The notes under the pieces were generated by a model, which saw only the letters and a program-made list of their open reading frames with translations, was not told the DNA's origin and did not search any database. Below are positions 1-64,000 of a stretch of 64,000 nt of DNA, in pieces. The position numbers and the translations under genes were made by a program. Every line of letters begins with the position of its first letter. The first letter of the stretch is position 1. The DNA comes from Candidatus Hydrogenedentota bacterium (lineage in GTDB: Bacteria > Hydrogenedentota > Hydrogenedentia > Hydrogenedentales > JAGMZX01), in assembly GCA_029556545.1 (NCBI GenBank), contig JAKQEQ010000192.1, positions 1 through 64,000 on the forward strand. Direction: 5' to 3'.

Positions 1-384
1 ACCGCCCCCGCGACCGTAGGGGCTGCGGCCACCGCCGCCACCACCGCCGTAGCCGCCGCCCGCGCCACCACCACCGCCGTAGCCGCCGCGACCACCACCG
101 CCGCCACTACCGCCGTAGCCGCCGCCGCGACCGCCGCCGGCAGGCTTCGGCCGGGCTTCATTGACGGTAATCGTGCGTCCGCCCATTTCCTTGCCGTTAA
201 GGCCTTCGATGGCGGCCGTTGCCTCATCGCGACTCGGCATTTCCACGAAGCCGAAGCCCTTCGAGCGGCCGCTGTCACGGTCGGTGATGACCTTCGCGGA
301 CTCGACTTCGCCAAATTCCTGGAACATGGTTTCGAGGTCGTGGTCGGAGGTCTGGTACGAGAGATTGCCTACATAGATCTTCAT
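1..384 (-). CDS. Glycine-rich RRM RNA-binding protein, C-terminus beyond window edge
   Basis: The protein starts MKIYVGNL and carries a single RNA recognition motif over roughly residues 1-80, with RNP2 IYVGNL at 3-8 and RNP1 KGFGFVEM at 42-49. From about residue 83 it becomes a tail of Gly, Arg and Tyr repeats that runs off the left edge, so 128 codons are visible and the stop is not. This layout matches the small bacterial and cyanobacterial Rbp proteins, many of which are cold-inducible RNA chaperones. The ATG at 384 is preceded by AAGGAAG, a good ribosome binding site. The long upstream leader holds a hairpin. The fold is certain; the RNA target cannot be told from sequence. Confidence 0.93.
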   Translation of the reverse strand, partial: MKIYVGNLSYQTSDHDLETMFQEFGEVESAKVITDRDSGRSKGFGFVEMPSRDEATAAIEGLNGKEMGGRTITVNEARPKPAGGGRGGGYGGSGGGGGRGGYGGGGGAGGGYGGGGGGGRSPYGRGGG

Positions 385-460
385 CAGGTTCTTCCTTGGC
401 ACGCCATATGGGTTACACTTAGATCGAAAGGCCTGTTCATGGCGCGGAACATTCTTCGAT

Positions 461-484
461 GACACCTCTTTCGGGGCAGGTGTC
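461..484 (-). promoter_or_regulatory. Hairpin in the likely 5' leader of the RRM gene
   Basis: GACACCT and AGGTGTC arms of 7 bp enclose a 10-nt loop, about 77 nt upstream of the RRM start codon. The 372-nt stretch from 385 to 756 between the two divergent genes holds this hairpin, a run of nine G residues near 620, and no credible gene. Leaders of cold-shock RNA-binding proteins are often structured, so a regulatory role is possible, but only the inverted repeat itself is seen. Confidence 0.4.
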
Positions 485-756
485 TTCCCTCACTCCTCAA
501 TCCGTCTCCTTGTCGACGGGCACTTGAGCTTACGGCATGCCAACAAGACAGCAGGCCTACTTTCTCAAGGATAGCACAAGGGATGTGCCATTCGCAAACG
601 GGGTGGGGTGGGAAACGAGGGGGGGGGTACAGCGGGGGCGGGAACCAGATCATGGTTGTCCACTGCGCCATGCCCTGCCGTCAGAGGATTTGGGCCAACT
701 GGCGCAACTTGATAAAATGGCGTTGCCCATAGTCGGCACCCCGGAAGAGGAATCTC

Positions 757-1656
757 ATGCCGCATACGACCTTCACGACGACCACTCGGGGGCTTCGGCG
801 GGACACGCCGCCGATGCTGCTCTTCGAGCGGGCGAAGAGATTCGGGGTTTGGAACCCGAGCGACCTCGATCTTTCCCAAGACAAGGCGGACTGGGCCAAG
901 CTCTCTCCTGAAGAAAAGGACATCATATTGCGCCTGACGTCGATGTTCGTCGCGGGCGAGGAGGCGGTCACGCTGGACTTGCTCCCGTTGATCCGCGTCG
1001 TCGCGAACGAGGGCAGGACGGAAGAGGAGTTGTACCTGACCACGTTCCTGTGGGAAGAGGCAAAGCACGTGGATTTTTTCAGCCGCGTGTTGACCGAGGT
1101 GTGTGAAGCGCCCGCAGACCTGACCGTTTACCAGTCGCCGAATTACCGGAGAATTGTGTACGAGGCGCTGCCGGAGGCGCTTTGCGCGCTCGAGGCGGAT
1201 TCGTCGCCTCGGGTGCAGGCGCGCGCGTCGGCGGTCTACAACATGATTGTCGAAGGCATGCTGGCGGAGACGGGGTACCATGCCTATTTCACCATCATGG
1301 ACCGGTTCGGCATGATGCCGGGTACGCGCGAGGGCGTCAGCAAGCTCAAGCTGGATGAATCGCGGCATATCGCTTACGGGGTCTACCTGTTGAGCCGCCT
1401 GATGGCGGAAGACCCGTCCGTGTGGCCCACGGTCGAGGCTACGATGAACGACCTGTTTCCGGTCGGCCTGGGAGTGGTCACGGACATCTTCTCCCACTAT
1501 GATCCGCCGCCCTTTGGTGTAACCCAGGACGAGTTCCTCGGGTACGCGGCGTCCCAGTTCCAGAAGCGGTTTCAGCGTATCCAGCGCGCGCGGGACTTGA
1601 GCCTGGAGCAGGTGAATGAGGAAACGCGCGCAATCCTGGACGCGAACGATGCGTGA
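757..1656 (+). CDS. R2-like ligand-binding oxidase (R2lox), ferritin-like metalloprotein
   Basis: This 299-residue protein belongs to the ribonucleotide reductase R2-like oxidases and aligns almost without gaps to the M. tuberculosis protein Rv0233 as I recall it. The six metal ligands can be placed: E68 in GEEAV, E101 and H104 in EEAKH, E166 in YNMIVEGML, and E201 and H204 in DESRH. V71 and Y161 sit where R2lox forms its Val-Tyr ether crosslink, which separates it from true NrdB. These enzymes build a Mn/Fe cofactor and bind a fatty-acid-like ligand; the physiological reaction is unknown. No NrdA gene lies nearby, which agrees with R2lox rather than ribonucleotide reductase. The ATG follows GAGGAA. 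Confidence 0.92.
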   Translation: MPHTTFTTTTRGLRRDTPPMLLFERAKRFGVWNPSDLDLSQDKADWAKLSPEEKDIILRLTSMFVAGEEAVTLDLLPLIRVVANEGRTEEELYLTTFLWEEAKHVDFFSRVLTEVCEAPADLTVYQSPNYRRIVYEALPEALCALEADSSPRVQARASAVYNMIVEGMLAETGYHAYFTIMDRFGMMPGTREGVSKLKLDESRHIAYGVYLLSRLMAEDPSVWPTVEATMNDLFPVGLGVVTDIFSHYDPPPFGVTQDEFLGYAASQFQKRFQRIQRARDLSLEQVNEETRAILDANDA

Positions 1657-1679
1657 TCTGGGTGGAAAAACCCGGCCAA

Positions 1680-1705
1680 GACAGCCTGAAGGCTGCACTA
1701 CGAAC
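1680..1705 (+). repeat. TGAA-loop hairpin repeat, copy at 1.7 kb
   Basis: GACA leads into stem CAGCC, loop TGAA, stem GGCTG and tail CACTACGAAC. It lies 24 nt after the R2lox stop and before the next gene. The tail continues into CGAAC-GT-GTTCG, a small palindrome. The same architecture with different stem sequences recurs near 16.3, 48.6 and 56.9 kb. Confidence 0.75.
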
Positions 1706-1761
1706 GTGTTCGCTCATTTGGCGGCGGGGACGAGCATGAGAACGGCGAGAGGAGGGTCGCC

Positions 1762-3039
1762 ATGAATGCGCAGTGGGCCTTCTTTCTCATTGCATTTGTT
1801 GGCGTGGGCAGTTGGGTCTACGAGGCGGCGGCGCAAGACAATCGCATGGCCATCGCCGACACCATGCCTGACGGTTTTCCGCGCGTGGCGGCGGTGCACG
1901 CATTAACGCAGGGTCCGAAGGTCCACTTCTGCAACTACTATGGCATATTCCCGTGGGACGCGACGGGGCGCTACGTCGTCTGTATCGAATCAGACTTCGA
2001 CGGGCGCGAAGTGCGCGCGGAGGATACGGCGCGGGTGTGCCTGGTGGACACCGAGACCGGGGAATTGCGCGCTCTCGCCGTTACGCGCGCTTGGAATTTC
2101 CAGCAGGGCGCGCTCGCCCATTGGCTGGGCACGGCGCCGGACCGCGAGATCATCTACAACGACTGCGTGGACGGCGCGGCGCGGTCCGTGATCCTCGATG
2201 TGCACTCGGGCGAACGGCGGGAACTGCCGCGGGCGGTATCGGCCGTCGCGCACGATGGCAAGCTGGCCGCGTGCATCAGTTACGCCCGGCTCAACAAGAC
2301 ACGGCCCGGCTACGGCTACCCCGGCGTTCACGAGGCAACGACGGATGACCCGCATCCGGACAACGACGGCCTGTACGTGATGGACCTCGCATCCGGGGAA
2401 AGCCGCCTCATCGTAACGATTGATCGGGTCTTTCGCGATCGACCGCCGCCGGAAGGCCGCGCGGACGACGTGATGTGGTTCAATCATGTGCTGTTCAACC
2501 GCGACGACACGCGCATCTTCTTCCTGGCACGCTTCAAGAGTCCGGTCGGCAGCCTCCTCTCGGCGGCGTACACGGTGAACCCCGACGGAAGCGACCTGCG
2601 CTGCGTGGTGCCTTATGAATGGAATAACTCGCATTACGACTGGCGCGACGCGAAGCAGTTGATGGTGACCTCGCGCTTTCAAGGGGGGTCGAAGTGGCTG
2701 CATGTCCTGTTCACGGACGGCGCGACGGACCACCGCCCCATCGCGCCCGACGTGCTTGACCGCGACGGACACTGCCACTTCTCGCCCGATGGGCGCTGGC
2801 TGGTCAGCGACAGCTATCCACAGGGGCCGGAGCGTATGCAGCGGTTGTTCATCGGCGACATGGAAACCGAGCAGGTACGCGAGGTCGCGCGATTCCACCA
2901 GCCGGACACGTTCAAGCGCGACTGGCGCTGCGACCTGCACCCGCGCTGGAGCCGCGACGGGAAGCGGCTCTGTATCGATTCGACGCACGAGGGCACGCGA
3001 CAGGTGTACCTCGTGGAATTGGCTTGGCCGGAATCGTAG
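1762..3039 (+). CDS. Secreted TolB-like beta-propeller protein
   Basis: The 425-residue protein has a signal peptide over about residues 1-24, then repeated beta-propeller blades such as WDATGRYVV near the start and FSPDGRWLVSDSYP and WSRDGKRLCIDSTHEG near the end. These S/P-DG motifs are typical of TolB/WD40-like PD40 repeats, also found in oligogalacturonate lyase-like proteins. It is likely periplasmic. No catalytic residues can be assigned, so binding and enzymatic roles are both open. A 117-residue gene follows 15 nt after the stop and a cysteine synthase follows that, so the three may share a transcript. Confidence 0.75.
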   Translation: MNAQWAFFLIAFVGVGSWVYEAAAQDNRMAIADTMPDGFPRVAAVHALTQGPKVHFCNYYGIFPWDATGRYVVCIESDFDGREVRAEDTARVCLVDTETGELRALAVTRAWNFQQGALAHWLGTAPDREIIYNDCVDGAARSVILDVHSGERRELPRAVSAVAHDGKLAACISYARLNKTRPGYGYPGVHEATTDDPHPDNDGLYVMDLASGESRLIVTIDRVFRDRPPPEGRADDVMWFNHVLFNRDDTRIFFLARFKSPVGSLLSAAYTVNPDGSDLRCVVPYEWNNSHYDWRDAKQLMVTSRFQGGSKWLHVLFTDGATDHRPIAPDVLDRDGHCHFSPDGRWLVSDSYPQGPERMQRLFIGDMETEQVREVARFHQPDTFKRDWRCDLHPRWSRDGKRLCIDSTHEGTRQVYLVELAWPES

Positions 3040-3054
3040 AAAAGGAGACCGCGG

Positions 3055-3408
3055 ATGGAATTGAGTTGGCAGACGGTGAAGGCGATCCTGCGCGAGGTGC
3101 TCGAAGAGGAACTGGGCATGGGCCGGTACGAAATCGCGCCGAAGTGGTCCGGCGGCACACTGGTGCTAAGACCTGCGGACGCGGCCCTCAAGGAGAAGGA
3201 CGTTCCCATTGAGGCTTTCTTCAAGAAGATCACTTCTGTGCGCGAGAAATTGCGCGTGCTGGAGCAAAAGATCAACAATCATCCGGGGTTGAGCCACGAG
3301 GACCGGCTCGAATTCCAGAAGATCATCACCCGCGCTTACGGAAGCCTTACGACCTTCAACGTGCTTTTCCGGGATGAGGAAGACCGCTTCCACGGCGCGG
3401 GCGAATAA
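3055..3408 (+). CDS. Conserved-looking 117-residue protein of unknown function
   Basis: I do not recognise this family. The protein is acidic and charged, soluble, without signal peptide or membrane segment. The middle (about residues 45-85) is rich in Lys, Glu and Leu and looks helical, possibly coiled coil. Start ATG follows AAAGGAGAC closely. It lies 15 nt after the propeller gene and 18 nt before the cysteine synthase gene, so it is probably cotranscribed with them. Codon use looks like that of its neighbours. Confidence 0.7.
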   Translation: MELSWQTVKAILREVLEEELGMGRYEIAPKWSGGTLVLRPADAALKEKDVPIEAFFKKITSVREKLRVLEQKINNHPGLSHEDRLEFQKIITRAYGSLTTFNVLFRDEEDRFHGAGE

Positions 3409-3426
3409 GACGAGGCACGGCGAATC

Positions 3427-4392
3427 ATGCACGGTGAAAACGCGACGGTCTCAGGCGCGGCGTTGCTCGCGCACACACACGCGACGGGCGTGATCGGCGC
3501 GATCGGCAACACGCCGCTGATCGAGTTGCACCGGATGAGTCCGAACCCGCGGGCACGGATCCTGGCGAAGTTCGAGGGGGCGAATCCCGGCGGATCGGTG
3601 AAGGACCGCACGGCGTGGTACATGGTCAAGCAGGCGGAGGAATCCGGGGAACTGCACCCGGGAAAGACGATCCTCGAACCTACCTCGGGCAATACGGGCA
3701 TCGCGCTGGCGATGATCGGCGCGCTGAAGGGGTATCACGTGAAGCTGATGCTGCCGGGCTGCGTGAGCGAGGAGCGGCGGCGCGTGCTGGAGGCGTTCGG
3801 GGCGGAGGTCGAGATTACCTGTGCGCGGGAAGGCACCGACGGCGCACGGCGGCGCGCGCACGAGGAATTTATCGAAGAACCTGACAAGTATTACCTGCCG
3901 AACCAATTCGCGAACGAAAGCAACGTGCTGGCTCATTACGAAACGACCGGACCCGAGATATACGCCCAGACGGGCGGCCAGCTTGATGCTTTCGTGGCCG
4001 GCATGGGAACGACCGGCACGTTGATGGGCGTGTCTATGTGTCTCAAGGAGCGGTCCCCGCGCATCCAGGTAGTCGGCGTCGAGCCGACGCTCGGCCACGC
4101 CATCCAGGGACTCAAGAACCTGCAAGAATCTCTCGTGCCGGAGATTTACGACCCGGCTCGCCTCGACGACAAGATCACGATCCTGGATGACGACGCCTTC
4201 GAGACCACGCGGCGGCTCGCGATGCAGGAGGGCCTGTTCGTGGGCATATCGAGCGGCGCGTCGGTCGCGGGGGCGATTCAACTCGCGGCGCACATGGACC
4301 ACGGCACGATTGTGACGCTGTTGCCTGACCGGGGTGACCGCTACCTCAGCACGGCGCTGTTTAGGTCGGTGTGCGCGAAATGCCCCCCCTGA
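3427..4392 (+). CDS. cysM: PLP-dependent cysteine synthase
   Basis: This is a fold-type II PLP enzyme of the CysK/CysM group, making cysteine from an activated serine (O-acetylserine or O-phosphoserine) and a sulfur donor. The PLP lysine is K59 in NPGGSVKDR, and the phosphate-binding loop TSGNTG is at residues 86-91. The glycine-rich GMGTTGTLMG also fits. The length of 321 residues is normal. No serine acetyltransferase gene is adjacent, so the preferred donor and substrate cannot be settled; the CysM symbol is tentative against CysK. The C-terminus ends in a CAKCPP tail that is not typical of the core family. Confidence 0.85.
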   Translation: MHGENATVSGAALLAHTHATGVIGAIGNTPLIELHRMSPNPRARILAKFEGANPGGSVKDRTAWYMVKQAEESGELHPGKTILEPTSGNTGIALAMIGALKGYHVKLMLPGCVSEERRRVLEAFGAEVEITCAREGTDGARRRAHEEFIEEPDKYYLPNQFANESNVLAHYETTGPEIYAQTGGQLDAFVAGMGTTGTLMGVSMCLKERSPRIQVVGVEPTLGHAIQGLKNLQESLVPEIYDPARLDDKITILDDDAFETTRRLAMQEGLFVGISSGASVAGAIQLAAHMDHGTIVTLLPDRGDRYLSTALFRSVCAKCPP

Positions 4393-4423
4393 TCCGGGGG
4401 CGCGCTGCAATATAGGAGAAGTC

Positions 4424-5614
4424 ATGGACGCATCATCAAAGGGAAACCAGCCCAAGCGCCGCGTATCGCGGTGGAGCAGCTTCTGGATGGGGTTGGGACT
4501 GCTCTGCTGGGCGGGTTTGGCGCTCTGGTTTCTTCTCCCGCCGCCAAAGGCGTTTGTCGAAGGATTCTATACGCGTTTCGTGTATCGCGTCATCGTGGCC
4601 GGCGTGGCCCCCTTGACGAATCAGGCGTCGTTCTCCGTGGCGCTGGCGCTGATGGTCGCCCTCGTCGCGGGATTCCCGCTGTTGTGGGCGGCGAATTGGA
4701 TATACCTGCGCGCGATCAAGGGGCGCTCGCATTGGCGCGGGTTCTTCTGGGGCTTCCAATGGGCCTTCTTCATTGCGCCCATTATTGCTGTGTGGTTCCT
4801 TGTGTTCTGGGCGGCGGGCTATCAACGCCTCGCGGTCGAGGAGCGACTGAAGCTGGATACGGAAGCGATAGGGGATGAGCAGGCCGCCCTACTGCGCGAT
4901 CAACTGATCGAGGTTATCCTTCGCGATCAGCCCGAGACGCCGGAGGACCGCGACACGGACCGCGCGCTGGCCGCGGTCGCGGCGGCGATGAAAGACACGA
5001 TCAAGGAGTGGGACGGCCACGCCATCTGGCTGCCGTCGGGCGTGAAGGCGACGCCAAAGGGCCTCCTGCTCGCGAACGGAACCTCCGGCATCTGCACGCC
5101 GTATACGCTCGAGCCGCACGTGGACGGCGGTATGCCGGACACGGCGTTCGTGTCCACGGGCGCGCATGAACTCGGCCATATCGCGGGCATGTGCACGGAG
5201 GCCGAGGCCACGCTCATCGGGTTCGTGGCGGGAATGCGCGCCGACGACGCGTACGCGCGCTACGCCGTCGCGTTGGACATGTACACGGACCTTGTCCGCC
5301 AGTTGCCGCGCGAGGAGCAGCAGGCCGCCATGGAGCGGCTGCCCGACGTGGCGCGGGAAGATCTGAAGGCGGCGCGGGAAGCGGCGGCCCGTTATCGCAT
5401 CGAGTGGTTCCAACGATCCAGTTGGAAGGTCTACGACAAGTATCTTCAGGCGCAGGGCATCAAGGAAGGCGTGAAGAATTACGGCCGCGGCATCAGCCTG
5501 TTCGTGTATCTCTGGCGCGACGGGCGCATGGCCGATGCGGGCCTCGCACCTCCGGAACAGCCGGTCCCGGAGGCAGCGCCGGATTCGGAATCCGCCGCCA
5601 CCTCCGAAACCTAG
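4424..5614 (+). CDS. Membrane-anchored DUF3810-like zinc metalloprotease
   Basis: The 396-residue protein has three hydrophobic segments in its first 130 residues (around WMGLGLLCWAGLALWFLLPP, a second near 70-95 and a third near 110-130), then a soluble domain. This contains the zincin motif H248-ELG-H252 followed by GMCTEAEA, whose E259 or E261 could be the third zinc ligand. Order and motif match DUF3810 proteins. The ATG at 4424 is chosen because it follows TAGGAGAA and avoids overlap with the upstream gene. Substrate is unknown. It probably acts at the membrane, with the protease domain on one face. Confidence 0.78.
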   Translation: MDASSKGNQPKRRVSRWSSFWMGLGLLCWAGLALWFLLPPPKAFVEGFYTRFVYRVIVAGVAPLTNQASFSVALALMVALVAGFPLLWAANWIYLRAIKGRSHWRGFFWGFQWAFFIAPIIAVWFLVFWAAGYQRLAVEERLKLDTEAIGDEQAALLRDQLIEVILRDQPETPEDRDTDRALAAVAAAMKDTIKEWDGHAIWLPSGVKATPKGLLLANGTSGICTPYTLEPHVDGGMPDTAFVSTGAHELGHIAGMCTEAEATLIGFVAGMRADDAYARYAVALDMYTDLVRQLPREEQQAAMERLPDVAREDLKAAREAAARYRIEWFQRSSWKVYDKYLQAQGIKEGVKNYGRGISLFVYLWRDGRMADAGLAPPEQPVPEAAPDSESAATSET

Positions 5615-5630
5615 TTCCGAGACGTATCGA

Positions 5631-6317
5631 CTACTCCAGCACTTTGAGGAGTTCTACATCGAAGAGGAGCGTCGCGTTCGGCGGGATGCCAGGGGTGCCG
5701 CGTTCGCCGTAGGCCAGATTCGAGGGAATGACCAACTGGTACTTCGCGCCTTCTTTCATGAGTTGCAGCGCTTCAGTCCAACCCGGGATTACGCCGTTGA
5801 CCGGGAATTCCGCCGGCTCGCCACGGCCGTAGGAGCTGTCGAATTCCTCGCCGTTGATCAGCGTGCCGCGATAGTGCACACGCACCCGGTCGGTGACTTT
5901 GGGTGTGGCGCCCGAGCCCTCTTCGACGACCTTGTATTGAAGGCCGCTTTCAGTGACTGTAACCCCCTCGGCGGTTGCATTCTTCTCCAAGAAGGCGGCG
6001 GATTCCTCCTCGAGGGCCTTGCCCTTGTCCCTAGTGGCCTGCATCGATTTTTCCTGGAAATCCATAATAGCCTGTTCCTGTTCCTCGGGGCTTACCCGCA
6101 GTTCCTTGCCCGCGGCGGCGTCCTGCACGCCCTGCACGAACGCGGCCAGATTCAGCGCGTAGGGGCTCTTCTTAATCTGCGCGCCGAGTTGCGCGCCCAT
6201 GGCGTAGCTGATCCGTTCCTGGTCGTCCGCAAAGGGCGTGGCGGTTTCCTGCGCGCGCGCCATCGGCGCGGCAAGAACGACGAAAGCCAAGAGCAGAGGA
6301 CATAAGACGTTTCGCAT
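5631..6317 (-). CDS. Exported FKBP-type peptidyl-prolyl isomerase
   Basis: The 228-residue protein begins with a signal peptide ending near PMARAQ. An alpha-helical FKBP_N dimerisation segment follows (about residues 25-115), then the FKBP domain, seen in [39 protein letters not shown] and [11 protein letters not shown]. This arrangement is that of FkpA, FklB and Mip. It should catalyse proline cis-trans isomerisation in the periplasm and help fold exported proteins. It converges on the metalloprotease gene with only 16 nt between stops. Confidence 0.93.
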
Positions 6318-6439
6318 GATTTGGTTTCCTTATGCGTGGGTTACAGCCGAGGGGATATCCGTGCGGCAAGGCAAGCTTACTCCTCGAAAGCCGGCGGACG
6401 CAACACGCGGGCAATCGCGGCAGCCATGAGGGGTACCAG

Positions 6440-6469
6440 ATGGACTGAATGGACGATATGGACAGAATG
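6440..6469. repeat. Nine-nt period repeat, ATGGAC type
   Basis: Three units of 9 nt share ATGGAC followed by three variable bases: ATGGACTGA, ATGGACGAT, ATGGACAGA. It sits in the intergenic space between the FKBP and nucleoside phosphorylase genes. Other 9-nt period tracts lie near 13.7, 57.5 and 63.9 kb. Confidence 0.6.
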
Positions 6470-6483
6470 CCCGATAATCGCGG

Positions 6484-7167
6484 CTATTCCTCGCGCCCAA
6501 GCCAGGTCCGCAACACATACGCAAGCCGCCGCGACGCCTTGGCCGCCACATCAAGCACATGTTCGTGGCTGAGCGGCGCGACGGCGCAACAATTGTTCGT
6601 GATACAGGAGACGACTGCCGCGCGCACGCCCAATTCGCGGCAGCGGGCGAGTTCCGGCGCGGCGCTCATGCCGACTGTCGCGGCGCGGGCGCACTGGAGC
6701 GCGTGAATTTCGGCGCGCGTCTCGTAGCAGGGGCCGTGCATCCAGGCGTGGGTCCCGGCGTGATCGCAGCCCGGCACGGCAAAGTCCGTCGGGATCGTGT
6801 CCGGGAGGACGAAGCGGCGGAACGGCCACGCGACCACTTCTGTGGCGGCGGCGAGTTGGCCGGGTTCCATCTCGGGCCGCAGGCCACCCGCTGCGTTGGT
6901 GAAGACGATGGCGCGAACGCCCATCGCGTACAGCGCGTCAATCGGGCGGACCAGCCTGTCCAGGTTGAAGCCTTCGTAGGCGTGAAAGCGGCCCTGCTGC
7001 ACAATTACATCGCGCAGGCCGCATCGGCCCCGCACAAATACGCAAGGATGCCCAGGCGGTCCGTCGCCCGTCTCCCGAAACGGGACGGGATCGTCGGTGT
7101 CGTCGAGCAGGCCCGTCAGATCGATGCCGGAGCCGGCAACCACCGCGACCATGCCGCGCCCGCTCAT
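6484..7167 (-). CDS. Purine nucleoside phosphorylase (PNP/MTAP family)
   Basis: The 227-residue protein shows the PNP/MTAP signatures GRFHAYEG, VFTNAAGGLRPEMEPGQL and the C-terminal VSCITNNCCAVAPLSHEHV, with the phosphate and base-site segment MSAAPELARCRELG. It should split purine (deoxy)nucleosides with phosphate to free base and ribose 1-phosphate. It is a little short for the family (usually about 270). The start ATG at 7167 overlaps the dGTPase stop as ATGA, which implies translational coupling and settles the start. The partner would supply deoxyguanosine, the natural substrate. Confidence 0.88.
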   Translation of the reverse strand: MSGRGMVAVVAGSGIDLTGLLDDTDDPVPFRETGDGPPGHPCVFVRGRCGLRDVIVQQGRFHAYEGFNLDRLVRPIDALYAMGVRAIVFTNAAGGLRPEMEPGQLAAATEVVAWPFRRFVLPDTIPTDFAVPGCDHAGTHAWMHGPCYETRAEIHALQCARAATVGMSAAPELARCRELGVRAAVVSCITNNCCAVAPLSHEHVLDVAAKASRRLAYVLRTWLGREE

Positions 7168-8186
7168 GACACCCAGGGAGACGGCAGCATCCGCCGCTCG
7201 TACAACTGCAGCGCGTACTCGTCGGTCATCCCGGCGACGAAGTCGACGGTGCGCCGTTCGAGCGATTCCTCGGTGTCGCCAGCAAGGATTTCGGGCGTCG
7301 GTTTTTCGACCAGGTCGAAGTACAACGCCCGCAGCAGCGATTTCGCCTTGCGGATGGCCCCGTCGATGGCCGGGCATGGGTACACCTCGCGATAGAGATA
7401 GTCGCGAAGCGCGTTTATCGGGTCGAGTATCTCCGGAACAACGCGTATCGTCCCGTCCGTGCTCCCTTCGATTAGTCCAGAAACCATACGGTCGAGCCGG
7501 GCCGAGGTGGCGCGACCGAGCGTGGCCACCGCGTCCCGCGGCAAGTCCTCGATCGTAATCAACCCGGCCCGAACTGCGTCGTCGATGTCGTGACTGATGT
7601 AGGCGATGGCGTCGCAGATGCTGAGCACGCGCCCCTCGAGCGTCGCCGGCCCGGCGGGTTCCTTGCCGAACAGGATCGCCTTACCGTGCGAGTGCCAGAG
7701 GATGCCGTCCAGCACTTCCCAGGTCAGATTCAGGCCGGGGCCGTCTCCGCGGGATTCGAGCTTATCGACGACGCGGTGACTTTGCTCAAAATGACGGAAT
7801 CCTTCGGCGAACACCTCGTTGAGTACCGCCTCGCCCGCGTGGCCGAACGGCGTATGACCGAGGTCGTGTCCCAGCGCGATCGCCTCGACGAGATCTTCGT
7901 TCAGGAACAGCGCCCTCGCGACCGTTCGCGCGATCTGGGCCACTTCGAGGGTGTGCGTGAGCCGCGTGCGATAGTGGTCGCCCTGCGGCGCTAGAAACAC
8001 CTGCGTTTTCCGCTTAAGCCGCCGGAACGCCTTCGTGTGGAGGATACGATCCCGGTCCCGCTGGTACGCTGTGCGGTACGGATGCTCCCGCTCCGGGTCC
8101 TTCCGCCCCCGCGATTCCGCGGCCCGCGCCGCATGCGGCGACAGCGTTTGCCGCTCCCGATCCTCGATCTGTTCCCGAATCGTCAT
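7164..8186 (-). CDS. dgt: Deoxyguanosinetriphosphate triphosphohydrolase-like HD-domain protein
   Basis: The 340-residue protein carries the HD-domain motifs of dGTPase: R-LTHTLEVAQIA, HDLGHTPFGHAGE and the downstream DAIAYISHDIDD. These bind the metal that attacks the alpha phosphate, turning dNTP into nucleoside plus triphosphate. The N-terminal sequence YRTAYQRDRDRILHTKAFRRL is also standard. Length fits the shorter, often hexameric, type 2 enzymes. The ATG at 8186 follows GGGAAGAA; earlier in-frame starts lack family similarity. It is the first gene of a two-gene operon with the phosphorylase. Confidence 0.92.
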   Translation of the reverse strand: MTIREQIEDRERQTLSPHAARAAESRGRKDPEREHPYRTAYQRDRDRILHTKAFRRLKRKTQVFLAPQGDHYRTRLTHTLEVAQIARTVARALFLNEDLVEAIALGHDLGHTPFGHAGEAVLNEVFAEGFRHFEQSHRVVDKLESRGDGPGLNLTWEVLDGILWHSHGKAILFGKEPAGPATLEGRVLSICDAIAYISHDIDDAVRAGLITIEDLPRDAVATLGRATSARLDRMVSGLIEGSTDGTIRVVPEILDPINALRDYLYREVYPCPAIDGAIRKAKSLLRALYFDLVEKPTPEILAGDTEESLERRTVDFVAGMTDEYALQLYERRMLPSPWVS

Positions 8187-8397
8187 GGCTTCTTCCCGTA
8201 TCGGATCAAGACATCGAAGCATATCACGGCGAAACGCGCGGAAGCGCGAAGCAAGCATCGCGATTACGCCGCCCTGGCGGCCACACCCCGGAACCCCCCG
8301 GAAAGCGATGCGCGCCGCGGCGCTATCCTGTTGGTGGACGGCGAATCCGCCTTCGGGTATAGTAGCGCCTTTGTCAACAGCCTTGGGGAGAAGCGCC

Positions 8398-11300
8398 ATG
8401 ACCCGTTTTGTACTATGTTGCGTCGTTTTGTTGACCGCGTCGTGGGGGACCATCGCGGAGATGGAGACCCCTATGCCCGCGTTCGCCACGCCAAACCCCG
8501 AGTTTTCGCCCGTCCCCATCTGGTGGTGGAGCGGCGACCCGATTACGCGCGAGGGCATCAGCGCGCAACTCGAGCGCATGGCCGCGGGCGGCATCTACAA
8601 CGCGATTATTCTCAACCTCGCGCCGTCGGGACCGCTCTACGGCAGCGCGCCGGACGAACCGCCGTTCCTTACAGAGGAATGGTGGGACCTTTTCGAGTTC
8701 GCGCTCGAGGAGGCGAAGAAGAACGGCATTCGACTCTGGTTCTATGACCAGTTGGGGTTTTCCGGCGCGGGGTTACAGGCGCGCGTGGTGCGGGACCATC
8801 CGGAGTTTCGCGGCGTCGTCTTGCAGCGCGCATTCCAGGACGTGGAGGGGCCGACCGAGGTCGAACTCCGCATCCCGGCGTCGGGCGCGTTCGTCGCCGC
8901 GTTCACGGCGGAACTCGCGCCCGCCGAGGCGCGCCCGCAGGAGGCGCAGTGGGTTTGGGCGCCGAACACGCCCGAGGGCAAGCTAAAGCGCTGGTTCCGC
9001 CGTGCGTTTACCCTGGACACCGCCCCCGCCAAGGCGCGCATCAACATCAGTTGCGACAACGGCTATGTGCTGTATCTCAACGGCGAAAAACTCGGCGAGG
9101 AAAGCATCTACGGCGAGGAGGGCTGGGGCCGGGCCGAACGCTTTGACGCCGCGCCGTATCTGCGCGCGGGCGACAACGTCATCGCGGTCGAGGCGGAGAA
9201 CCTGGGCGGGATCGGCGGGCTCATCCTCGAACTGATTTGGGAAACGCCGGACGGCGCGCGGCGCGCGATCGTGAGCGACGGCGCGTTTCGCGCGGCGGAA
9301 GCGCCCGAGGAAGGTTGGACCCGGCCGGGCTTCCACGATGGCGGCTGGAACGCCGCCGAGGTGATCGGCCCGGTCGCGCAGTCGCCGTGGCCTACGGCGC
9401 AGGGCTTGGAGACGACGGCGGACACGGGACTTGGCGTGCCGCTGCGCAACGTGCGGCGCGTGAGCGCGACGCCGCAGGACGGCGTGGTCCGTGTACAGGC
9501 GCCGGACGGCCCGCAGCGGGTGCAGGTCTTCTTCACGACACCGGGCGGGTTCGACTACCAAAACCCGGCGGCGGGCGCGGCGCTGCTCGATATCGTTCAC
9601 GGCAAGATGGAGCGGCGGTTCCTGCATGAACTGGGCACGGGCATCGCGGGGTCGTTCCAGGACGAATTCCCGGCGGTTCCGCGCTACTCCCAGCGGATGC
9701 CGGAGGAGTTCCTGAAACGCAAGGGTTATGACCTCATCGAGCGCCTGCCGGCCCTCTATGACGACGTAACCGACCGGTTCGGCGCGGCGGACGGGCCGGG
9801 CACGGTCCAGATTCGCTGCGACGCGAACGACGTGGCGGCGGCCCTCAACGAGGAGGCGTTCTTCATTCCCCTCTACGAATGGCACGAGCGTTTCGGCATG
9901 TTGTGCGGTTACGATCAGACGGTGCGCAACGCGGACCCGATTCGCGGTGAACAGTACTATGTGGACTATTTCCGGACGCAACGCCATTATTCCGCGCCGG
10001 GCAACGACATGGACGGCGACTGTAAGCCGCATCAGTCCATCGCGGACCTGTACAGCCGCCCGCGCGTGTGGATGGAGGCGTTCCACTCGAGCGGGTGGGG
10101 GCAGACCCTCGAGGAGATCGCCGTGCTCCTGCACCCGTGGCTGGCAAACGGCGCGACGCTCTTCGACCCGCACGCGATTTACTACTCGATTCACGGGTCG
10201 TTCTACGAGTGGGCGCCGCCGGACACGGGCTGGCGGCAGCCGTACTTCGCGCACTACAGGATGCTGGCGGATTACGTGTCGCGCTTGTGCGAGGTCTTGT
10301 CGAAGGGCCGCCACGTGGTGCGCGTGGGCGTGCTGCATCCAGCGAAGACCGTGCACGCCTATACGGGATTCGGCAACCCCGGCGGGCCAGCGCAACAGGC
10401 GAGCCAAGCCTATTGGGCGGTCCAGCGGGCGCTCCAGCAGGCGCGCATCGACTACATCATTGTGGATGAGGACTCGCTGGCGCGGATGACGTCGCAGGAC
10501 GGCGCGCTGGCCCTCGACGGCCTGCGCTTGGAAAGCATGGTGCTGCCCGCGACGCACGTGCTCGGCGCGGAGTCGGTGCGACAGTTGTACGCCTTCGCGG
10601 CGGGCGGCGGGCAAGTAATCATGATCGGCCCGGGCCCGGAGTACACGGCGAATCACGAGACCGATGAAGCGACATTCGCGGCATTCGCCGAGCGGCTAAT
10701 CGCGAGGAGCATCCGCCTCGACGACACCGCGCGGGTCGCCGAGACCGTTGAAGGCAAGGTAGGCCGTGACACCAAGGAGCCCGTCATTAGCTTGCGCCGT
10801 CGTATCGGCGACCGCGACTTCTTCTTCTTGCTGTCGGACGACGGTACGCCCGCGACGAGCCAAGCGCGGTTCGAAATCAACAAGCGGGCCTTGTATGAGA
10901 CTGCGGCGGCACGGGGGCAGCGGATGGCTGTGACATTCGCCGTGGACGGTGTTCCCGAGTTCTGGGACGCTCTCAGCGGCAAGACGCGGCCTCTCCTAAA
11001 CTATCGTCGCGACGGGAATGCGACGCGCGTCGAGATCGATCTCGCGACGACGCCCGCGCCGCTGATCGCGTTTCGCGCGGCGGACAGCGCCGATCCAATC
11101 GCGGTCGAGTCGGACCTCGATGTGCTCGACTTGACGCGCGACGGGGACGCGGTCCGCGTCGAGGCTGCGGCGCGGCTTGATGCCGGGGACTCGGAGCATC
11201 GCGTGCGCGTCGCCTACGGCGACAAGTCCTTCGTGGGGCGCTGCCGCGCGGCTGGAACGTCGCGCACCGCCGTCGAAGGGCCGCTTACGTGCCGTCTCGA

Positions 11301-13137
11301 ACCGACGTGCGATAACTGGGACGGCAGTTTCGCCTGGCCGCCTTCGGACGGCCCCATTCCGGTTGAGGCGCGCGCCTTCCGATTCAAGCCGGAAACACCG
11401 GGCTCGGAAGCGGCGGCATGGGCGCGGCCAGACCTCGATGACGGGGATTGGCCGGTAGTGATCGCGTCTTTCGGGCCGCGCGCGCTGATGAGCCCAGCGA
11501 TGACGGCGAAGGTGGGCCGCGACTTCGAGGCGATTGCCGGGATACCGGACAACCTCGGCGAACTGCGCCCGGCGGTGTATTCGCTGCGCCTGGGCATCAA
11601 CGAAGACCCGGTGTTTTCGAGCGCGCTCGGCGGGAAGGGCCGCATCCCAGAGGAATTCATCGACTTTGGCGACGTGGTCGCGGGGCACGTCTACGTCGCC
11701 CGCGCGACGATCATCGTGCCGGAGGACGTCACAGGAAAAGGGCTCGACGCGGTTCTGCGCATCGGCGGCGCTGCGAAGAAGCGCGCGTTCCTCAACGGCG
11801 TCGAAGTAACCTTCGGCGAACCGGTGAACGCGCGGGCGCGGCATGGCGCGGTAAAGCTGCGGCCAGGCCCGAATCGACTTGACTTGCTGGCCGCACGCGA
11901 GGCGAACGGCCGTCTGCGCCTGTTCTATCACTTCCTCGCGCAAGGGACGGAAGTCCACGCGCCGGAATGGATATGGAACGCGGAACGGAGCCGGAGCGAG
12001 AAGACACGCTTCGTCAAGCGGTTCCACGTGGACGGCAAGGTGAAAAGCGCCGCTATGGTCGTGGCGCTGGGCGACCTGCATCAGATTCGCGTCAACGGCG
12101 CGCTCGTGGCGGACCAGGGGAACTTCGATCCGTATTTTACGAGCCGCGCAGAGCGCTACGACATTGCGAACGTCGTGCGTGAGGGAGACAACGAGATCGA
12201 GATTCTGGCCCGAGACTCGGGAACGCCGGTCGGGTTGCTGGTGGACGGATTGGTTGCGCTCGAGACCGGCGCGGGGGTTTTCTTCGTCTCCGACACCACG
12301 TGGACGGCGGCGGATGCGCCCGAGGGTCAAGAGGCCGCGACGCGGATTCTGCCCGGCCCGGCCCACGGCTATATGGGCGACCCGGCGTGCCTGCTGCTGC
12401 GCCCGCGCCCGCATCCGCTCCCCTACGCGGGCTGGCTCGTCGACGAGCCGCCGCCCGCCGCACCGTTTGACCGACTGGTCCACGCGACGGGAACCGAAAC
12501 GCCGCCTCCGGGTTGGTATCGCTTCCGGCTACCGCCGGGCGCAACCAAGATGCGCCTGCGGACACCGGGGCAGGTCCGGCTTTTCGTGGACGGCGAGGAA
12601 ACCGCGCTCGAACGCGACGGCGATGCCTACGCCGCCGCGCTGCCCGCGCCGGACGCCCCCGAGCGCATCGCCGCGCTGCGGATCGCATCCGTTCCGGGTT
12701 TCGAAGAGGGCGCGGCCATCGAAGCGCCCATCACCTTCGAGACGGGCGAGGGGCGGATTCCCTTCGGCTCATGGGACGAACTCGGCCTGCCCCACTACTC
12801 CGGCGGCGTGGTATACACCGCTTCCGTCAATCTCGCCGCGGAATCGGGCAAGCGCGTGACGCTCGACCTGGGCCGCGTGCGCGGCGCGGTGGATGTGCGC
12901 GTGAACGGCAAGGACTGCGGCGCCCGCATCTGGCACCCGTATCGCTTTGACATCACAGAGGCGGTGAAAGACGGCGTGAACGCCATCGAGATGCGGGTCT
13001 TCAACACCCTCGGACCCCACTTCGGCGTCGGGCACCCGAGCCACCACGTCTTCGAGGGGCACACGAAGTCCGGAATCTATGGGCCGGTCAGAGTTGACGT
13101 GTCTGAGACTTGTACGTTCGACTTGACACCTGAGTAG
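8398..13137 (+). CDS. Very large secreted GH106-like glycosidase (alpha-L-rhamnosidase-like)
   Basis: This 1579-residue protein has a signal peptide over about residues 1-20 and then PIWWWSGDPITREGISAQL, the N-terminal signature of GH106-like proteins, which include alpha-L-rhamnosidases. Two inserted beta-sandwich modules with the pattern R-WFRRAFTL...YLNGEKLGE and TRFVKRFHVDG...RVNGALVADQGNF look like carbohydrate-binding jelly rolls. The C-terminus (DLGRVRGAVDVRVNGKDCG and RVFNTLGPHFGVGHP) is the usual galactose-binding-like end domain. It probably trims rhamnose-like residues from complex polysaccharides outside the cytoplasm. The start at 8398 follows GGGGAG. The gene diverges from dgt with 211 nt between starts. 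It is longer than most relatives. Substrate is inferred. Confidence 0.78.
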   Translation: MTRFVLCCVVLLTASWGTIAEMETPMPAFATPNPEFSPVPIWWWSGDPITREGISAQLERMAAGGIYNAIILNLAPSGPLYGSAPDEPPFLTEEWWDLFEFALEEAKKNGIRLWFYDQLGFSGAGLQARVVRDHPEFRGVVLQRAFQDVEGPTEVELRIPASGAFVAAFTAELAPAEARPQEAQWVWAPNTPEGKLKRWFRRAFTLDTAPAKARINISCDNGYVLYLNGEKLGEESIYGEEGWGRAERFDAAPYLRAGDNVIAVEAENLGGIGGLILELIWETPDGARRAIVSDGAFRAAEAPEEGWTRPGFHDGGWNAAEVIGPVAQSPWPTAQGLETTADTGLGVPLRNVRRVSATPQDGVVRVQAPDGPQRVQVFFTTPGGFDYQNPAAGAALLDIVHGKMERRFLHELGTGIAGSFQDEFPAVPRYSQRMPEEFLKRKGYDLIERLPALYDDVTDRFGAADGPGTVQIRCDANDVAAALNEEAFFIPLYEWHERFGMLCGYDQTVRNADPIRGEQYYVDYFRTQRHYSAPGNDMDGDCKPHQSIADLYSRPRVWMEAFHSSGWGQTLEEIAVLLHPWLANGATLFDPHAIYYSIHGSFYEWAPPDTGWRQPYFAHYRMLADYVSRLCEVLSKGRHVVRVGVLHPAKTVHAYTGFGNPGGPAQQASQAYWAVQRALQQARIDYIIVDEDSLARMTSQDGALALDGLRLESMVLPATHVLGAESVRQLYAFAAGGGQVIMIGPGPEYTANHETDEATFAAFAERLIARSIRLDDTARVAETVEGKVGRDTKEPVISLRRRIGDRDFFFLLSDDGTPATSQARFEINKRALYETAAARGQRMAVTFAVDGVPEFWDALSGKTRPLLNYRRDGNATRVEIDLATTPAPLIAFRAADSADPIAVESDLDVLDLTRDGDAVRVEAAARLDAGDSEHRVRVAYGDKSFVGRCRAAGTSRTAVEGPLTCRLEPTCDNWDGSFAWPPSDGPIPVEARAFRFKPETPGSEAAAWARPDLDDGDWPVVIASFGPRALMSPAMTAKVGRDFEAIAGIPDNLGELRPAVYSLRLGINEDPVFSSALGGKGRIPEEFIDFGDVVAGHVYVARATIIVPEDVTGKGLDAVLRIGGAAKKRAFLNGVEVTFGEPVNARARHGAVKLRPGPNRLDLLAAREANGRLRLFYHFLAQGTEVHAPEWIWNAERSRSEKTRFVKRFHVDGKVKSAAMVVALGDLHQIRVNGALVADQGNFDPYFTSRAERYDIANVVREGDNEIEILARDSGTPVGLLVDGLVALETGAGVFFVSDTTWTAADAPEGQEAATRILPGPAHGYMGDPACLLLRPRPHPLPYAGWLVDEPPPAAPFDRLVHATGTETPPPGWYRFRLPPGATKMRLRTPGQVRLFVDGEETALERDGDAYAAALPAPDAPERIAALRIASVPGFEEGAAIEAPITFETGEGRIPFGSWDELGLPHYSGGVVYTASVNLAAESGKRVTLDLGRVRGAVDVRVNGKDCGARIWHPYRFDITEAVKDGVNAIEMRVFNTLGPHFGVGHPSHHVFEGHTKSGIYGPVRVDVSETCTFDLTPE

Positions 13138-13209
13138 TTGCAAGATGGACCGAACGCCGGAAGGATTCCGTTATCACAGGCGGGTTCGACCCATGACCGA
13201 TGATTGTTG

Positions 13210-13578
13210 TCAGCCGAACATGGGTTTTTCGAAGAGTTGGCCGCAGTAGAGGCACTTGGCGTGTTTCGAGTTCGAGACGCGGCCACAGGTCGGGCAACGG
13301 ACGGCGTGGGCGGTGATTTTGCCGTCCGCCTTGCCATCGCGCATGTCCACCTCGTAGGCCACCCGTTCGAGGTCGGCGTCGGTCACGCCGAGTCGGTCGC
13401 GAAGCAATTCCCAGAGGGCCTGATTGAGGAGACACAGGCGGTCCACCTCGTCCTGCATGTCCCGGAGCGCGGTGCGCATCTCGTTGGCCGCCTGCGCCGT
13501 GCGTTGCGTTGCGCTGCTTGCCGCAATCGTCTCACCAGCCATGCGCGCCTGCATCCCGGCCATCCACAATCCGGACAT
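13210..13578 (-). CDS. Small zinc-ribbon protein
   Basis: The 122-residue protein has a helical N-terminal half (about residues 10-70, rich in Ala, Gln, Arg and Leu, probably coiled coil) and a C-terminal zinc ribbon with CPTCG and CLYCG pairs about 14 residues apart. Such rubredoxin-like ribbons bind one zinc and serve in protein or nucleic acid contacts. The start at 13578 follows a strong GGGAGGAC site. It converges with the glycosidase gene with 72 nt between stops, and diverges from the uracil-DNA glycosylase gene. Function unknown. Confidence 0.75.
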   Translation of the reverse strand: MSGLWMAGMQARMAGETIAASSATQRTAQAANEMRTALRDMQDEVDRLCLLNQALWELLRDRLGVTDADLERVAYEVDMRDGKADGKITAHAVRCPTCGRVSNSKHAKCLYCGQLFEKPMFG

Positions 13579-13651
13579 GGCTTGTCCTCCCTTGCTGCAT
13601 GCGGTTTCGTGTGCCCGCACACCGCAGTGTAATACAATCCGGGCCTTTGGT

Positions 13652-13714
13652 CCATTCGGTCGGATCGGACGGATCGGTCGGATCGGTCGGATCAAACGGA
13701 TCAGACGGAACAAC
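13652..13714. repeat. Nine-nt tandem repeat CGGATCGGT
   Basis: About seven 9-nt units with consensus CGGATCGGT, decaying to CGGATCAAA, CGGATCAGA and CGGAACAAC toward the downstream gene. It fills most of the divergent intergenic space between the zinc-ribbon and glycosylase genes, and ends 18 nt before the latter's start codon. Confidence 0.8.
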
Positions 13715-13732
13715 CGGCGGCGCCGAGGCAGT

Positions 13733-14338
13733 ATGAAAACCACACGGGCCGAAGAAGAGACCTTAGCCGCGCTGTTGCGCGAGGTGCGCGCGTGCCGCAT
13801 TTGCGAGGCGCGTCTGCCGCTCGGGCCGCGCCCCGTGCTGCGCGCGAAGGCCTCGGCGCGCATCCTGATCGCGGGGCAGGCCCCGGGGCTGCGCGTACAC
13901 AACACAGGCATCCCGTGGAACGACCCAAGCGGCGACCGGCTCCGCGCGTGGATGGCCATCGACCGCGAGACGTTCTACGACGAGGCGCGCATCGCGATCA
14001 TTCCGTCGGGCTTCTGTTATCCGGGCCGCGACCCGCGCGGGGGCGACCTGCCGCCGCGGCCCGAGTGCGCCGAGCGCTGGCTCGCGCCGCTGCTCGAGCG
14101 TCTACCGCGCATCGAGTTCACCATTCTCGCTGGAAGTTACGCCCAGCGGCTGCATCTCGGCGAGGGCGTCAAGCCATCGTTGACGGAGACGGTGCGCGCG
14201 TGGCGCGCGTACACGCCGCGGTGCCTGCCCCTCCCCCACCCCAGCTTCCGCAACAACCAGTGGCTCGCGCGCAACCCGTGGTTCGAGGAGGAAGTGCTGC
14301 CGTATCTGCGCAAGCGCGTGCGGGCGATTCTGCGGTGA
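13733..14338 (+). CDS. Uracil-DNA glycosylase superfamily protein
   Basis: The 201-residue protein fits the COG1573-like uracil-DNA glycosylase families. The motif-A region is ILIAGQAPGLRVHNTGIPW, the uracil-binding stretch is IPSGFCYPG, and the C-terminal motif is LPLPHPSFRNNQW, where the His is the leaving-group residue. Only two of the four cysteines of an iron-sulfur UDG appear at the N-terminus (CRICE), so a complete 4Fe-4S cluster is doubtful. It probably removes uracil or another damaged base from DNA. The ATG at 13733 directly follows the 9-nt repeat tract and has a weak ribosome site (GAGGCAGT). Confidence 0.82.
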   Translation: MKTTRAEEETLAALLREVRACRICEARLPLGPRPVLRAKASARILIAGQAPGLRVHNTGIPWNDPSGDRLRAWMAIDRETFYDEARIAIIPSGFCYPGRDPRGGDLPPRPECAERWLAPLLERLPRIEFTILAGSYAQRLHLGEGVKPSLTETVRAWRAYTPRCLPLPHPSFRNNQWLARNPWFEEEVLPYLRKRVRAILR

Positions 14339-14382
14339 GGCGGCTTTTCTGGTAGGCTGGGTGCGCGTCGAGGCGCAGCCGT

Positions 14383-14967
14383 ATGCAAAAACACATCGCG
14401 ATATTCCTGGGGCATCCCGACAGCGAGAGCTTCTGCGGGAGTCTTGCGCGCATCTACGCGCGCGCGGCGGAGAAGAGCGGCGCATGGGTGCGCTATACCG
14501 AACTGGGCGCCCTCCGTTTCGATCCGGTTCTCCACAAAGGCTACAAGGGGTTTCAGCCCTTCGAGAAGGACCTGAAGATAGCCCAGCGCGACATCTCGTG
14601 GGCGGACCATCTCGTGTTTGTTTACCCGCTCTGGTGGGGATCGATGCCCGCGCTGATGAAGGGCTTCATCGATCGGGTCTTCCATCCGGGGTTTGGCTTC
14701 CAATTCGACGATGAGCGAACCTACTTCTGGCATCGGCTGCTGGCGGGGCGGTCCGCGCGGCTGATTATCACGATGGACGGCCCGCCGGCGATCATAAGCC
14801 TGCTCTATCAGAGCCCCGGCATTCAGATGCTGAAGGGCATGACCCTCGAATTCTGCGGGATAAGCCCGGTTCGAGTAACCCAATTCGGCTCGGTGAAACG
14901 GGCGACCCGCGCCCGTCGCCTGCTCTGGAAGATGGAAGTGGAAGACCTCGGTCTGGCGCAGCGCTGA
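14383..14967 (+). CDS. NAD(P)H-quinone oxidoreductase-like flavodoxin-fold protein
   Basis: The 194-residue protein belongs to the MdaB/KefF/WrbA-like NAD(P)H dehydrogenase (quinone) group. The FMN/FAD-binding start IAIFLGHPDSESFCGSLA and the conserved VYPLWWGSMPALMKGFIDRVF loop are both present. It should reduce quinones or related acceptors with NAD(P)H through a bound flavin in the cytoplasm. No Kef channel is adjacent. The gene lies 44 nt after the glycosylase gene and may be cotranscribed with it. Confidence 0.88.
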   Translation: MQKHIAIFLGHPDSESFCGSLARIYARAAEKSGAWVRYTELGALRFDPVLHKGYKGFQPFEKDLKIAQRDISWADHLVFVYPLWWGSMPALMKGFIDRVFHPGFGFQFDDERTYFWHRLLAGRSARLIITMDGPPAIISLLYQSPGIQMLKGMTLEFCGISPVRVTQFGSVKRATRARRLLWKMEVEDLGLAQR

Positions 14968-15075
14968 CGTCCGTGAGATTGAGCGCTCCGTCATTGCGTG
15001 CTACTATAACGCCTCTTCGGCGGCGCGCTCGGGTGCCGCGCCGCCTCCCGGAACGACCAAACGGAGTCTATCGGC

Positions 15076-16317
15076 GTGAAAACGATTACCGTCGAAGTGC
15101 GCGACGACCACCTCGAAACGCTGGCGCGCACGAAGCCCATGAACGCCCTCGCGGAACTGGTCTGGAACGCGCTGGACGCGGAAGCCACCGTGATCCGCGT
15201 CGAATTCGTCGAGAACAACATGGGCGGCATCGAGACGGTCCGGGTCTCGGACGACGGATACGGACTCCATTATGACGACGCCTTCATCGTCTTCCGCAAC
15301 CTGGGCGGCTCGTGGAAGCGCGAAGGACTGCGCACCCATCGGCGTAAGCGCATTCTGCATGGGCGCTACGGGCGCGGGCGGTTCCGCGCGTTCTCGCTCG
15401 GCAACCACGTTGAGTGGCGGACGGTGTACGAGGAAGCCGGCGACCGATACGGCTACGGCATCACCGGGCGGGCGGCGCGGCTCGGCGAATTCGAGATCAG
15501 CGACGCGCGCGGGTGTCCGGGGAAGCCGACAGGGCTTACGGTGACTGTTTCGGCCCTTTCGCAGGGCGTCGAACTGCTGCGCGGCGTGAAGGCGCTCGCG
15601 GAAGTCACGGACATCTTCGCGCCGTACATGCGACAGTATCCCGACGTGAAGATCATCTATGACGGCGTGCCGCTCGATCCGGCGAACGCCGAGGATTGCG
15701 CGCGCGACTACCTTCTCCCCGAGTTGGTGATGCAGAACGGCGAGCGCGTGCGCGCGGTGCTGACCGTCGTCGAGTGGAACACGCCGGGGAAACGCGGCGT
15801 GTTTCTGTGCAATGAAAGCGGCTTCATGCTGCATCACGCGCTCCCCCGGCTCTATTTCCGCGGGTTCAGTTACTCGGCCTACCTGAAGTCCGCGCACCTC
15901 GCCGCGCTGGACGAACAAGGGCTGCTCCAGGTCGAGGAACTATCGCCGGACCTGCGCCAGTTGCTCGATGCGACGCGGGCCAAGCTGCGCGAGCATTTCA
16001 CCTTTCGCGAGGTCGAGCGCGCACAGGACACGCTGGCTTACTGGCGCGAACTGGGCATCTACCCCTACGAGGGCGTCTCGACGTCGTCCGCCGAGGAAAA
16101 CGAGCGCCGCATCTTCGAAATCTACGCGACGCACTTGAACCAGATTTTCGCCGACTTCGCGGAATCGAGCCTGCGCAACAAGCGTCTTACGCTACGCCTC
16201 ATCCAGGAACTCGTCCGCAGCGAGCCCACGCGCATGGCCCGCATCCTCGACGAACTCCTCGATTTCCCGGAGGATAAAGAGAACGAAATCCTGGAGCTCA
16301 CGGGCGAGACACGCTGA
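15076..16317 (+). CDS. GHKL (Hsp90/MutL-like) ATPase, probably truncated at the C-terminus
   Basis: The 413-residue protein has a clear GHKL ATP-binding domain: N-box ELVWNALDAEA with E27, N31 and D34, G1 box SDDGYGLHYDD with D60, and a glycine-rich lid around HGRYGRGRFRAFSLG at 96-109. Larger proteins of this type, as I recall them, run on into a helical region and a C-terminal nuclease-like domain and total 700 or more residues. Here the sequence stops just after the helical stretch NKRLTLRLIQELV and DFPEDKENEILEL. The last codons and the TGA lie inside a dispersed hairpin repeat (16308-16333), so an element may have cut the gene short. The alternative is a natural short form. Some relatives sit in defence islands; no such island is evident here. 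Confidence 0.7.
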   Translation: MKTITVEVRDDHLETLARTKPMNALAELVWNALDAEATVIRVEFVENNMGGIETVRVSDDGYGLHYDDAFIVFRNLGGSWKREGLRTHRRKRILHGRYGRGRFRAFSLGNHVEWRTVYEEAGDRYGYGITGRAARLGEFEISDARGCPGKPTGLTVTVSALSQGVELLRGVKALAEVTDIFAPYMRQYPDVKIIYDGVPLDPANAEDCARDYLLPELVMQNGERVRAVLTVVEWNTPGKRGVFLCNESGFMLHHALPRLYFRGFSYSAYLKSAHLAALDEQGLLQVEELSPDLRQLLDATRAKLREHFTFREVERAQDTLAYWRELGIYPYEGVSTSSAEENERRIFEIYATHLNQIFADFAESSLRNKRLTLRLIQELVRSEPTRMARILDELLDFPEDKENEILELTGETR

Positions 16318-16333
16318 AGCGTGTACTACGAAC
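16308..16333 (+). repeat. TGAA-loop hairpin repeat, copy 1 of the cluster
   Basis: GACA, stem CACGC, loop TGAA, stem GCGTG, tail TACTACGAAC. The first three bases of the loop are the stop codon of the GHKL ATPase gene. The stem differs at two positions from the 1.7-kb copy (CAGCC) with matching changes on the other arm. Confidence 0.8.
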
Positions 16334-16335
16334 GG

Positions 16336-16361
16336 GTTTGTAGTGCAGCCTTCAGGCTGTC
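16336..16361 (-). repeat. TGAA-loop hairpin repeat, inverted copy 2 of the cluster
   Basis: Read on the minus strand this is GACA, CAGCC, TGAA, GGCTG, CACTACAAAC, almost identical to the 1.7-kb copy. It faces copy 1 tail to tail with a 2-nt gap, so the two tails are themselves complementary and the pair could form a larger cruciform, as REP/BIME elements do. Confidence 0.8.
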
Positions 16362-16366
16362 TTGAA

Positions 16367-16413
16367 GACACGCTGAAGCGTATACTGCGAACTGCAGAGT
16401 TTGTACTACAAAC
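16367..16413 (+). repeat. TGAA-loop hairpin repeats, copy 3 and degenerate copy 4
   Basis: Copy 3 (16367-16392) is GACA, CACGC, TGAA, GCGTA, TACTGCGAAC, with a mismatch at the base of the stem. Copy 4 (16389-16413) has stem GAACT/AGTTT around a GCAG loop and then the tail TACTACAAAC, so it looks like a decayed unit. They end 71 nt before the leuS start. A TATAGT at 16426-16431 may be the leuS -10 element, but its spacing to the TTGTAC of the last tail is 19 nt, so this is weak. Confidence 0.65.
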
Positions 16414-16484
16414 GCGCGCGTATGCTATAGTCCCGCGCGATTCCTTGTTTTCCACGCAGACGCCTCACGGGAGTGTTTCATCTG

Positions 16485-19010
16485 ATGTCGAACGGCGGTT
16501 ATGACCACAAAGCCATCGAGCGGAAGTGGCAGGAATTCTGGCTGAAGAACAAGACGTTCAAGGCGGAAATCGACCACAACAAGCCGAAGTATTACGTGCT
16601 CGATATGTTTCCGTATCCGAGCGGGGACGGCCTTCACGTCGGCCACCCGGAAGGGTACACGGCGACGGATATTCTCGCGCGGTACAAGCGCATGAAGGGT
16701 TTCAACGTCCTGCATCCGATGGGCTGGGACGCCTTCGGCCTACCGGCCGAGCGCCACGCCATGCGCACGGGCGAACACCCGGCGGTGGTGACGAATAAGA
16801 ACTGCGACGTGTTCCGGCGGCAAATCCAGGCACTCGGGCTTTCTTATGACTGGGACCGCGAGATCAATACGACGGACCCGGCCTACTATAAGTGGACGCA
16901 GTGGATCTTCACCGTGCTTTTCGAGCGCGGCCTCGCCTATGAGGTCGAGGCGCCGGTCAACTGGTGCCCGGCGCTGAACACGGTGCTCGCGAACGAGGAA
17001 GTGAAGGACGGCAAGTACGTCGAGACGGGCGACCCGGTCGAGAAGCGCATGCTGCGCCAGTGGATGCTGAGGATCACGGCCTATGCGGAGAAACTGCTCG
17101 AGGACCTCGACGGTCTGGACTGGCCCGAGGGCATCAAGGCGATGCAGCGCGAGTGGATCGGCCGGAGCGAGGGCGCGGACGCGCTGTTCAAGGTCGCGGG
17201 ATCGGGCGAGGAGTTCTGGGTCTTCACCACGCGGCCCGACACGCTTTTCGGCGCCACGTATTGCGTGCTCGCGCCGGAGCATCCGCTCGTCGCGCGGATC
17301 ACCACGGACGCCCAGCGCGCGGCGGTGCAGACCTACGTCGAGGCGGCGTCCCACAAGAGCGCGCAGGAGCGCATGGCCGACGAGCGCGACAAGACGGGGG
17401 TGTTCACGGGCGCGCACGCGATCAATCCGGTGAACAACGCCGAAGTCCCGATCTGGGTCGCGGATTACGTGCTCGCGGAATACGGCTATGGCGCGATCAT
17501 GGCCGTACCCGCCCATGATACCCGCGACTACGCCTTCGCGAAGAAGTTTGAACTGCCGATCATCGAGGTGGTCTCGGGCGGCGACATCTCCGAAGCGGCC
17601 TATACCGGCGATGGCGTGATGGTGAATTCGCACATCATCGACGGGCTGCCGGTGCCGGAAGCGAAGCGGAAGATCACGGCATGGCTCGAGGAGCGCGGCC
17701 TCGGCAAGGCCACCGTAAATTATAAGCTGCGCGACTGGTTGTTCTCGCGACAGCGCTATTGGGGCGAACCGTTCCCGGTGCTCCGCCTCGAAGACGGCAC
17801 GGTGAAGACGGTCCCAATGAAGGACCTGCCGGTGCTGCTGCCGGACCTCGACGAGTATAAGCCGACGCCGGACGGGCAGCCGCCGCTGGCGCGCGCGGAC
17901 GCCTGGGTCCACACGATCGATCCGGAAACGGGCCGGCCCGCGACGCGCGAGACGAACACCATGCCGCAATGGGCGGGGTCATGCTGGTATTTCCTGCGTT
18001 TCGTGGACGCGCAGAACAACCAGGCCGCATGGTCGCCCGAGGCGGAGCAATACTGGATGCCCGTGGACCTCTACGTCGGCGGCGCGGAACACGCCGTGCT
18101 GCATCTGCTGTACTCGCGCTTCTGGCACAAGGTGCTCTACGACGCGGGGCACGTCACGTCGAAGGAGCCGTTTCTCAAACTTTTCAATCAGGGAATGATC
18201 CTGGCGTATTCGTATCGCGACAAACAGGGGAAGTATTACTATCCAAAACAGGTCGAAAAGCGCGGCGACATGTGGTACGTCAAGGAGACGGACGTCGAAG
18301 TCGAGACGCAAATCGAGAAGATGAGCAAGTCGCGCTACAACGTGGTGAACCCGGACGAAGTCATCGAGGAATACGGCGCGGACGCGATGCGGCTATACGA
18401 GATGTTCATGGGGCCTCTCGATCGCGAGAAGCCGTGGACGGATGAGGGCATTCAAGGCGTATTCCGCTTTATCCGGCGTGTCTGGGCACTCTTTATAGCC
18501 GAGGACGGCGGCCTGCACTCCCGCATCGTGGCCTCGGGCGACGACCCCGCGATATGCAAACTGTTGCACAAAACGATCAAGGCGGTCACCCACGACATCG
18601 AGCATCTGCTCTTCAACACGGCCATCGCGCGCATGATGGAGTTCGTCAACGCGGCCTATAAGGCCGAGGCCGTCAACCGACGGGTAATGGAGCAATTCGC
18701 GCTCATACTTTCGCCCTTCGCGCCGCACATGGGCGAGGAATTGTGGGAGCGGCTCGGCCACGCCGATACCCTGGCCTATGAGCCGTGGCCCGAGCACGAC
18801 GAAGCGCTGCTCGTCGAGGACACGATCGAGATTCCGGTCCAGATTCAAGGCAAGATGCGCGGGGTAATCGCGGTCGCCGCGGACGCGGAAAAGGACGCTA
18901 TTCTCGCGGCGGCCAAGTCGGACGAGAAGATCGCGAAACACCTCGAAGGCAAGACGGTGGTGAAGGAGATTTACGTGCCGGGCCGGATGGTGAATCTGAT
19001 CGTGAAGTAA
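16485..19010 (+). CDS. leuS: Leucyl-tRNA synthetase
   Basis: The 841-residue class I synthetase charges tRNA-Leu with leucine. The HIGH motif is HVGH at 51-54 after YPSGDGL, and KMSKS is at 612-616. The editing domain CP1 is inserted in between ([20 protein letters not shown] and the [15 protein letters not shown] region). The anticodon-binding domain and a short C-terminal domain ending [11 protein letters not shown] complete it. I chose ATG 16485, with GGGAG 11 nt upstream; a GTG at 16473 in the same frame is possible. The length is slightly under the usual 860. Confidence 0.97.
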
Positions 19011-19060
19011 GGACGGGGATGCGACGGGTCTTGAAACGTCCGACGCGCGAATTAGCCATG

Positions 19061-19094
19061 GTAACATATATATAGTATTGGTATAATATTATAT
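19061..19094. other. AT-rich island downstream of leuS
   Basis: About 34 nt made almost only of A and T, in a region that is otherwise GC-rich, containing TATATATA and a TATAAT hexamer. It lies directly before the long inverted repeat. It may help terminate leuS or be a remnant of an inserted element; nothing decides between these. Confidence 0.5.
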
Positions 19095-19179
19095 CCTGGA
19101 TTCCCGCTTTTGCGGGAATGACGGGTTGTTGACGATGCGCCGCCTTGGCCCGTCATTCCCGCAAAAGCGGGAATCCAGG
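19095..19179. repeat. Perfect 31-bp inverted pair of GGATTCCCGC-type dispersed repeats
   Basis: Two arms of 31 nt (19095-19125 and 19149-19179) are exact reverse complements around a 23-nt spacer. Each arm is itself a unit of the form GGATTCCCGC-NNNN-GCGGGAATGAC, a short repeat known from many bacterial genomes. A single further copy lies at 35086. The pair sits between the convergent stops of leuS (19010) and the radical SAM gene (19208), so it could terminate transcription from both sides. Confidence 0.9.
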
Positions 19180-19207
19180 GCCATATTACAGTGTGCGAGG
19201 ACAATGG

Positions 19208-20149
19208 TCACGTATCGAACCGCCAGAGGCCGGCGGCGCGCGCGGCGGCGTGGGCGGCGGCCATCTCCTCGGCGGACGCACGCCGGTTGATGCGTTCATA
19301 GCGGCGTTGCGCGCCGACGCGGTTGGCGGGCCGGTACTGCCTCATGATATTGATGAACGTGTCGGCGGAGAGCGCCTCCGCGATCCACCGGAAAATGGCC
19401 GCGGACTGATCGACTTGCCCGGGCATGACCAGGTGGCGGATCAACACGCCGCGCCGCGCGACGCCGTCGGGCCCGAAGCGTAGCACGCCGACCTGCCGGT
19501 GCATCTCGCTGATAGCGGCGCGGGCGCGTTCCGGGTAATCATGGGCCTTGCTGAGATCGCGCGCCGTCTCGTCGTCCCAGTACTTGAAATCGGGCATGTA
19601 GATATCCACGAGCCCGTCAAGGAGCCGCAGCGATTCCACGGAGTCGTAGGCGCTCGTGTTGTACACAATCGGAACATCGAGTCCCTTGGGAATAGCCGCC
19701 GCCACGGCCTCGATGATCTGCGGCACGACGTGGCTCGGCGTGACGAAGTTGACGTTGTGGCAGCCGTAGCGTTGCAGTTCGAGCATGAGGTCCGCCAGTA
19801 GTTCCGCGGGGTATTCCGCGCCGACCCGCCGCTGGCTGATGTCCCAGTTCTGGCAGAACACGCAACGCAGATTGCAGGGCGTGAAGAAGATGGTCCCCGA
19901 TCCGCGCGAGCCGCGCAAGCAGTCTTCTTCCCCGAAGTGCGGGAACGCACTCGCCACGCGGGCATGCCGCCCTGTCCAGCACAGGCCCTCCTCGCCGCCG
20001 TTGCGATTGACGCCGCACCCGCGCGGGCACGCCCGGCACGCATCGAGGTTCCTCAGTGCGGTGTGCGCGCGGGATTGCGCCTCGTGCACGCCCAACGCGA
20101 GATAGGCCGGCGTGAAAGGATCGAGCAAGAAACGGTCCTTGGCGATCAT
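19208..20149 (-). CDS. Radical SAM protein of the PflX / PflA-like group
   Basis: The 313-residue protein has the radical SAM cluster motif C92-x3-C96-x2-C99 in TPCNLRCVFCQNWDIS. An upstream Cys-rich stretch, CRACPRGCGVNRNGGEEGLCW, is typical of the proteins annotated as putative pyruvate formate-lyase activating enzyme PflX. Further family motifs are NFVTPSHV and DIYMPDFKYW. It should cleave SAM reductively to a 5'-deoxyadenosyl radical; the substrate is unknown, and no pyruvate formate-lyase gene is nearby. The next gene, the prepilin, starts upstream on the same strand 33 nt away. Confidence 0.88.
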   Translation of the reverse strand: MIAKDRFLLDPFTPAYLALGVHEAQSRAHTALRNLDACRACPRGCGVNRNGGEEGLCWTGRHARVASAFPHFGEEDCLRGSRGSGTIFFTPCNLRCVFCQNWDISQRRVGAEYPAELLADLMLELQRYGCHNVNFVTPSHVVPQIIEAVAAAIPKGLDVPIVYNTSAYDSVESLRLLDGLVDIYMPDFKYWDDETARDLSKAHDYPERARAAISEMHRQVGVLRFGPDGVARRGVLIRHLVMPGQVDQSAAIFRWIAEALSADTFINIMRQYRPANRVGAQRRYERINRRASAEEMAAAHAAARAAGLWRFDT

Positions 20150-20182
20150 GACGGCATTGTACCCGCCCCTTGCGGCGCGGCG

Positions 20183-20911
20183 TTACTGCACGTCGTTCCC
20201 GCGGATGCCGTTGATGGTGAGATTGGGATTGGGCAGGCCGTCGTTGCCGATGCGAACGTCTTTCCAATCGAGGTACTCGACGTGGTAATCCGCGAACAGG
20301 AAGAGCCGCTTTCCGCCGGTTGCGAACCAGCCCGCGTCGTTGCCCCAGGCGGAGTGATTCGAGAACCACTCGCCGACCAGAATCTTGCGGGAGGGGTTCA
20401 TCACCGTCGCATGCCGCTGCGGGATGGTCGGGAGCGGGTTCGCGTAGTTGTCGCTCACGTCGTCCAGCGAATCGATCTGGTCCGGCGAATGATAGAACGC
20501 CATCGAATACGCATACGAGGTGCGCTCGAAGACATCGACGCTGCGCTCGCGGGAGTCCGAGAGACAATAGAAGACGCCTGGCCGCTCCTTGTCGCCGGGG
20601 ATATACGGCGCGAGCAGTTGCCGCCAGCCCCGGCCCATCCACAGCCAGTATCCGGGCGGCTCGCTCAACGGCAGGTCCTGCCTCGCGGGGTACGTTTCGT
20701 CGTGTTCCAGGAGGTAGCACTCGAACGCGATGCCGATCTGACGAAGATTGCTCGCGCAGGACGCGCGTTTCGCGCTTTCGCGCGCCCGCGACAGGGCGGG
20801 CAGCAGCAGGGCGGCTAGAATGCCGATGATGGCGATAACGACGAGCAGTTCGACGAGCGTCAGCCCGCTGCGCGACGACTGCGAGGGATGTTCAAGAATT
20901 CGTGGGTGCAT
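20183..20911 (-). CDS. Prepilin-type (type II secretion pseudopilin-like) protein
   Basis: The 242-residue protein has a short charged leader and the prepilin cleavage site at G16 before [20 protein letters not shown], with the conserved Glu at position +5. A soluble domain follows with DUF1559-like features: [22 protein letters not shown], a middle region listing dates or page-like segments, and a C-terminal [11 protein letters not shown]. Proteins of this type occur in dozens of copies in planctomycetes, lentisphaerae and relatives. It is probably cleaved by a prepilin peptidase and inserted in the inner membrane. Role unknown. Confidence 0.88.
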
Positions 20912-21102
20912 GGCTAGCTACATTTCAGAAGAACATGGTCGCGCGCGGCTTTCTTCCCGCGAAACGAAGCAAGTGGGCCGTTTGGACGTCGCTGTGGCCG
21001 GTCTCCCGCTTGCCCGCCGAAGTCACGCGCCGCGCGTGACAAAGGCCGGCACCGCGCCACTGCCGCGACCGAAGGTCTCCCACTCCCTGCCTCATCCGCC
21101 CG

Positions 21103-22593
21103 TCACGCCTCCTTGCGCCCGAGCACGCGGCCCAGGCTGGCGATGGCCACGTTCGTGAAGATGCGGATGCTCGGCAAGGTCGAGACCTGCCGCATGCGTC
21201 GCTCGACCTCGGCGAGAAACTCGGCGCGGACTTCTTCCTCCGGCGCTTCGCCCTCCTCCCGAACGGCCAGAAGCCGGTGCAGCGCATAAAGCCCGAATAT
21301 GAACGCCAGGATAAACAGAAAATCCAAGCCGTGCAGTTCGAGCGGCGGCGGGCCGAAAGCCACCGGCGCGTCGCCGCCCTTGTAGACGCTCTGCACGCTC
21401 AGCACGATGTTCCAGTACTCGAGCCGGTCCGCAAGCACGCCCGCGATAATCGGCGCAATGGTGGACGCGGCGCCCTGCGCGAGGACGTTCAGCGCCATGT
21501 AGGGCGTCGCCTTGCCCTTGGGCGCGGTCTTGTAGGTGAGGTTGTTCGCGGCAAGGGCGATGCCCGCCCCGGTGATGCCCGCCAGCACGTGGAACAGGGT
21601 CATGACGACGACGGTCACCCACAGGCTGTTCAGCGAGGTGAGCGGCCACAGCAGGAGCGACAGCACAAACACCGGCGCGGCGACCACGAGCACGGATTTG
21701 TTGCTGAACCGCTGGGCCAGTTGCCCCCACACCGGGAAGAATAAGATGTTCATGAGTTGGCTGAGCACAGAAAACGCGAGGATCCAGGTAATCGAGAGCC
21801 CCTGTCGCCGCAGCATGTACGCGGCGAAGAAAGGGCCGCAGAGATTCATGGCAAAGCTCCACGTCGCCAGGAACACGGTCAGCGCGCGGAAATTGGCGTC
21901 GCGAAGCGGCTCGGAAAGCACCTTGATCGCGTGATGCTCGGTCGGGCGGTGCATGCGCGGCTCCGGGACATGCCCCAGGAAGAACAGCCCGACGAATCCA
22001 GCCAATGCGCCGATGCTGAAGACCACGCCGTAGGCGTGCAGTTGGCTTTCAAGCGCGTCGCCCAGCGCATCGATACCGAACGCGCCAATCAGGCTGACCG
22101 TCGCGCCGAATATGGTCGCCCACATCATGCGCTTGCCGAAGAACGTGTTCAGCACGGTGTCCGGGATCAGGTCGCGGGTCCAGGACGAGAAGGCGCAGCT
22201 TGCCACGGCGTTCATGCCGAAGAACAGGAGCAAGGACCCCATGAAGACCGGAATCCGGTACGGCGGCGGCGTCCAGAGCGGCATGCTCGCGATGACGATC
22301 CACGCCAACCGGCTGATGAAGGCCGCGCCCAACGTAAGCATCTTGCGCAGTTTCACGCGCTCGACCAGAAACACCGCCGGCAATTGGAGTATCTGGGAAA
22401 GGGGCCCGATCGCGCCGATCAGGCCGAGCACCACGTTCGACGCGCCCAGCAGCACCGCGAACGCCATCATGAACGGCCCGACCGTCAACACGATCATCGT
22501 CTGCGACGCCATGGCGTCACGCAGGAGCATCCGCAGGCCCCGGTCCACCTCGCTATCCGACAGCGTTTCCGCCGGTCGCATCCACCGCAGCAT
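21103..22593 (-). CDS. Major facilitator superfamily transporter
   Basis: The 496-residue membrane protein has about twelve hydrophobic segments, a long cytoplasmic loop near the middle with charged residues (FLGHVPEPRMHRP), and a charged C-terminal tail. It starts with a soluble stretch LSDSEVDRGLRMLLRDAMASQ before the first helix. The sequence VFLVERVKLRKML fits the loop between helices 2 and 3 of MFS carriers. The C-terminal half has an insertion of about 40 residues between helices (VQSVYKGGDAPVAF...). Substrate cannot be predicted from sequence. Confidence 0.85.
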   Translation of the reverse strand: MLRWMRPAETLSDSEVDRGLRMLLRDAMASQTMIVLTVGPFMMAFAVLLGASNVVLGLIGAIGPLSQILQLPAVFLVERVKLRKMLTLGAAFISRLAWIVIASMPLWTPPPYRIPVFMGSLLLFFGMNAVASCAFSSWTRDLIPDTVLNTFFGKRMMWATIFGATVSLIGAFGIDALGDALESQLHAYGVVFSIGALAGFVGLFFLGHVPEPRMHRPTEHHAIKVLSEPLRDANFRALTVFLATWSFAMNLCGPFFAAYMLRRQGLSITWILAFSVLSQLMNILFFPVWGQLAQRFSNKSVLVVAAPVFVLSLLLWPLTSLNSLWVTVVVMTLFHVLAGITGAGIALAANNLTYKTAPKGKATPYMALNVLAQGAASTIAPIIAGVLADRLEYWNIVLSVQSVYKGGDAPVAFGPPPLELHGLDFLFILAFIFGLYALHRLLAVREEGEAPEEEVRAEFLAEVERRMRQVSTLPSIRIFTNVAIASLGRVLGRKEA

Positions 22594-22754
22594 TACACGT
22601 CCGCATCCACTGGCGTTGTTCGGGAATCATCCACGTTCGGCGCCGCCGCATCCCGCACCCGTCGTCGGTTGGTCAGAGCGCCCCGCCTCAAGCTTACGCC
22701 GCCGCGCCTCGCCGCGGCAACTTGCGCCCCCGGCGCGCGCGGAGAACCGTCGTG

Positions 22755-23222
22755 TCACTCGGACGCCGGCAGGTCCGGAGGCAGCGCCCATAGCAGGCGC
22801 CAATCGCCCTCCGCGTCGCGTTCGAGACAAACCACCCCGGCGTTGCGAAAAGCAATCACTTCGCGGTCCGGGTCGAGCCCGAGCAGGACCGACGCGAGCC
22901 GGGAAAGAAACGGCAGATGCCCGACGATCATCAGGTCAGTCTCGCGGCGGCAGAGGATTTCGACCAGCGGCGTAACGTCGTCCTTCGGGGCGAGGCCGTC
23001 GCGCTCCCGGACCGTGGCCCCGCGAATCGCCCCGGCCAGGGAAATGGCCGTCTGCCGCGCGCGCGTCTTGCCGCTGTGCCAGATTTCATCGAGGCGCAGG
23101 TTGCGTCGCGCGATGAAGACCGCCATTTCAGCCGTGTCATGCGCGCCTTCCGGCGACAACGGCCGATCCGGGTCGGTTTCCTTGCTCACGGCGGCGCCGT
23201 GTTGCACCAGGTACAAGCGCAT
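22755..23222 (-). CDS. sixA: SixA-type phosphohistidine phosphatase
   Basis: The 155-residue histidine phosphatase superfamily protein begins [11 protein letters not shown], with catalytic H8 in a QHG variant of the usual RHG, as seen in many SixA proteins. Later motifs are [10 protein letters not shown] and [12 protein letters not shown], whose His is the second catalytic histidine. SixA removes phosphate from phosphohistidine domains of phosphorelay or PTS proteins. There is no histidine kinase next to it. The MFS gene downstream on the same strand is 161 nt away. Confidence 0.88.
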
Positions 23223-23347
23223 GGCGTGTTGTCCTTCTCTCGTTCCTGTGTCGTCCGCGCTTCAGTATACCCCTTTTCTTCTCGATACCGAACCGTGCAA
23301 AATACGCGGAACCGACGGCAAGGATTGAACAACGGAGGAGCGCTCCC

Positions 23348-23761
23348 ATGAAATTCGCAACCGAATATCTCGAATTCAACACGCGCAAGCAGCGCGAGTA
23401 CATCAACATCACCGACAAAGTCGAGGCGGTGGTCCGCAAGAGCGGCGTGAAAGAGGGCATGGTGCTGGTATCCGCCATGCACATCACCGCGGGCGTGTAC
23501 GTGAACGACGCGGAGTCGGGCCTTATCCAGGATATCGACGATTGGCTCGAAGGCATAGCCCCCTATCGCGACGATTACCGCCACCACCGCACGGGCGAGA
23601 CCAACGGCGACGCGCACCTCAAGAGTCTTGTTGTCCATCACGAGGTCATCGTGCCGATTACGAACGGCGGGCTCGATTTCGGCCCGTGGCAACAAATCTA
23701 CTACGCCGAGTTCGACGGTCAACGCCGCAAGCGCGTTATCGTCAAGGTCATGGGCGAGTAG
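23348..23761 (+). CDS. yjbQ: YjbQ family protein (UPF0047)
   Basis: The 137-residue protein is a complete member of the YjbQ/UPF0047 family: [36 protein letters not shown] and the C-terminal [22 protein letters not shown]. Members form trimers and have reported thiamin-phosphate synthase side activity, although the real function is unsettled. The start ATG follows GGAGG closely. It stands alone, divergent from sixA. Confidence 0.93.
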
Positions 23762-23904
23762 CGCCGCGACGGAGGACAAGGACCAGTACGAGTAGGGGGG
23801 AGAATGTGAGAGCCGGGTCGCAGGTTGGTCGGCGGGGGTGAAACGTTATGCTGCCGCGCGTGGTCTATTCGAGAAATCCGGCATGGCCGGGGGGAGCGCA
23901 CAGT

Positions 23905-25593
23905 ATGTGGTTTGAGGATTGTGGCGCGAGGCGCGGGATACTGCGCCCCGCGCTAACGGGATTCGTCCTATTTGTCGTCGCCGCTTGCGCGTGGGCGGCG
24001 GAAAAGCCGGCCGAGCATGTTCGCGTGCCGATGACGGACGGGACACGCCTTGCTACGGACGTCTACCTGCCCGAGGGCGAAGGGCCGTGGCCCGCCATCC
24101 TGTTACGGTCCACCTATGGCCGGTTTTTTCCGATGGAAGGGTTCCTGCGCCGTGGCGAGCGCAAGGCGGGCTATGCCTGCGTCATGCAGGACCTGCGCGG
24201 CATGGGCACGAGCGAAGGGGAGGCGCATGTCTTCTACGCCGACGGCTGGCGGCCCGGCCTCGCCGATGGCGCGGATACGGTGGCGTGGCTGCGGGCGCAA
24301 CCGTGGTGCAATGGGAAGGTTGCGAGCTACGGCGGCTCGGCGCTCGGTATGACGCAGATGCTGCTCGCGCCGGCCACGCGGGACCTCGCCGCGCAGGCGA
24401 TCCATCGCGCCCCGGCCAGTTTCTATCACCACGCGCTGTACCACGGCGGCGTGTTCCGCAAGAACCTGGTCGAGGGATGGCTGAACGCCGTCTTCCAGCC
24501 GCACCTGATCGCGGTCTACAAGGCGGCCCCGTCCTATGGCCCGTTCTGGGCGCCTTATGACTCGATCGCCAAGGTGTCGGACATTACCGCGCCCGCCGTG
24601 TTCTCGGGAGGCTGGCACGACATCTTCCAGCAGGGCATCCTCGATGCGTTTGTCGCGCGTGAGCGCAACGGCGGCGAGGGCGCGCGCGGCCGCAATTACC
24701 TCGTGATGAACTGGACGCCGCATCACGGCAATATCCCCACGGACTACCACCCGACGCCGAAGAACGGCATGGTCATAGGGACGGGCGCGCTCGAACACGC
24801 CCTCTTCGATTGTTATCTCAAGGGCGACTGCAACGCCCTGTCCAACGCGCCGAAGGTCCAGTATTTCGTCATGGGCGACGATACCGACCCAAACGCCCCC
24901 GGTAACGAGTGGCGGACCGCCGAGACGTGGCCCCCCTTCTCCCCCACGCTCACGCCTTTCTACCTGTATTCCGACGGCGGCCTTGCCACCGCGCGGCCTT
25001 CCGCGGAGGCGCCCCCCCTCGAGTTCGTGTTCGACCCGAAGGACCCGTATCCGACCTGCGGTGGACCGAATCTCTTCTTCAATGTCCCGCACGGGCCGCA
25101 CGACCGGCGGGAATGCGGCGCGGGCCGCACCGACCTGCTGCGATTCGCCACGGCACCGCTCGAGGAGCCCGTCGAGATTACGGGGCGCGTGTCCGCCCGG
25201 CTCTACGTCTCGACGGATGCGCCGGACACGGATTTCACGGCCAAGCTGCTCGATATCTACCCCGAGGGCGACGGGCGGGAGTTGAACGTAATCGACGGCA
25301 TCCACCGCGTGAAATACCGCACGACGCTCGAACGCCCGGAGCCGCCGCTGACCGGGCTCGATCAGATCGTCGAACTCGAGATTGACCTCTGGAGCACCAG
25401 CATCGTGTTCCATCGCGGGCACCGCATCGGCCTGCACGTATCGAGCAGCAATTACCCCCGCTTCGAGGTCAATCCCAATACGGGCGCGGACTACCCCGAG
25501 CCCGGCGCGGCCATGCGCGTCGCGCGAAACCGCGTGCATTGCGACGCGGCCCATCCCAGCGCGTTGATCCTGCCCCTGCGCCCGACGCCGTGA
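23905..25593 (+). CDS. Exported CocE/NonD family hydrolase (X-Pro dipeptidyl-peptidase-like)
   Basis: The 562-residue protein has a signal peptide over about residues 1-31 (GFVLFVVAACAWAA). The alpha/beta-hydrolase core follows: MTDGTRLATDVYLPEG, QDLRGMGTSEGEAHVFYADGW, then the nucleophile S145 in SYGGSALG and FSGGWHDIFQQG. A C-terminal jelly-roll domain (VSARLYVSTDAPDTDFTAKL) is typical of cocaine esterase and X-Pro dipeptidyl-peptidases. It hydrolyses esters or peptides outside the cytoplasm. I prefer ATG 23905, which follows GGGGGAG, over an earlier in-frame ATG at 23848, because the signal peptide is then of normal length. Confidence 0.88.
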   Translation: MWFEDCGARRGILRPALTGFVLFVVAACAWAAEKPAEHVRVPMTDGTRLATDVYLPEGEGPWPAILLRSTYGRFFPMEGFLRRGERKAGYACVMQDLRGMGTSEGEAHVFYADGWRPGLADGADTVAWLRAQPWCNGKVASYGGSALGMTQMLLAPATRDLAAQAIHRAPASFYHHALYHGGVFRKNLVEGWLNAVFQPHLIAVYKAAPSYGPFWAPYDSIAKVSDITAPAVFSGGWHDIFQQGILDAFVARERNGGEGARGRNYLVMNWTPHHGNIPTDYHPTPKNGMVIGTGALEHALFDCYLKGDCNALSNAPKVQYFVMGDDTDPNAPGNEWRTAETWPPFSPTLTPFYLYSDGGLATARPSAEAPPLEFVFDPKDPYPTCGGPNLFFNVPHGPHDRRECGAGRTDLLRFATAPLEEPVEITGRVSARLYVSTDAPDTDFTAKLLDIYPEGDGRELNVIDGIHRVKYRTTLERPEPPLTGLDQIVELEIDLWSTSIVFHRGHRIGLHVSSSNYPRFEVNPNTGADYPEPGAAMRVARNRVHCDAAHPSALILPLRPTP

Positions 25594-25710
25594 TCGCCGC
25601 GTGGCGGCGCGCGCCCCGGCTCTGCTATACCATTACCGTGATCGTCGCGTTCGACGCGCGGGAGAAGGCGCGTCGCGTAAGTGGTAGCCCAAACGAAGGG
25701 GAGACACGAC

Positions 25711-26667
25711 ATGGCCATCAATCTGCTCAGCACCATCAAGGGTTCGTTGCTCGAGGGCTTCTTCCCCGCCGGCTGGGACCTCGAGGCGCTCGACAAGCTC
25801 TGCGCCCGCCCGCCGGAGGCGATTCTTCAGCGGGAAGCCTGGTGGAACAAGCGCTTCGCGCCCGTGCCCTGCAACACGCTCGAGGATTTCGACACGATGA
25901 TGGGCCACGAGATCGCCCTCGAGATCGCCAACGCCCGGAAAGCCCGGAAGCCCATCGCGTTCATCTTGCCCGTCGGACCAATGGGCATGTACCGCTGGGC
26001 CGTGTATTTCCTGAAGGAATGGGGTGTCGACTGCAAACACGTGCACGGATTTAATATGGACGAATGGAGCGACGCGAAAGGCAATACGTTGCCAGCGCGC
26101 GACCCGGGCGCGTTCCAGAACGCGATGGAGCAGGCGCTCTACGCGCCGCTCGGCAAATTGACCGTGCCGAAGGCGCAGCGCCATTTCGCCACGAAGCGGG
26201 ACCTGCCCCGCTATCCCGCGCAGATTGCCGCGCTTCGTAAGAAGGGCGCGCGGCTCGTCACGGTCTTCGGCATCGGCCGCGCGTGCCACATCGCGTTCTG
26301 GGAGCCGCACTTCGCGGCGGAGTACAAGTCCGTGAAGGAATGGAAAGCCGCCGAATACCGTGTCGCCGCGCAACTGTGCCCGATGACCATCGAGCAGAAC
26401 GCGATTACCAGTTTCAAGAGCCGCACCACCCTCGTTTCGACCCGCGCGAACACCGTCGGCCCGGGGCTGTTCCTCAAGTCCGACCGGATCATCGGCGGCG
26501 CGGACGGGGCGCTGGACCGCGGCATGATGTGGCAGGGCATGTCGCTCTGGGCCACGCTGCACCACGCGCCGACGCCGTGGATTCCCAGCACGTTCATGCC
26601 CACCCTGGCCGGACGCCTCTTCTTCCTGAAGGAACTCGCGGGACCCCTCGAACCCGAGTGCAATTGA
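25711..26667 (+). CDS. Glucosamine-6-phosphate deaminase / isomerase-like protein
   Basis: The 318-residue protein resembles the NagB/6-phosphogluconolactonase fold: [36 protein letters not shown] (the N-MDEW segment is the catalytic-loop region in NagB) and [14 protein letters not shown], equivalent to the G-IG-D-GHIAFNEP motif. The last motif lacks the usual aspartate-glycine-histidine order, so the exact reaction may differ. It probably acts on a phosphorylated amino sugar or sugar in the cytoplasm. Start ATG 25711 follows GGGGAG. It converges with the TIM-barrel gene. Confidence 0.75.
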
Positions 26668-26747
26668 CGAACGGCGGCAACCGGCCTAACGTGGACGCAC
26701 GTGAGGGTATCCGCAACAATCTACGCGGTGTCGAAAGGCAGCACCGC

Positions 26748-27581
26748 TCAGCAGAACTGTTCGAGGTACCAGGCGCCGCGCATGAATCCTTCCTCGCGGG
26801 TCTGGGCGTCGTCCTCGTGTTCGATGCTGAGCACGCCGTCGTAGCCGTTGGCGCGCAGGTGGCTCACGTATTCGCCCCAGTTGATGTTGCCGAAACCGGG
26901 GATCACGTAGCGCCACCAGCCGCGCGCGTACACACCGCTCTTCGCCCGTTTCGCCTTGTCAACGAGCGTGTCCTTCGCGTGGGTGTGGAAGATGCGCTTG
27001 GCGAACAGGGACACGGGCAGCAGGTGGTCGCACTCCTGGTGGTAGAGGTGCGACGGGTCGTAATTGAGCCCGAAGTTCTCGTCGGGAATCGCCTCGAACA
27101 TCGCCTCGAAGGTGTCGATGCCCTGGAGACACGTCTGGAACCAGTTCTCGAGGGCGATGTTCACGTTCTTCTTCCGCGCATGGGCGAGGATGGGCCGAAA
27201 CGCCTTCGGCAGAACCTTGCGGATGGTCTGGATTTTCGTCATCCCCTCGACGGGGAATCCGCCGAGCATGCAGACCACGTTCACGCCGAGCATCGCCGCC
27301 GCGTCGATGGTCTTCTTCGCGTGGGTCTGCACGTCCTTCACCTTCTTCGGGTCGGTGATGTCAGTCGTGTAGTACGCAAGACTCGAAAGTTCGAGCCCCA
27401 GTTCGGCGAGTTTCATTTGAATGACCTCGGCGCCCGCGCGCGTCAGCTTCGCCGGGTCGATGTGCTTGCTGCCGGGGTACGCGACCACCTCGAGGCAGGG
27501 AATCGACGCCGTGTCCGCGAATTCGAGGACCGAGTCGAAGGGTTCCTTCCGAAAAGGTGCGGTCAACATGCCTACTTTCAT
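26748..27581 (-). CDS. Xylose isomerase-like TIM-barrel sugar isomerase/epimerase
   Basis: The 277-residue protein fits the AP-endonuclease 2 / IolE-IolH family: MKVGMLTAPFRK at the start, VNIALENWF, LNYDPSHLYHQECD and IFHTHAKDT, which together carry the Glu, Asp and His metal ligands, then GDGVLSIEHEDD-like VLSIEHEDDAQ near the end. It should isomerise or epimerise a sugar or sugar-like keto compound using a divalent metal. The convergent neighbour is a sugar-phosphate isomerase-like gene, which fits a sugar catabolic role, although the two are not cotranscribed. Confidence 0.88.
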   Translation of the reverse strand: MKVGMLTAPFRKEPFDSVLEFADTASIPCLEVVAYPGSKHIDPAKLTRAGAEVIQMKLAELGLELSSLAYYTTDITDPKKVKDVQTHAKKTIDAAAMLGVNVVCMLGGFPVEGMTKIQTIRKVLPKAFRPILAHARKKNVNIALENWFQTCLQGIDTFEAMFEAIPDENFGLNYDPSHLYHQECDHLLPVSLFAKRIFHTHAKDTLVDKAKRAKSGVYARGWWRYVIPGFGNINWGEYVSHLRANGYDGVLSIEHEDDAQTREEGFMRGAWYLEQFC

Positions 27582-27717
27582 GACGTTTCTCCTTGGTCGC
27601 TGGTGCTGCTGCGAAATGATGCGCGGTGTCGCGCGAGTCCCATACTCTAGCGCGGCGGCGCGCCCGGCGCAAGCACGTCTTGCGCCCGACGGTTTTCGCC
27701 CTTAGAATACGCTGTCC

Positions 27718-28872
27718 ATGAGAGTGCTTCGCGCTTGGTTGATGGCCATTCCTGTGTTCACGCGATACTTCCTCTATCGCGTTGGCTTGGCGCGTCGGCC
27801 TAAGTTCACCGACTACTACCCGGAGTACCAGGCCTTCTGCGGATCGATCCTGCACTGGGACCGCCGCACGCGGATCGTCGGCGCGGAGCATTGCCCGCGC
27901 CAGGGACCGGCGGTTTTCGCGGCGAACCACGTGCGCATCACCGACCCGCTATACCTCTTTCGCGCCGTGACGCGCGCGAGCGGCGGGGGCCTTTACGTGC
28001 GCTTCATGGCCCGGGACGATTTCTTCAAGCACTGGGCGTGGCGGTTCTTCCCGTTCAAGCCGAGCGATATGCTCGAAATGGGCGGCGCTTGTTTCATCAG
28101 CCGGGGCAGCGCGAAACCCGCGCAACTGAAACCGTTTGTCGACCTGCTCGATCAGCGAGAGTCCTTCCTCCTGTTTCCCGGCGGCACGCGCACGCGAAGC
28201 GGTGTCCTCATCGAGTACAGCGTGCGCTCCGCCCGATCGCGCGGCGTCGCGTTTTTTCTCGCGCAGACGCAATCGAGGCATCCCGACTGGTCCGTGCCCG
28301 CTGTGCCGCTTGTGCGCACATTCAACCCCGTGCGGCACAACAGCGTGGTCGTATTTGGTCCGCCCCTTTACCTCGAACCGGACGCGGACCGGGAGCGGCA
28401 GCGGGCCTTCGACGAAGAATTGGCCGCGCGGCTCGGCGAACTGGTCGAGATTCACGTCCCGCACCTTGTATGCGCGCTGCTGTATTTGTGGTGTCTCCAC
28501 AGGCGGGGCTGTGAACTGCCCGTGAGCGCGCTACGCGGGGCCTGTGCGCATGCGCGCGACAGACTGGAAAGCCGGCACATCCATCCCGACGCCTTTGTGC
28601 GTCTGGACGGGGAGATTCGCGCGACGCTGCGTTACCTGCGGAGGCGCGGCATGGTGCGGCTCACGCGACACCACGTTCGTCCAGACACGGACCGCATCCT
28701 GGGGTGTCCGCCTCTCGATACGAAGTATCGCAAGCGGAATCCCGTGAAGTTCATCGCGAATCAACTGTTGCATATGCCGGATGTGATACGGGCCGTCGAA
28801 GCCGCCGCCGAGGGCATGGGGGAAAGGGGCGGGGCCGTCCCGCCCCCGGAGGGGTCCTCGCCCTCACTCTGA
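27718..28872 (+). CDS. PlsC-like lysophospholipid acyltransferase family protein
   Basis: The 384-residue protein has the acyltransferase motif N70-H71-x4-D76 in AANHVRITDPL and a second block FPGGTRTRSG, a variant of FPEGTRS. It likely transfers an acyl chain to a glycerol phosphate-type lipid at the membrane. The C-terminal third (about residues 245-360) is extra compared with small PlsC proteins and contains HARDRLESRHIHPD and a winged-helix-like RATLRYLRRRGMVRL. The last residues (SSPSL) and the stop codon come from a dispersed CCCTCTCCC-type repeat, so the natural end may have been changed. Confidence 0.82.
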   Translation: MRVLRAWLMAIPVFTRYFLYRVGLARRPKFTDYYPEYQAFCGSILHWDRRTRIVGAEHCPRQGPAVFAANHVRITDPLYLFRAVTRASGGGLYVRFMARDDFFKHWAWRFFPFKPSDMLEMGGACFISRGSAKPAQLKPFVDLLDQRESFLLFPGGTRTRSGVLIEYSVRSARSRGVAFFLAQTQSRHPDWSVPAVPLVRTFNPVRHNSVVVFGPPLYLEPDADRERQRAFDEELAARLGELVEIHVPHLVCALLYLWCLHRRGCELPVSALRGACAHARDRLESRHIHPDAFVRLDGEIRATLRYLRRRGMVRLTRHHVRPDTDRILGCPPLDTKYRKRNPVKFIANQLLHMPDVIRAVEAAAEGMGERGGAVPPPEGSSPSL

Positions 28873-28893
28873 CCCTCTCCCTCGGGGAGAGGG
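28861..28893. repeat. CCCTCTCCC-TCG-GGGAGAGGG dispersed hairpin repeat
   Basis: A perfect 9-bp stem (28873-28881 with 28885-28893) around a TCG loop, preceded by CCCTCACTCTGA. This short repeat, often with CCCTCACCCCAACC in front, is found in many bacterial genomes. Another full copy is at 57493-57525 and a partial one at 57561-57576. It overlaps the stop codon of the acyltransferase gene. Confidence 0.8.
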
Positions 28894-28928
28894 ATGCAAT
28901 GGGAGACCCTCGGTCGTTGCCGTGGCGC

Positions 28929-28952
28929 GGTCGGGAGACTGGCCACAACAAG
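28929..28952 (+). repeat. GGGAGAC-CACAACAAG dispersed repeat, first copy
   Basis: GGTCGGGAGACTGGCC forms a short imperfect stem and is followed by ACAACAAG. A second copy lies at 63929-63952 with GGTGGGAGACCGGG and the same CACAACAAG tail. Together with the CCCTCTCCC element it fills the 168 nt before the partner-switching operon. Confidence 0.65.
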
Positions 28953-29040
28953 AATGTGTGGGGCGGGACGCGCCACCTCCTTTGTTTTTGTCGTGTCGAC
29001 AGGTAGAATGACGGGCGGGGCATAGTGGGAGAAGAGAGTC

Positions 29041-30723
29041 GTGTTGCGCGGGTTCATTGTGCGGAAAGCGGACGGGTTGCGGGTACCGGTCGGCGTATCG
29101 TTGATCGTCGGTCGCACGGGCGAGTGCGGACTGGTGATCGACGACACGGCGGCCTCGCGCCGGCATCTTGAGATCACTGCGCGCGGGGATTCCTTCGCCT
29201 GGAAAGACCTGGGCAGTACGAACGGCACCGCGGTCAATGGGGCGCGCATGCTGGCTGGGGAACTGAAACACGGCGACGTCATCCAAATCGGCGAGACGGA
29301 ACTGCGTTTCGAGGTCGAGGAGACGCCGGACGAGGCGACCGCGGAAGAAGACGCGACCATGTTCCGCGGGGACGTCTTCAGTCTACGCGGCGAGGCGAGC
29401 ACCGTGCACCGGGAGAATAAGGCCGCAGCGCTGCTGCAGGCGCTCTACACCGTCACGAACCAGATTTCCACAAATTATGAACTGTGCTCGCTCATCAACC
29501 GCATCCTCGAAACCACCATGCGCGCCATCAACGCCCAGCGCGGCGCCTTGTTCCTCGCGGATGAACAGGGCGAGCTCCTGCCCTGCCCGGTCTGCGGCAA
29601 TGTCCACGCGATCCGCGACGGCGTGCTTCTGCCGCGCAAGCCGGGCGCGCTCAAGATCAGCGGCACGGTGGCGCGGCGCGTGATCCGGGACGGGGAGAGC
29701 GTCCTCTTCCAGGACACGGACTCGGACGGCGAATTGAGCACGGCGGAGAGTATCGTCGCGTTGAACCTGCGATCGATTCTGTGCGTGCCGCTTCGCGCGA
29801 AAAACGGCATCCTGGGCATCCTCTACATCGACTCCGACCGACCGAATCATTCGTACACGGAAGAAGACATGCTGCTGGCGACGTCGGTGGGCGCGAGCGC
29901 GGGGCTTGCCATCGAGAACGCGCGCATGCACCAGGAAATGCTGGAAAAGCAGCGCATCGAGCAGGAAATCGCCACGGCGTGGCGCATTCAGGAAGGGTTC
30001 CTCGTCAAGGATTGGCCCGAGGACGACCCTCGCTTCCAGATTTACGGCGATATGCGGCCCGCGAAGACCGTCGGCGGCGGTTTCTACGACTTCGTGCGGC
30101 CCGACGAGCACACGGTGGGCCTGCTCATCGGCGACGTGAGCGGCAAGGGCGTGCCGGCGGCGTTGACGATGGCGCAGTTGCTCGCTGAATTCCGGCTGCG
30201 CGCGCTCGAGTTCCGGTCGCCGGCGGCGGTGCTCGGCGCGCTCAACGGGGACCTTGTCGCGCGGACGCAGTCGGGCATGTTTTGCACGATGTGCTACCTG
30301 CTGCTTGATCTTCGGACGGGCCGCGTAACCTGCGCGAACGCGGGCCACCTTCCCGCGCTGCGGGTCGGCGCGTCGGGCGGGACATTTTTCGGCGGGGCTT
30401 CGGGCCCGCCCGCGGGCATTCTGCCGGACGCGAGTTGGCTGGACGAGATGTCCGAGATCGCGCTGGGCGACGCGATTCTCCTCTACACGGACGGGATCGC
30501 GGAGGCGCGGCGGACGTTTCACGGCGACGATGGCGCACGGAAATCGGGGCCGGTGGGCGAATACGATCCGGAGCGGCTGGCGCGGGTCGCGCATGCGGTG
30601 CATGACCAGCCGCCGCGCGCGATCATCGAGGCGGTGGTTCAGGACGTGGTGACGTTCTGCGCGCCGGGCGCGCCGCATGACGATTGCACGCTGATTTCGG
30701 TAAGATACCTCGGTCATGCGTGA
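29041..30723 (+). CDS. FHA-GAF-PPM (SpoIIE/RsbU-type) serine phosphatase
   Basis: This 560-residue protein has an FHA domain at about 15-95 (LIVGRTGECGLVIDD, SRRHLEI, DLGSTNGTAVNG), a GAF domain at about 125-300 (ETTMRAINAQRGALFL, GASAGLAIENARMH), a helical linker and a PPM/SpoIIE phosphatase domain at about 330-558. The metal-binding signatures GDVSGKGVPAALTM, LYTDGIAEARR and PHDDCTLI are intact, so it should be an active phosphatase. In known systems this class dephosphorylates a phospho-STAS protein. FHA domains read phosphothreonine and GAF domains bind small ligands, so it has two sensory inputs. It starts a seven-gene operon, overlapping the kinase gene by 8 nt. The initiation codon is GTG, after GGGAGAAGA. 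Confidence 0.92.
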   Translation: MLRGFIVRKADGLRVPVGVSLIVGRTGECGLVIDDTAASRRHLEITARGDSFAWKDLGSTNGTAVNGARMLAGELKHGDVIQIGETELRFEVEETPDEATAEEDATMFRGDVFSLRGEASTVHRENKAAALLQALYTVTNQISTNYELCSLINRILETTMRAINAQRGALFLADEQGELLPCPVCGNVHAIRDGVLLPRKPGALKISGTVARRVIRDGESVLFQDTDSDGELSTAESIVALNLRSILCVPLRAKNGILGILYIDSDRPNHSYTEEDMLLATSVGASAGLAIENARMHQEMLEKQRIEQEIATAWRIQEGFLVKDWPEDDPRFQIYGDMRPAKTVGGGFYDFVRPDEHTVGLLIGDVSGKGVPAALTMAQLLAEFRLRALEFRSPAAVLGALNGDLVARTQSGMFCTMCYLLLDLRTGRVTCANAGHLPALRVGASGGTFFGGASGPPAGILPDASWLDEMSEIALGDAILLYTDGIAEARRTFHGDDGARKSGPVGEYDPERLARVAHAVHDQPPRAIIEAVVQDVVTFCAPGAPHDDCTLISVRYLGHA

Positions 30724-31153
30724 CGAAATCCACGTCGAGACGGTGTCGGACCCACGTTTGCTGGGCTGCATACGGAGCCTGGTGCGCGCGTATGCCGCTG
30801 GGCTGGGGTTCGCCGAGGAACGGGTCCGGGACATCGTCCTGGCGGTGGACGAGGCGTGCGCGAACGCGATTCGGCACTCGTATGGGGGGCGCAACGACGG
30901 AGCGGTGACGATCGTGCTGAAATCGAGCGAGGAATGGATGGAACTCGAATTGACGGACGCTGGCGCGCCCGCACCGCCGGAGCGCATCGTGCGGCGCGAA
31001 CTCGAGCGCCCAACGCCTGAGACGGCCCGCCCCGGCGGGCTGGGCGTGCAACTCATGTACGAGGTGTTTGACGAGGTGCGATTCACTCCCGGCGCGGTGC
31101 GAGGGAATCATGTTATCATGCGGCTTCGGCGGCCGGAACGGAAGGACACTTGA
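30716..31153 (+). CDS. RsbW-type anti-sigma serine kinase (HATPase)
   Basis: The 145-residue protein is a GHKL-type serine kinase. The N-box VDEACANAIRHSY binds ATP-Mg; the G1 region is LTDAGAPAPPE and the glycine-rich G2 loop is RPGGLGVQLMYEVFDEV. It lacks other domains. In Bacillus, RsbW and SpoIIAB phosphorylate a STAS antagonist and sequester a sigma factor. Here a STAS gene starts directly after the stop codon, but no sigma factor gene is present. Its product should phosphorylate S58 of the STAS protein and be opposed by the upstream phosphatase. It overlaps the preceding gene by 8 nt. Confidence 0.93.
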   Translation: MRDEIHVETVSDPRLLGCIRSLVRAYAAGLGFAEERVRDIVLAVDEACANAIRHSYGGRNDGAVTIVLKSSEEWMELELTDAGAPAPPERIVRRELERPTPETARPGGLGVQLMYEVFDEVRFTPGAVRGNHVIMRLRRPERKDT

Positions 31154-31471
31154 ATGGCGCTTGAATTGCTAAGCGTGGAGCAGGACGGGCAATGGGTCAT
31201 CCGGGCAAAGGGCGAGGTTGATCTTTACGCTTCGCCCGACCTGCGCGCGGCCATCCTGAAAGCCGTCTCGGATCCGCGCGGCGGGGTGGCGGTGGACCTG
31301 AGCCAGGTCGAGTACATGGACTCGTCGGGCGTGGCGACGTTGGTCGAGGGGCTCAAGTCTGCGGGTCAGCGCAAAGTGTCGTTTTCATTGCTTGCCCCGT
31401 CGCAGGCGGTGATGAAGGTTCTTCAGTTGTCGCGTCTCGATTCCGTGTTTGATATACGGGAGAGTCTGTAA
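31154..31471 (+). CDS. STAS-domain anti-anti-sigma factor / MlaB-like protein
   Basis: The 105-residue protein is a lone STAS domain. The loop MDSSGVATLVEGLK contains S57-S58, with S58 at the same position as the phosphorylated serine of SpoIIAA, and VAVDLSQVEYMD precedes it. STAS proteins are both anti-sigma antagonists and, as MlaB in E. coli, partners of the lipid-transport ATPase MlaF. This gene starts immediately after the kinase stop and lies 7 nt before the MlaE permease, so either role fits. It is soluble and short, normal for the family. Confidence 0.92.
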   Translation: MALELLSVEQDGQWVIRAKGEVDLYASPDLRAAILKAVSDPRGGVAVDLSQVEYMDSSGVATLVEGLKSAGQRKVSFSLLAPSQAVMKVLQLSRLDSVFDIRESL

Positions 31472-31478
31472 TCCGCTT

Positions 31479-32273
31479 ATGACGAGCGTAGTGGGATATT
31501 CGGGCCGCGCCGCCCTCGATGCGTTGCATGCGGGGGGAATGGTGTGCGTCCTGATTGTCGATACGCTGAACTGGTTGTTTGTGCAGCCGCTGCGCGGCAA
31601 GGGGCTGCGGCTGCGCAGCACCGTCGAGCATTTTGTTGAGTTCGGCGTGCGCTCGATGCCGATCGTGGGGCTCATCTGCTTCCTCGTGGGCGTGATCATC
31701 GCGATGCAATCCGCCTATACGCTCGAGAAGTGGGGCGCGACCAAGTTCATCGCGAATCTGGTGGGGATTTCGGCGCTGCGCGAACTGGCGCCCCTCATGA
31801 CCGCCGTGTTGATCACGGGCCGCTGCGGCTCGGCGATCACGGCCGAGATCGGCACGATGAAGGTGGCCGAGGAGATTGACGCGCTGCATGTGATGGGGCT
31901 TAACCCGACGAAGTTTCTCATCGTGCCGAAATTCCTCGCCATGCTCGTGGCGGTGCCGTGCGTGACGGTGCTGGCCATGTTCATTATGATCCTGGGCGGG
32001 TTTCTGCTCTCGTGCAGCCCCTTGGTCGGCGTCGACCCGGTCATCTACTACGAGCAGACAGTGAATTCGCTCGTGGCGAAGGACATGGTTACCGGCGTGG
32101 TCAAGAGCATCTTCTTCGGGATTACGATCTGTTGGGTGGGCATCTACCGGGGATTCCAGGTGGAAGGCGGGGCGGAAGGCGTGGGCCGGAAGACCACATC
32201 GTCCGTCGTGACGTCCATCTTTCTGATCATTCTGTTGGACCTGGTCTGGACAACCCTGTTCTATTTCGCGTGA
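31479..32273 (+). CDS. mlaE: MlaE-type phospholipid ABC transporter permease
   Basis: The 264-residue membrane protein has about five to six hydrophobic segments and the permease motif FIANLVGISALRELAPLMTAVLITGRCGSAITAEIGTMK with the conserved EELDALHVMG-like EEIDALHVMGLNP. It is the MlaE permease that moves phospholipids between the inner membrane and an MCE protein. I use ATG 31479, 7 nt after the STAS stop; a TTG at 31449 in the same frame would overlap the STAS gene. It sits between the STAS gene and the ATPase, as in the E. coli mla operon apart from order. Confidence 0.92.
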   Translation: MTSVVGYSGRAALDALHAGGMVCVLIVDTLNWLFVQPLRGKGLRLRSTVEHFVEFGVRSMPIVGLICFLVGVIIAMQSAYTLEKWGATKFIANLVGISALRELAPLMTAVLITGRCGSAITAEIGTMKVAEEIDALHVMGLNPTKFLIVPKFLAMLVAVPCVTVLAMFIMILGGFLLSCSPLVGVDPVIYYEQTVNSLVAKDMVTGVVKSIFFGITICWVGIYRGFQVEGGAEGVGRKTTSSVVTSIFLIILLDLVWTTLFYFA

Positions 32274-32274
32274 C

Positions 32275-33084
32275 ATGGCGGCATCGAACGACAATGACAT
32301 CATCATCGAGGTACGGGACCTCGTCGTCAAGTACGGCGACCGGACCGTGCTCGACGGCATCAACTTCCAGGTGCGGCGGGGCGAGATTTTCGTCATTCTC
32401 GGCGGCAGCGGCTGCGGCAAGAGCACCCTGCTGCGCAACCTGGTCGGCTTGATGCGGCCCTATTCCGGCCGGATTCTGATCAACGGCCAGGACTTCACCG
32501 CTATGAACGACGAGGAGCGCACGGACGCGCGCAAACGCATGGGCATGTGCTTCCAGGGTTCGGCCCTGTTCGGGTCCATGTCGGTCGGGGACAATGTGGC
32601 GCTGCCGCTGCGCGAACACACGCGACTCGAGGAATCGACCATCGAGATCATGACGAAGATCAAACTCGAACTCGTGGGACTTGGCGGATTCGGCGACTTC
32701 CTGCCCGCCGAACTCAGCGGCGGCATGAAGAAGCGCGCCGGCCTCGCCCGCGCCATGGCGATGGACCCCGAGATCATCTTCTACGACGAGCCGTCCGCGG
32801 GGCTGGACCCCATCGTGGCGGCGGGTCTCGACGGCCTCATCCGAAAGATGCAGCACACGTTCAATCTGACGAGCGTCGTGGTCACCCACGAGATGGAGAG
32901 CGTGAAACAGATCGCGGACACCGTCTGCATGCTCGAACGCGGGCGCATCGTCGGGCTGGGCGCGCTCGAAGAATTACGCGCGCTCGATTATCCTTACGTG
33001 CAACAGTTTTTCGCGCGGCGCGCGCAGGACGAGTCGCAGATCGACAGCGCCGAGTACCTGCGCTCGCTGACGGGCCTCGAGTAG
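32275..33084 (+). CDS. mlaF: MlaF-type phospholipid ABC transporter ATPase
   Basis: The 269-residue ATPase has Walker A GGSGCGKSTL, the signature LSGGMKKRAGLARAMAM, Walker B EIIFYDEPSAGLDP and the switch His in VVTHEMES. The SGGMKKRAGLARA form of the signature is typical of MlaF. It powers lipid transfer with the permease. The start lies one base after the permease stop. In E. coli MlaF is bound by the STAS protein MlaB; the STAS gene two positions upstream may be its partner. Confidence 0.96.
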   Translation: MAASNDNDIIIEVRDLVVKYGDRTVLDGINFQVRRGEIFVILGGSGCGKSTLLRNLVGLMRPYSGRILINGQDFTAMNDEERTDARKRMGMCFQGSALFGSMSVGDNVALPLREHTRLEESTIEIMTKIKLELVGLGGFGDFLPAELSGGMKKRAGLARAMAMDPEIIFYDEPSAGLDPIVAAGLDGLIRKMQHTFNLTSVVVTHEMESVKQIADTVCMLERGRIVGLGALEELRALDYPYVQQFFARRAQDESQIDSAEYLRSLTGLE

Positions 33085-33105
33085 CGGAAGAGAGGAACGA
33101 TAGCC

Positions 33106-34245
33106 ATGCCGGCGGAAAAGAAGAACTTCACGGCCACGGAAATCAAGGCGGGTCTTTTTGTGCTGATCAGCGTGGCCGTACTGGCGGGGTTCATCACGGT
33201 CATCATGAAGATCAACCTGGCGCCCCCGCCTGTAAAGCGCTACCACACCTTCTTCGACGGCACGCTCGGCCTCAACAACAACGCCGAGGTCCGCTTCGGC
33301 GGCGTGCGCGTGGGCCGCGTCACCGGCATCCGCTACGCGCTCGCCGAGGACGCCGACCGCGAGGCCATGACGACCAAGGAGAAGGAGGCGGAACGCCGCC
33401 TCATCCGCGTGGACTTCGAGGTCTTCACCGACGTGCCGGTGAACGTGGACTGTGAGGCGTCGGTGCAGCAGACCACGTTCACGGCCGAGCGGCACCTGGA
33501 AATCAGCACCGGATCGCCCGATGCGACTGCGCTCGAAGACGGAAGTTGCCTCGCGGCATTGAATCAGGGCTACGGTTTTATCCAGTTACCGGACACGGCG
33601 TCGGTCCTCGATACGGTCGAGAAGCTGCTTGACGATTTGCGGGACCTGATCGGCGTCGATGATGTGAAGAAAGCGCCGGAAGGCGACGAGAGCGCGCCGA
33701 CGAAGGAGCAGTTCCAGGTGACGCGAATCGCGGCGACCATCAAGGAATTGCTCGAGAACCTTAACGAATTCCTCGGGGTGGATGAGGCGCGGCAACGCGA
33801 GGAGGCCGGCGAGGAATTCGTGCGGCTGACCAACATCACGGCGTCGGTCAAGAGCACGCTCGAGTACCTGCAGGGCGGCCTTGTCGAAGAGGAACGGATC
33901 GCCGGCGTGCTGGACGAAGCGAAGACGCTGCTCGAGCAGTTGAACGGCGTGCTGGCGGAGAACCGCGAACCTATCCACGGCGCGCTGGCCGGGGTCGAGG
34001 ACCTCCTCAACGACCTGACACCGCGCCTGACGACGATCATGGAAACGCTGCAGAGCCTGCTCGACAATGCGGACGGGTTGGCCGGCAACGCCCGCGACTT
34101 CCTTGAAGACAACCGCCCGGCGCTCGAAGACATGCTCGCGGACCTCGGCGAAACGGTCGGCTATCTCAAGACCTTCGCGCGGACCATGGCGGAGCAGCCT
34201 CAGGCCGTCATTCGCGGCAAGGAACCCGAGGGCAGGAAGAAATAG
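33106..34245 (+). CDS. mlaD: MCE domain protein (MlaD family)
   Basis: The 379-residue protein has an N-terminal membrane anchor at about 20-37 (LFVLISVAVLAGFITVIM), then the MCE domain with HTFFDGTLGLNNNAEVRFGGVRVGRVTGIRY. The domain continues to about residue 150 and is followed by a long alpha-helical C-terminal region (residues 175-350, repeated LLDDLRDL, LLENLNEFL, LLNDLT). This tail is longer than in E. coli MlaD (183 residues) and is like PqiB or Mce proteins with a helical tube. It forms a hexameric periplasmic lipid conduit. Next gene follows after 9 nt. Confidence 0.9.
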   Translation: MPAEKKNFTATEIKAGLFVLISVAVLAGFITVIMKINLAPPPVKRYHTFFDGTLGLNNNAEVRFGGVRVGRVTGIRYALAEDADREAMTTKEKEAERRLIRVDFEVFTDVPVNVDCEASVQQTTFTAERHLEISTGSPDATALEDGSCLAALNQGYGFIQLPDTASVLDTVEKLLDDLRDLIGVDDVKKAPEGDESAPTKEQFQVTRIAATIKELLENLNEFLGVDEARQREEAGEEFVRLTNITASVKSTLEYLQGGLVEEERIAGVLDEAKTLLEQLNGVLAENREPIHGALAGVEDLLNDLTPRLTTIMETLQSLLDNADGLAGNARDFLEDNRPALEDMLADLGETVGYLKTFARTMAEQPQAVIRGKEPEGRKK

Positions 34246-34254
34246 GAGCAAACC

Positions 34255-34881
34255 ATGAAGCGGATAACCGGAATGATCGGCCTTGTGTTGGCGGTGGCGG
34301 GGTGTGTCTCCGCGCCCAAGCCCACCTATCACACCCTGGACCTCTCCCCCGCCGCCGTCGCGGAGACGGCGGCGATCAACGTGGTGGTGGACCAAATCCG
34401 CGTGGCAGAGCCTTTGCGCCGCGAAGAAGTCTTGATCAAGAAGAGCCCGACCGAGATCGAGTACTACGCCGCGCACAAGTGGGCCGCGAGTCTGTCCGAA
34501 CTGGTCGCGCAGAAGCTGAACGCCGAGTTCGGTTCGCGGGAGCCGGACCGGCCCACCATCCTCGTGTATGGGACGTTGCTCGCCTTCGAGCAGGTGGACG
34601 ATCCGGCGGGCCCGAAGGCGGTGGTCCGCCTCGAACTACAATTCCGACCGGACGGCGCGAGCCGATACAAACAACCGTTGCTCGAACGGGTCTATGAGAA
34701 CCCGTACCGGCAGGAGCCGAGCGTCGCGGCCCCCGGCGCGTCCGTCGAGGAAACCGTGCGCGCGGTTGTGCGCGCCCTGTCCGACCGGCTCGGTGCGTTG
34801 GCCGACGCTATCCGCGCCGACGCCGTCCGCGCGCATGAACTCGCCGCGAAAGCCGAGGAAGGCGCGGCGGACGCGGGGTAA
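34255..34881 (+). CDS. ABC-type transport auxiliary lipoprotein (PqiC-like)
   Basis: The 208-residue protein has a lipobox LAVAGC with the lipidated Cys at 17, then the PqiC-like domain: YHTLDLSPAAV, VVVDQIRVAEPLRREEVL and KWAASLSELVAQKLNAEF. PqiC-type lipoproteins sit in the outer membrane at the far end of MCE lipid-transport bridges. The C-terminal 40 residues are alanine-rich helix. It is the last gene of the seven-gene operon. Confidence 0.85.
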   Translation: MKRITGMIGLVLAVAGCVSAPKPTYHTLDLSPAAVAETAAINVVVDQIRVAEPLRREEVLIKKSPTEIEYYAAHKWAASLSELVAQKLNAEFGSREPDRPTILVYGTLLAFEQVDDPAGPKAVVRLELQFRPDGASRYKQPLLERVYENPYRQEPSVAAPGASVEETVRAVVRALSDRLGALADAIRADAVRAHELAAKAEEGAADAG

Positions 34882-34949
34882 GGCGCGAGGCTTGAAACAT
34901 CGCGGCACCGCGGCCTCGGCTCAAGGAAGGCAGCCGCCTATTTGCCATG

Positions 34950-34978
34950 CTCGTTTCCGAGGCGTACTTGGAAACAAG
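34950..34978. repeat. CTCGTTTCC-GGAAACAAG hairpin repeat
   Basis: Arms CTCGTTTCCGAG and CTTGGAAACAAG pair over 12 positions with two mismatches around a 5-nt loop, 68 nt after the lipoprotein stop codon. It resembles the widespread short repeat of form CTCGTTCCCAAG-CTTGGGAACG. It could act as a terminator of the Mla operon. Confidence 0.55.
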
Positions 34979-35085
34979 TCAGTCCCTTATCATCCCCTTA
35001 TCATGACGCAGGCCCGGCGGCGCGGATGCGGGCGAAATTGAGGGGTTCTTTCAAGTACAATCGTTGGGCGAAGAGCGGGTTTGCG

Positions 35086-35115
35086 CTGGATTCCCGCTTG
35101 CGCGGGAATGACGGG
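35086..35115 (+). repeat. GGATTCCCGC-type repeat, single copy
   Basis: CTGGATTCCCGC, TTGC, GCGGGAATGACGGG: the same unit as each arm at 19.1 kb with a different loop (TTGC instead of TTTT). The stem is CCCGC/GCGGG extended by the flanks. Confidence 0.8.
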
Positions 35116-35206
35116 GTGACGGGGCAAGGACGATTACGATTACGAGGACGATTACGAGGACGAGTGCGAGTAGGAGTAGGAGGATGAGGATGAGGATGGG
35201 CGGGTT

Positions 35207-36004
35207 ATGAGCCCTGCGGACGGGAAAGACGATCATCTCACGGATTATGAGCGGGCGATCTGCTATTACGCGCTGCCGCGGGTGGTGAGTCCGATCACGC
35301 TGGGGATCATTGTGGCGTATGCGGTGTGTGTGGTCGAGGCGCTCGCGGCGCTGGCCTACGGGCTGATCGCGGGGCATCCGGCGTGGGTCGAGGGGGGCGC
35401 GTGGGCGCTTGCGGGCATCATGGTGTTGGGCATCGTGGTGTTCATGGGCCGGGCGTTACTGAACGAAGTGCGTCAGCGGAGGCTCCTGGCGGCAGCGCGG
35501 GGCGTGCCGGACGCGCTGGATGAAATCCACGGCCTGCCCGATCCGTTCGCGGGCCGGGTGCTGCTGAAGCATCCACGTTCGGCGCGGGGCGTGCTGCTCG
35601 AGTGTCACGAGTCCGAGAACGTCACGCGCTATACCCTCGAATGCGAAGCCGGGGGCCGCGCCTGGGAAATCAAGACGCCGGACGGCGCGCCGGTGTGCCG
35701 GGTCGTCAAGCTCAGCGGTCCGCCGAGCTTCATGCTCAGCGTCGGCATTCCGCGCCGCCTGCGCGTCCACCGGGGGGACGCGGTGATCGCCGACATCGTC
35801 CAGCGATTCTCATTCTCGGCGCCGGTGGTCGAAATCCACTGTCAGGACCAGCCGGGCCGGGTATACCGCATCCGCGGCCAGTCGGTGTTCGACGGCGACA
35901 GTCTGGCGGGCCGCATCTATGAGTTGCGCGGCTCGGTGTATCTCGACGTGCGTCGCGACGCGCTGCATGACGGGCTTCTCGCCTTCTTCGCCACGCTTGG
36001 CTGA
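35207..36004 (+). CDS. Membrane protein with two TM helices and a beta-rich LURP/scramblase-like domain
   Basis: The 265-residue protein has two hydrophobic segments in residues 25-85 (LGIIVAYAVCVVEALAALAYG and the stretch around GAWALAGIMVLGIVVFM). The remaining 170 residues contain many short beta strands (YTLECEAGGRAWEIKTPDGAP, FMLSVGIPRRLRVHRGDAVIADIV), as in tubby/LURP-like domains. I do not recognise a specific family. The start follows a GGATGAGGATGGGCGG region made of the upstream 6-nt repeat. Confidence 0.65.
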   Translation: MSPADGKDDHLTDYERAICYYALPRVVSPITLGIIVAYAVCVVEALAALAYGLIAGHPAWVEGGAWALAGIMVLGIVVFMGRALLNEVRQRRLLAAARGVPDALDEIHGLPDPFAGRVLLKHPRSARGVLLECHESENVTRYTLECEAGGRAWEIKTPDGAPVCRVVKLSGPPSFMLSVGIPRRLRVHRGDAVIADIVQRFSFSAPVVEIHCQDQPGRVYRIRGQSVFDGDSLAGRIYELRGSVYLDVRRDALHDGLLAFFATLG

Positions 36005-36256
36005 CGGCGCGTTGGAAATGGCGCGGCAAAACATGCGAGAATAGCGCCGTAACGACCATTGTGGTCTGTATCCCAGGGACCGCCGCAGGCATGCGTCGGA
36101 CCGGACCGGTCAAGCGCGCGTGCGTCCCGGCGGACGAGGCCGCGGAATTTCCACCGGCGGCGCCGCGTTTCCGGTTCACAACCCTTGCACCGCCGCATCC
36201 GTCTCAAGACGGGGCGGATGATTTCCTCTCCACATGGTCTTAACAGGGCGCTTCGC

Positions 36257-38155
36257 ATGACATCCATTGAGCGTATTCGAAATGTGGCGATCATCGCGCA
36301 CATCGATCACGGCAAGACGACGCTGATCGACAGCATCTTCCGCGCGACGCGGCTTTTCCGCGAGAACGCGCGGGTCGCCGAGCGGGTGATGGACAATAAC
36401 GAGTTGGAGCGCGAACGGGGGATAACGATCCGCGCGAAGCATTGCTCGGTCGAGTGGAAGGGGTACCGCATCAACATCATCGACACGCCGGGCCACGCCG
36501 ATTTCTCGGGGGAGGTCGAGCGGATTCTTGCGATGGTCAATTCGGTGTTGCTGCTGGTGGACGCGAACGAGGGGCCCATGCCGCAGACGCGGTACGTGCT
36601 GATGCGTTCGCTGCGGCTCGGGCTGCGGCCGATTGTGATTGTGAACAAGGTGGACCGCCCGCTGGCGAATCCGGTGGGTGCGCTGCACAAGACCTTCGAC
36701 CTGTTCGTGGAATTGGGCGCGAACGATGCGCAGTGCGACTTCCCGGTGCTCTATGGGTCGGGCCTGCACGGATGGTTCGTGCGCGACCTCGAAAAAGACG
36801 CACGCGAGGGCATGGACGCGATCTTCGAGGCCATCGTCGCGCACGCGCCCAAGCCGCACGGCAATCCGGACGCGCCGTTTCTCATGCAGATCAGTACGCT
36901 TGGCTGGCGCGACCATATCGGGCGCACGGGCACGGGCCGGGTGCTGCAAGGGACCCTTCGAAAGGGGCAAGAGATTACGCGATTAACGACGCGCTGGGCT
37001 CATGCGTGTTGGCAGGGGCCGACCCACGCGACGGAGAGTGCGGACTGGGAGGTCAACGGCGCATTTGCCGAGCGGATCAATCACGTGTGGGTGACGCGCG
37101 GGTTGGACATGGTCCCCACCGCCGAGGTGACGGCGGGCGACATTGTCACCATCGCCGGGCCCAAGGAGATCACTATCGGCGACACGCTCGCCGCGCCCGA
37201 GTTAGAGGACGCGGCGCTGCCGCCCCTCGAGATAGAAGAACCGACCGTCTCGATGCTGTTCCTGGTCAATAGCGGTCCGCTGGCCGGGCGCGACGGCGCG
37301 GCGGTGACCATCCGCCAAATCCGGACGCGGCTCGAACGCGAACTGCGCACCAACGTGGCGCTGCGCGTGGAGGATATCGGACGGCGGGACGGTGTGAAGG
37401 TGTCCGGCCGCGGCGAACTGCACCTGGCGATCCTGATCGAGGAGATGCGGCGCGAGGGTATGGAATTGTGCGTGTCCCCGCCGGAAGTCATCACCCGGCA
37501 GGACGCGGCGGGACGCCTGCTGGAGCCGATGGAGGAACTCACCATCGACGTGCCCGTCGAATACCAGGGGATCGTGATCGAGAAGGTGTCGCGGCGCAAA
37601 GGCGAGATGACGCACATGTACAACGAGGGGAACGGCCTGTTGCGTCTCGAGTTTCACATCCCGACACGGGGGCTCATTGGGTATCGGGGCGAGTTCCTCA
37701 CGGACACGCGCGGGCTGGGTATCATGGCTTCGCGGTTCGTGGGTTACGGCCCCTGGGCCGGGGAGATCGTGTCGCGCGGCCGCGGCTCGATGATCAGCAT
37801 GGACACCGGCGCCGCGACGTCCTACAGCCTCGAAAACCTTCAGGAACGCGGCACGCTCTTTCTATCGCCCATGGACCCGGTTTACAAGGGCATGATCATC
37901 GGCGAGCACGCCCGCCCCAACGACCTGCCCTGCAATCCCACGAAACGCAAGGCCCTCACCAACCACCGCGCCGCCGGAAAGGACCACACGGACGGGCTGG
38001 ACGTGCCGCGCCGGTTGACGCTCGATACCGCGCTCGAATGGATCGCGCCGGACGAACTGCTCGAGGTCACCCCCAAGGCCGTGCGCCCGCGCAAGGCCGT
38101 CATGGACGCCGAAGAACGCAAGCGTGAGGAACGGCGCCGCGCCGCGGCCTGTTGA
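36257..38155 (+). CDS. typA: GTP-binding protein BipA/TypA
   Basis: The 632-residue translational GTPase begins MTSIERIRNVAIIAHIDHGKTTL, with the G1 loop HIDHGKTTL, switch II DTPGHADF and NKVDRP for guanine. Domains II and III follow, and the C-terminal BipA-specific domain contains the RGLIGYRGEFLTDTRG and NDLPCNPTKRKALTNHRAAGKD signatures. BipA helps assemble the large ribosomal subunit, above all in stress and cold. I chose ATG 36257, with AGGGCG upstream, because the family begins here. The 252 nt before it show nothing clear. Confidence 0.95.
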   Translation: MTSIERIRNVAIIAHIDHGKTTLIDSIFRATRLFRENARVAERVMDNNELERERGITIRAKHCSVEWKGYRINIIDTPGHADFSGEVERILAMVNSVLLLVDANEGPMPQTRYVLMRSLRLGLRPIVIVNKVDRPLANPVGALHKTFDLFVELGANDAQCDFPVLYGSGLHGWFVRDLEKDAREGMDAIFEAIVAHAPKPHGNPDAPFLMQISTLGWRDHIGRTGTGRVLQGTLRKGQEITRLTTRWAHACWQGPTHATESADWEVNGAFAERINHVWVTRGLDMVPTAEVTAGDIVTIAGPKEITIGDTLAAPELEDAALPPLEIEEPTVSMLFLVNSGPLAGRDGAAVTIRQIRTRLERELRTNVALRVEDIGRRDGVKVSGRGELHLAILIEEMRREGMELCVSPPEVITRQDAAGRLLEPMEELTIDVPVEYQGIVIEKVSRRKGEMTHMYNEGNGLLRLEFHIPTRGLIGYRGEFLTDTRGLGIMASRFVGYGPWAGEIVSRGRGSMISMDTGAATSYSLENLQERGTLFLSPMDPVYKGMIIGEHARPNDLPCNPTKRKALTNHRAAGKDHTDGLDVPRRLTLDTALEWIAPDELLEVTPKAVRPRKAVMDAEERKREERRRAAAC

Positions 38156-38377
38156 GCGCCCGGCCGGCGTTCGGCGCCGTGCTTCGAGTGGCGCAAACGG
38201 CTGGGCTCGGGGCTGGCGCGATTTACAATGCGTCTTCCTATTTGCTAAGTTGTGCAGCGTCCCGGTTGCGCGGCGAACACGGCGCATGGAACTGATTTCA
38301 CCCAAGCATCCCCAAAATGGATTGAATGGCGCGCGGTTTCTTGTCCGCAATTGCCAACGTGCTGGAGCGAGTATCGA

Positions 38378-40714
38378 ATGACAGAGCCACGTCCTATACT
38401 GAGACATGCACGAATCCGCACTCTGTCCGCAGCCCTCATGCTACTGCTTGCGGCGCACGGGTCGGCACAGGAATCCCGATCGGTAGTTGCCCCGTCGGAT
38501 GAGCGGACGAGCGAAATGCTAGAGCACGTTTGGAAGAACTTCGCCAACCCATTGACGCCTCACATTATCGAGGCGGAGACAGCGGAAGTACGCGGAGACA
38601 ACCCCGACGGCTTTCGGGTTCTGGGCGACGGCTGGCGCACGCGCGACGGCAATGTCTTTTGTAACGAGGCATTGCTGTGGTCCACGCGGTTGTATTCGCA
38701 CATGTACCTTACGGTACTGCGGCCACGACCACTTTCTCTGCGCCTCCGGGCGCGGCCGCGCTACAGTGCGTCTCTTCCGGCGCAGCGCGTCGAGGTGTTC
38801 TGGGAAGGCGCCTCCGTCGGTGTAATCGAGTTTGATCCGGCGCGAGGCTGGGCCGATGAAGTCCGCGTATTCGCCATACCCGAAACCATCCAAAGAGTTG
38901 GTCCGAACCAACTGACGTTCGCCAATCGCTACGCCGTGTCGGCGCATCAGTTACAGGATGGCAACGATACGCGCGAAGTCGCGTTTGCGCTAAGCGAACT
39001 GCGCATCAAGGACGCCTCCGGCCCGCCGGCACAGCCGAAAGTCGCATTCGAGGAGAATCTTGTTCGGCTGCCCGCGGCGACGCGACTGCTGTTTCCGGCA
39101 CGGCTCCCTTCGTCGGGGCCACCTCGCTTCAAGGCTCAGGTGCGGACCGATGCCGCCGACTTGAGCGGCCTGCGGGTCGTGCTGCGTTGGGACTCGGCTC
39201 AAGGGGGCAAAGAACTTACGCTCCTTAACGGGTCCGCGGCGGGCATCGGCCCGTTGTTCGACATGGATATCGACCTGCTTGCGTGGGCCAATCAGGTGGT
39301 GGAAATTGTCTTCGACACCACGATGGTGTCCGCTGATACCGAGTTTCTGGTGCAAGCGCCGCGCATTGTCCTGGATCGGCCTCCGCCAGCGCGCGAAGCC
39401 GCACCCGTTGCCATGGCGTTGAAATCAGGCGCCGCACGCAACGTGATTCTTGTCGTGCTGGACGCGCTGCGCGCGGGCGCTTTGGGCTGTTACGGTCATA
39501 TCCGAGGCACGTCGCCGTTCATTGACGAGCTTGCGGCGACCGGGGTGCTGTTCGAGCAGGCTCATTCCGCCGACACATACACGTTCAGTTCCGTGGCAAG
39601 CCTGCTCACGTCGTTGTACGTGTTCGAACACAAAGTAGTGACCTACCTCGATACTTTCCGATACCAGGACATCGCCCTGCAGCAGGTGTTGGGAGATCAG
39701 GGCATTGCGACGGCGTGTGTTTCGCAGAATCCGTTCATATCCCTGGAACGCGGTCTGGGCCGGCGCTTCGACGAGTTCCGGGGATGCTTTGGGCATGACG
39801 TGGAGACGTGTCATGCTGTGACGCGCTCGGCGATCGAAGTGGCGCAACAGATGAAGGACAGTCCCTTTTTCCTGTATGTGCACTATCTTCCCCCTCATGC
39901 GCCCTACGAGATGGCGGGGCCATTTCTCTACGCGTTTTCCGAAGACCTGGTGCGGTCGGTGGAACTGACTATTGACGCGGGAACGCAGATTCGGCAGGGT
40001 CTGCGGCCCAACGACGCGCGCGCCCTGGAACACTATCGTCTGCGCTATGACGAGTGCGCGCGCATGGCCGACGAACTGGTCCGGAACTTGGTCACGGGGC
40101 TGCGGGATTTGGGTCTGGGAGAGGAAACGGTCTTGATCCTCACTTCGGACCATGGAGAGGAATTTGGCGAACACGGCTGGGTCGGTCACGGCGGGGCGGC
40201 CTATGCGACATTGACGCACGTCCCCCTGATTATCACCACCTTGGGCGAGGCAGGGGTATCGACCCCATTACGGCGCCGGGACGTTGTCACGGGATACGAC
40301 GTCTATCCCACCATTCTGAGCCTGTTTGGCTGCCCGCCCAAGCCGCATTGCGCGGGCATTGATCTGTTGCAGGGCGCAGCACGCGCGGGCGACGGCGTGT
40401 GGGCATTCTCGAACGGTCTGAAGGAGAGCGCCGTACAGGCGTTTCAGTTCGAGCAATACAAATTGCTGCGCAGCACGCGCACGGCGGAATCCTTTGTCTT
40501 TCAGCGCGAAAATGATCCGAGCGAGAAACACGATGTTTCCACGGTGTTTCCCGTGCTTCGCAATTATCTAGAGGCGGAGGCCGTTGCATGGCAACAACAG
40601 CGGGCGAGATACTTTGAGGGACTGGGTATCGAACCGATTCCATTGCAGGACGCGGACGAGTCCGCGCCGACCGTGGAACACGTCGAGGAACTGAAGGCGC
40701 TCGGATACCTGTAA
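38378..40714 (+). CDS. Exported sulfatase-like alkaline phosphatase superfamily enzyme, Thr-type
   Basis: This 778-residue protein has a signal peptide at about 1-33 (ALMLLLAAHGSAQ). Residues about 50-365 form beta-rich modules. The sulfatase fold starts at NVILVVLDALRAGALGCYG, and metal ligands appear in TSDHGEEFGEHGWVGHGG. The nucleophile segment reads YT402FSSVASLLTSLYVFEH: the formylglycine motif CxPxR is missing and Thr402 sits near the nucleophile position. So it should not need formylglycine maturation and may be a phosphodiesterase or transferase instead. It ends in LKALGYL, as does the next gene's product with LEALGYVL. The two appear to be paralogues. Confidence 0.8.
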   Translation: MTEPRPILRHARIRTLSAALMLLLAAHGSAQESRSVVAPSDERTSEMLEHVWKNFANPLTPHIIEAETAEVRGDNPDGFRVLGDGWRTRDGNVFCNEALLWSTRLYSHMYLTVLRPRPLSLRLRARPRYSASLPAQRVEVFWEGASVGVIEFDPARGWADEVRVFAIPETIQRVGPNQLTFANRYAVSAHQLQDGNDTREVAFALSELRIKDASGPPAQPKVAFEENLVRLPAATRLLFPARLPSSGPPRFKAQVRTDAADLSGLRVVLRWDSAQGGKELTLLNGSAAGIGPLFDMDIDLLAWANQVVEIVFDTTMVSADTEFLVQAPRIVLDRPPPAREAAPVAMALKSGAARNVILVVLDALRAGALGCYGHIRGTSPFIDELAATGVLFEQAHSADTYTFSSVASLLTSLYVFEHKVVTYLDTFRYQDIALQQVLGDQGIATACVSQNPFISLERGLGRRFDEFRGCFGHDVETCHAVTRSAIEVAQQMKDSPFFLYVHYLPPHAPYEMAGPFLYAFSEDLVRSVELTIDAGTQIRQGLRPNDARALEHYRLRYDECARMADELVRNLVTGLRDLGLGEETVLILTSDHGEEFGEHGWVGHGGAAYATLTHVPLIITTLGEAGVSTPLRRRDVVTGYDVYPTILSLFGCPPKPHCAGIDLLQGAARAGDGVWAFSNGLKESAVQAFQFEQYKLLRSTRTAESFVFQRENDPSEKHDVSTVFPVLRNYLEAEAVAWQQQRARYFEGLGIEPIPLQDADESAPTVEHVEELKALGYL

Positions 40715-40774
40715 TGATCCCGCATAGCGGAACAGGTATTGTGGCGGCCGGGATATGATTCGGAGTAGGCACTG

Positions 40775-43408
40775 ATGCGCATACGTCTTGGCGGCATTCC
40801 GATTGTTGTCGGCGCCGCATTGCTGGCGGTTCACGCTTCGGGCCAACCCGCGCCTTCGACCGGCGTAGGCGCGGTCCCGCAGCGTCTTGCCGCCGACGTC
40901 GCGAAGCGCGCGGGTGAGGCTCAAGTCGCGCCGTTGGTGCTTTCGCTTGACGAGGTTGTGTGCGCAACCGCGGCGGTCTCACTCGACAAGACGACGCTGG
41001 TGCTGCCCCAGGCGGAGACACAGCACGTGCTTGTCGCCGCCGTGTCCATAGACACTCGAACCTACAATGTATTTCGCGTCCGCATGCGCGCTGACGGCGG
41101 ATCCGACTGCCGGGTCAACTGGGTTTCTGAGATCGAAACCAATTTGGATTTCAATCCGGGTGTCACGCACCCGATCTACGCGGACAATGAGTTTCACACG
41201 TATACGCTGGCGCTAGACGCACTCCAGGGCACATGGGTCGGCGCGGTGCGCGAAATTCGCTTTTTCCCGGCGTACCGGGCACGCGTGAACGCGGAGGTTA
41301 CGCACATGGAGCTTGCGTATGAACCGCGGTCCGCTGTCAATCGCATCACCTTCCCCGGGGATGGGCTTGTCACGCAGGAGGCGTTCTTCGGCACACAGGC
41401 GCCATGGCGCGTCCTCGTGCCCGACGGCGGGGTATTCGAGGCGGGACTGGCCATGGGCCGCCGCGCCTGGAAGCCGTACAGCAGCGACGGCGCGCGCTTC
41501 GTCGCGCGCCTCGAATGCGACGGCATCCGGCGGGTGCTCATCGATAGAACACTGCGCCCGGCGGAGACGGAGGCGGACCGCCGCTGGATACGCACGCAAT
41601 GCGGTCTGGCCGCGTTCGCGGGCCGCGAGATCACGCTGCATCTCGAAATCGATCCGCTGGATTCGACCGAGGGCGACTATGCCTACTGGACAGCCCCGAC
41701 GGTTTTCGGCGGCAATAACGTCCGGCGGACGCCCGTATTCCTCGTGTCGCTCGATACCGTTCGCGCGGACCATTTGGCGGTGTACGGCTACGGACGGGAC
41801 ACCATGCCCTTCGTGACAGGGTGGGCGGAACGGGAGACAGTCGTTTTCGAGCATGCGGTGTCACAGGACGCCTGGACGCTTCCCGCTCATATCACCATGC
41901 TGACGGGCCTCTACCCGAAAAACCACGGGGTCGCGCCCGGGGTGGCGCTGTCGGAACAGAAGACGACCCTTCCGGAGTGGCTGCGCGAGCACGGTTACGC
42001 AAGCGGGGGATTCACGAGCGTTCTCTGGTGGCTCGAACCTGAGTATGGGTTTGCGGACGGATTCGACGTGTACGACACACCGCCGTCCTATCGCAACGGT
42101 TTCGCCGCCAATGCGAAAGCGCTCGCCTGGCTCGACCAACGCCCGTTCGCCGACGTGTTTCTGTTCCTGCACAACTATGACGCCCACGGGAAGTCGAAGA
42201 AACTCGGCTATACGCTGCCGTACGAACCGGCGCTGCCGGAACACGCGTGTTTCTCCAAAGCCTACATCACGCCGCCCACATTCCAGCGGGAAGGCAAGGA
42301 GACGCCGCTTGCGAGCGATCTGCTGATGACGGCAAATCGCGGCGAGATGGATTTGACGGGAGAGGAGCTGGGGTACATCATTGCCTTGTACGATGACGCA
42401 TTGCGCAGCGTCGATGACGCCGTGCGGGAATTTCTCGACGGACTGCGGGATCGCGGCCTGTACGATGACGCGCTCATCTTCGTGACGGCGGACCACGGCG
42501 AATCCTTCGGCGAACACGGGAAGTTCCTGCATGAGGAGGCGTATGAGCCGTGCGCCCATGTGCCGCTCCTCGTAAAATTCCCCGGCGGGCGGTTTGCCGG
42601 GCGGCGCTTCGCGGATACGGTGCAACTCACGGATATCCTGCCTACGGTTGCAGACGTGCTCGGCCTGCCGTCGCCCGAGGGACTGGACGGGCAGAGCCTC
42701 CTCGCCGTCCTGGAGGGCCGGGCCGCAGCGCGACCGTTGGCCTACGCGCGCAGGCACGGCGTCGAGGCGGTATACGAAGACGGCTGGAAGTTGTTGCGCG
42801 ACGGGGCATCCAGCGCGCACGAAATCTATCATCTGCGCGAGGATTCGAAAGAACAACGCAATCGTCTTGAGGACAACCCGGAACCGTTCGAGGAACTACG
42901 CGCGGAACTGGCGCGGTTTTACACGCCTTCGCCGGGCGGATGGCATATTGCCGTCGTTGCCGGAGCGGAAGCCGCGCAACTCACGTTCACTCTTACTACT
43001 GGCGCGGCTTTCACAAGTCATGCTCCCGTGCGAACGGCGGCGAACGCGACTTTCGAGGCCACGCTGGGGGAGACCCGCAATCGGCTCGATATTACGGTCC
43101 GGGTCCCGGCTGGCGAGACGGTCGAGTTCGTGGCGCGGTCGGCGATCAACGCCGCTCCGCTGGGGGTGCAATTCAAGGCCGACACGCCCGTGTCCACGAA
43201 CGCGCGCGCGGCTGAAGCGGCGCCGGTCCGGGAGTTCTTGGGAACGCTCGAGCCCGATGCGTTTCCCTCGCAGGAAGAAGTGGAACAAGACAACGGCGTG
43301 GGCAAGGTGATGTTTTGGCACGTGGCGATGCCGGGCGACGCCGCGGCGACGCCCGCGCTCACGCCGGAGCAGATGCAGGAACTCGAAGCCCTGGGATACG
43401 TCTTGTAG
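40775..43408 (+). CDS. Second exported sulfatase-like enzyme, Thr-type paralogue
   Basis: The 877-residue protein has an N-terminal signal (LGGIPIVVGAALLAVHASGQ), a beta-rich region to about residue 320, then VFLVSLDTVRADHLAVYGYGRDTMP and the nucleophile segment DAWT368LPAHITMLTGLYP, again with Thr and no CxPxR. Metal motifs VTADHGESFGEHG and LHEEAYEPCAHVPL are intact. C-terminal 110 residues after about 720 form another beta module. It lies 60 nt after the first paralogue, with GGAG before the ATG, and 8 nt before a sulfotransferase gene, so the three are probably one operon. Confidence 0.82.
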   Translation: MRIRLGGIPIVVGAALLAVHASGQPAPSTGVGAVPQRLAADVAKRAGEAQVAPLVLSLDEVVCATAAVSLDKTTLVLPQAETQHVLVAAVSIDTRTYNVFRVRMRADGGSDCRVNWVSEIETNLDFNPGVTHPIYADNEFHTYTLALDALQGTWVGAVREIRFFPAYRARVNAEVTHMELAYEPRSAVNRITFPGDGLVTQEAFFGTQAPWRVLVPDGGVFEAGLAMGRRAWKPYSSDGARFVARLECDGIRRVLIDRTLRPAETEADRRWIRTQCGLAAFAGREITLHLEIDPLDSTEGDYAYWTAPTVFGGNNVRRTPVFLVSLDTVRADHLAVYGYGRDTMPFVTGWAERETVVFEHAVSQDAWTLPAHITMLTGLYPKNHGVAPGVALSEQKTTLPEWLREHGYASGGFTSVLWWLEPEYGFADGFDVYDTPPSYRNGFAANAKALAWLDQRPFADVFLFLHNYDAHGKSKKLGYTLPYEPALPEHACFSKAYITPPTFQREGKETPLASDLLMTANRGEMDLTGEELGYIIALYDDALRSVDDAVREFLDGLRDRGLYDDALIFVTADHGESFGEHGKFLHEEAYEPCAHVPLLVKFPGGRFAGRRFADTVQLTDILPTVADVLGLPSPEGLDGQSLLAVLEGRAAARPLAYARRHGVEAVYEDGWKLLRDGASSAHEIYHLREDSKEQRNRLEDNPEPFEELRAELARFYTPSPGGWHIAVVAGAEAAQLTFTLTTGAAFTSHAPVRTAANATFEATLGETRNRLDITVRVPAGETVEFVARSAINAAPLGVQFKADTPVSTNARAAEAAPVREFLGTLEPDAFPSQEEVEQDNGVGKVMFWHVAMPGDAAATPALTPEQMQELEALGYVL

Positions 43409-43416
43409 GAGGAATT

Positions 43417-44484
43417 ATGGGTCAGTATCAGGAAACGCAACCTGGCGAGTCCGCCGTTCCGACTCGCGTCCGCATGCTTTTCGTGATCGGCGCGCCGCGC
43501 TCGGGCACGACGATGCTCGAGCACATACTGGCCTCGCACTCGATGATCCAGGGCGGACCCGAGCCGCATCTTTTGACGCCGCTGGCGCATCTCGGCGTGT
43601 GGGACAAGGTGGACAAGGCCCCCTACGATCATATCCTCGCCGCGGAATCGCAGCGTATGTTCGTGAGCCAGTTGCCGCGCAAGGAACTGGACTACTGGGA
43701 CGCCTGCCGCGCCTATTGCGACGTTATCTATGGGCGGTACATGGAGAACGTCGCGGGGGAGAAATCCATCTGCCTCGACAAGACGCCCGCGAATGCGCTG
43801 ATCCTGCCCTTCATGATGAAGGTTTTTCCCGACGCGAAGTATGTCGTCCTGACGCGGCACCCGCTCGCCATGTTCTCGTCGTTCGCGAACTCGTTCTTCG
43901 ACGGCGACTACGAGGTCGCGCAGAACCACAACCCGATCATCAACCGCTACGTGCCCGCCATCGCCACGTTCCTGCGGCAGACCGAAGTTTCGTTCATTCA
44001 CGTTCGCTACGAGGACCTCGTGAAAGACCCCGAGACGTGGTTCGCGCGCATCTGCGAATACGTCGGCGTGCCCTTCGAGCAGAAGGCCATCGACTACGGG
44101 AAACAACAGCGCGAAGACGACCGGCCCAAAGGACTCGGCGACCCCATCGGCGTCCAGCAGCACACCCGGCCGAGCACGGGCTCGATCAAGAAGTGGGTCG
44201 AGGACCTCCTCGCCGACCCGGCGCGGCTCCGCCTCGTGCGCGACGTCATCGCCCGCGTGGACCCCGAGGACCTCGAGACCATCGGCTACCCCCTCGAAAC
44301 GCTCTGGAAACCCCTCGATGACGCCGCGGGCAAGACCGTCGTCAAGGGCAAGGAGAAACTGACCCGCTACCGCCTCCAACGCCGCCTCATCATCCGTCTG
44401 CGCGACCGCGCCCGGAAGGGCGGCCCTTTCCGCAAAGCCCTCGAAAAAGCGCGCCTCGCCTGCGACGTGCTCTTGCGGGAGTAA
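43417..44484 (+). CDS. PAPS-dependent sulfotransferase family protein
   Basis: The 355-residue protein has the 5'-phosphosulfate binding loop FVIGAPRSGTTMLEHILASH at about 22-41 and the downstream VLTRHPLAMFSSF (the 3'-phosphate binding RHP-S motif), then HVRYEDLVKDPETWF. It should move sulfate from PAPS to a hydroxyl group on a carbohydrate or other acceptor. The start ATG follows a strong AGGAGGAATT. It directly follows the two Thr-type sulfatase-like genes, so an operon that adds and processes charged groups on a polymer is plausible. Confidence 0.9.
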   Translation: MGQYQETQPGESAVPTRVRMLFVIGAPRSGTTMLEHILASHSMIQGGPEPHLLTPLAHLGVWDKVDKAPYDHILAAESQRMFVSQLPRKELDYWDACRAYCDVIYGRYMENVAGEKSICLDKTPANALILPFMMKVFPDAKYVVLTRHPLAMFSSFANSFFDGDYEVAQNHNPIINRYVPAIATFLRQTEVSFIHVRYEDLVKDPETWFARICEYVGVPFEQKAIDYGKQQREDDRPKGLGDPIGVQQHTRPSTGSIKKWVEDLLADPARLRLVRDVIARVDPEDLETIGYPLETLWKPLDDAAGKTVVKGKEKLTRYRLQRRLIIRLRDRARKGGPFRKALEKARLACDVLLRE

Positions 44485-44539
44485 TCCCGCCGTGCCGCAT
44501 TGCCTGCTATAATTCGATTGTGAGGCGCGGCAACGGACC

Positions 44540-45541
44540 ATGTTTGAAGAGCACGCACAGCGGATCGCGGTGACGCCGGTCGGGAAACCGGGCCGGGCGT
44601 GGATCGAGTTGAAGGGGTCGATCCTGATTTATCGGCGGGAGTCGTGGGTCACATCGGTGTCGGTTTTCATGCCGCTCGAATGGGTGTCGGTTTCCGAGTA
44701 TCGGCGGCACGATTGGCGGCGCCTGTGGCGCGGGACGATTGCGCTGATGAGCGCGGTCCTGTTCGCGCTGCCGTTGTACCTACTCGTGGTCCACATGCGC
44801 CCCCACGAGCCCGGCGACTTCTGGATCGGCCTCGGACTGGCGGCGTTTCTGGCGCTGGCCGTCACCATCGGCGCGTGGCAATTCCGGCTGCTGCCGCGGC
44901 GAGAGGGCGTCACGGTGCTTCGGGTCGAGAAACAACCCTTCGGGCTGCACATGGCGTTCTGGCGGCGTCCGGGGGAACAGCCGGCGCTCGATGCCCTGGT
45001 CGAGGCCGTGCGCGCGGGCAGTAAGCATATCGAGGCGGAACTGGCGCATCCGATCCGCATGAATCATCTGTGGCATCGCCCGAAGCCGTATCGGATCGCG
45101 TTCGTGAAGGGCGTGGCGGTGAGTTTCGTGTTGGGCATGGCGCTGATCGCGCTCGAAACGACGCGCGCGTTGGGCTACGGCCCGACGCCGTCGCGATGGC
45201 TGCACCTGGTCGTGCTTGCGCCGCCGTTGTTCCACGTGCTGTTCGAGGCGCTCCGGCGCGGACCGCTGAGCCGGCGGCCCTTGATGTACCGGGCGGCGCT
45301 CCGGGCGTACCTGAAGGGCGACCTCGACGCGGCCCGGGAATGCCTCGAAGCGCTACTGCGCGAGCAGCCGGACTACGCCGAGGGGCGCCTGCTCATGGTG
45401 CAAGTGTGCGCCGAAGACTGCGCTTTCGACAACGCCTTCGCCCACTGCGCCAAACTCGCCGAGGAACATCCCATGCTGGCGAGTCGCCTCGAAAGCGCCC
45501 TCTGGGGCCTCAAACGCATGCACGAGCGGATGAATACGTAG
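44540..45541 (+). CDS. Membrane protein with C-terminal TPR-like region
   Basis: The 333-residue protein has a soluble N-terminal part (1-65), hydrophobic segments at about 70-90 and 95-120, two further ones near 190-215 and 218-238, and a helical C-terminus with a tetratricopeptide-like pattern (AYLKGDLDAARECLEALLREQPDYAEGRLLMVQ and HCAKLAEEHPMLA). I do not recognise the family. It converges with pyruvate phosphate dikinase with only 3 nt between stops. Function unknown. Confidence 0.7.
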   Translation: MFEEHAQRIAVTPVGKPGRAWIELKGSILIYRRESWVTSVSVFMPLEWVSVSEYRRHDWRRLWRGTIALMSAVLFALPLYLLVVHMRPHEPGDFWIGLGLAAFLALAVTIGAWQFRLLPRREGVTVLRVEKQPFGLHMAFWRRPGEQPALDALVEAVRAGSKHIEAELAHPIRMNHLWHRPKPYRIAFVKGVAVSFVLGMALIALETTRALGYGPTPSRWLHLVVLAPPLFHVLFEALRRGPLSRRPLMYRAALRAYLKGDLDAARECLEALLREQPDYAEGRLLMVQVCAEDCAFDNAFAHCAKLAEEHPMLASRLESALWGLKRMHERMNT

Positions 45542-45544
45542 TTT

Positions 45545-48286
45545 CTATTTCTTCTTGCCCTTCTTGGCCGCTTTTCGGGGCGATTCGAGGGCGGCCTGGG
45601 CCGCTGCGAAGCGGGCGATGGGCACGCGGAAGGGGCTGCAACTGACGTAGTCGAGCCCGACGCGGTGGCAGAACTTCACGGAGGACGGTTCGCCGCCGTG
45701 CTCGCCGCAGATGCCGCACTTCAGTTTCGGGCGCGTCGCGCGACCCTTGGCCACGGCCATGGCGACCAGTTGGCCGATGCCTTCCTGGTCCAGCACCTCG
45801 AACGGGTCTTCGGGCAGGATGCTGTTTTCGAGGTAGATGGGCAGGAATCCGCCGATGTCGTCGCGGGAGAATCCGAAGCCCATCTGGGTCAGGTCGTTCG
45901 TGCCGAAGCTGAAGAATTCGGCCTCTTCGGCAATCAGGTCGGCGGTCAGCGCGGCGCGCGGCACCTCGATCATGGTGCCGATCATGTGGCGCAGCTTGAC
46001 GCCCGACTTCTTCTCGACGTCGTCGCCGATGGCCTTGATGATCGCCTTCTGATGCGCCAGCTCCTTCTTCGAGCCGACCAGGGGCACCATGATCTCGGGC
46101 AGAATTTTGACGCCCTTCTTGGTCAATTCGGCGGCGGCCTCGAGGATGGCGCGGGCCTGCATCTCGGTAATCTCGGGATAGGCGATGCCGAGGCGGCAAC
46201 CGCGGTGGCCGAGCATCGGGTTGAGTTCGTGCAGTTGCTTGATACGGGCCTTGATCTTGTCCACGGGCACGTTGGTCCGCTGCGACAGTTCGGCGATCTG
46301 CGCGTCGTTCAAGTCTCCGACGAACTCGTGGAGCGGCGGATCGAGCAGGCGCACGGTTACCGGTTTGCCCTCCATCGCCTTGAAGATGCCCAGGAAGTCC
46401 TTCTTCTGGTAGGGCAGCAGTTTCATGACGGCGGCGCGGCGCGCCTCTGGCGTTTCGGCGAGGATCATCTCGCGGACGTGAATGATGCGCTCCGGCTCGA
46501 AGAACATGTGTTCGGTCCGGGCAAGGCCAATGCCTTCCGCGCCGAAGGCCACGGCCTGCGCCGCGTCCTCGGGGCGTTCGGCGTTCGTGCGCACGTTGAT
46601 CTGGCGCGTCTTGTCGGCCCATGCCATAAGTCTCTTATACCAGGGGTTCCGGTCCGGGTCGGCGGGCAAGACAGGCAGCGCGCCCTCGTAGACCTTGCCG
46701 GCGCTTCCGTTCATGCTGATCCAATCGCCCTCGCGCAACACGTGGCCGTTCACCTCGACGACGCGGTTCCGCGCGTCGATGTGGAGCGCCGCGCACCCGA
46801 CGATGCAGCACTTGCCCCAGCCGCGCGCGACGAGCGCGGCGTGGGAGGTCATGCCGCCTTTCGCGGTCAGAATGGCCTCGGCGGCGTGCATGCCGTGGAC
46901 GTCCTCCGGCGAGGTCTCGGCGCGGACCAGGATTACCTTCTTCCCGTCCTTCTTCCAGGCCGCCGCGTCGTCCGCCGTGAACACGACCTGCCCCACGCCG
47001 CCGCCGGGCCCCGCTGGCAGGCCCTTCGCCAGGACCTTCGCGCCTTTCTCGACTTGCGGGTCAAGCATGGGATGGAGCAGTTCGTCCAATTGCTCGGGCT
47101 TCACGCGCATGATCGCCGTCGGCACGTCGATCCGCTTGGATTCCGCCATTTCGACCGCCATGCGGACGGCCGCGGTGCCGGTGCGCTTGCCCGTGCGCGT
47201 CTGGAGCATGAAGAGTTCGCCGTCTTCGATGGTGAACTCGATGTCCTGCATGTCGCGGTAGTGCTTTTCAAGCTTGTTGCGGATGTCGTGAAGCCGCTTG
47301 TAAACCTTTGGCCACGCCTCCTCGAGGGAGAGCATGTCCTGGTTGTCGTCGGTCTTGGTGGCCTTGTTCAGGGGCGACGGCGTGCGCGTGCCTGCGACGA
47401 CGTCCTCGCCCTGCGCGTTGACGAGCCATTCGCCGTAGAAGGCGTCCTCGCCCGTGGCGGGATTCCGCGTGAAGGCCACGCCCGTGGCCGAGGTGTCGCC
47501 CAGGTTGCCGAAGACCATCGCCTGCACGTTTACGGCGGTACCCCACTCTTCGGGAATGCCTTCGATCTTGCGGTAAGCGATGGCGCGCTTGCCGTTCCAG
47601 GACTGGAAGACGGCCTTGACGCCGCCCCAGAGCTGCTCATACGGTTCGTCCGGGAAGTCCTTGCCAATGACGGTCTTGACGATCTTCTTGAACTCGACGC
47701 AGAGCTTCTTCAGGTCCTCGGCGTTCAGTTCGGTGTCCAGTTTGACCCCCTTGGCCTTTTTCATGGCATCCATCGCATGTTCGAGTTGGTGGCGTACGCC
47801 TTCGCCTTCCTTCGGCTCGATGCCCGCCGCCTTCTCCATAACCACGTCGGCGTACATCATGATCAGCCGACGGTACGAGTCGTAGACGAAGCGCTCGTTG
47901 TTGGTCTTGGCGACGAGGCCCGGTATGGTCTTCGAGCACAGCCCGACGTTGAGCACCGTCTCCATCATGCCCGGCATCGACATGCGTGCGCCCGATCGGA
48001 CGGACATCAGCAACGGGTTCTTCGGGTCCCCGAATTTCTTCTTCATGATCTTCTCGGTCTTCTCGAGCGCCTTCTTCACCTCCGACTCGAGTTCCTTCGG
48101 AAGCCGGCCTTTGTTCTCGTAGTACTCGGTGCAGACTTCCGTCGTGATGGTGAACCCGGCGGGCACGGGAATGCCCAAGTTCGCCATTTCCGCCAGATTG
48201 GCGCCCTTGCCGCCGAGCAGGTTCTTCATGCCGGCCTTGCCTTCCGCTTTGCCCCCGCCGAAGAAATACACGCGCTTCTTTGCCAT
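45545..48286 (-). CDS. ppdK: Pyruvate, phosphate dikinase
   Basis: The 913-residue enzyme interconverts pyruvate, ATP and phosphate with PEP, AMP and pyrophosphate. The N-terminal ATP-grasp begins VYFFGGGKAEGKAGMKNLLGGKG, the swivelling phosphohistidine domain has H482 in GGMTSHAALVARG, and the C-terminal PEP-binding barrel carries the motif SFGTNDLTQMGFGFSRDD and the end pair CGICGEHGG...GLDYVSCSPFRVPIAR. The length is standard. It lets the cell run gluconeogenesis or a pyrophosphate-based glycolysis. A near-consensus promoter lies about 240 nt upstream. No regulatory protein gene is adjacent. Confidence 0.97.
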   Translation of the reverse strand: MAKKRVYFFGGGKAEGKAGMKNLLGGKGANLAEMANLGIPVPAGFTITTEVCTEYYENKGRLPKELESEVKKALEKTEKIMKKKFGDPKNPLLMSVRSGARMSMPGMMETVLNVGLCSKTIPGLVAKTNNERFVYDSYRRLIMMYADVVMEKAAGIEPKEGEGVRHQLEHAMDAMKKAKGVKLDTELNAEDLKKLCVEFKKIVKTVIGKDFPDEPYEQLWGGVKAVFQSWNGKRAIAYRKIEGIPEEWGTAVNVQAMVFGNLGDTSATGVAFTRNPATGEDAFYGEWLVNAQGEDVVAGTRTPSPLNKATKTDDNQDMLSLEEAWPKVYKRLHDIRNKLEKHYRDMQDIEFTIEDGELFMLQTRTGKRTGTAAVRMAVEMAESKRIDVPTAIMRVKPEQLDELLHPMLDPQVEKGAKVLAKGLPAGPGGGVGQVVFTADDAAAWKKDGKKVILVRAETSPEDVHGMHAAEAILTAKGGMTSHAALVARGWGKCCIVGCAALHIDARNRVVEVNGHVLREGDWISMNGSAGKVYEGALPVLPADPDRNPWYKRLMAWADKTRQINVRTNAERPEDAAQAVAFGAEGIGLARTEHMFFEPERIIHVREMILAETPEARRAAVMKLLPYQKKDFLGIFKAMEGKPVTVRLLDPPLHEFVGDLNDAQIAELSQRTNVPVDKIKARIKQLHELNPMLGHRGCRLGIAYPEITEMQARAILEAAAELTKKGVKILPEIMVPLVGSKKELAHQKAIIKAIGDDVEKKSGVKLRHMIGTMIEVPRAALTADLIAEEAEFFSFGTNDLTQMGFGFSRDDIGGFLPIYLENSILPEDPFEVLDQEGIGQLVAMAVAKGRATRPKLKCGICGEHGGEPSSVKFCHRVGLDYVSCSPFRVPIARFAAAQAALESPRKAAKKGKKK

Positions 48287-48525
48287 GGCTCCTATTCTCC
48301 ATCGTGCGTCAACGCACTGTTGCTACCGAGATTCCGTGACTTCAGGTCCCCAATGAAACAACTCGTCCCCTCGACACCGCGGGGGAAACGGATCGATCTA
48401 CGTCGGGGTCGCTCGCATTTCGAGCGCCCCGGACGCGCGCTGCCGCCGCCCGAGCCGGACCGGCCCAACGCGGGCGTATGCCGGGATACGACACACACCC
48501 CGACCCGATAAGTTGAACAGAAGGG

Positions 48526-48554
48526 AGTATAGCGCACGCGCGCCGAAGCGTCAA
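48526..48554 (-). promoter_or_regulatory. Predicted sigma70-type promoter of ppdK
   Basis: TTGACG (48554-48549) and TATACT (48531-48526) with a 17-nt spacer on the minus strand. Transcription would begin near 48519, giving a leader of roughly 230 nt before the ppdK ATG. This is one of the best promoter matches in the window. It rests on the hexamers alone. Confidence 0.6.
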
Positions 48555-48591
48555 CTTTCCTTGATTTTCCGGGATATCACACGGAATACGG

Positions 48592-48619
48592 TTGATTTTG
48601 TGTGGGGTGCGCCTATACG
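48592..48619 (+). promoter_or_regulatory. Predicted promoter of the nucleotide-sugar dehydrogenase gene
   Basis: TTGATT (48592-48597), a 16-nt spacer and TATACG (48614-48619). It would start transcription near 48626, so the TGAA-loop repeat at 48641-48660 would lie at the 3' end of a 35-nt leader. The ppdK promoter is on the opposite strand 40 nt away. The 374 nt between the two genes hold nothing else that I can identify. Confidence 0.45.
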
Positions 48620-48640
48620 ATGCGGACGGAATGTGTGATG

Positions 48641-48660
48641 CGGGCTGAAGCCCGGACTAG
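48641..48660 (+). repeat. TGAA-loop hairpin repeat at the start codon of the sugar dehydrogenase
   Basis: Stem CGGGC, loop TGAA, stem GCCCG, then GACTAG and at once the ATG of the gene at 48661. The tail is cut short, and GACA is replaced by GATG. It occupies the position where a ribosome binding site would be expected. Confidence 0.65.
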
Positions 48661-49947
48661 ATGCTAAAGGAGCGTTGTATTCGCATCGCAGTCATAGGAA
48701 TGGGGTATGTCGGGGTTCCGCTTGCGGTCGAGTTTGCCCGGGGCGGCCTCGAAGTGGTCGGCATTGATACGAACGGCGAGCGCGTGGACGCGATCAATGC
48801 GGGCCGGTCCTATGTTGTGGACGTGCCGGATGCCGCAGTAGCGGAACCGGTCGCCGGGGGCAGGCTGCGCGCGACCGGCGATTGCGCCGCGTTGGCGGAG
48901 GTGGAGGCCGCGTGCATTTGCGTGCCGACGCCGCTGCGCAAAAGCCAGGACCCGGATATCTCGCACATCGTTGAGGCGGTCGAGCAGATACGGGAACGTC
49001 TCCACTCCGGCATGACCATCGTGCTCGAAAGCACAACGTATCCCGGCACGACGGAGGAACTCGTGCTGCCGAAGCTCGAGGAGACCGGCCTCCGCGTCGG
49101 CAAGGATTTCTTCCTTGCGTTTTCGCCCGAGCGGGTGGACCCGGGCAACCGGCAGTACGGCGTGCGCAACACCCCGAAGGTGATCGGGGGCGTCACCCGC
49201 GCCTGCACGGAGAAGGCTGTGGCGCTGTATCGGCACGCGGTCGATACGCTCGTGCCGGTCGCGGACGCCCGCGCCGCGGAAATGGTGAAGTTGCTCGAGA
49301 ACACATTCCGGGCGATCAACATCGGGATGGTCAACGAACTGGCGCTTATCTGCGACCGGCTCGGGGTGGACGTCTGGGAGGTCATCGAAGCGGCGAAGAC
49401 CAAGCCCTTCGGGTTCATGCCCTTCTATCCAGGGCCGGGCCTCGGCGGCCACTGCATCCCCATCGACCCGTTGTACCTGTCCTGGAAGATGAAGACCATC
49501 AACTACACGGCGCGGTTCATCGAACTTGCCAGCGCGATAAACGCCGGGATGCCCTCCTACGTGGTGGAGAAGGCCGCGCGGGCTCTCAACGACCGGCGCA
49601 AGAGCGTGAACGGGAGCCGCATTCTGGTCTTGGGCGTGGCGTACAAGCGGGATGTAAGCGACACGCGCGAGTCGCCGGCGGTCGACATCATCGGGATGCT
49701 CCAGTCGCGCGGGGCGGAGGTGGCGTATGCGGACCCGCACGTACCGACGTTGGACGTGACGGGCGCCACGATGACCGCGCATGACTTGCGCCGGGGCGCG
49801 GCGGGATTTGATCTACTCATCATCGTTACGGATCATACGGCCTTCGATTACCCGCGGCTGCTGTCGGAGGCGTCGCTCGTGCTGGATACGCGCAACGCAA
49901 CTTCCGGATTCAAACCGCCCGACGGCTGCACGATCATCAAGCTATAG
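48661..49947 (+). CDS. UDP-sugar dehydrogenase (nucleotide sugar dehydrogenase, WbpA-like)
   Basis: The 428-residue enzyme has the NAD-binding start RIAVIGMGYVGVPLAVEFARGGLEV and the catalytic Cys265 in GPGLGGHCIPIDPLYLSWK. SPERVDPGN is also conserved, as is the C-terminal VLGVAYKRDVSDTRESPAVDI. It oxidises a UDP-hexose (probably UDP-GlcNAc type, as in WbpA/WecC) in two steps to the uronate for surface polysaccharide. The start is uncertain: ATG 48661 has no Shine-Dalgarno because a hairpin repeat fills that position, and AAGGAG lies only inside the ORF. No better start exists before the conserved RIAVIG. Confidence 0.92.
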   Translation: MLKERCIRIAVIGMGYVGVPLAVEFARGGLEVVGIDTNGERVDAINAGRSYVVDVPDAAVAEPVAGGRLRATGDCAALAEVEAACICVPTPLRKSQDPDISHIVEAVEQIRERLHSGMTIVLESTTYPGTTEELVLPKLEETGLRVGKDFFLAFSPERVDPGNRQYGVRNTPKVIGGVTRACTEKAVALYRHAVDTLVPVADARAAEMVKLLENTFRAINIGMVNELALICDRLGVDVWEVIEAAKTKPFGFMPFYPGPGLGGHCIPIDPLYLSWKMKTINYTARFIELASAINAGMPSYVVEKAARALNDRRKSVNGSRILVLGVAYKRDVSDTRESPAVDIIGMLQSRGAEVAYADPHVPTLDVTGATMTAHDLRRGAAGFDLLIIVTDHTAFDYPRLLSEASLVLDTRNATSGFKPPDGCTIIKL

Positions 49948-49953
49948 CGCCCC

Positions 49954-51387
49954 ATGTGGATAATGCAACAACACAATAAGTGCGGCGGCGGCCATTTCCG
50001 GCCGCGGATCGCGATCGTCATGAGCGCGGCCATTGTGCTCCTCATGATGCCGCCGCTTGCGGCGGACTGGCCTACGTACCGGCACGATAACGCGCGATCG
50101 GGTATCGCATCGGACCCGCTCCCGGAAACGCTGTCGCCCCAGTGGACACACACGCCGCGGTATCGCCCGCAGCCCGCGTGGCAAGGGCCGGCACGCACCG
50201 ACGGATGGCATAAGTCCGCCCCGCTCAAGCCGCGCATGATCTTTGATTGGGCGTTCCACGTCGTCATGGACGCGGAGCGCATCTATTTCGGGTCCTCCGC
50301 GGACGACAAGGTATATTGCCTCGACGCGGCCTCGGGCGAAGAGCGCTGGTCATTCTTCACGGAAGGGCCGGTGCGGCTCGCGCCCACGCTCGCCGACGGT
50401 AAGCTCTATGTCGGATCGGACGACGGATTCGTCTATTGCCTCGACGCGGCAAACGGTGCGCTGGTCTGGAAGTTCCAGGCGGCGCCGGGGAGTTACCGGC
50501 TGCCGGGCAACGCGCGGGTCATGTCGCTGGCGCCGGTCCGTACGGGTGTCCTCGTCGATGACGGCAAAGCTTATTTTTGCAGCGGATTGTTTAGCTTCGA
50601 GCGCGGCCAGATATGCGCGCTGGACGCCGGCACGGGCGCGGTCGTGTGGCAGAAAGCGACGAACCAGGCGCTACAAGGATATCTATTAGCCTCGCGGGAC
50701 CAGTTGTACGCGCCGCGCGGGCGGATGAACCCGGCGGTGTTCCGCCGTGAGGACGGGCAGCTCCAGCATCTTCTCGACGGGACCGGCGGCAGTTTCGCGG
50801 TGCTGGTGGACGATTACCTCTTCTACGGGCCGGGGCGAACCGGCCAGATCGAGGCGGCGCGTACGGATATCGGCCTGAATCTGGTCACCTTCGAGGGCAA
50901 TACGCTGGTCGTGCACGAGGGCGTCGCGTACATGCAGGGCGACACGCAGATCAGCGCCCTGGACCGGCGGCGCTACCTCGAACTGGCCACACAACGCAAG
51001 GGGCTCGACACCCAGCGGGAAGCGATGGAAAAGCGACTCGAAGACCTCGACAAGGCGGCCCGGGAGCAGACGGACGCGCAATTCGTGACGGATATCGACG
51101 CGCTTGTTTTGCGCCTCGAAGAGGTCAAGCGTCAGATTCTGGAGACGGAGGCGGAGATGGGCAAGTGCCTCTTGTGGAAGCAGGAGAGCGCTTATCCTTA
51201 CGCGCTGATCATGGCGGGCGACCGGCTATTCGCGGGCGGCCTCGATGAGGTGGCGGCGGTCAATCCCTCGAGCGGCGTGGTGACTTGGACCGCGCCCGTG
51301 AACGGTCGCGCGCTCGAAATCGCCACGGCAGACGGGCGCCTCATCGTCAGTACGGACGAGGGCGCAATTCACTGCTTCAGCGAGTGA
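49954..51387 (+). CDS. Exported PQQ-like beta-propeller protein with coiled-coil insertion
   Basis: The 477-residue protein has an N-terminal signal (IVMSAAIVLLMMPPLAA) and then PQQ-type blades such as YFGSSADDKVYCLDAASGEERW and YVGSDDGFVYCLDAANGALVWKF. Around residues 340-405 sits an insertion rich in Lys, Glu and Gln (ALDRRRYLELATQRKGLDTQ onward) that should form a coiled coil between two blades. It is probably periplasmic and could anchor a membrane complex. The gene starts 6 nt after the dehydrogenase stop codon and is likely cotranscribed. No PQQ enzyme partner is present. Confidence 0.8.
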   Translation: MWIMQQHNKCGGGHFRPRIAIVMSAAIVLLMMPPLAADWPTYRHDNARSGIASDPLPETLSPQWTHTPRYRPQPAWQGPARTDGWHKSAPLKPRMIFDWAFHVVMDAERIYFGSSADDKVYCLDAASGEERWSFFTEGPVRLAPTLADGKLYVGSDDGFVYCLDAANGALVWKFQAAPGSYRLPGNARVMSLAPVRTGVLVDDGKAYFCSGLFSFERGQICALDAGTGAVVWQKATNQALQGYLLASRDQLYAPRGRMNPAVFRREDGQLQHLLDGTGGSFAVLVDDYLFYGPGRTGQIEAARTDIGLNLVTFEGNTLVVHEGVAYMQGDTQISALDRRRYLELATQRKGLDTQREAMEKRLEDLDKAAREQTDAQFVTDIDALVLRLEEVKRQILETEAEMGKCLLWKQESAYPYALIMAGDRLFAGGLDEVAAVNPSSGVVTWTAPVNGRALEIATADGRLIVSTDEGAIHCFSE

Positions 51388-51401
51388 ACGTCTCGAAGCG
51401 T

Positions 51402-53324
51402 TTACTTGGAAGACGGGCTGTCCAGGACCTTTACGAGTCCTTCGTAGAGCCTTGCGGCAGTGTCACGGTAGGACTGGTCCGCGGCGGTTTGTGACGGTTC
51501 CGGCAAGGGCGCGAGTTTCTTTTCCTGTTGCAGACGGCGGCGCTCGGCGATGGTGAGCACATATTCGAGCGCGAGTCGCGCATGCGCGGCCTCGTAGGAC
51601 CGCCCCCCTCCCACGTCGTAACAGGCACGAAGGCGCTGGATATCCACGTTGGGCAGTTCCGCAGCCACGCTCCAGCGCGTGTCGTCCTCCGGCGGCAAGG
51701 CGGGCGCGGCAAGTTCCCACGGACGAAGCCGTCCGAGATCGCCGTCGCCGAGCGCGATAAAGACGAACGCCGTTTCCGGCAGCGCGTCATAGGGCAGCGT
51801 GACCTTCTCGCCGTCGAACCGCGGCCATTCCCGGTCATTTACGCGCACGGCGGCGACGGGGCCGCTCCCGACTGTAGCCAGGCACAGTCGCTTCTCGCCG
51901 AAGCGGATGGGAAACCGTTGTTCGAGGCGGGTAATCGACGGCGGAACATGCGGGATGATCGTCAACGCATCCGCGGCGTAGAGATACTCGAAGAGCCCGC
52001 GGACAAACGCGGCGGGCGGCCCGAAGGCGTCGTAGGTGATGTTGATCGGCTCCTTCGGCTGATAGACCTTGCTACCGAACTCGACCAGCGGATTGTCCAT
52101 GCGAAACTGCCGGGCGAAGCCGAGCATGTGCTCCATCGAGCGACGCGCGTCATCGTATGCGCCAAGGCGGTAGTAGGCCATGACCATGCGGGCCTCGCAC
52201 GTGGACCAGTGCCCGCCGTTGACCCACGTGCCGTGCTGCCACAACCACGACGTGGGCGGCTCGTACATATCGTCGAGACCGGGCTCGTTCGCCTGAATGA
52301 CGTGATGGCGGCGGAGCAGCGGGATGGAAACGATCTTGTCGTGGATGCGGCGGGACTGGGCGTCATCGACGACGCGAAACGCGATGGCGTCGTGGTTGGG
52401 CGAGGCTTCGAAGTAGCCGTGCTTCTCCGCGCCGTAGACGCCGTGGCGCGTGCCGTCCGGGTCGAGCGACTTGATGAAATAGCCCTCGTCGGTCGCGAGT
52501 CTGGCAAGGCCGGCTTTCGCGAGGTCGCGGCGCTCGGCATACACGGCGGCCTTCTCGGGGTCGCCCGCGAGTTTGTCGACCTCGATGAGCCGGTCGAGCG
52601 CGGCGATATACGTGATCGAGAGCCCGGTCAGATAGGCGTGTTTGTACGTGCCGTCCGGCTGCTTCCACCCGGCGTAACTGGGTGCAAGCAGGTTCGCCGC
52701 GGGCCCCGCGAGAAACAGGTCATTGTCCGGATCGCGCCGGGACTCGATGAAGTTCGCGCACCGCTCGAGCTTGGGCAGGTAATGCGCGATCTCCGCCGGG
52801 TTTCGCCGGATCAGCATCCATTCCGCTTGCATCAGGAGCCCCGCCGCGGTGAATTCCATGCCCCAGTCGTGCATCGCGTGGCGGCCATCGCCCTGGCGGT
52901 AATGAATGACGCCCGGCGCGGCGGCGTCGCAAAGGCTGCCGTCGGGCGCGACGTAGCCGTGATTGCCCGCGCGCTTGCCGTCGCCCATCTGGTCGAACCA
53001 GAGGTCGTGGCTGTTCATGAGAAACGTGCTATAGGGTTCCTCGAAGAACGGCATGGCGCAGTAGGTCGGGCCGTAGCTGTTCTGTATCCACCACGCGCCC
53101 CACGTCGGCCCTTCGACGAGGCCGTTCCACGCGGGGGTATACAGCATCGGGAGGTTCTGAAACTCGGGGTCCGGCCCGAACATCCGCCGCGCGATATCGA
53201 GCAGTTCCAGGTAAGCCGTATCCCCCTCGCCAATGTAGAACTTCCCTTCGAAATCTTCCGCCTCTCCCGAGACGGTGAAGACTAGACTGATTAAGACCAA
53301 CACAACGCCACCTATCGTTTTCAT
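51402..53324 (-). CDS. Exported six-hairpin (alpha/alpha) glycoside hydrolase-like protein
   Basis: The 640-residue protein begins with a signal peptide (VVLVLISLVFTVSGEAE). The rest has the (alpha/alpha)6 pattern of clan GH-L/GH-G-like glycosidases: QGDGRHAMHDWGMEFTAAGLLMQAEW, NFIESRRDPDNDLF, LTGLSITYIAALDRL and the C-terminal beta-sandwich VPPSITRLEQRFPIRFGEKRL. The acidic residues of the H-DWG-E and E-P-L-DMYEP segments are candidates for catalysis. A family number cannot be given safely; GH63- and GH78-like relatives are the closest guess. Start ATG 53324 is preferred over an upstream ATG at 53384 because the signal peptide is then complete. Confidence 0.75.
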   Translation of the reverse strand: MKTIGGVVLVLISLVFTVSGEAEDFEGKFYIGEGDTAYLELLDIARRMFGPDPEFQNLPMLYTPAWNGLVEGPTWGAWWIQNSYGPTYCAMPFFEEPYSTFLMNSHDLWFDQMGDGKRAGNHGYVAPDGSLCDAAAPGVIHYRQGDGRHAMHDWGMEFTAAGLLMQAEWMLIRRNPAEIAHYLPKLERCANFIESRRDPDNDLFLAGPAANLLAPSYAGWKQPDGTYKHAYLTGLSITYIAALDRLIEVDKLAGDPEKAAVYAERRDLAKAGLARLATDEGYFIKSLDPDGTRHGVYGAEKHGYFEASPNHDAIAFRVVDDAQSRRIHDKIVSIPLLRRHHVIQANEPGLDDMYEPPTSWLWQHGTWVNGGHWSTCEARMVMAYYRLGAYDDARRSMEHMLGFARQFRMDNPLVEFGSKVYQPKEPINITYDAFGPPAAFVRGLFEYLYAADALTIIPHVPPSITRLEQRFPIRFGEKRLCLATVGSGPVAAVRVNDREWPRFDGEKVTLPYDALPETAFVFIALGDGDLGRLRPWELAAPALPPEDDTRWSVAAELPNVDIQRLRACYDVGGGRSYEAAHARLALEYVLTIAERRRLQQEKKLAPLPEPSQTAADQSYRDTAARLYEGLVKVLDSPSSK

Positions 53325-53432
53325 GAGGACCGCCCTCTGAGTTAAAGTAGTCGAAATACGGCCACCTTCGGTTGTGAAAAGCAACTGGATGCCTATAATA
53401 GCACGTAGTTGCCTGAACGGGGAGATACCGTC

Positions 53433-55019
53433 ATGGATCGCCGAGAGTTTATACGACTTGCAGGCGCGAGTCTGGCATGTGCGGCCACCGGGATGCCGGA
53501 AGTGTCAGGACAGGAAGAATGCGTATTGGGCGGCAGATCAAGACCGAATTTCCTGATCATCCTCGCGGATGACATGGGTTTCTCGGACCTGGGCTGCTAC
53601 GGGTCCGAGATACGCACGCCGCATCTGGACGGCCTTGCGTCGGAGGGGCTGCTCTTCACGCAGGGGTACAACTGCGCGCGATGCTGCCCGTCGCGGGCAG
53701 CGTTGCTCACGGGGCTGTATCCGCATCAGGCAGGCGTCGGGAAGATGGTAAGTGCGCCGGACGCGCCGGAGCGGCCCGGTCCGTATCAGGGGTATCTGAA
53801 CGACCATTGCGCGACCCTGGCCGAGGTGTTGCGGGCCGCGGGTTACCGGACGTACATGTCGGGGAAATGGCACGTGGGCGAAGCGCCGGAGCATTGGCCG
53901 CGCAAGCGCGGGTTTGACCGCTATTTCGGGTTGATCAGCGGCGCGAGCAGCTACTGGGAACTCATCGATCAGCCAGATCGCAAGCGCATGATGGCCCAGG
54001 ACGACGAGCCTTTCACGCCCGAGCCGGGCGAATTCTACATGACGGACGCCTTCAGCGATTTCGCCGTGCGCTGCGTGAAGGAGCACGCGGGGCACGAGGA
54101 TCCGTTCCTCCTGTATCTCGCCTACACCGCGCCGCATTGGCCGCTGCACGCCTGGCCGGAGGATATCGCGCGGCACGAGGACGCATACCGTATCGGCTGG
54201 GAAGAGTTGCGGCGGCGGCGCTACGCCCGCCAGCGCGCGTTAGGCGTCATCGACCCGAAGTGGCCCCTGTCGCCTTTGGACGAGGAAGTCCCGCCATGGG
54301 AAGCGGTCGAGGACAAACCGTATTGGGAGCGGCTCATGGCTGTGTACGCCGCCATGATCGACCGCATGGACCATGGGATCGGGCGGGTGCTGCGCGCCCT
54401 CGAGGAGACCGGCGCGGCGGAGAACACCATCGTGGTCTTCTTGTCGGATAACGGCGGTTGCGCCGAGGACATCGCGGGGCGCAAACTGCACACGCCCGGC
54501 ACGCGCGCCGGCGAGCGCGGCTCCTACGACGCCTATAAGCGCCCCTGGGCCAACGCCAGCAACACGCCGTTCCGTCTCTACAAGAAATGGATTCACGAGG
54601 GCGGCATCGCCACGCCGTTCCTCATGCGCTGGCCGCGCGGCATCGCGCAACCCGGCGGCATGACGCATCAGGTCGCGCATATCATCGACATCATGCCGAC
54701 GTGTCTCGACGCGGCGGGCGTCGCCTATCCCGAGACCTTTGACGAACGTCCCGTGCTCCCGGTCGAGGGACGGAGCCTCCTCCCCATTCTGCGCGGAGAG
54801 ACGCGCGAGCCGCATCCCGCGCTGTTCTGGGAGCACTTCGGCAACCGGGGCGTCCGGGCGGGCGACTGGAAATACGTGGCCGCCGCGAATGGCGATTGGG
54901 AGCTCTACAACCTCGCCGAGGACCGGACCGAACTGCGCGACCTCGGCGGCACGGCCCCGGAAAAGGCGCGGGAACTTCACGCGCTGTACGAAGCCTGGGC
55001 ACAGCGCGTCGGTGTGTAG
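53433..55019 (+). CDS. Exported type I sulfatase with C-x-P-S-R motif
   Basis: The 528-residue enzyme has an N-terminal RREFIR that resembles a Tat signal, ending near the EVSGQEE region. The sulfatase fold begins NFLIILADDMGFSDLGCYGSEIRTPHLDGLASEG, and the nucleophile motif is C84-C85-P86-S87-R88 in YNCARCCPSRAALLTG; Cys84 should be converted to formylglycine. Metal-binding Asp and the C-terminal VRAGDWKYVAAANGDWELYNLAED are typical. It likely hydrolyses sulfate esters of polysaccharides. A putative anaerobic maturase is convergent 42 nt downstream. Confidence 0.95.
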   Translation: MDRREFIRLAGASLACAATGMPEVSGQEECVLGGRSRPNFLIILADDMGFSDLGCYGSEIRTPHLDGLASEGLLFTQGYNCARCCPSRAALLTGLYPHQAGVGKMVSAPDAPERPGPYQGYLNDHCATLAEVLRAAGYRTYMSGKWHVGEAPEHWPRKRGFDRYFGLISGASSYWELIDQPDRKRMMAQDDEPFTPEPGEFYMTDAFSDFAVRCVKEHAGHEDPFLLYLAYTAPHWPLHAWPEDIARHEDAYRIGWEELRRRRYARQRALGVIDPKWPLSPLDEEVPPWEAVEDKPYWERLMAVYAAMIDRMDHGIGRVLRALEETGAAENTIVVFLSDNGGCAEDIAGRKLHTPGTRAGERGSYDAYKRPWANASNTPFRLYKKWIHEGGIATPFLMRWPRGIAQPGGMTHQVAHIIDIMPTCLDAAGVAYPETFDERPVLPVEGRSLLPILRGETREPHPALFWEHFGNRGVRAGDWKYVAAANGDWELYNLAEDRTELRDLGGTAPEKARELHALYEAWAQRVGV

Positions 55020-55060
55020 TGTTCGTTTCGGCGCGCGTCCGAGTCACGAACGGCCGCGGC

Positions 55061-56386
55061 TCAGGGTCCGCGGCGGCCGCAGCACTTCTTGTATTTCCGG
55101 CCGCTGCCGCAGATGCAGGGTTCATTGGGGCCGGGCGCGGTTTTGCCTTCGGCTTCCAGGTCCCGCACGCGCACCCAGCGCATGACGTTGGCCGCGGGCC
55201 GGTTCATCCGCAGTTCGTTCGCCATGAAGCGCATGTACGGATCGATGTGCCTGAAGAAGTGCTTGTAGCCTTCGCAAAGGTAATTGAGACCCGGCTCGCC
55301 GTCCGGCGTCGCGAGGAACCGATGCTTCGGGCATTCGCCGTGGCACACGAAATGGACGGGGCACTCGCGGCAATAGCGCGGCAACGTGTCCTGCTTGTCC
55401 TGTCCGAAGCGGCGCTGCGCCTCCGAGTTCGCCAGTTTCTCGATCCCTTCTTCGACGATGTTCCCGAGGCGGTACTCGGGATAGACGAAGTGATCGCAGG
55501 CGTAGAGGTCGCCGTTGGATTCGAGGGCCATCGCATCGCCGCACGTGGTGCGGAACACGCATAGGGCCGGGTCCATGCCGAGCCACGCGGGGAGCGTCAC
55601 GTCGACGATCTGGACGAAGTACTTGCCCACGTCGTTACGGACCCATTCGTCGAAGATGGCCGCGAGGAACTTGCCGTATTGCAGCGGTTCGACGGACCAC
55701 TCGGTCACCTGCGCGGCGGCGTGGTCCGGCGTGACGAGGCTGAGTCCGTCGGAGCCGGGTTCGGGCGCGCGACGCTCGACAATCGGGATGAATTGCATGA
55801 ACCCGCTGCCCGCCTCCTTGAGGAATCGATATACTTCAAGCGGGTGATGCGAATTGTGGCGCTGCACGCACGTGAGCGTGTTGAACTCGACGCCGTGCTT
55901 CTTCATGCATTCGATGCCGCGCATGACCCGCTTGAACGTCGGGTGCTGCCCCTTGTCCACGCGGTAGCGGTCATGAAGCTTCTCGGGGCCGTCGATCGAG
56001 AGTCCGACGAGCACGCGGTTCTCCGCGAAGAATTCACACCAGGCGTCATTAAGCAGCACGCCGTTCGTCTGGAACGAGTTGCTGATCCGCTTGCCGTCGG
56101 CGTATTGCTCTTGCAGCGCGACGGCCCGGCGGAAGAAATCCAGGCCGAGCAACGTCGGTTCGCCGCCCTGCCACGCGAAGATCACCTCGGGCGTCCGCTG
56201 CGACGCGATGTACTGGCGGATGAAGGATTCCAGCGCCTCGGGGCTCATGGCCCAGTCGGCGCGGTCCGGGTAGAGGTTCTCCTTTTCGAGATAGAAGCAA
56301 TACTTGCAGTCGAGATTGCAGATAGGCCCCGTCGGCTTCGCCATGATGTGGAACGACGGCAGAGTCTGGGGTTCAGCGGCCATCAT
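55061..56386 (-). CDS. Anaerobic sulfatase-maturating radical SAM enzyme with SEC-C tail
   Basis: The 441-residue protein has the radical SAM motif C23-x3-C27-x2-C30 in GPICNLDCKYCFYLEKENLYP, the family signature VIFAWQGGEPTLLGLDFF and the C-terminal SPASM-type cysteines (CGDAMALESNGDLYACDHFVYPEY, YCRECPVHFVCHGECPKHRF). This is the anSME (AslB/ChuR) architecture that converts Cys or Ser in sulfatases to formylglycine without oxygen. A final SEC-C zinc motif EPCICGSGRKYKKCCG is attached. Several starts are possible; ATG 56386 follows AAAGG. Confidence 0.92.
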   Translation of the reverse strand: MMAAEPQTLPSFHIMAKPTGPICNLDCKYCFYLEKENLYPDRADWAMSPEALESFIRQYIASQRTPEVIFAWQGGEPTLLGLDFFRRAVALQEQYADGKRISNSFQTNGVLLNDAWCEFFAENRVLVGLSIDGPEKLHDRYRVDKGQHPTFKRVMRGIECMKKHGVEFNTLTCVQRHNSHHPLEVYRFLKEAGSGFMQFIPIVERRAPEPGSDGLSLVTPDHAAAQVTEWSVEPLQYGKFLAAIFDEWVRNDVGKYFVQIVDVTLPAWLGMDPALCVFRTTCGDAMALESNGDLYACDHFVYPEYRLGNIVEEGIEKLANSEAQRRFGQDKQDTLPRYCRECPVHFVCHGECPKHRFLATPDGEPGLNYLCEGYKHFFRHIDPYMRFMANELRMNRPAANVMRWVRVRDLEAEGKTAPGPNEPCICGSGRKYKKCCGRRGP

Positions 56387-56483
56387 GGCGGCCTTTCGCA
56401 TGTCGGGCGTGCGGCGACGGTTTCACGGGACTGATGGGCCCTATGGGACGTATACATCGAGTTGAACGCCCGGTTCGCATCGG

Positions 56484-56903
56484 TTATTTCTCCCTCGCGG
56501 TGCGGTCGTCGTCCGGGTCTTGCCGAATTTCCGCTTCCGTGGGAACGACCGCCGCTTTCCCGCGCGCGCGGCGCATTCGCCGCGCCTTTTGCTTGCGGGC
56601 TTTCTCGCGGCGCAACGCTTCCGGGCTTTCCGCGCCCAGCGCGCGGTTCTCGACGAGTTCGCACAGGCGGCGACGCGCCAGGAATCGGTTGAGCGCCTGC
56701 GAACGGGCCCGCTGCATCTTCACCTCGATGCCCGTGGGGCGATGCATCAGTTGCACGCACGTGTTCGAGCGGTTCACCTTCTGGCCGCCGGGGCCGCCAC
56801 TCGTGACAAAGCGTTCGTCGATATCGTCTTCGCGCAATCCGAGCGCCGCCATGCGGGCGGCGAGGTCGGCCTCCTTTTGCGGCGTAACGCCAAAACGGCT
56901 CAT
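56484..56903 (-). CDS. RF1-like translational rescue protein (ArfB/C12orf65-type)
   Basis: The 139-residue protein has the GGQ segment VTSGGPGGQKVNRSNTCVQ, with GGQ at 39-41, and a basic C-terminal tail (ARSQALNRFLARRRLCELVE and RREKARKQKARRMRRARGK). It resembles the short peptidyl-tRNA hydrolases that rescue stalled ribosomes, such as ArfB/YaeJ and the mitochondrial C12orf65. It lacks the codon-recognition domain of RF1/RF2. The start at 56903 is supported by GGAAAG upstream. An earlier ATG at 56948 is in frame but overlaps the repeat. Confidence 0.85.
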   Translation of the reverse strand: MSRFGVTPQKEADLAARMAALGLREDDIDERFVTSGGPGGQKVNRSNTCVQLMHRPTGIEVKMQRARSQALNRFLARRRLCELVENRALGAESPEALRREKARKQKARRMRRARGKAAVVPTEAEIRQDPDDDRTAREK

Positions 56904-56943
56904 CGCGTGTGCTTTCCAGAGAAGACCCGACAAGCAGGGCCGT

Positions 56944-56969
56944 GACAAGCTGAAGCTTGAACTACGAAC
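56944..56969 (+). repeat. TGAA-loop hairpin repeat upstream of rnpB
   Basis: GACA, stem CAAGC, loop TGAA, stem GCTTG, tail AACTACGAAC. The stem differs from all other copies (CAGCC, CACGC, CGGGC) but stays fully paired. It lies 113 nt upstream of the rnpB 5' end and about 40 nt before the RF1-like start on the other strand. Confidence 0.8.
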
Positions 56970-57081
56970 CGTGAAGGATTCAAGAAGCGGTCAACCCGTT
57001 TCCCGGCAACGAAGCATCTTGCTCGCGATAGCTTTTATACGACATGGCAAGACTGCTCCAAGAGATGTCATAATATCCCTT

Positions 57082-57450
57082 GCGAGCAGGCTGGGCGGCC
57101 GCGGTGGGCTTCGGCCCGTCGAGGAAAGTCCGGACTCCACAGGGCAGGGTGCTTGGTAACGCCAAGGCGGGGCGACCCGACGGAAAGTGGAACAGAAACG
57201 ACACCGCCGATGGTCCGCTTCGGTGGACACAGGCAAGGGTGAAATGGTGCGGTAAGAGCGCACCGGCGTCGTGGCGACACGGCGGCCGTCTAAACCCCAC
57301 CCGGAGCAAGTCCAAATAGGGGAGCAATGACGTGGCCCGCGTCGCTCCCGGGTAGGACGCTTGAGGCGCGCGGCAACGCGCGTCCCAGAGGAATGGCCGT
57401 CTCGGGGGCTTCGGCCCCTACGACAGAATCCGGCTTACAGGCCTGCTCGC
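57082..57450 (+). ncRNA. rnpB: RNase P RNA, class A
   Basis: The bacterial RNase P ribozyme, 369 nt, that removes 5' leaders from tRNA precursors. The ends GCGAGCAGGC and GCCTGCTCGC form the 10-bp P1 stem. The universal conserved regions are present: GAGGAAAGTCCGGACTCC, the ACAGAAACGACA core segment and the 3' AGAATCCGGCTTA. GGGGCTTCGGCCCC and other stem-loops match class A. A TAATAT at 57071-57076 is a possible -10 element about 6 nt before the start, with no good -35. Downstream lie several short hairpins that could terminate it. Confidence 0.97.
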
Positions 57451-57465
57451 GTTCTCTTGGCGTGG

Positions 57466-57545
57466 CACGGGCGTCTCGCCCGTGGTCTGGAACCCTCACC
57501 CCAACCCTCTCCCTCGGGGAGAGGGGGCGGATCGGACGGATCAGA
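57466..57545. repeat. Cluster of three dispersed repeat types after rnpB
   Basis: A perfect 8-bp hairpin CACGGGCG-TCT-CGCCCGTG (57466-57484) comes first, then a full CCCTCTCCC-TCG-GGGAGAGGG element with its CCCTCACCCCAA lead (57493-57525), then two 9-nt CGGATCGGA/CGGATCAGA units (57528-57545). A partial CCCTC element follows at about 57561. They start 16 nt after the RNA end. Their order suggests a hot spot for repeat insertion. Confidence 0.7.
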
Positions 57546-57591
57546 CAGGCCCCAACGTTCCCCCTCGGGGAGAGGGAGCGTGGCAAGACGA

Positions 57592-57618
57592 GGAAGCCCC
57601 TCGCGAAGAGGGGCTTCC
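57592..57618. terminator. Strong 11-bp hairpin between rnpB and the EF-hand gene
   Basis: GGAAGCCCCTC and GAGGGGCTTCC pair perfectly around a GCGAA loop. It lies 24 nt beyond the stop of the EF-hand gene on the minus strand and about 140 nt past rnpB on the plus strand, so it could end both transcripts. There is no U-run on either side, so classical intrinsic termination is doubtful. Confidence 0.5.
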
Positions 57619-57641
57619 AAGCGGGTTGTGGCAGGGCGGGT

Positions 57642-58442
57642 TTACGGTGCGTCTCTCCAGCGGTCGGGGTTCCGCGGGCGCATGGGCGGTCGTTGATCGC
57701 CGCCGGGGCCGTCCGGTGGACCGAAGCCACGTCCTCGACCCTCAGGACCTCCCGGTCTTTCGCCCGGCCTGTCCGCCGGCGTCAATACGCCGTCGCCGTC
57801 ACGGTCGAGCCGGTCAAAAAGCAGGTCCGCCGCATCGGTGAATTCGGCGCGAAACTCCTCGCGCGTTACCTGCCTGTCGTCATTCTTGTCGGCGGCGCGC
57901 AGGCGTTCAAGCGGCGGACCTTGAGGTACGGGGCCGCGTGAGCCGTCAGGGTCGCCGAAGTTACGGCCACGGGGGCCGCGCGGGGCATCAGGGTCGCCGA
58001 AGTCACGGCCACGAGGGCCGCGCGGGCTGTCGGGGTCGCCGAAGTCACGGCCACGGGGGCCGCGCGCACCAAGTTCCGCAGCTTCGGGCGGGCACTCGCC
58101 CGACGGTCTCGCCCGAAGGGGCCGGTCCTCGTGGGACAGCACGCCGTCCTTGTTGCGGTCCAGCGCTTCGAAGCGCGCCTTCGGGAAATTCGGCGCAACC
58201 ACCAGTAGTTCCTCATACGTGACCTGACCATCGTCGTTCTTATCGGCTTCGAGAAACATCTCGTGGATGGGGCCCGGCCGCTGACCCGCATCTTGTCCCT
58301 GCAAACGTCCGAGTCCCTGGCCACGGGCCGGACCTCTACCCCAACCCGGAGACGGCGGGGCGTCCGGCGGCTGCGCAGCAGCGTATCCCAGGCACAACCC
58401 AACCACGGCGATCACGGCAATCATCAGCATCCATCGTGTCAT
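57642..58442 (-). CDS. Exported EF-hand protein with Gly-Pro-Arg repeat linker
   Basis: The 266-residue protein has a signal peptide (IAVIAVVGLCLGYAAAQ) and four EF-hand loops: DKNDDGQVTYEE, DRNKDGVLSHED, DKNDDRQVTREE and DRDGDGVLTPAD. The third has Arg in place of the usual Gly at loop position 6, which should weaken calcium binding. Between loops 2 and 3 lie three 14-residue tandem units RGPRGRDFGDPD with small variations (S/P, A/P, N/G). Such calcium-binding exported proteins are frequent in planctomycete-like bacteria. The role is unknown, possibly structural or in a surface complex. Confidence 0.82.
   Translation of the reverse strand: MTRWMLMIAVIAVVGLCLGYAAAQPPDAPPSPGWGRGPARGQGLGRLQGQDAGQRPGPIHEMFLEADKNDDGQVTYEELLVVAPNFPKARFEALDRNKDGVLSHEDRPLRARPSGECPPEAAELGARGPRGRDFGDPDSPRGPRGRDFGDPDAPRGPRGRNFGDPDGSRGPVPQGPPLERLRAADKNDDRQVTREEFRAEFTDAADLLFDRLDRDGDGVLTPADRPGERPGGPEGRGRGFGPPDGPGGDQRPPMRPRNPDRWRDAP
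57945..58070 (-). repeat. Three 42-nt tandem repeats within the EF-hand gene
   Basis: The repeats encode 14 residues each, built on RGPRGRDFGDPD plus two variable residues. The DNA copies are nearly identical, which implies recent duplication or gene-conversion. Confidence 0.75.
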
Positions 58443-58654
58443 GTTCCATACTCCTTCTCATGCGCGGGCGCTCGGACCCGTGCGGTTGATTCCACCGTTG
58501 TGGAAACCGTTCTCGTCCTACGCCCGGTGAAACACCGTTTACCTGCGCCGGTTCCATTGCCCACCGCGTACAGACCATGATCGACAAGTGCATTGAAACG
58601 GAAGCACGCCCCGACTAGAATCACGGCCTCGATGAACGCGGGGCGCGGTATACC

Positions 58655-60022
58655 ATGAGTGTTGACGTGGAACAAGTATGCGCGGGGTTTCGCGCGGCCT
58701 TTCCCGGGGGGGATGCGCCGCGCGTTTGCCGCGCGCCGGGCCGCATCAATCTGATCGGCGAGCACACGGATTACAACGGCTTGCCGGTCCTGCCGATGAC
58801 GGTGGACCGCGATATCGTGCTCGCGTTTCGAGAACGCCCCGACGGCATGATTCACTTGCGCAACACGGACTCGGCGTTTCCCGAGGTTTCGTTCGCGAAC
58901 GCCGCGACGCTGACGCCGTCCGCGCCGGGTTCGTGGGACAACTACTGCAAGGCGGCGGTGGCGGCCCTGAACCGCGCGTTCGGTTGCGACCCGCGCCGGG
59001 GCATGGACGTGCTGGTGGCAAGCGACTTGCCCGTGGCGGCGGGGCTTGCGTCGTCCTCGGCGCTGGTGGTGGCGTGCGCGCTGGCGTATCTCGCGGTGCA
59101 GGATCGCGACTTGGACGGCAACGGCGACCGGCTGCGGCTCGCGGAATTGCTGGCGGACGCCGAGCATTTCGTGGGCACGCGCGGCGGCGGCATGGACCAG
59201 GCGGTGATCCTGTGCGGCCAGGCGGACCATGCGTGCAAGATAGACTTTCACCCGTTGCGAATCGAGCCGGCGCCGCTGCTTCCCAATCATGTCGTCGTCG
59301 TATGCGATTCCACGGTGAAGGCGGAGAAGGGCGGCGCGGCGCGCAACCGGTACAACGCGGGGCCGCGCCTGTGCGGCGTCATCCGCGCCCTGGTCGAGAA
59401 GCAGCTTCAGGAAGAGATCGATGAAGACGTCGCGCTTGAACGTCTGGGCGACCTGTTTCACGGGGCGCTGTGCCTGACGGTCCGCGAGGCGCGCGCGCTC
59501 TGCGCGAACGCCGTGCCTGAGCCGCGCGTGTCTCTCGCCGCAGTCGCGAAACGACTGGGGCTTAGGCCGGACGAAGCGCGGGCGCGCTGGCTGGACGACC
59601 TGCCCGAGCCGCCCGAAGGATTCCCGTTGCAGGCGATGCTGCGTCACCAACTGACCGAGTACGAGCGGGTCGAGCGGGCGCGCGACGCGCTCCTGGCGGA
59701 AGACGCCGAGGAACTCGGTCGGCTCATGAACGCCTCGCACGAAAGCTGCGCGAGGGATTACGGCGTCAGTTGTCCGGAACTGGACCGCCTCGTCGATATC
59801 GCGCGCAAAGCCGGCGCACTCGGCGCGCGCCTGACCGGCGCCGGTTTCGGCGGGGCCACCGTCAATCTCGTGCCCGCCGACCGCGTCGAGCGGTTCATGG
59901 ACGCGGTTGCCCGCGAGTACTATCGCGGCTTCCCCAAGCGGCAGGGCCCCCCGCCGATGTTCGTGGCGCGGGCCGTCAACGGCGCGGGGATGGGAACAAT
60001 TCCTCGACCAGCAGGCGCGTGA
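58655..60022 (+). CDS. galK: Galactokinase family GHMP kinase
   Basis: The 455-residue protein has the galactokinase signature GRINLIGEHTDYNG at about 29-42, the ATP-binding GHMP motif PVAAGLASSSALVVA and the C-terminal GARLTGAGFGGATVNLV. It should phosphorylate galactose or a related sugar at C1. The protein is longer than E. coli GalK (382), with an insertion in the middle (VEKQLQEEIDEDVALERLG region). Nothing for galactose uptake or the remaining Leloir enzymes is nearby, so the substrate could also be an N-acetyl sugar or arabinose. It overlaps the convergent SGNH gene by 47 nt. Confidence 0.88.
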   Translation: MSVDVEQVCAGFRAAFPGGDAPRVCRAPGRINLIGEHTDYNGLPVLPMTVDRDIVLAFRERPDGMIHLRNTDSAFPEVSFANAATLTPSAPGSWDNYCKAAVAALNRAFGCDPRRGMDVLVASDLPVAAGLASSSALVVACALAYLAVQDRDLDGNGDRLRLAELLADAEHFVGTRGGGMDQAVILCGQADHACKIDFHPLRIEPAPLLPNHVVVVCDSTVKAEKGGAARNRYNAGPRLCGVIRALVEKQLQEEIDEDVALERLGDLFHGALCLTVREARALCANAVPEPRVSLAAVAKRLGLRPDEARARWLDDLPEPPEGFPLQAMLRHQLTEYERVERARDALLAEDAEELGRLMNASHESCARDYGVSCPELDRLVDIARKAGALGARLTGAGFGGATVNLVPADRVERFMDAVAREYYRGFPKRQGPPPMFVARAVNGAGMGTIPRPAGA

Positions 60023-60992
60023 AGGCGTGGGTGTCCTCGATATGGAGGTGGGAACCTTCGGCGCAAACGAACTCGCGCATGCCGGGTACGTCCTCGAAGT
60101 GTATTGTGTCGGCGGCGGTCCTTGCCGCGAAAACGTCCCAGAATACTTCGCGGGGGAAATGCTTGTCCTCGACGGCGCGATAGTCGCCGCTCGTGGGGCA
60201 ACATAGAAACACGACGCGTCCCCCGCGCCGCTGAATCGCGTTGACCCAATCCTCGATCCGTCCGAGGCCGTCCGGCCAGTTCGTGAATCCCTCGAGCGCG
60301 ACGTAGGTCTCGACGTTTCGAGTGATGGTCTTCAACTGGTCTTCCGTGAATTTCGCGAGGTCCACCTTGCGGTAATCGACACGATGATGACGTCGCGGCG
60401 AGACGCGGAGGAATTGCGGCTCGACCCGCCCGCGCAACAGGTCGGGGATCGCTTCGCGGAGGCTCAATTCGGGCGCGAGAATGACCAAATGGGCTTGGAG
60501 AAACGTCTTGACCCTTCGCCCCATGCGCTTCAACGGCCCCCACTCGCGGCGGTAGTAGTCGATGCGGTGCTGCTGTTGATTCCACAACTCGGGCAGGAGG
60601 CTCGGGGCCGTGACGGTGCATAGAATCACGCCCGCGAAGTCCGTGTTCTCCGCGATGTCGCGGAGCAGGGCCAGCGGGTGGTCGCCGCCCATGGCCAGTT
60701 GCACGAACCCGTAGCCGGGGCGCATCTCCTCGAAGATTTCGGGAACAAAGGCCTGCTGGATGCGCGAACGGCCCAGTACGACCACCGTGCGCGGCCCGGC
60801 CCCGTCGAGGCAGTCCCGTTCGAGCGCCCACAGTTGCTCGTCGTCAGTCACCGAAGGCTGAAACCCTTGCGCGCGCCAGAACGCTTCGGACAGCACAGTC
60901 AAGGCAACGAGCACCAGAACCGCGCCGCCCCAGACGCGGCGATACGGTCCGGCGGGGCGGCGGCTGTCGGCGTTGGCGGTCGTTTGCGTCAC
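59976..60992 (-). CDS. Exported SGNH-like partner of an MBOAT O-acyltransferase
   Basis: The 338-residue protein has an N-terminal membrane anchor (VWGGAVLVLVALTVLSEAFW at about 20-40). VVVLGRSRIQQAFVPEIFEE resembles the first block of AlgX/DltD-type SGNH proteins, with Ser in GRSR. The C-terminal TIHFEDVPGMREFVCAEGSHLHIEDTHAF holds His residues that could complete the active site. It starts 16 nt after the stop of the MBOAT gene, so the two are an operon, as in AlgI-AlgX systems where the membrane enzyme passes an acetyl group to a periplasmic esterase-like protein. Substrate polymer unknown. Confidence 0.7.
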   Translation of the reverse strand: MTQTTANADSRRPAGPYRRVWGGAVLVLVALTVLSEAFWRAQGFQPSVTDDEQLWALERDCLDGAGPRTVVVLGRSRIQQAFVPEIFEEMRPGYGFVQLAMGGDHPLALLRDIAENTDFAGVILCTVTAPSLLPELWNQQQHRIDYYRREWGPLKRMGRRVKTFLQAHLVILAPELSLREAIPDLLRGRVEPQFLRVSPRRHHRVDYRKVDLAKFTEDQLKTITRNVETYVALEGFTNWPDGLGRIEDWVNAIQRRGGRVVFLCCPTSGDYRAVEDKHFPREVFWDVFAARTAADTIHFEDVPGMREFVCAEGSHLHIEDTHAFTRLLVEELFPSPRR

Positions 60993-61008
60993 GGGTTCCG
61001 GTGCTCCT

Positions 61009-62433
61009 TCAAAATTGGAAGTAGATGAACGAACGGTTGTCTCCGGCGACGGTCATCATGGCGTACAACATGCCGCCGAGCACGGCGGCGCGCATCCACC
61101 ATGGCGCGCGCGCGGCCACGTTCTCGAGCGTCGTGTCGCGCATGAGCCAATGCAGCGCGAGAAGGCCGCTGGTCGCGGCGAGCACGATTGTCGCCTCGAT
61201 CTTGGTCACCAGGCTCTCCCCCACGCCGCGGCCAACGCCCAGCATGGACGTCGTGACTTGCCACGCGGTCGTGAAATCTTGCGCCCGAAAGAACACCCAC
61301 GCGAACAGGACCGCGAGATAGGTCGTGAGGGCGAGCGTCATGCGCATGGGCAGCGCGCCCCATAGCGGCCACGGGGGGAACAATGCGCGCGCCCAGCGCT
61401 CGATGACAAGGTATATCCCGTGCAGGCCGCCCCAGACCACGAAGGTCCAATTCGCGCCGTGCCACAAGCCACCGAGCAGCATGGTCACGGCAAGATTTAC
61501 ATACGTGCGGGCCGCGCCCGTGCGGTTGCCGCCCAGCGAGATGTAGAGGTAGTCGCGCAGCCACGACGACAACGAGATGTGCCACCGCCGCCAGAAGTCG
61601 GCAAAGCCCACGGCGGCGTAAGGAAAACGGAAGTTATCCGGTATGGCGAAGCCGAGGCACATGGCCGCGCCGATGGCGCAGGTCGAGTACCCGGCGAAAT
61701 CGCAGAAGATTTGACCCGAAAACGCAAGCGTGCCAATCCAGGCATCGAGCGGTCCGGCGGCCCCGGCCTGCGCGTAGACCTTGTCGCAAATCGGCGCGAA
61801 CAGGCCGTCGGCGATCACGGTCTTCTCGAAAAGCCCGATCGTCAACAGGCTGAGCCCCCAACCGAGTTGTCCCGCCGCGACCCGGCGCTCGGTCGCGCAT
61901 TGGGGCAGGAAATCCACGGAGCGAACAATCGGCCCCGCGACGAGTTGTGGGAAGAAGGTCACGTACAGCGCGTAATCCAAGAACGAGCGGGAGGGCTTTG
62001 TCGCGCCGCGGTACACGTCAAGGGTATACGACAAGGTCTGAAACGTGTAGAACGAGATGCCGACAGGCAGGACAATACTGGGCCGCGCCGGGTGGAAGTC
62101 GACGCCGACGGCGTTCGTCAGCAGTACGAAGTTGTCAAGCAGGAACCCGCCATACTTGAAGAAACCGAGCAGGCCCAGATTACACAAGAGGCTCACCAGG
62201 ACCCACAGCCGCTTCGCGGTCGCGCTCTGGCGGCGGGCAATCCCCTTTGCCGCAAACCAGTCGACAACGGTCGAAATCCAGAGGAGAATAACGAAGGGCG
62301 GGTTCCAGGCGGCGTAGAAAACGTAACTGGCGATGAGCAGGTTGAACTTCTTGAAGGACCAGGAAAACGGCAGATAGTGCAGCGCGAGTACGATGAGAAA
62401 GAACTGGATAAAGCTCAGCGAATTAAAAAGCAT
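61009..62433 (-). CDS. MBOAT O-acyltransferase (AlgI-like)
   Basis: The 474-residue membrane protein has about ten hydrophobic segments. Conserved AlgI blocks include LPVGISFYTFQTLSYTLDVYRG, DYALYVTFFPQLVAGPIVR and the catalytic-site region YISLGGNRTGAARTYVNLAVTMLLGGLWHGANWTFVVWGGLHG, which contains the essential histidines. It probably moves an acetyl group across the inner membrane for O-acetylation of an exopolysaccharide or cell-wall polymer. Downstream is the SGNH partner. The RfbC and SDR genes on the other strand support polysaccharide context. Confidence 0.93.
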   Translation of the reverse strand: MLFNSLSFIQFFLIVLALHYLPFSWSFKKFNLLIASYVFYAAWNPPFVILLWISTVVDWFAAKGIARRQSATAKRLWVLVSLLCNLGLLGFFKYGGFLLDNFVLLTNAVGVDFHPARPSIVLPVGISFYTFQTLSYTLDVYRGATKPSRSFLDYALYVTFFPQLVAGPIVRSVDFLPQCATERRVAAGQLGWGLSLLTIGLFEKTVIADGLFAPICDKVYAQAGAAGPLDAWIGTLAFSGQIFCDFAGYSTCAIGAAMCLGFAIPDNFRFPYAAVGFADFWRRWHISLSSWLRDYLYISLGGNRTGAARTYVNLAVTMLLGGLWHGANWTFVVWGGLHGIYLVIERWARALFPPWPLWGALPMRMTLALTTYLAVLFAWVFFRAQDFTTAWQVTTSMLGVGRGVGESLVTKIEATIVLAATSGLLALHWLMRDTTLENVAARAPWWMRAAVLGGMLYAMMTVAGDNRSFIYFQF

Positions 62434-62571
62434 GCAGCCTCGCCTGCCTTGAATACCGCGTGGCGTCGGGCCCGGGCCTTCGCTATAATGCCGCGGGTCG
62501 CGTCCGTGCGGGCGGCATTATAAGGACGCGAGCATGGTGCGGACAAGGATGGACGCCAGGGAACGGGACGC

Positions 62572-63102
62572 TTGAACTTCAAGGCAACAGGACTGCCAGG
62601 CGCTTTCGTCATCGAGCCCGAATGTATCGAGGACGAGCGGGGCTTCTTCGCGCGCGTGTACTGCGAACGCGAGTTCGCGGCGCACGGGTTATCTCTCCGC
62701 TGGGTCCAGTGCAACGTCTCGTATAATCGTTTGCGCGGCACGTTGCGCGGCATGCACTTCCAGGCGCCGCCGCACGAAGAAGACAAGCTCATCCGTTGCA
62801 CGCGCGGCGCGATTTGGGATGTCATCATCGATCTGCGAGCGGATTCCCCGGCGTACAAGCGCCATATCGGCGTCGAGCTTTCGGCGGAAAATCGGTGCAT
62901 GGTTTATGCGCCGAAAGGCTTCGCGCACGGCTTCCTAACGTTGACCGACGACTCGGAAGTCTTCTATCAAATGAGCGCGTTTTATGAGGCGGGCGCGGGC
63001 CGGGGTTATCGCTATGACGATCTGGCCTTCGGCATCGACTGGCCGGCGCCGGTGGTGATAATCTCCGAACGGGATCGAAGTTACCCTGATTTCAAGGGAT
63101 AG
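62572..63102 (+). CDS. rfbC: dTDP-4-dehydrorhamnose 3,5-epimerase family protein
   Basis: The 176-residue cupin enzyme starts MNFKATGLPGAFVIEPECIEDERGFFARVY, the standard RfbC opening. The catalytic His lies in LRGMHFQAPPHEEDKLIRC, and YAPKGFAHGFLTL and YQMSAFYEAG supply the other active-site residues. It would make dTDP-L-rhamnose or another deoxysugar precursor. The initiation codon is TTG, supported by the family start and by GGGAACGGG upstream. No other rfb genes are in the window. The next gene starts 6 nt later. Confidence 0.93.
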   Translation: MNFKATGLPGAFVIEPECIEDERGFFARVYCEREFAAHGLSLRWVQCNVSYNRLRGTLRGMHFQAPPHEEDKLIRCTRGAIWDVIIDLRADSPAYKRHIGVELSAENRCMVYAPKGFAHGFLTLTDDSEVFYQMSAFYEAGAGRGYRYDDLAFGIDWPAPVVIISERDRSYPDFKG

Positions 63103-63108
63103 CGTTTC

Positions 63109-63840
63109 ATGCGGGAACTGCGGGAAAAAGTGGCGTTGGTCACCGGGGCCAGCAGCGGCATCGGGGCGGCCATCGCGGTCGAACTGGCGGCGCAGGGCGC
63201 GCACTTGGCGCTGGTGGGGCGCGATCAAGAGCGGCTGAATGCGGTGGCCGCGCGCGCGACCGCGCACGGAGTATCGGTAAAGATACACATTGCCGATCTT
63301 GATCGGGAAGAAGACTTGAACAGCCTCAAAGCCGCGGTGGACGATGACTTTGGCCGCCTCGACATTCTGGTGCACAGCGCGGGCGTATTTGAACATGGCC
63401 TGGTCGAGGACATGCCCGCCGAGTCGCTCCTACGGCAGTTTCGGGTCAATACGCTGGCCCCGTATGCGCTTACCCATCTCTTCCTGCCGGTTATCCGCCG
63501 CAGGCGCGGCCAAATCGTGTTCGTCAACTCGCGGGCGGGGCTGGTCGCGCCGCCCACGCTGACGCAGTATGCCGCGACCAAACACGCGCTGCGCGCCATC
63601 GCCGACGGGCTGCGCGAGGAGGTCTCCCGAGACGGGGTCCGCGTGCTAAGCGTATACCCCGGCAAGACGGCGACGCCCCTCCAGCAGCGCATCCAGGAGG
63701 CCGCCGGGAACAAGTACGACCCAAGTCTATTTCCGCAACCCGAGGACGTTGCGCGGCTGGTCGTGTCCGCGTTGACGCTACCCGCCAACGCCGAAATGAC
63801 CGACGTGATCGTGCGGCCGCAACAAGAGCCGTACCAGTAG
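63109..63840 (+). CDS. SDR family oxidoreductase
   Basis: The 243-residue short-chain dehydrogenase has the cofactor loop VTGASSGIGAAIAVELA, NNAG-like HSAGVF, the catalytic Y154-x3-K158 in QYAATKHALRAIADGLREE and the downstream VYPGKTATPL. The classic architecture favours NADP(H) or NAD(H) dependent reduction of a carbonyl. It is cotranscribed with rfbC, so a sugar-linked substrate is possible, but the class is broad. The C-terminus ends DVIVRPQQEPYQ. Confidence 0.92.
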   Translation: MRELREKVALVTGASSGIGAAIAVELAAQGAHLALVGRDQERLNAVAARATAHGVSVKIHIADLDREEDLNSLKAAVDDDFGRLDILVHSAGVFEHGLVEDMPAESLLRQFRVNTLAPYALTHLFLPVIRRRRGQIVFVNSRAGLVAPPTLTQYAATKHALRAIADGLREEVSRDGVRVLSVYPGKTATPLQQRIQEAAGNKYDPSLFPQPEDVARLVVSALTLPANAEMTDVIVRPQQEPYQ

Positions 63841-63872
63841 GGCCGTGCGCCGCGCGCGTAGCGCGAGGGAAG

Positions 63873-63899
63873 GGACGCAAAGGACGAAAAGGACCTGAG
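63873..63899. repeat. Nine-nt period tract GGAC type
   Basis: Three 9-nt units GGACGCAAA, GGACGAAAA, GGACCTGAG. It is the fourth such 9-nt tract in the window and lies just past the SDR stop. Confidence 0.5.
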
Positions 63900-63928
63900 G
63901 GCTCCCGACCTTCGAAGGGAAGACTCGG

Positions 63929-63952
63929 CGGTGGGAGACCGGGCACAACAAG
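63929..63952 (+). repeat. GGGAGAC-CACAACAAG dispersed repeat, second copy
   Basis: CGGTGGGAGACCGGG followed by CACAACAAG, matching the copy at 28929-28952 over most of its length. Confidence 0.65.
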
Positions 63953-63967
63953 GGAAGTATCGGGGAC

Positions 63968-64000
63968 ATGCGAATCGGTGAATTGAGCGCGAATCAGGAC
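63968..64000 (+). CDS. Possible start of a further gene, cut by the window edge
   Basis: ATG at 63968 follows CGGGG and opens an 11-codon reading frame MRIGELSANQD. This is too short to identify, and it may not be a gene. Confidence 0.25.
   Translation, partial: MRIGELSANQD

Follow-up and report, generated by a model that had tools for sequence, protein, structure and literature searches.

What is the short hairpin with a TGAA loop that recurs around 16.3 kb and at distant places in the analysed stretch of 64,000 nucleotides (hereafter the window) of a Candidatus Hydrogenedentota genome, and how has it been spread? A simple count sets it apart from the background: the window holds five perfect hairpins with a 5-bp stem and a TGAA loop compared with 0.31 expected (maximum 2 in 100 Markov-1 resamples), and every one of them was already listed in the first-pass annotation. 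The pattern of loop plus tail with at most two mismatches likewise gives five matches in the window and 0.47 in shuffles. A covariance model finds five full-length copies, each with an E-value of about 3e-6 or better, one partial copy and nothing else convincing; the 21 distinct genome copies on which this model was trained include those of the window, and the independent check is the simple hairpin count. On the opposite strand the unit reads GTT[C/T]-GTAG-TN-stem-TTCA-stem-TC, that is, it is a palindrome of 20–40 bp with GTAG at one end, and GTAG REPs are defined as palindromes with such a tag (Di Nocera et al. 2013, PMC3733652).

The window copies are located at gene edges. The first one, with a CAGCC stem (1678–1705, GTAG-reading strand minus; R1 match, E 5.4e-11), begins 22 nt past the stop codon of ORF 757–1656. 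The second (16306–16333, minus strand, E 2.9e-11) has a CACGC stem which is extended to 6 bp by an A-T pair and folds as DNA. Its loop overlaps the end of a gene for a HATPase_c_3 protein (15076–16317, plus strand): the TGA of the loop is the stop codon of this gene, yielding the C-terminus ELTGETR*, and related proteins end within a few residues. This copy stands 2 nt to the left of an inverted dimer (16336–16392) with the GTAG ends outside and a 1-nt gap, a REPIN according to the model matches, the pair geometry and the DNA fold. The dimer is a heterodimer in which CAGCC and CACGC stems are combined. Its left REP is GTTTGTAGTGCAGCCTTCAGGCTGTC (16336–16363, plus strand, E 6.2e-9); its right REP (16365–16392, minus strand, E 3.1e-6) carries one stem mismatch and an altered tag. 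A further copy with a CAAGC stem (56942–56969, minus strand, E 2.3e-10) sits between ORF 56484–56948 on the minus strand and rnpB (57083–57453). Thus, the copies that had been proposed at 1680, 16308, 16336 (inverted), 16367 and 56944 are all full-length model matches, and their stem sequences are as originally described. The copy proposed at 48641 stands in part. Its CGGGC stem and its loop match (48641–48659, minus strand, E 8.3e-4), but the match covers model positions 5–23 only, that is, the stem, the loop and the first five nucleotides of the tail; the GTAG tag is lost, and we regard the hairpin, which immediately precedes ORF 48661–49947, as decayed.

On the contrary, the supposed decayed copy at 16389 is not a REP. 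It is a separate palindrome, GTTTGTACTACAAAC (about 16397–16412), which is also found as GTTTGCACTGCAAAC in a congener (G001, 90% protein identity), before leuS and without any REP. In the window it is placed upstream of leuS (16473–19010) and beside a TATAGT box, and the two species differ by a compensatory change (GTTTGTAcTACAAAC in the window, GTTTGCAcTGCAAAC in G001). This conserved palindrome before leuS resembles an operator.

The family is not confined to the window. Across the genome, loop plus tail occur in exact form 42 times, whereas the reversed control is never found; relaxing the pattern to at most two mismatches, with R accepted at one position, yields 195 matches for the motif and 77 for the control. 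The genome-wide covariance-model scan that the first-pass annotation had suggested returned at least 140 hits at E ≤ 1 among 150 scored candidates, distributed over many contigs. This copy number is far from a chance few and gives the family the high-copy, dispersed character of a GTAG REP. Because most stems have 5 bp, a search that required at least 6 bp of stem after GTAG gave nothing useful. The same genome (G000) also contains a GGAG-tagged sub-family, GTTCGGAGTGCGGGCTTCA (G000:C19:49478, C25:5820, C36:116733 and C52:21886).

How the copies are paired was determined for 110 compiled sites, which are those among the matches listed and not all copies of the genome. Of these, 68 have a neighbour within 120 nt, forming 19 inverted pairs with GTAG outside, 3 inverted pairs with GTAG inside and 16 direct pairs. 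The gap of the GTAG-outside pairs is 0–1 nt in 17 of 19 cases and exactly 1 nt in 16, and the three GTAG-inside pairs have a gap of 2 nt. Hence the commonest pair is inverted, with GTAG outside and 1 nt between the two units, and inverted doublets prevail among neighbours as in REPINs. The initial comparison with a BIME made of REP elements is borne out, with the correction that the usual inverted pair has GTAG outside (19 versus 3) and is not tail-to-tail.

Do the stems change in a compensatory way? The 21 distinct genome copies were picked by loop and tail only and the 5′ arm was left free. In this set 88.1% of the cells are paired compared with 72.7% after shuffling, and double changes, one on each side of the pair, occur in 18 cells versus 6.5 in shuffles, a number reached by none of 500 shuffles; the pairing signal is lost when the partner is slid. 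Single units fold as drawn as single-stranded DNA with z of about −3 to −4. The compensatory changes reported for the window therefore hold in copies whose 5′ arm had no part in their selection. They come mostly from a few sub-types, CACGC, CAGCC, CAGGC and CAAGC, and so represent few events that were copied many times. The conclusion drawn earlier, that covariation demonstrates selection on a folded RNA or DNA, needs to be narrowed: recognition of a DNA hairpin together with copying of sub-types explains the covariation, whereas a selected RNA is not shown by covariation alone.

The first-pass annotation had also supposed a RAYT-type transposase as the driver and a gene flanked by the same motif. 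Such a gene is present in the same genome outside the window (G000:C116:53188–53787, 199 aa). A motif scan of public genomes led to a contig of bin_212 on which a RAYT gene lies between clusters of the same REP, and the protein of this REPtron, used as query, retrieved the C116 gene, whose product is 54% identical. The C116 gene has REPs on both sides, upstream at 53093–53120 (minus), 53122–53149 (plus) and about 53152–53175 (plus), the last one ending 12 nt ahead of the start codon, and downstream at 53817–53844 (plus); it thus forms a REPtron, a gene flanked by its cognate REPs. The protein matches the NCBIfam model REP_Tyr_transpos (NF047646) with E 8e-20 and 71 bits, which is below the cut-off of 80, and its homologue at L150 scores 80.2 bits. 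Comparison with the TnpArep structure PDB 4er8 (E 1.4e-4) aligns the HUH and tyrosine regions; the HUH motif is NHYH, and in DYIYINPVKHG the tyrosine of the protein is aligned with that of 4er8. The frame is open and intact with both motifs. The Pfam model Y1_Tnp detects the protein weakly (14 bits), and a search with it in this genome gave five genes, with the motif near none of them; used alone, it misses the cognate transposase gene. Most likely, the C116 gene encodes the transposase that spreads these REPs.

Another Y1 gene of the genome, on contig C36, is flanked by inverted hairpins of a different type, TTCCCAAGTTGTACTTGGGAA (L035, 1258–1282 and 1889–1913), with about ten dispersed copies in the genome, and the Y1 genes at L031, L032 and L034 each have their own hairpins nearby. 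Several transposase/hairpin pairs thus seem to coexist. The window itself contains a second REP class, CGTC-ATTCCCGC-AAAA-GCGGGAAT-CCA, as an inverted dimer (19095–19179) and as a single copy (35083–35118), which fits the published description of CGTC-1 with an 8-bp stem, a 4-nt loop and a CCA tail. In addition, CCCTCTCCCTCGGGGAGAGGG palindromes at 28861–28897 and 57493–57580 fit the GGGGWSAS motif reported for the terminal repeats of TIR-flanked tyrosine transposases; the unit at 57.5 kb has several near-exact matches in G001.

Homologues that are 50–53% identical to the bin_212 protein are found in Lentisphaerae (G044), KSB1 (G046) and Victivallales (G043). The hairpins beside them all have TTCA loops and are tagged with GTAG in the former two and with GGAG in the latter. 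Orthologues at L177, L178 and L180 are flanked by R1 matches, and the Victivallales orthologue L181 has GGAG-tagged TTCA hairpins on both sides; its tag resembles that of the GGAG sub-family described above. At 33 other Y1 loci none of the matches is full-length with its hairpin intact: the only hits are three weak ones (E 0.27–0.33), all of them partial or lacking a hairpin. In contigs of Verrucomicrobiales JAEUHD (L139, L147) the motif forms tandem clusters with a spacing of about 104–110 bp. The RAYT copy of G044 has one in-frame stop. G009 has 93 model hits and a broken RAYT copy, and G001 has 26 model hits and no RAYT orthologue. Thus, the RAYT is not needed to retain REPs once they are present.

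The congener also allowed us to compare sites. At the two alignable orthologous sites of the window G001 has no REP. Ahead of leuS its HATPase gene stops at roughly the same codon, in sequence unrelated to that of the window, and a REP is missing there; nor is there one downstream of the gene matching ORF 757–1656. The region around 56942 is too different for comparison. As a presence/absence difference between species, not a precise empty site, this is consistent with insertion.

Given the structure, the copy number, the pair geometry, the REP-flanked RAYT, the co-occurrence of both across phyla and the absence from the congener, we are confident that the hairpins are GTAG-tagged REPs, often REPINs, which behave as non-autonomous single-stranded DNA elements spread by one cognate RAYT/TnpA-REP. 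By analogy to the TnpA-REP systems of E. coli and Stenotrophomonas and to published work on REPs and REPINs (PMC8266576, PMC3116915), the RAYT would bind the folded single strand via the GTAG tag and the short stem–loop, its HUH histidines and tyrosine would cut next to the element, and the strand would be rejoined at a new site, so that a REP or REPIN would travel as a single strand. The predicted substrate of the C116 protein is single-stranded GTTCGTAGTACACGCTTCAGCGTGTC. With such recognition the stem sequence would be free provided that pairing is kept, giving rise to covariation. Secondarily, an inserted hairpin may act in mRNA 3′ ends.

The element appears to be an ordinary member of the known RAYT/REP kind, judged against the published description of the GTAG families, of which there are 24 (PMC3733652). 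Common to the GTAG super-family are GTAG at one end, a perfect short stem closing a small loop, sub-types whose stems differ by paired changes, dimers of HH and TT orientation with 1–2 bp between the units (Opitutus terrae GTAG-17 and GTAG-19 dimers have spacers of 1–2 bp), REPs supplying stop codons and the presence in the PVC superphylum (PMC3733652). In contrast, the stop codon is supplied here by the TGA in the loop as read on the complementary strand and not by the TAG of the tag, the stem of 5–6 bp lies towards the lower limit of the range, and the tag is extended to GTTC-GTAG-T. With the RAYT/TnpA-REP systems (E. coli 4ER8; group 3 of S. maltophilia and Marinomonas; PMC8266576) it shares HUH and tyrosine and REPs on either side of the gene, and with group 3 also the perfect-palindrome REPs; it differs by a protein of 199 aa that is weak under Pfam Y1_Tnp. 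In the REPINs of Pseudomonas fluorescens SBW25, too, the unit appears to consist of two REPs in inverted orientation; those doublets were modelled as segments of 71 or 110 bp, whereas there is almost no spacer here (PMC3116915).

A different question, which concerns present activity and not identity, is whether the family is a relic in which the RAYT is inactive and the copies of REP origin decay. Many degenerate copies in the genome, the broken RAYT of G009 and the in-frame stop in G044 point in this direction, but the RAYT of the genome itself is intact with its catalytic residues and several identical copies persist, and we consider a relic possible though doubtful. It is far less probable that the hairpins persist because they function as RNA, as stabilisers or attenuators of mRNA 3′ ends, with RNA selection and not transposition explaining their number and covariation. 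The copies at 1678 and 16306 are indeed at 3′ ends of genes and the stems also fold; yet four features fit a mobile element, namely the conserved unpaired GTTC-GTAG-T tag, the fixed geometry of the inverted dimers, the same units on both sides of the RAYT and their absence from orthologous sites, and an Rfam search with the hairpins matched no family. Chance hairpins or intrinsic terminators, which the position of some hairpins after genes might suggest, are ruled out by the counts (five for 0.31 expected, reversed control 0 genome-wide) and by the constant tag without a T-run.

The identification as GTAG REPs with their RAYT thus yields a RAYT together with its REPs, a complete pair that has homologous counterparts in KSB1, Lentisphaerae and Victivallales, largely from the PVC group, where REPs have been little studied. 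Stem and tag (GTAG versus GGAG) vary among the pairs, which makes them useful for testing how a RAYT recognises its hairpin. The most interesting part is that one RAYT clade is matched with one hairpin type across phyla. Tentatively, and with somewhat less than even expectation, we propose that these transposases form a separate RAYT group, poorly recognised by Pfam, whose hairpins have stayed of a single type (loop TTCA, stem of 5–6 bp, extended tag GTTC-G[T/G]AG-T) in several phyla, with proteins that are only ∼50% identical. If this is true, the rule by which a RAYT recognises its hairpin could be read from natural variation.
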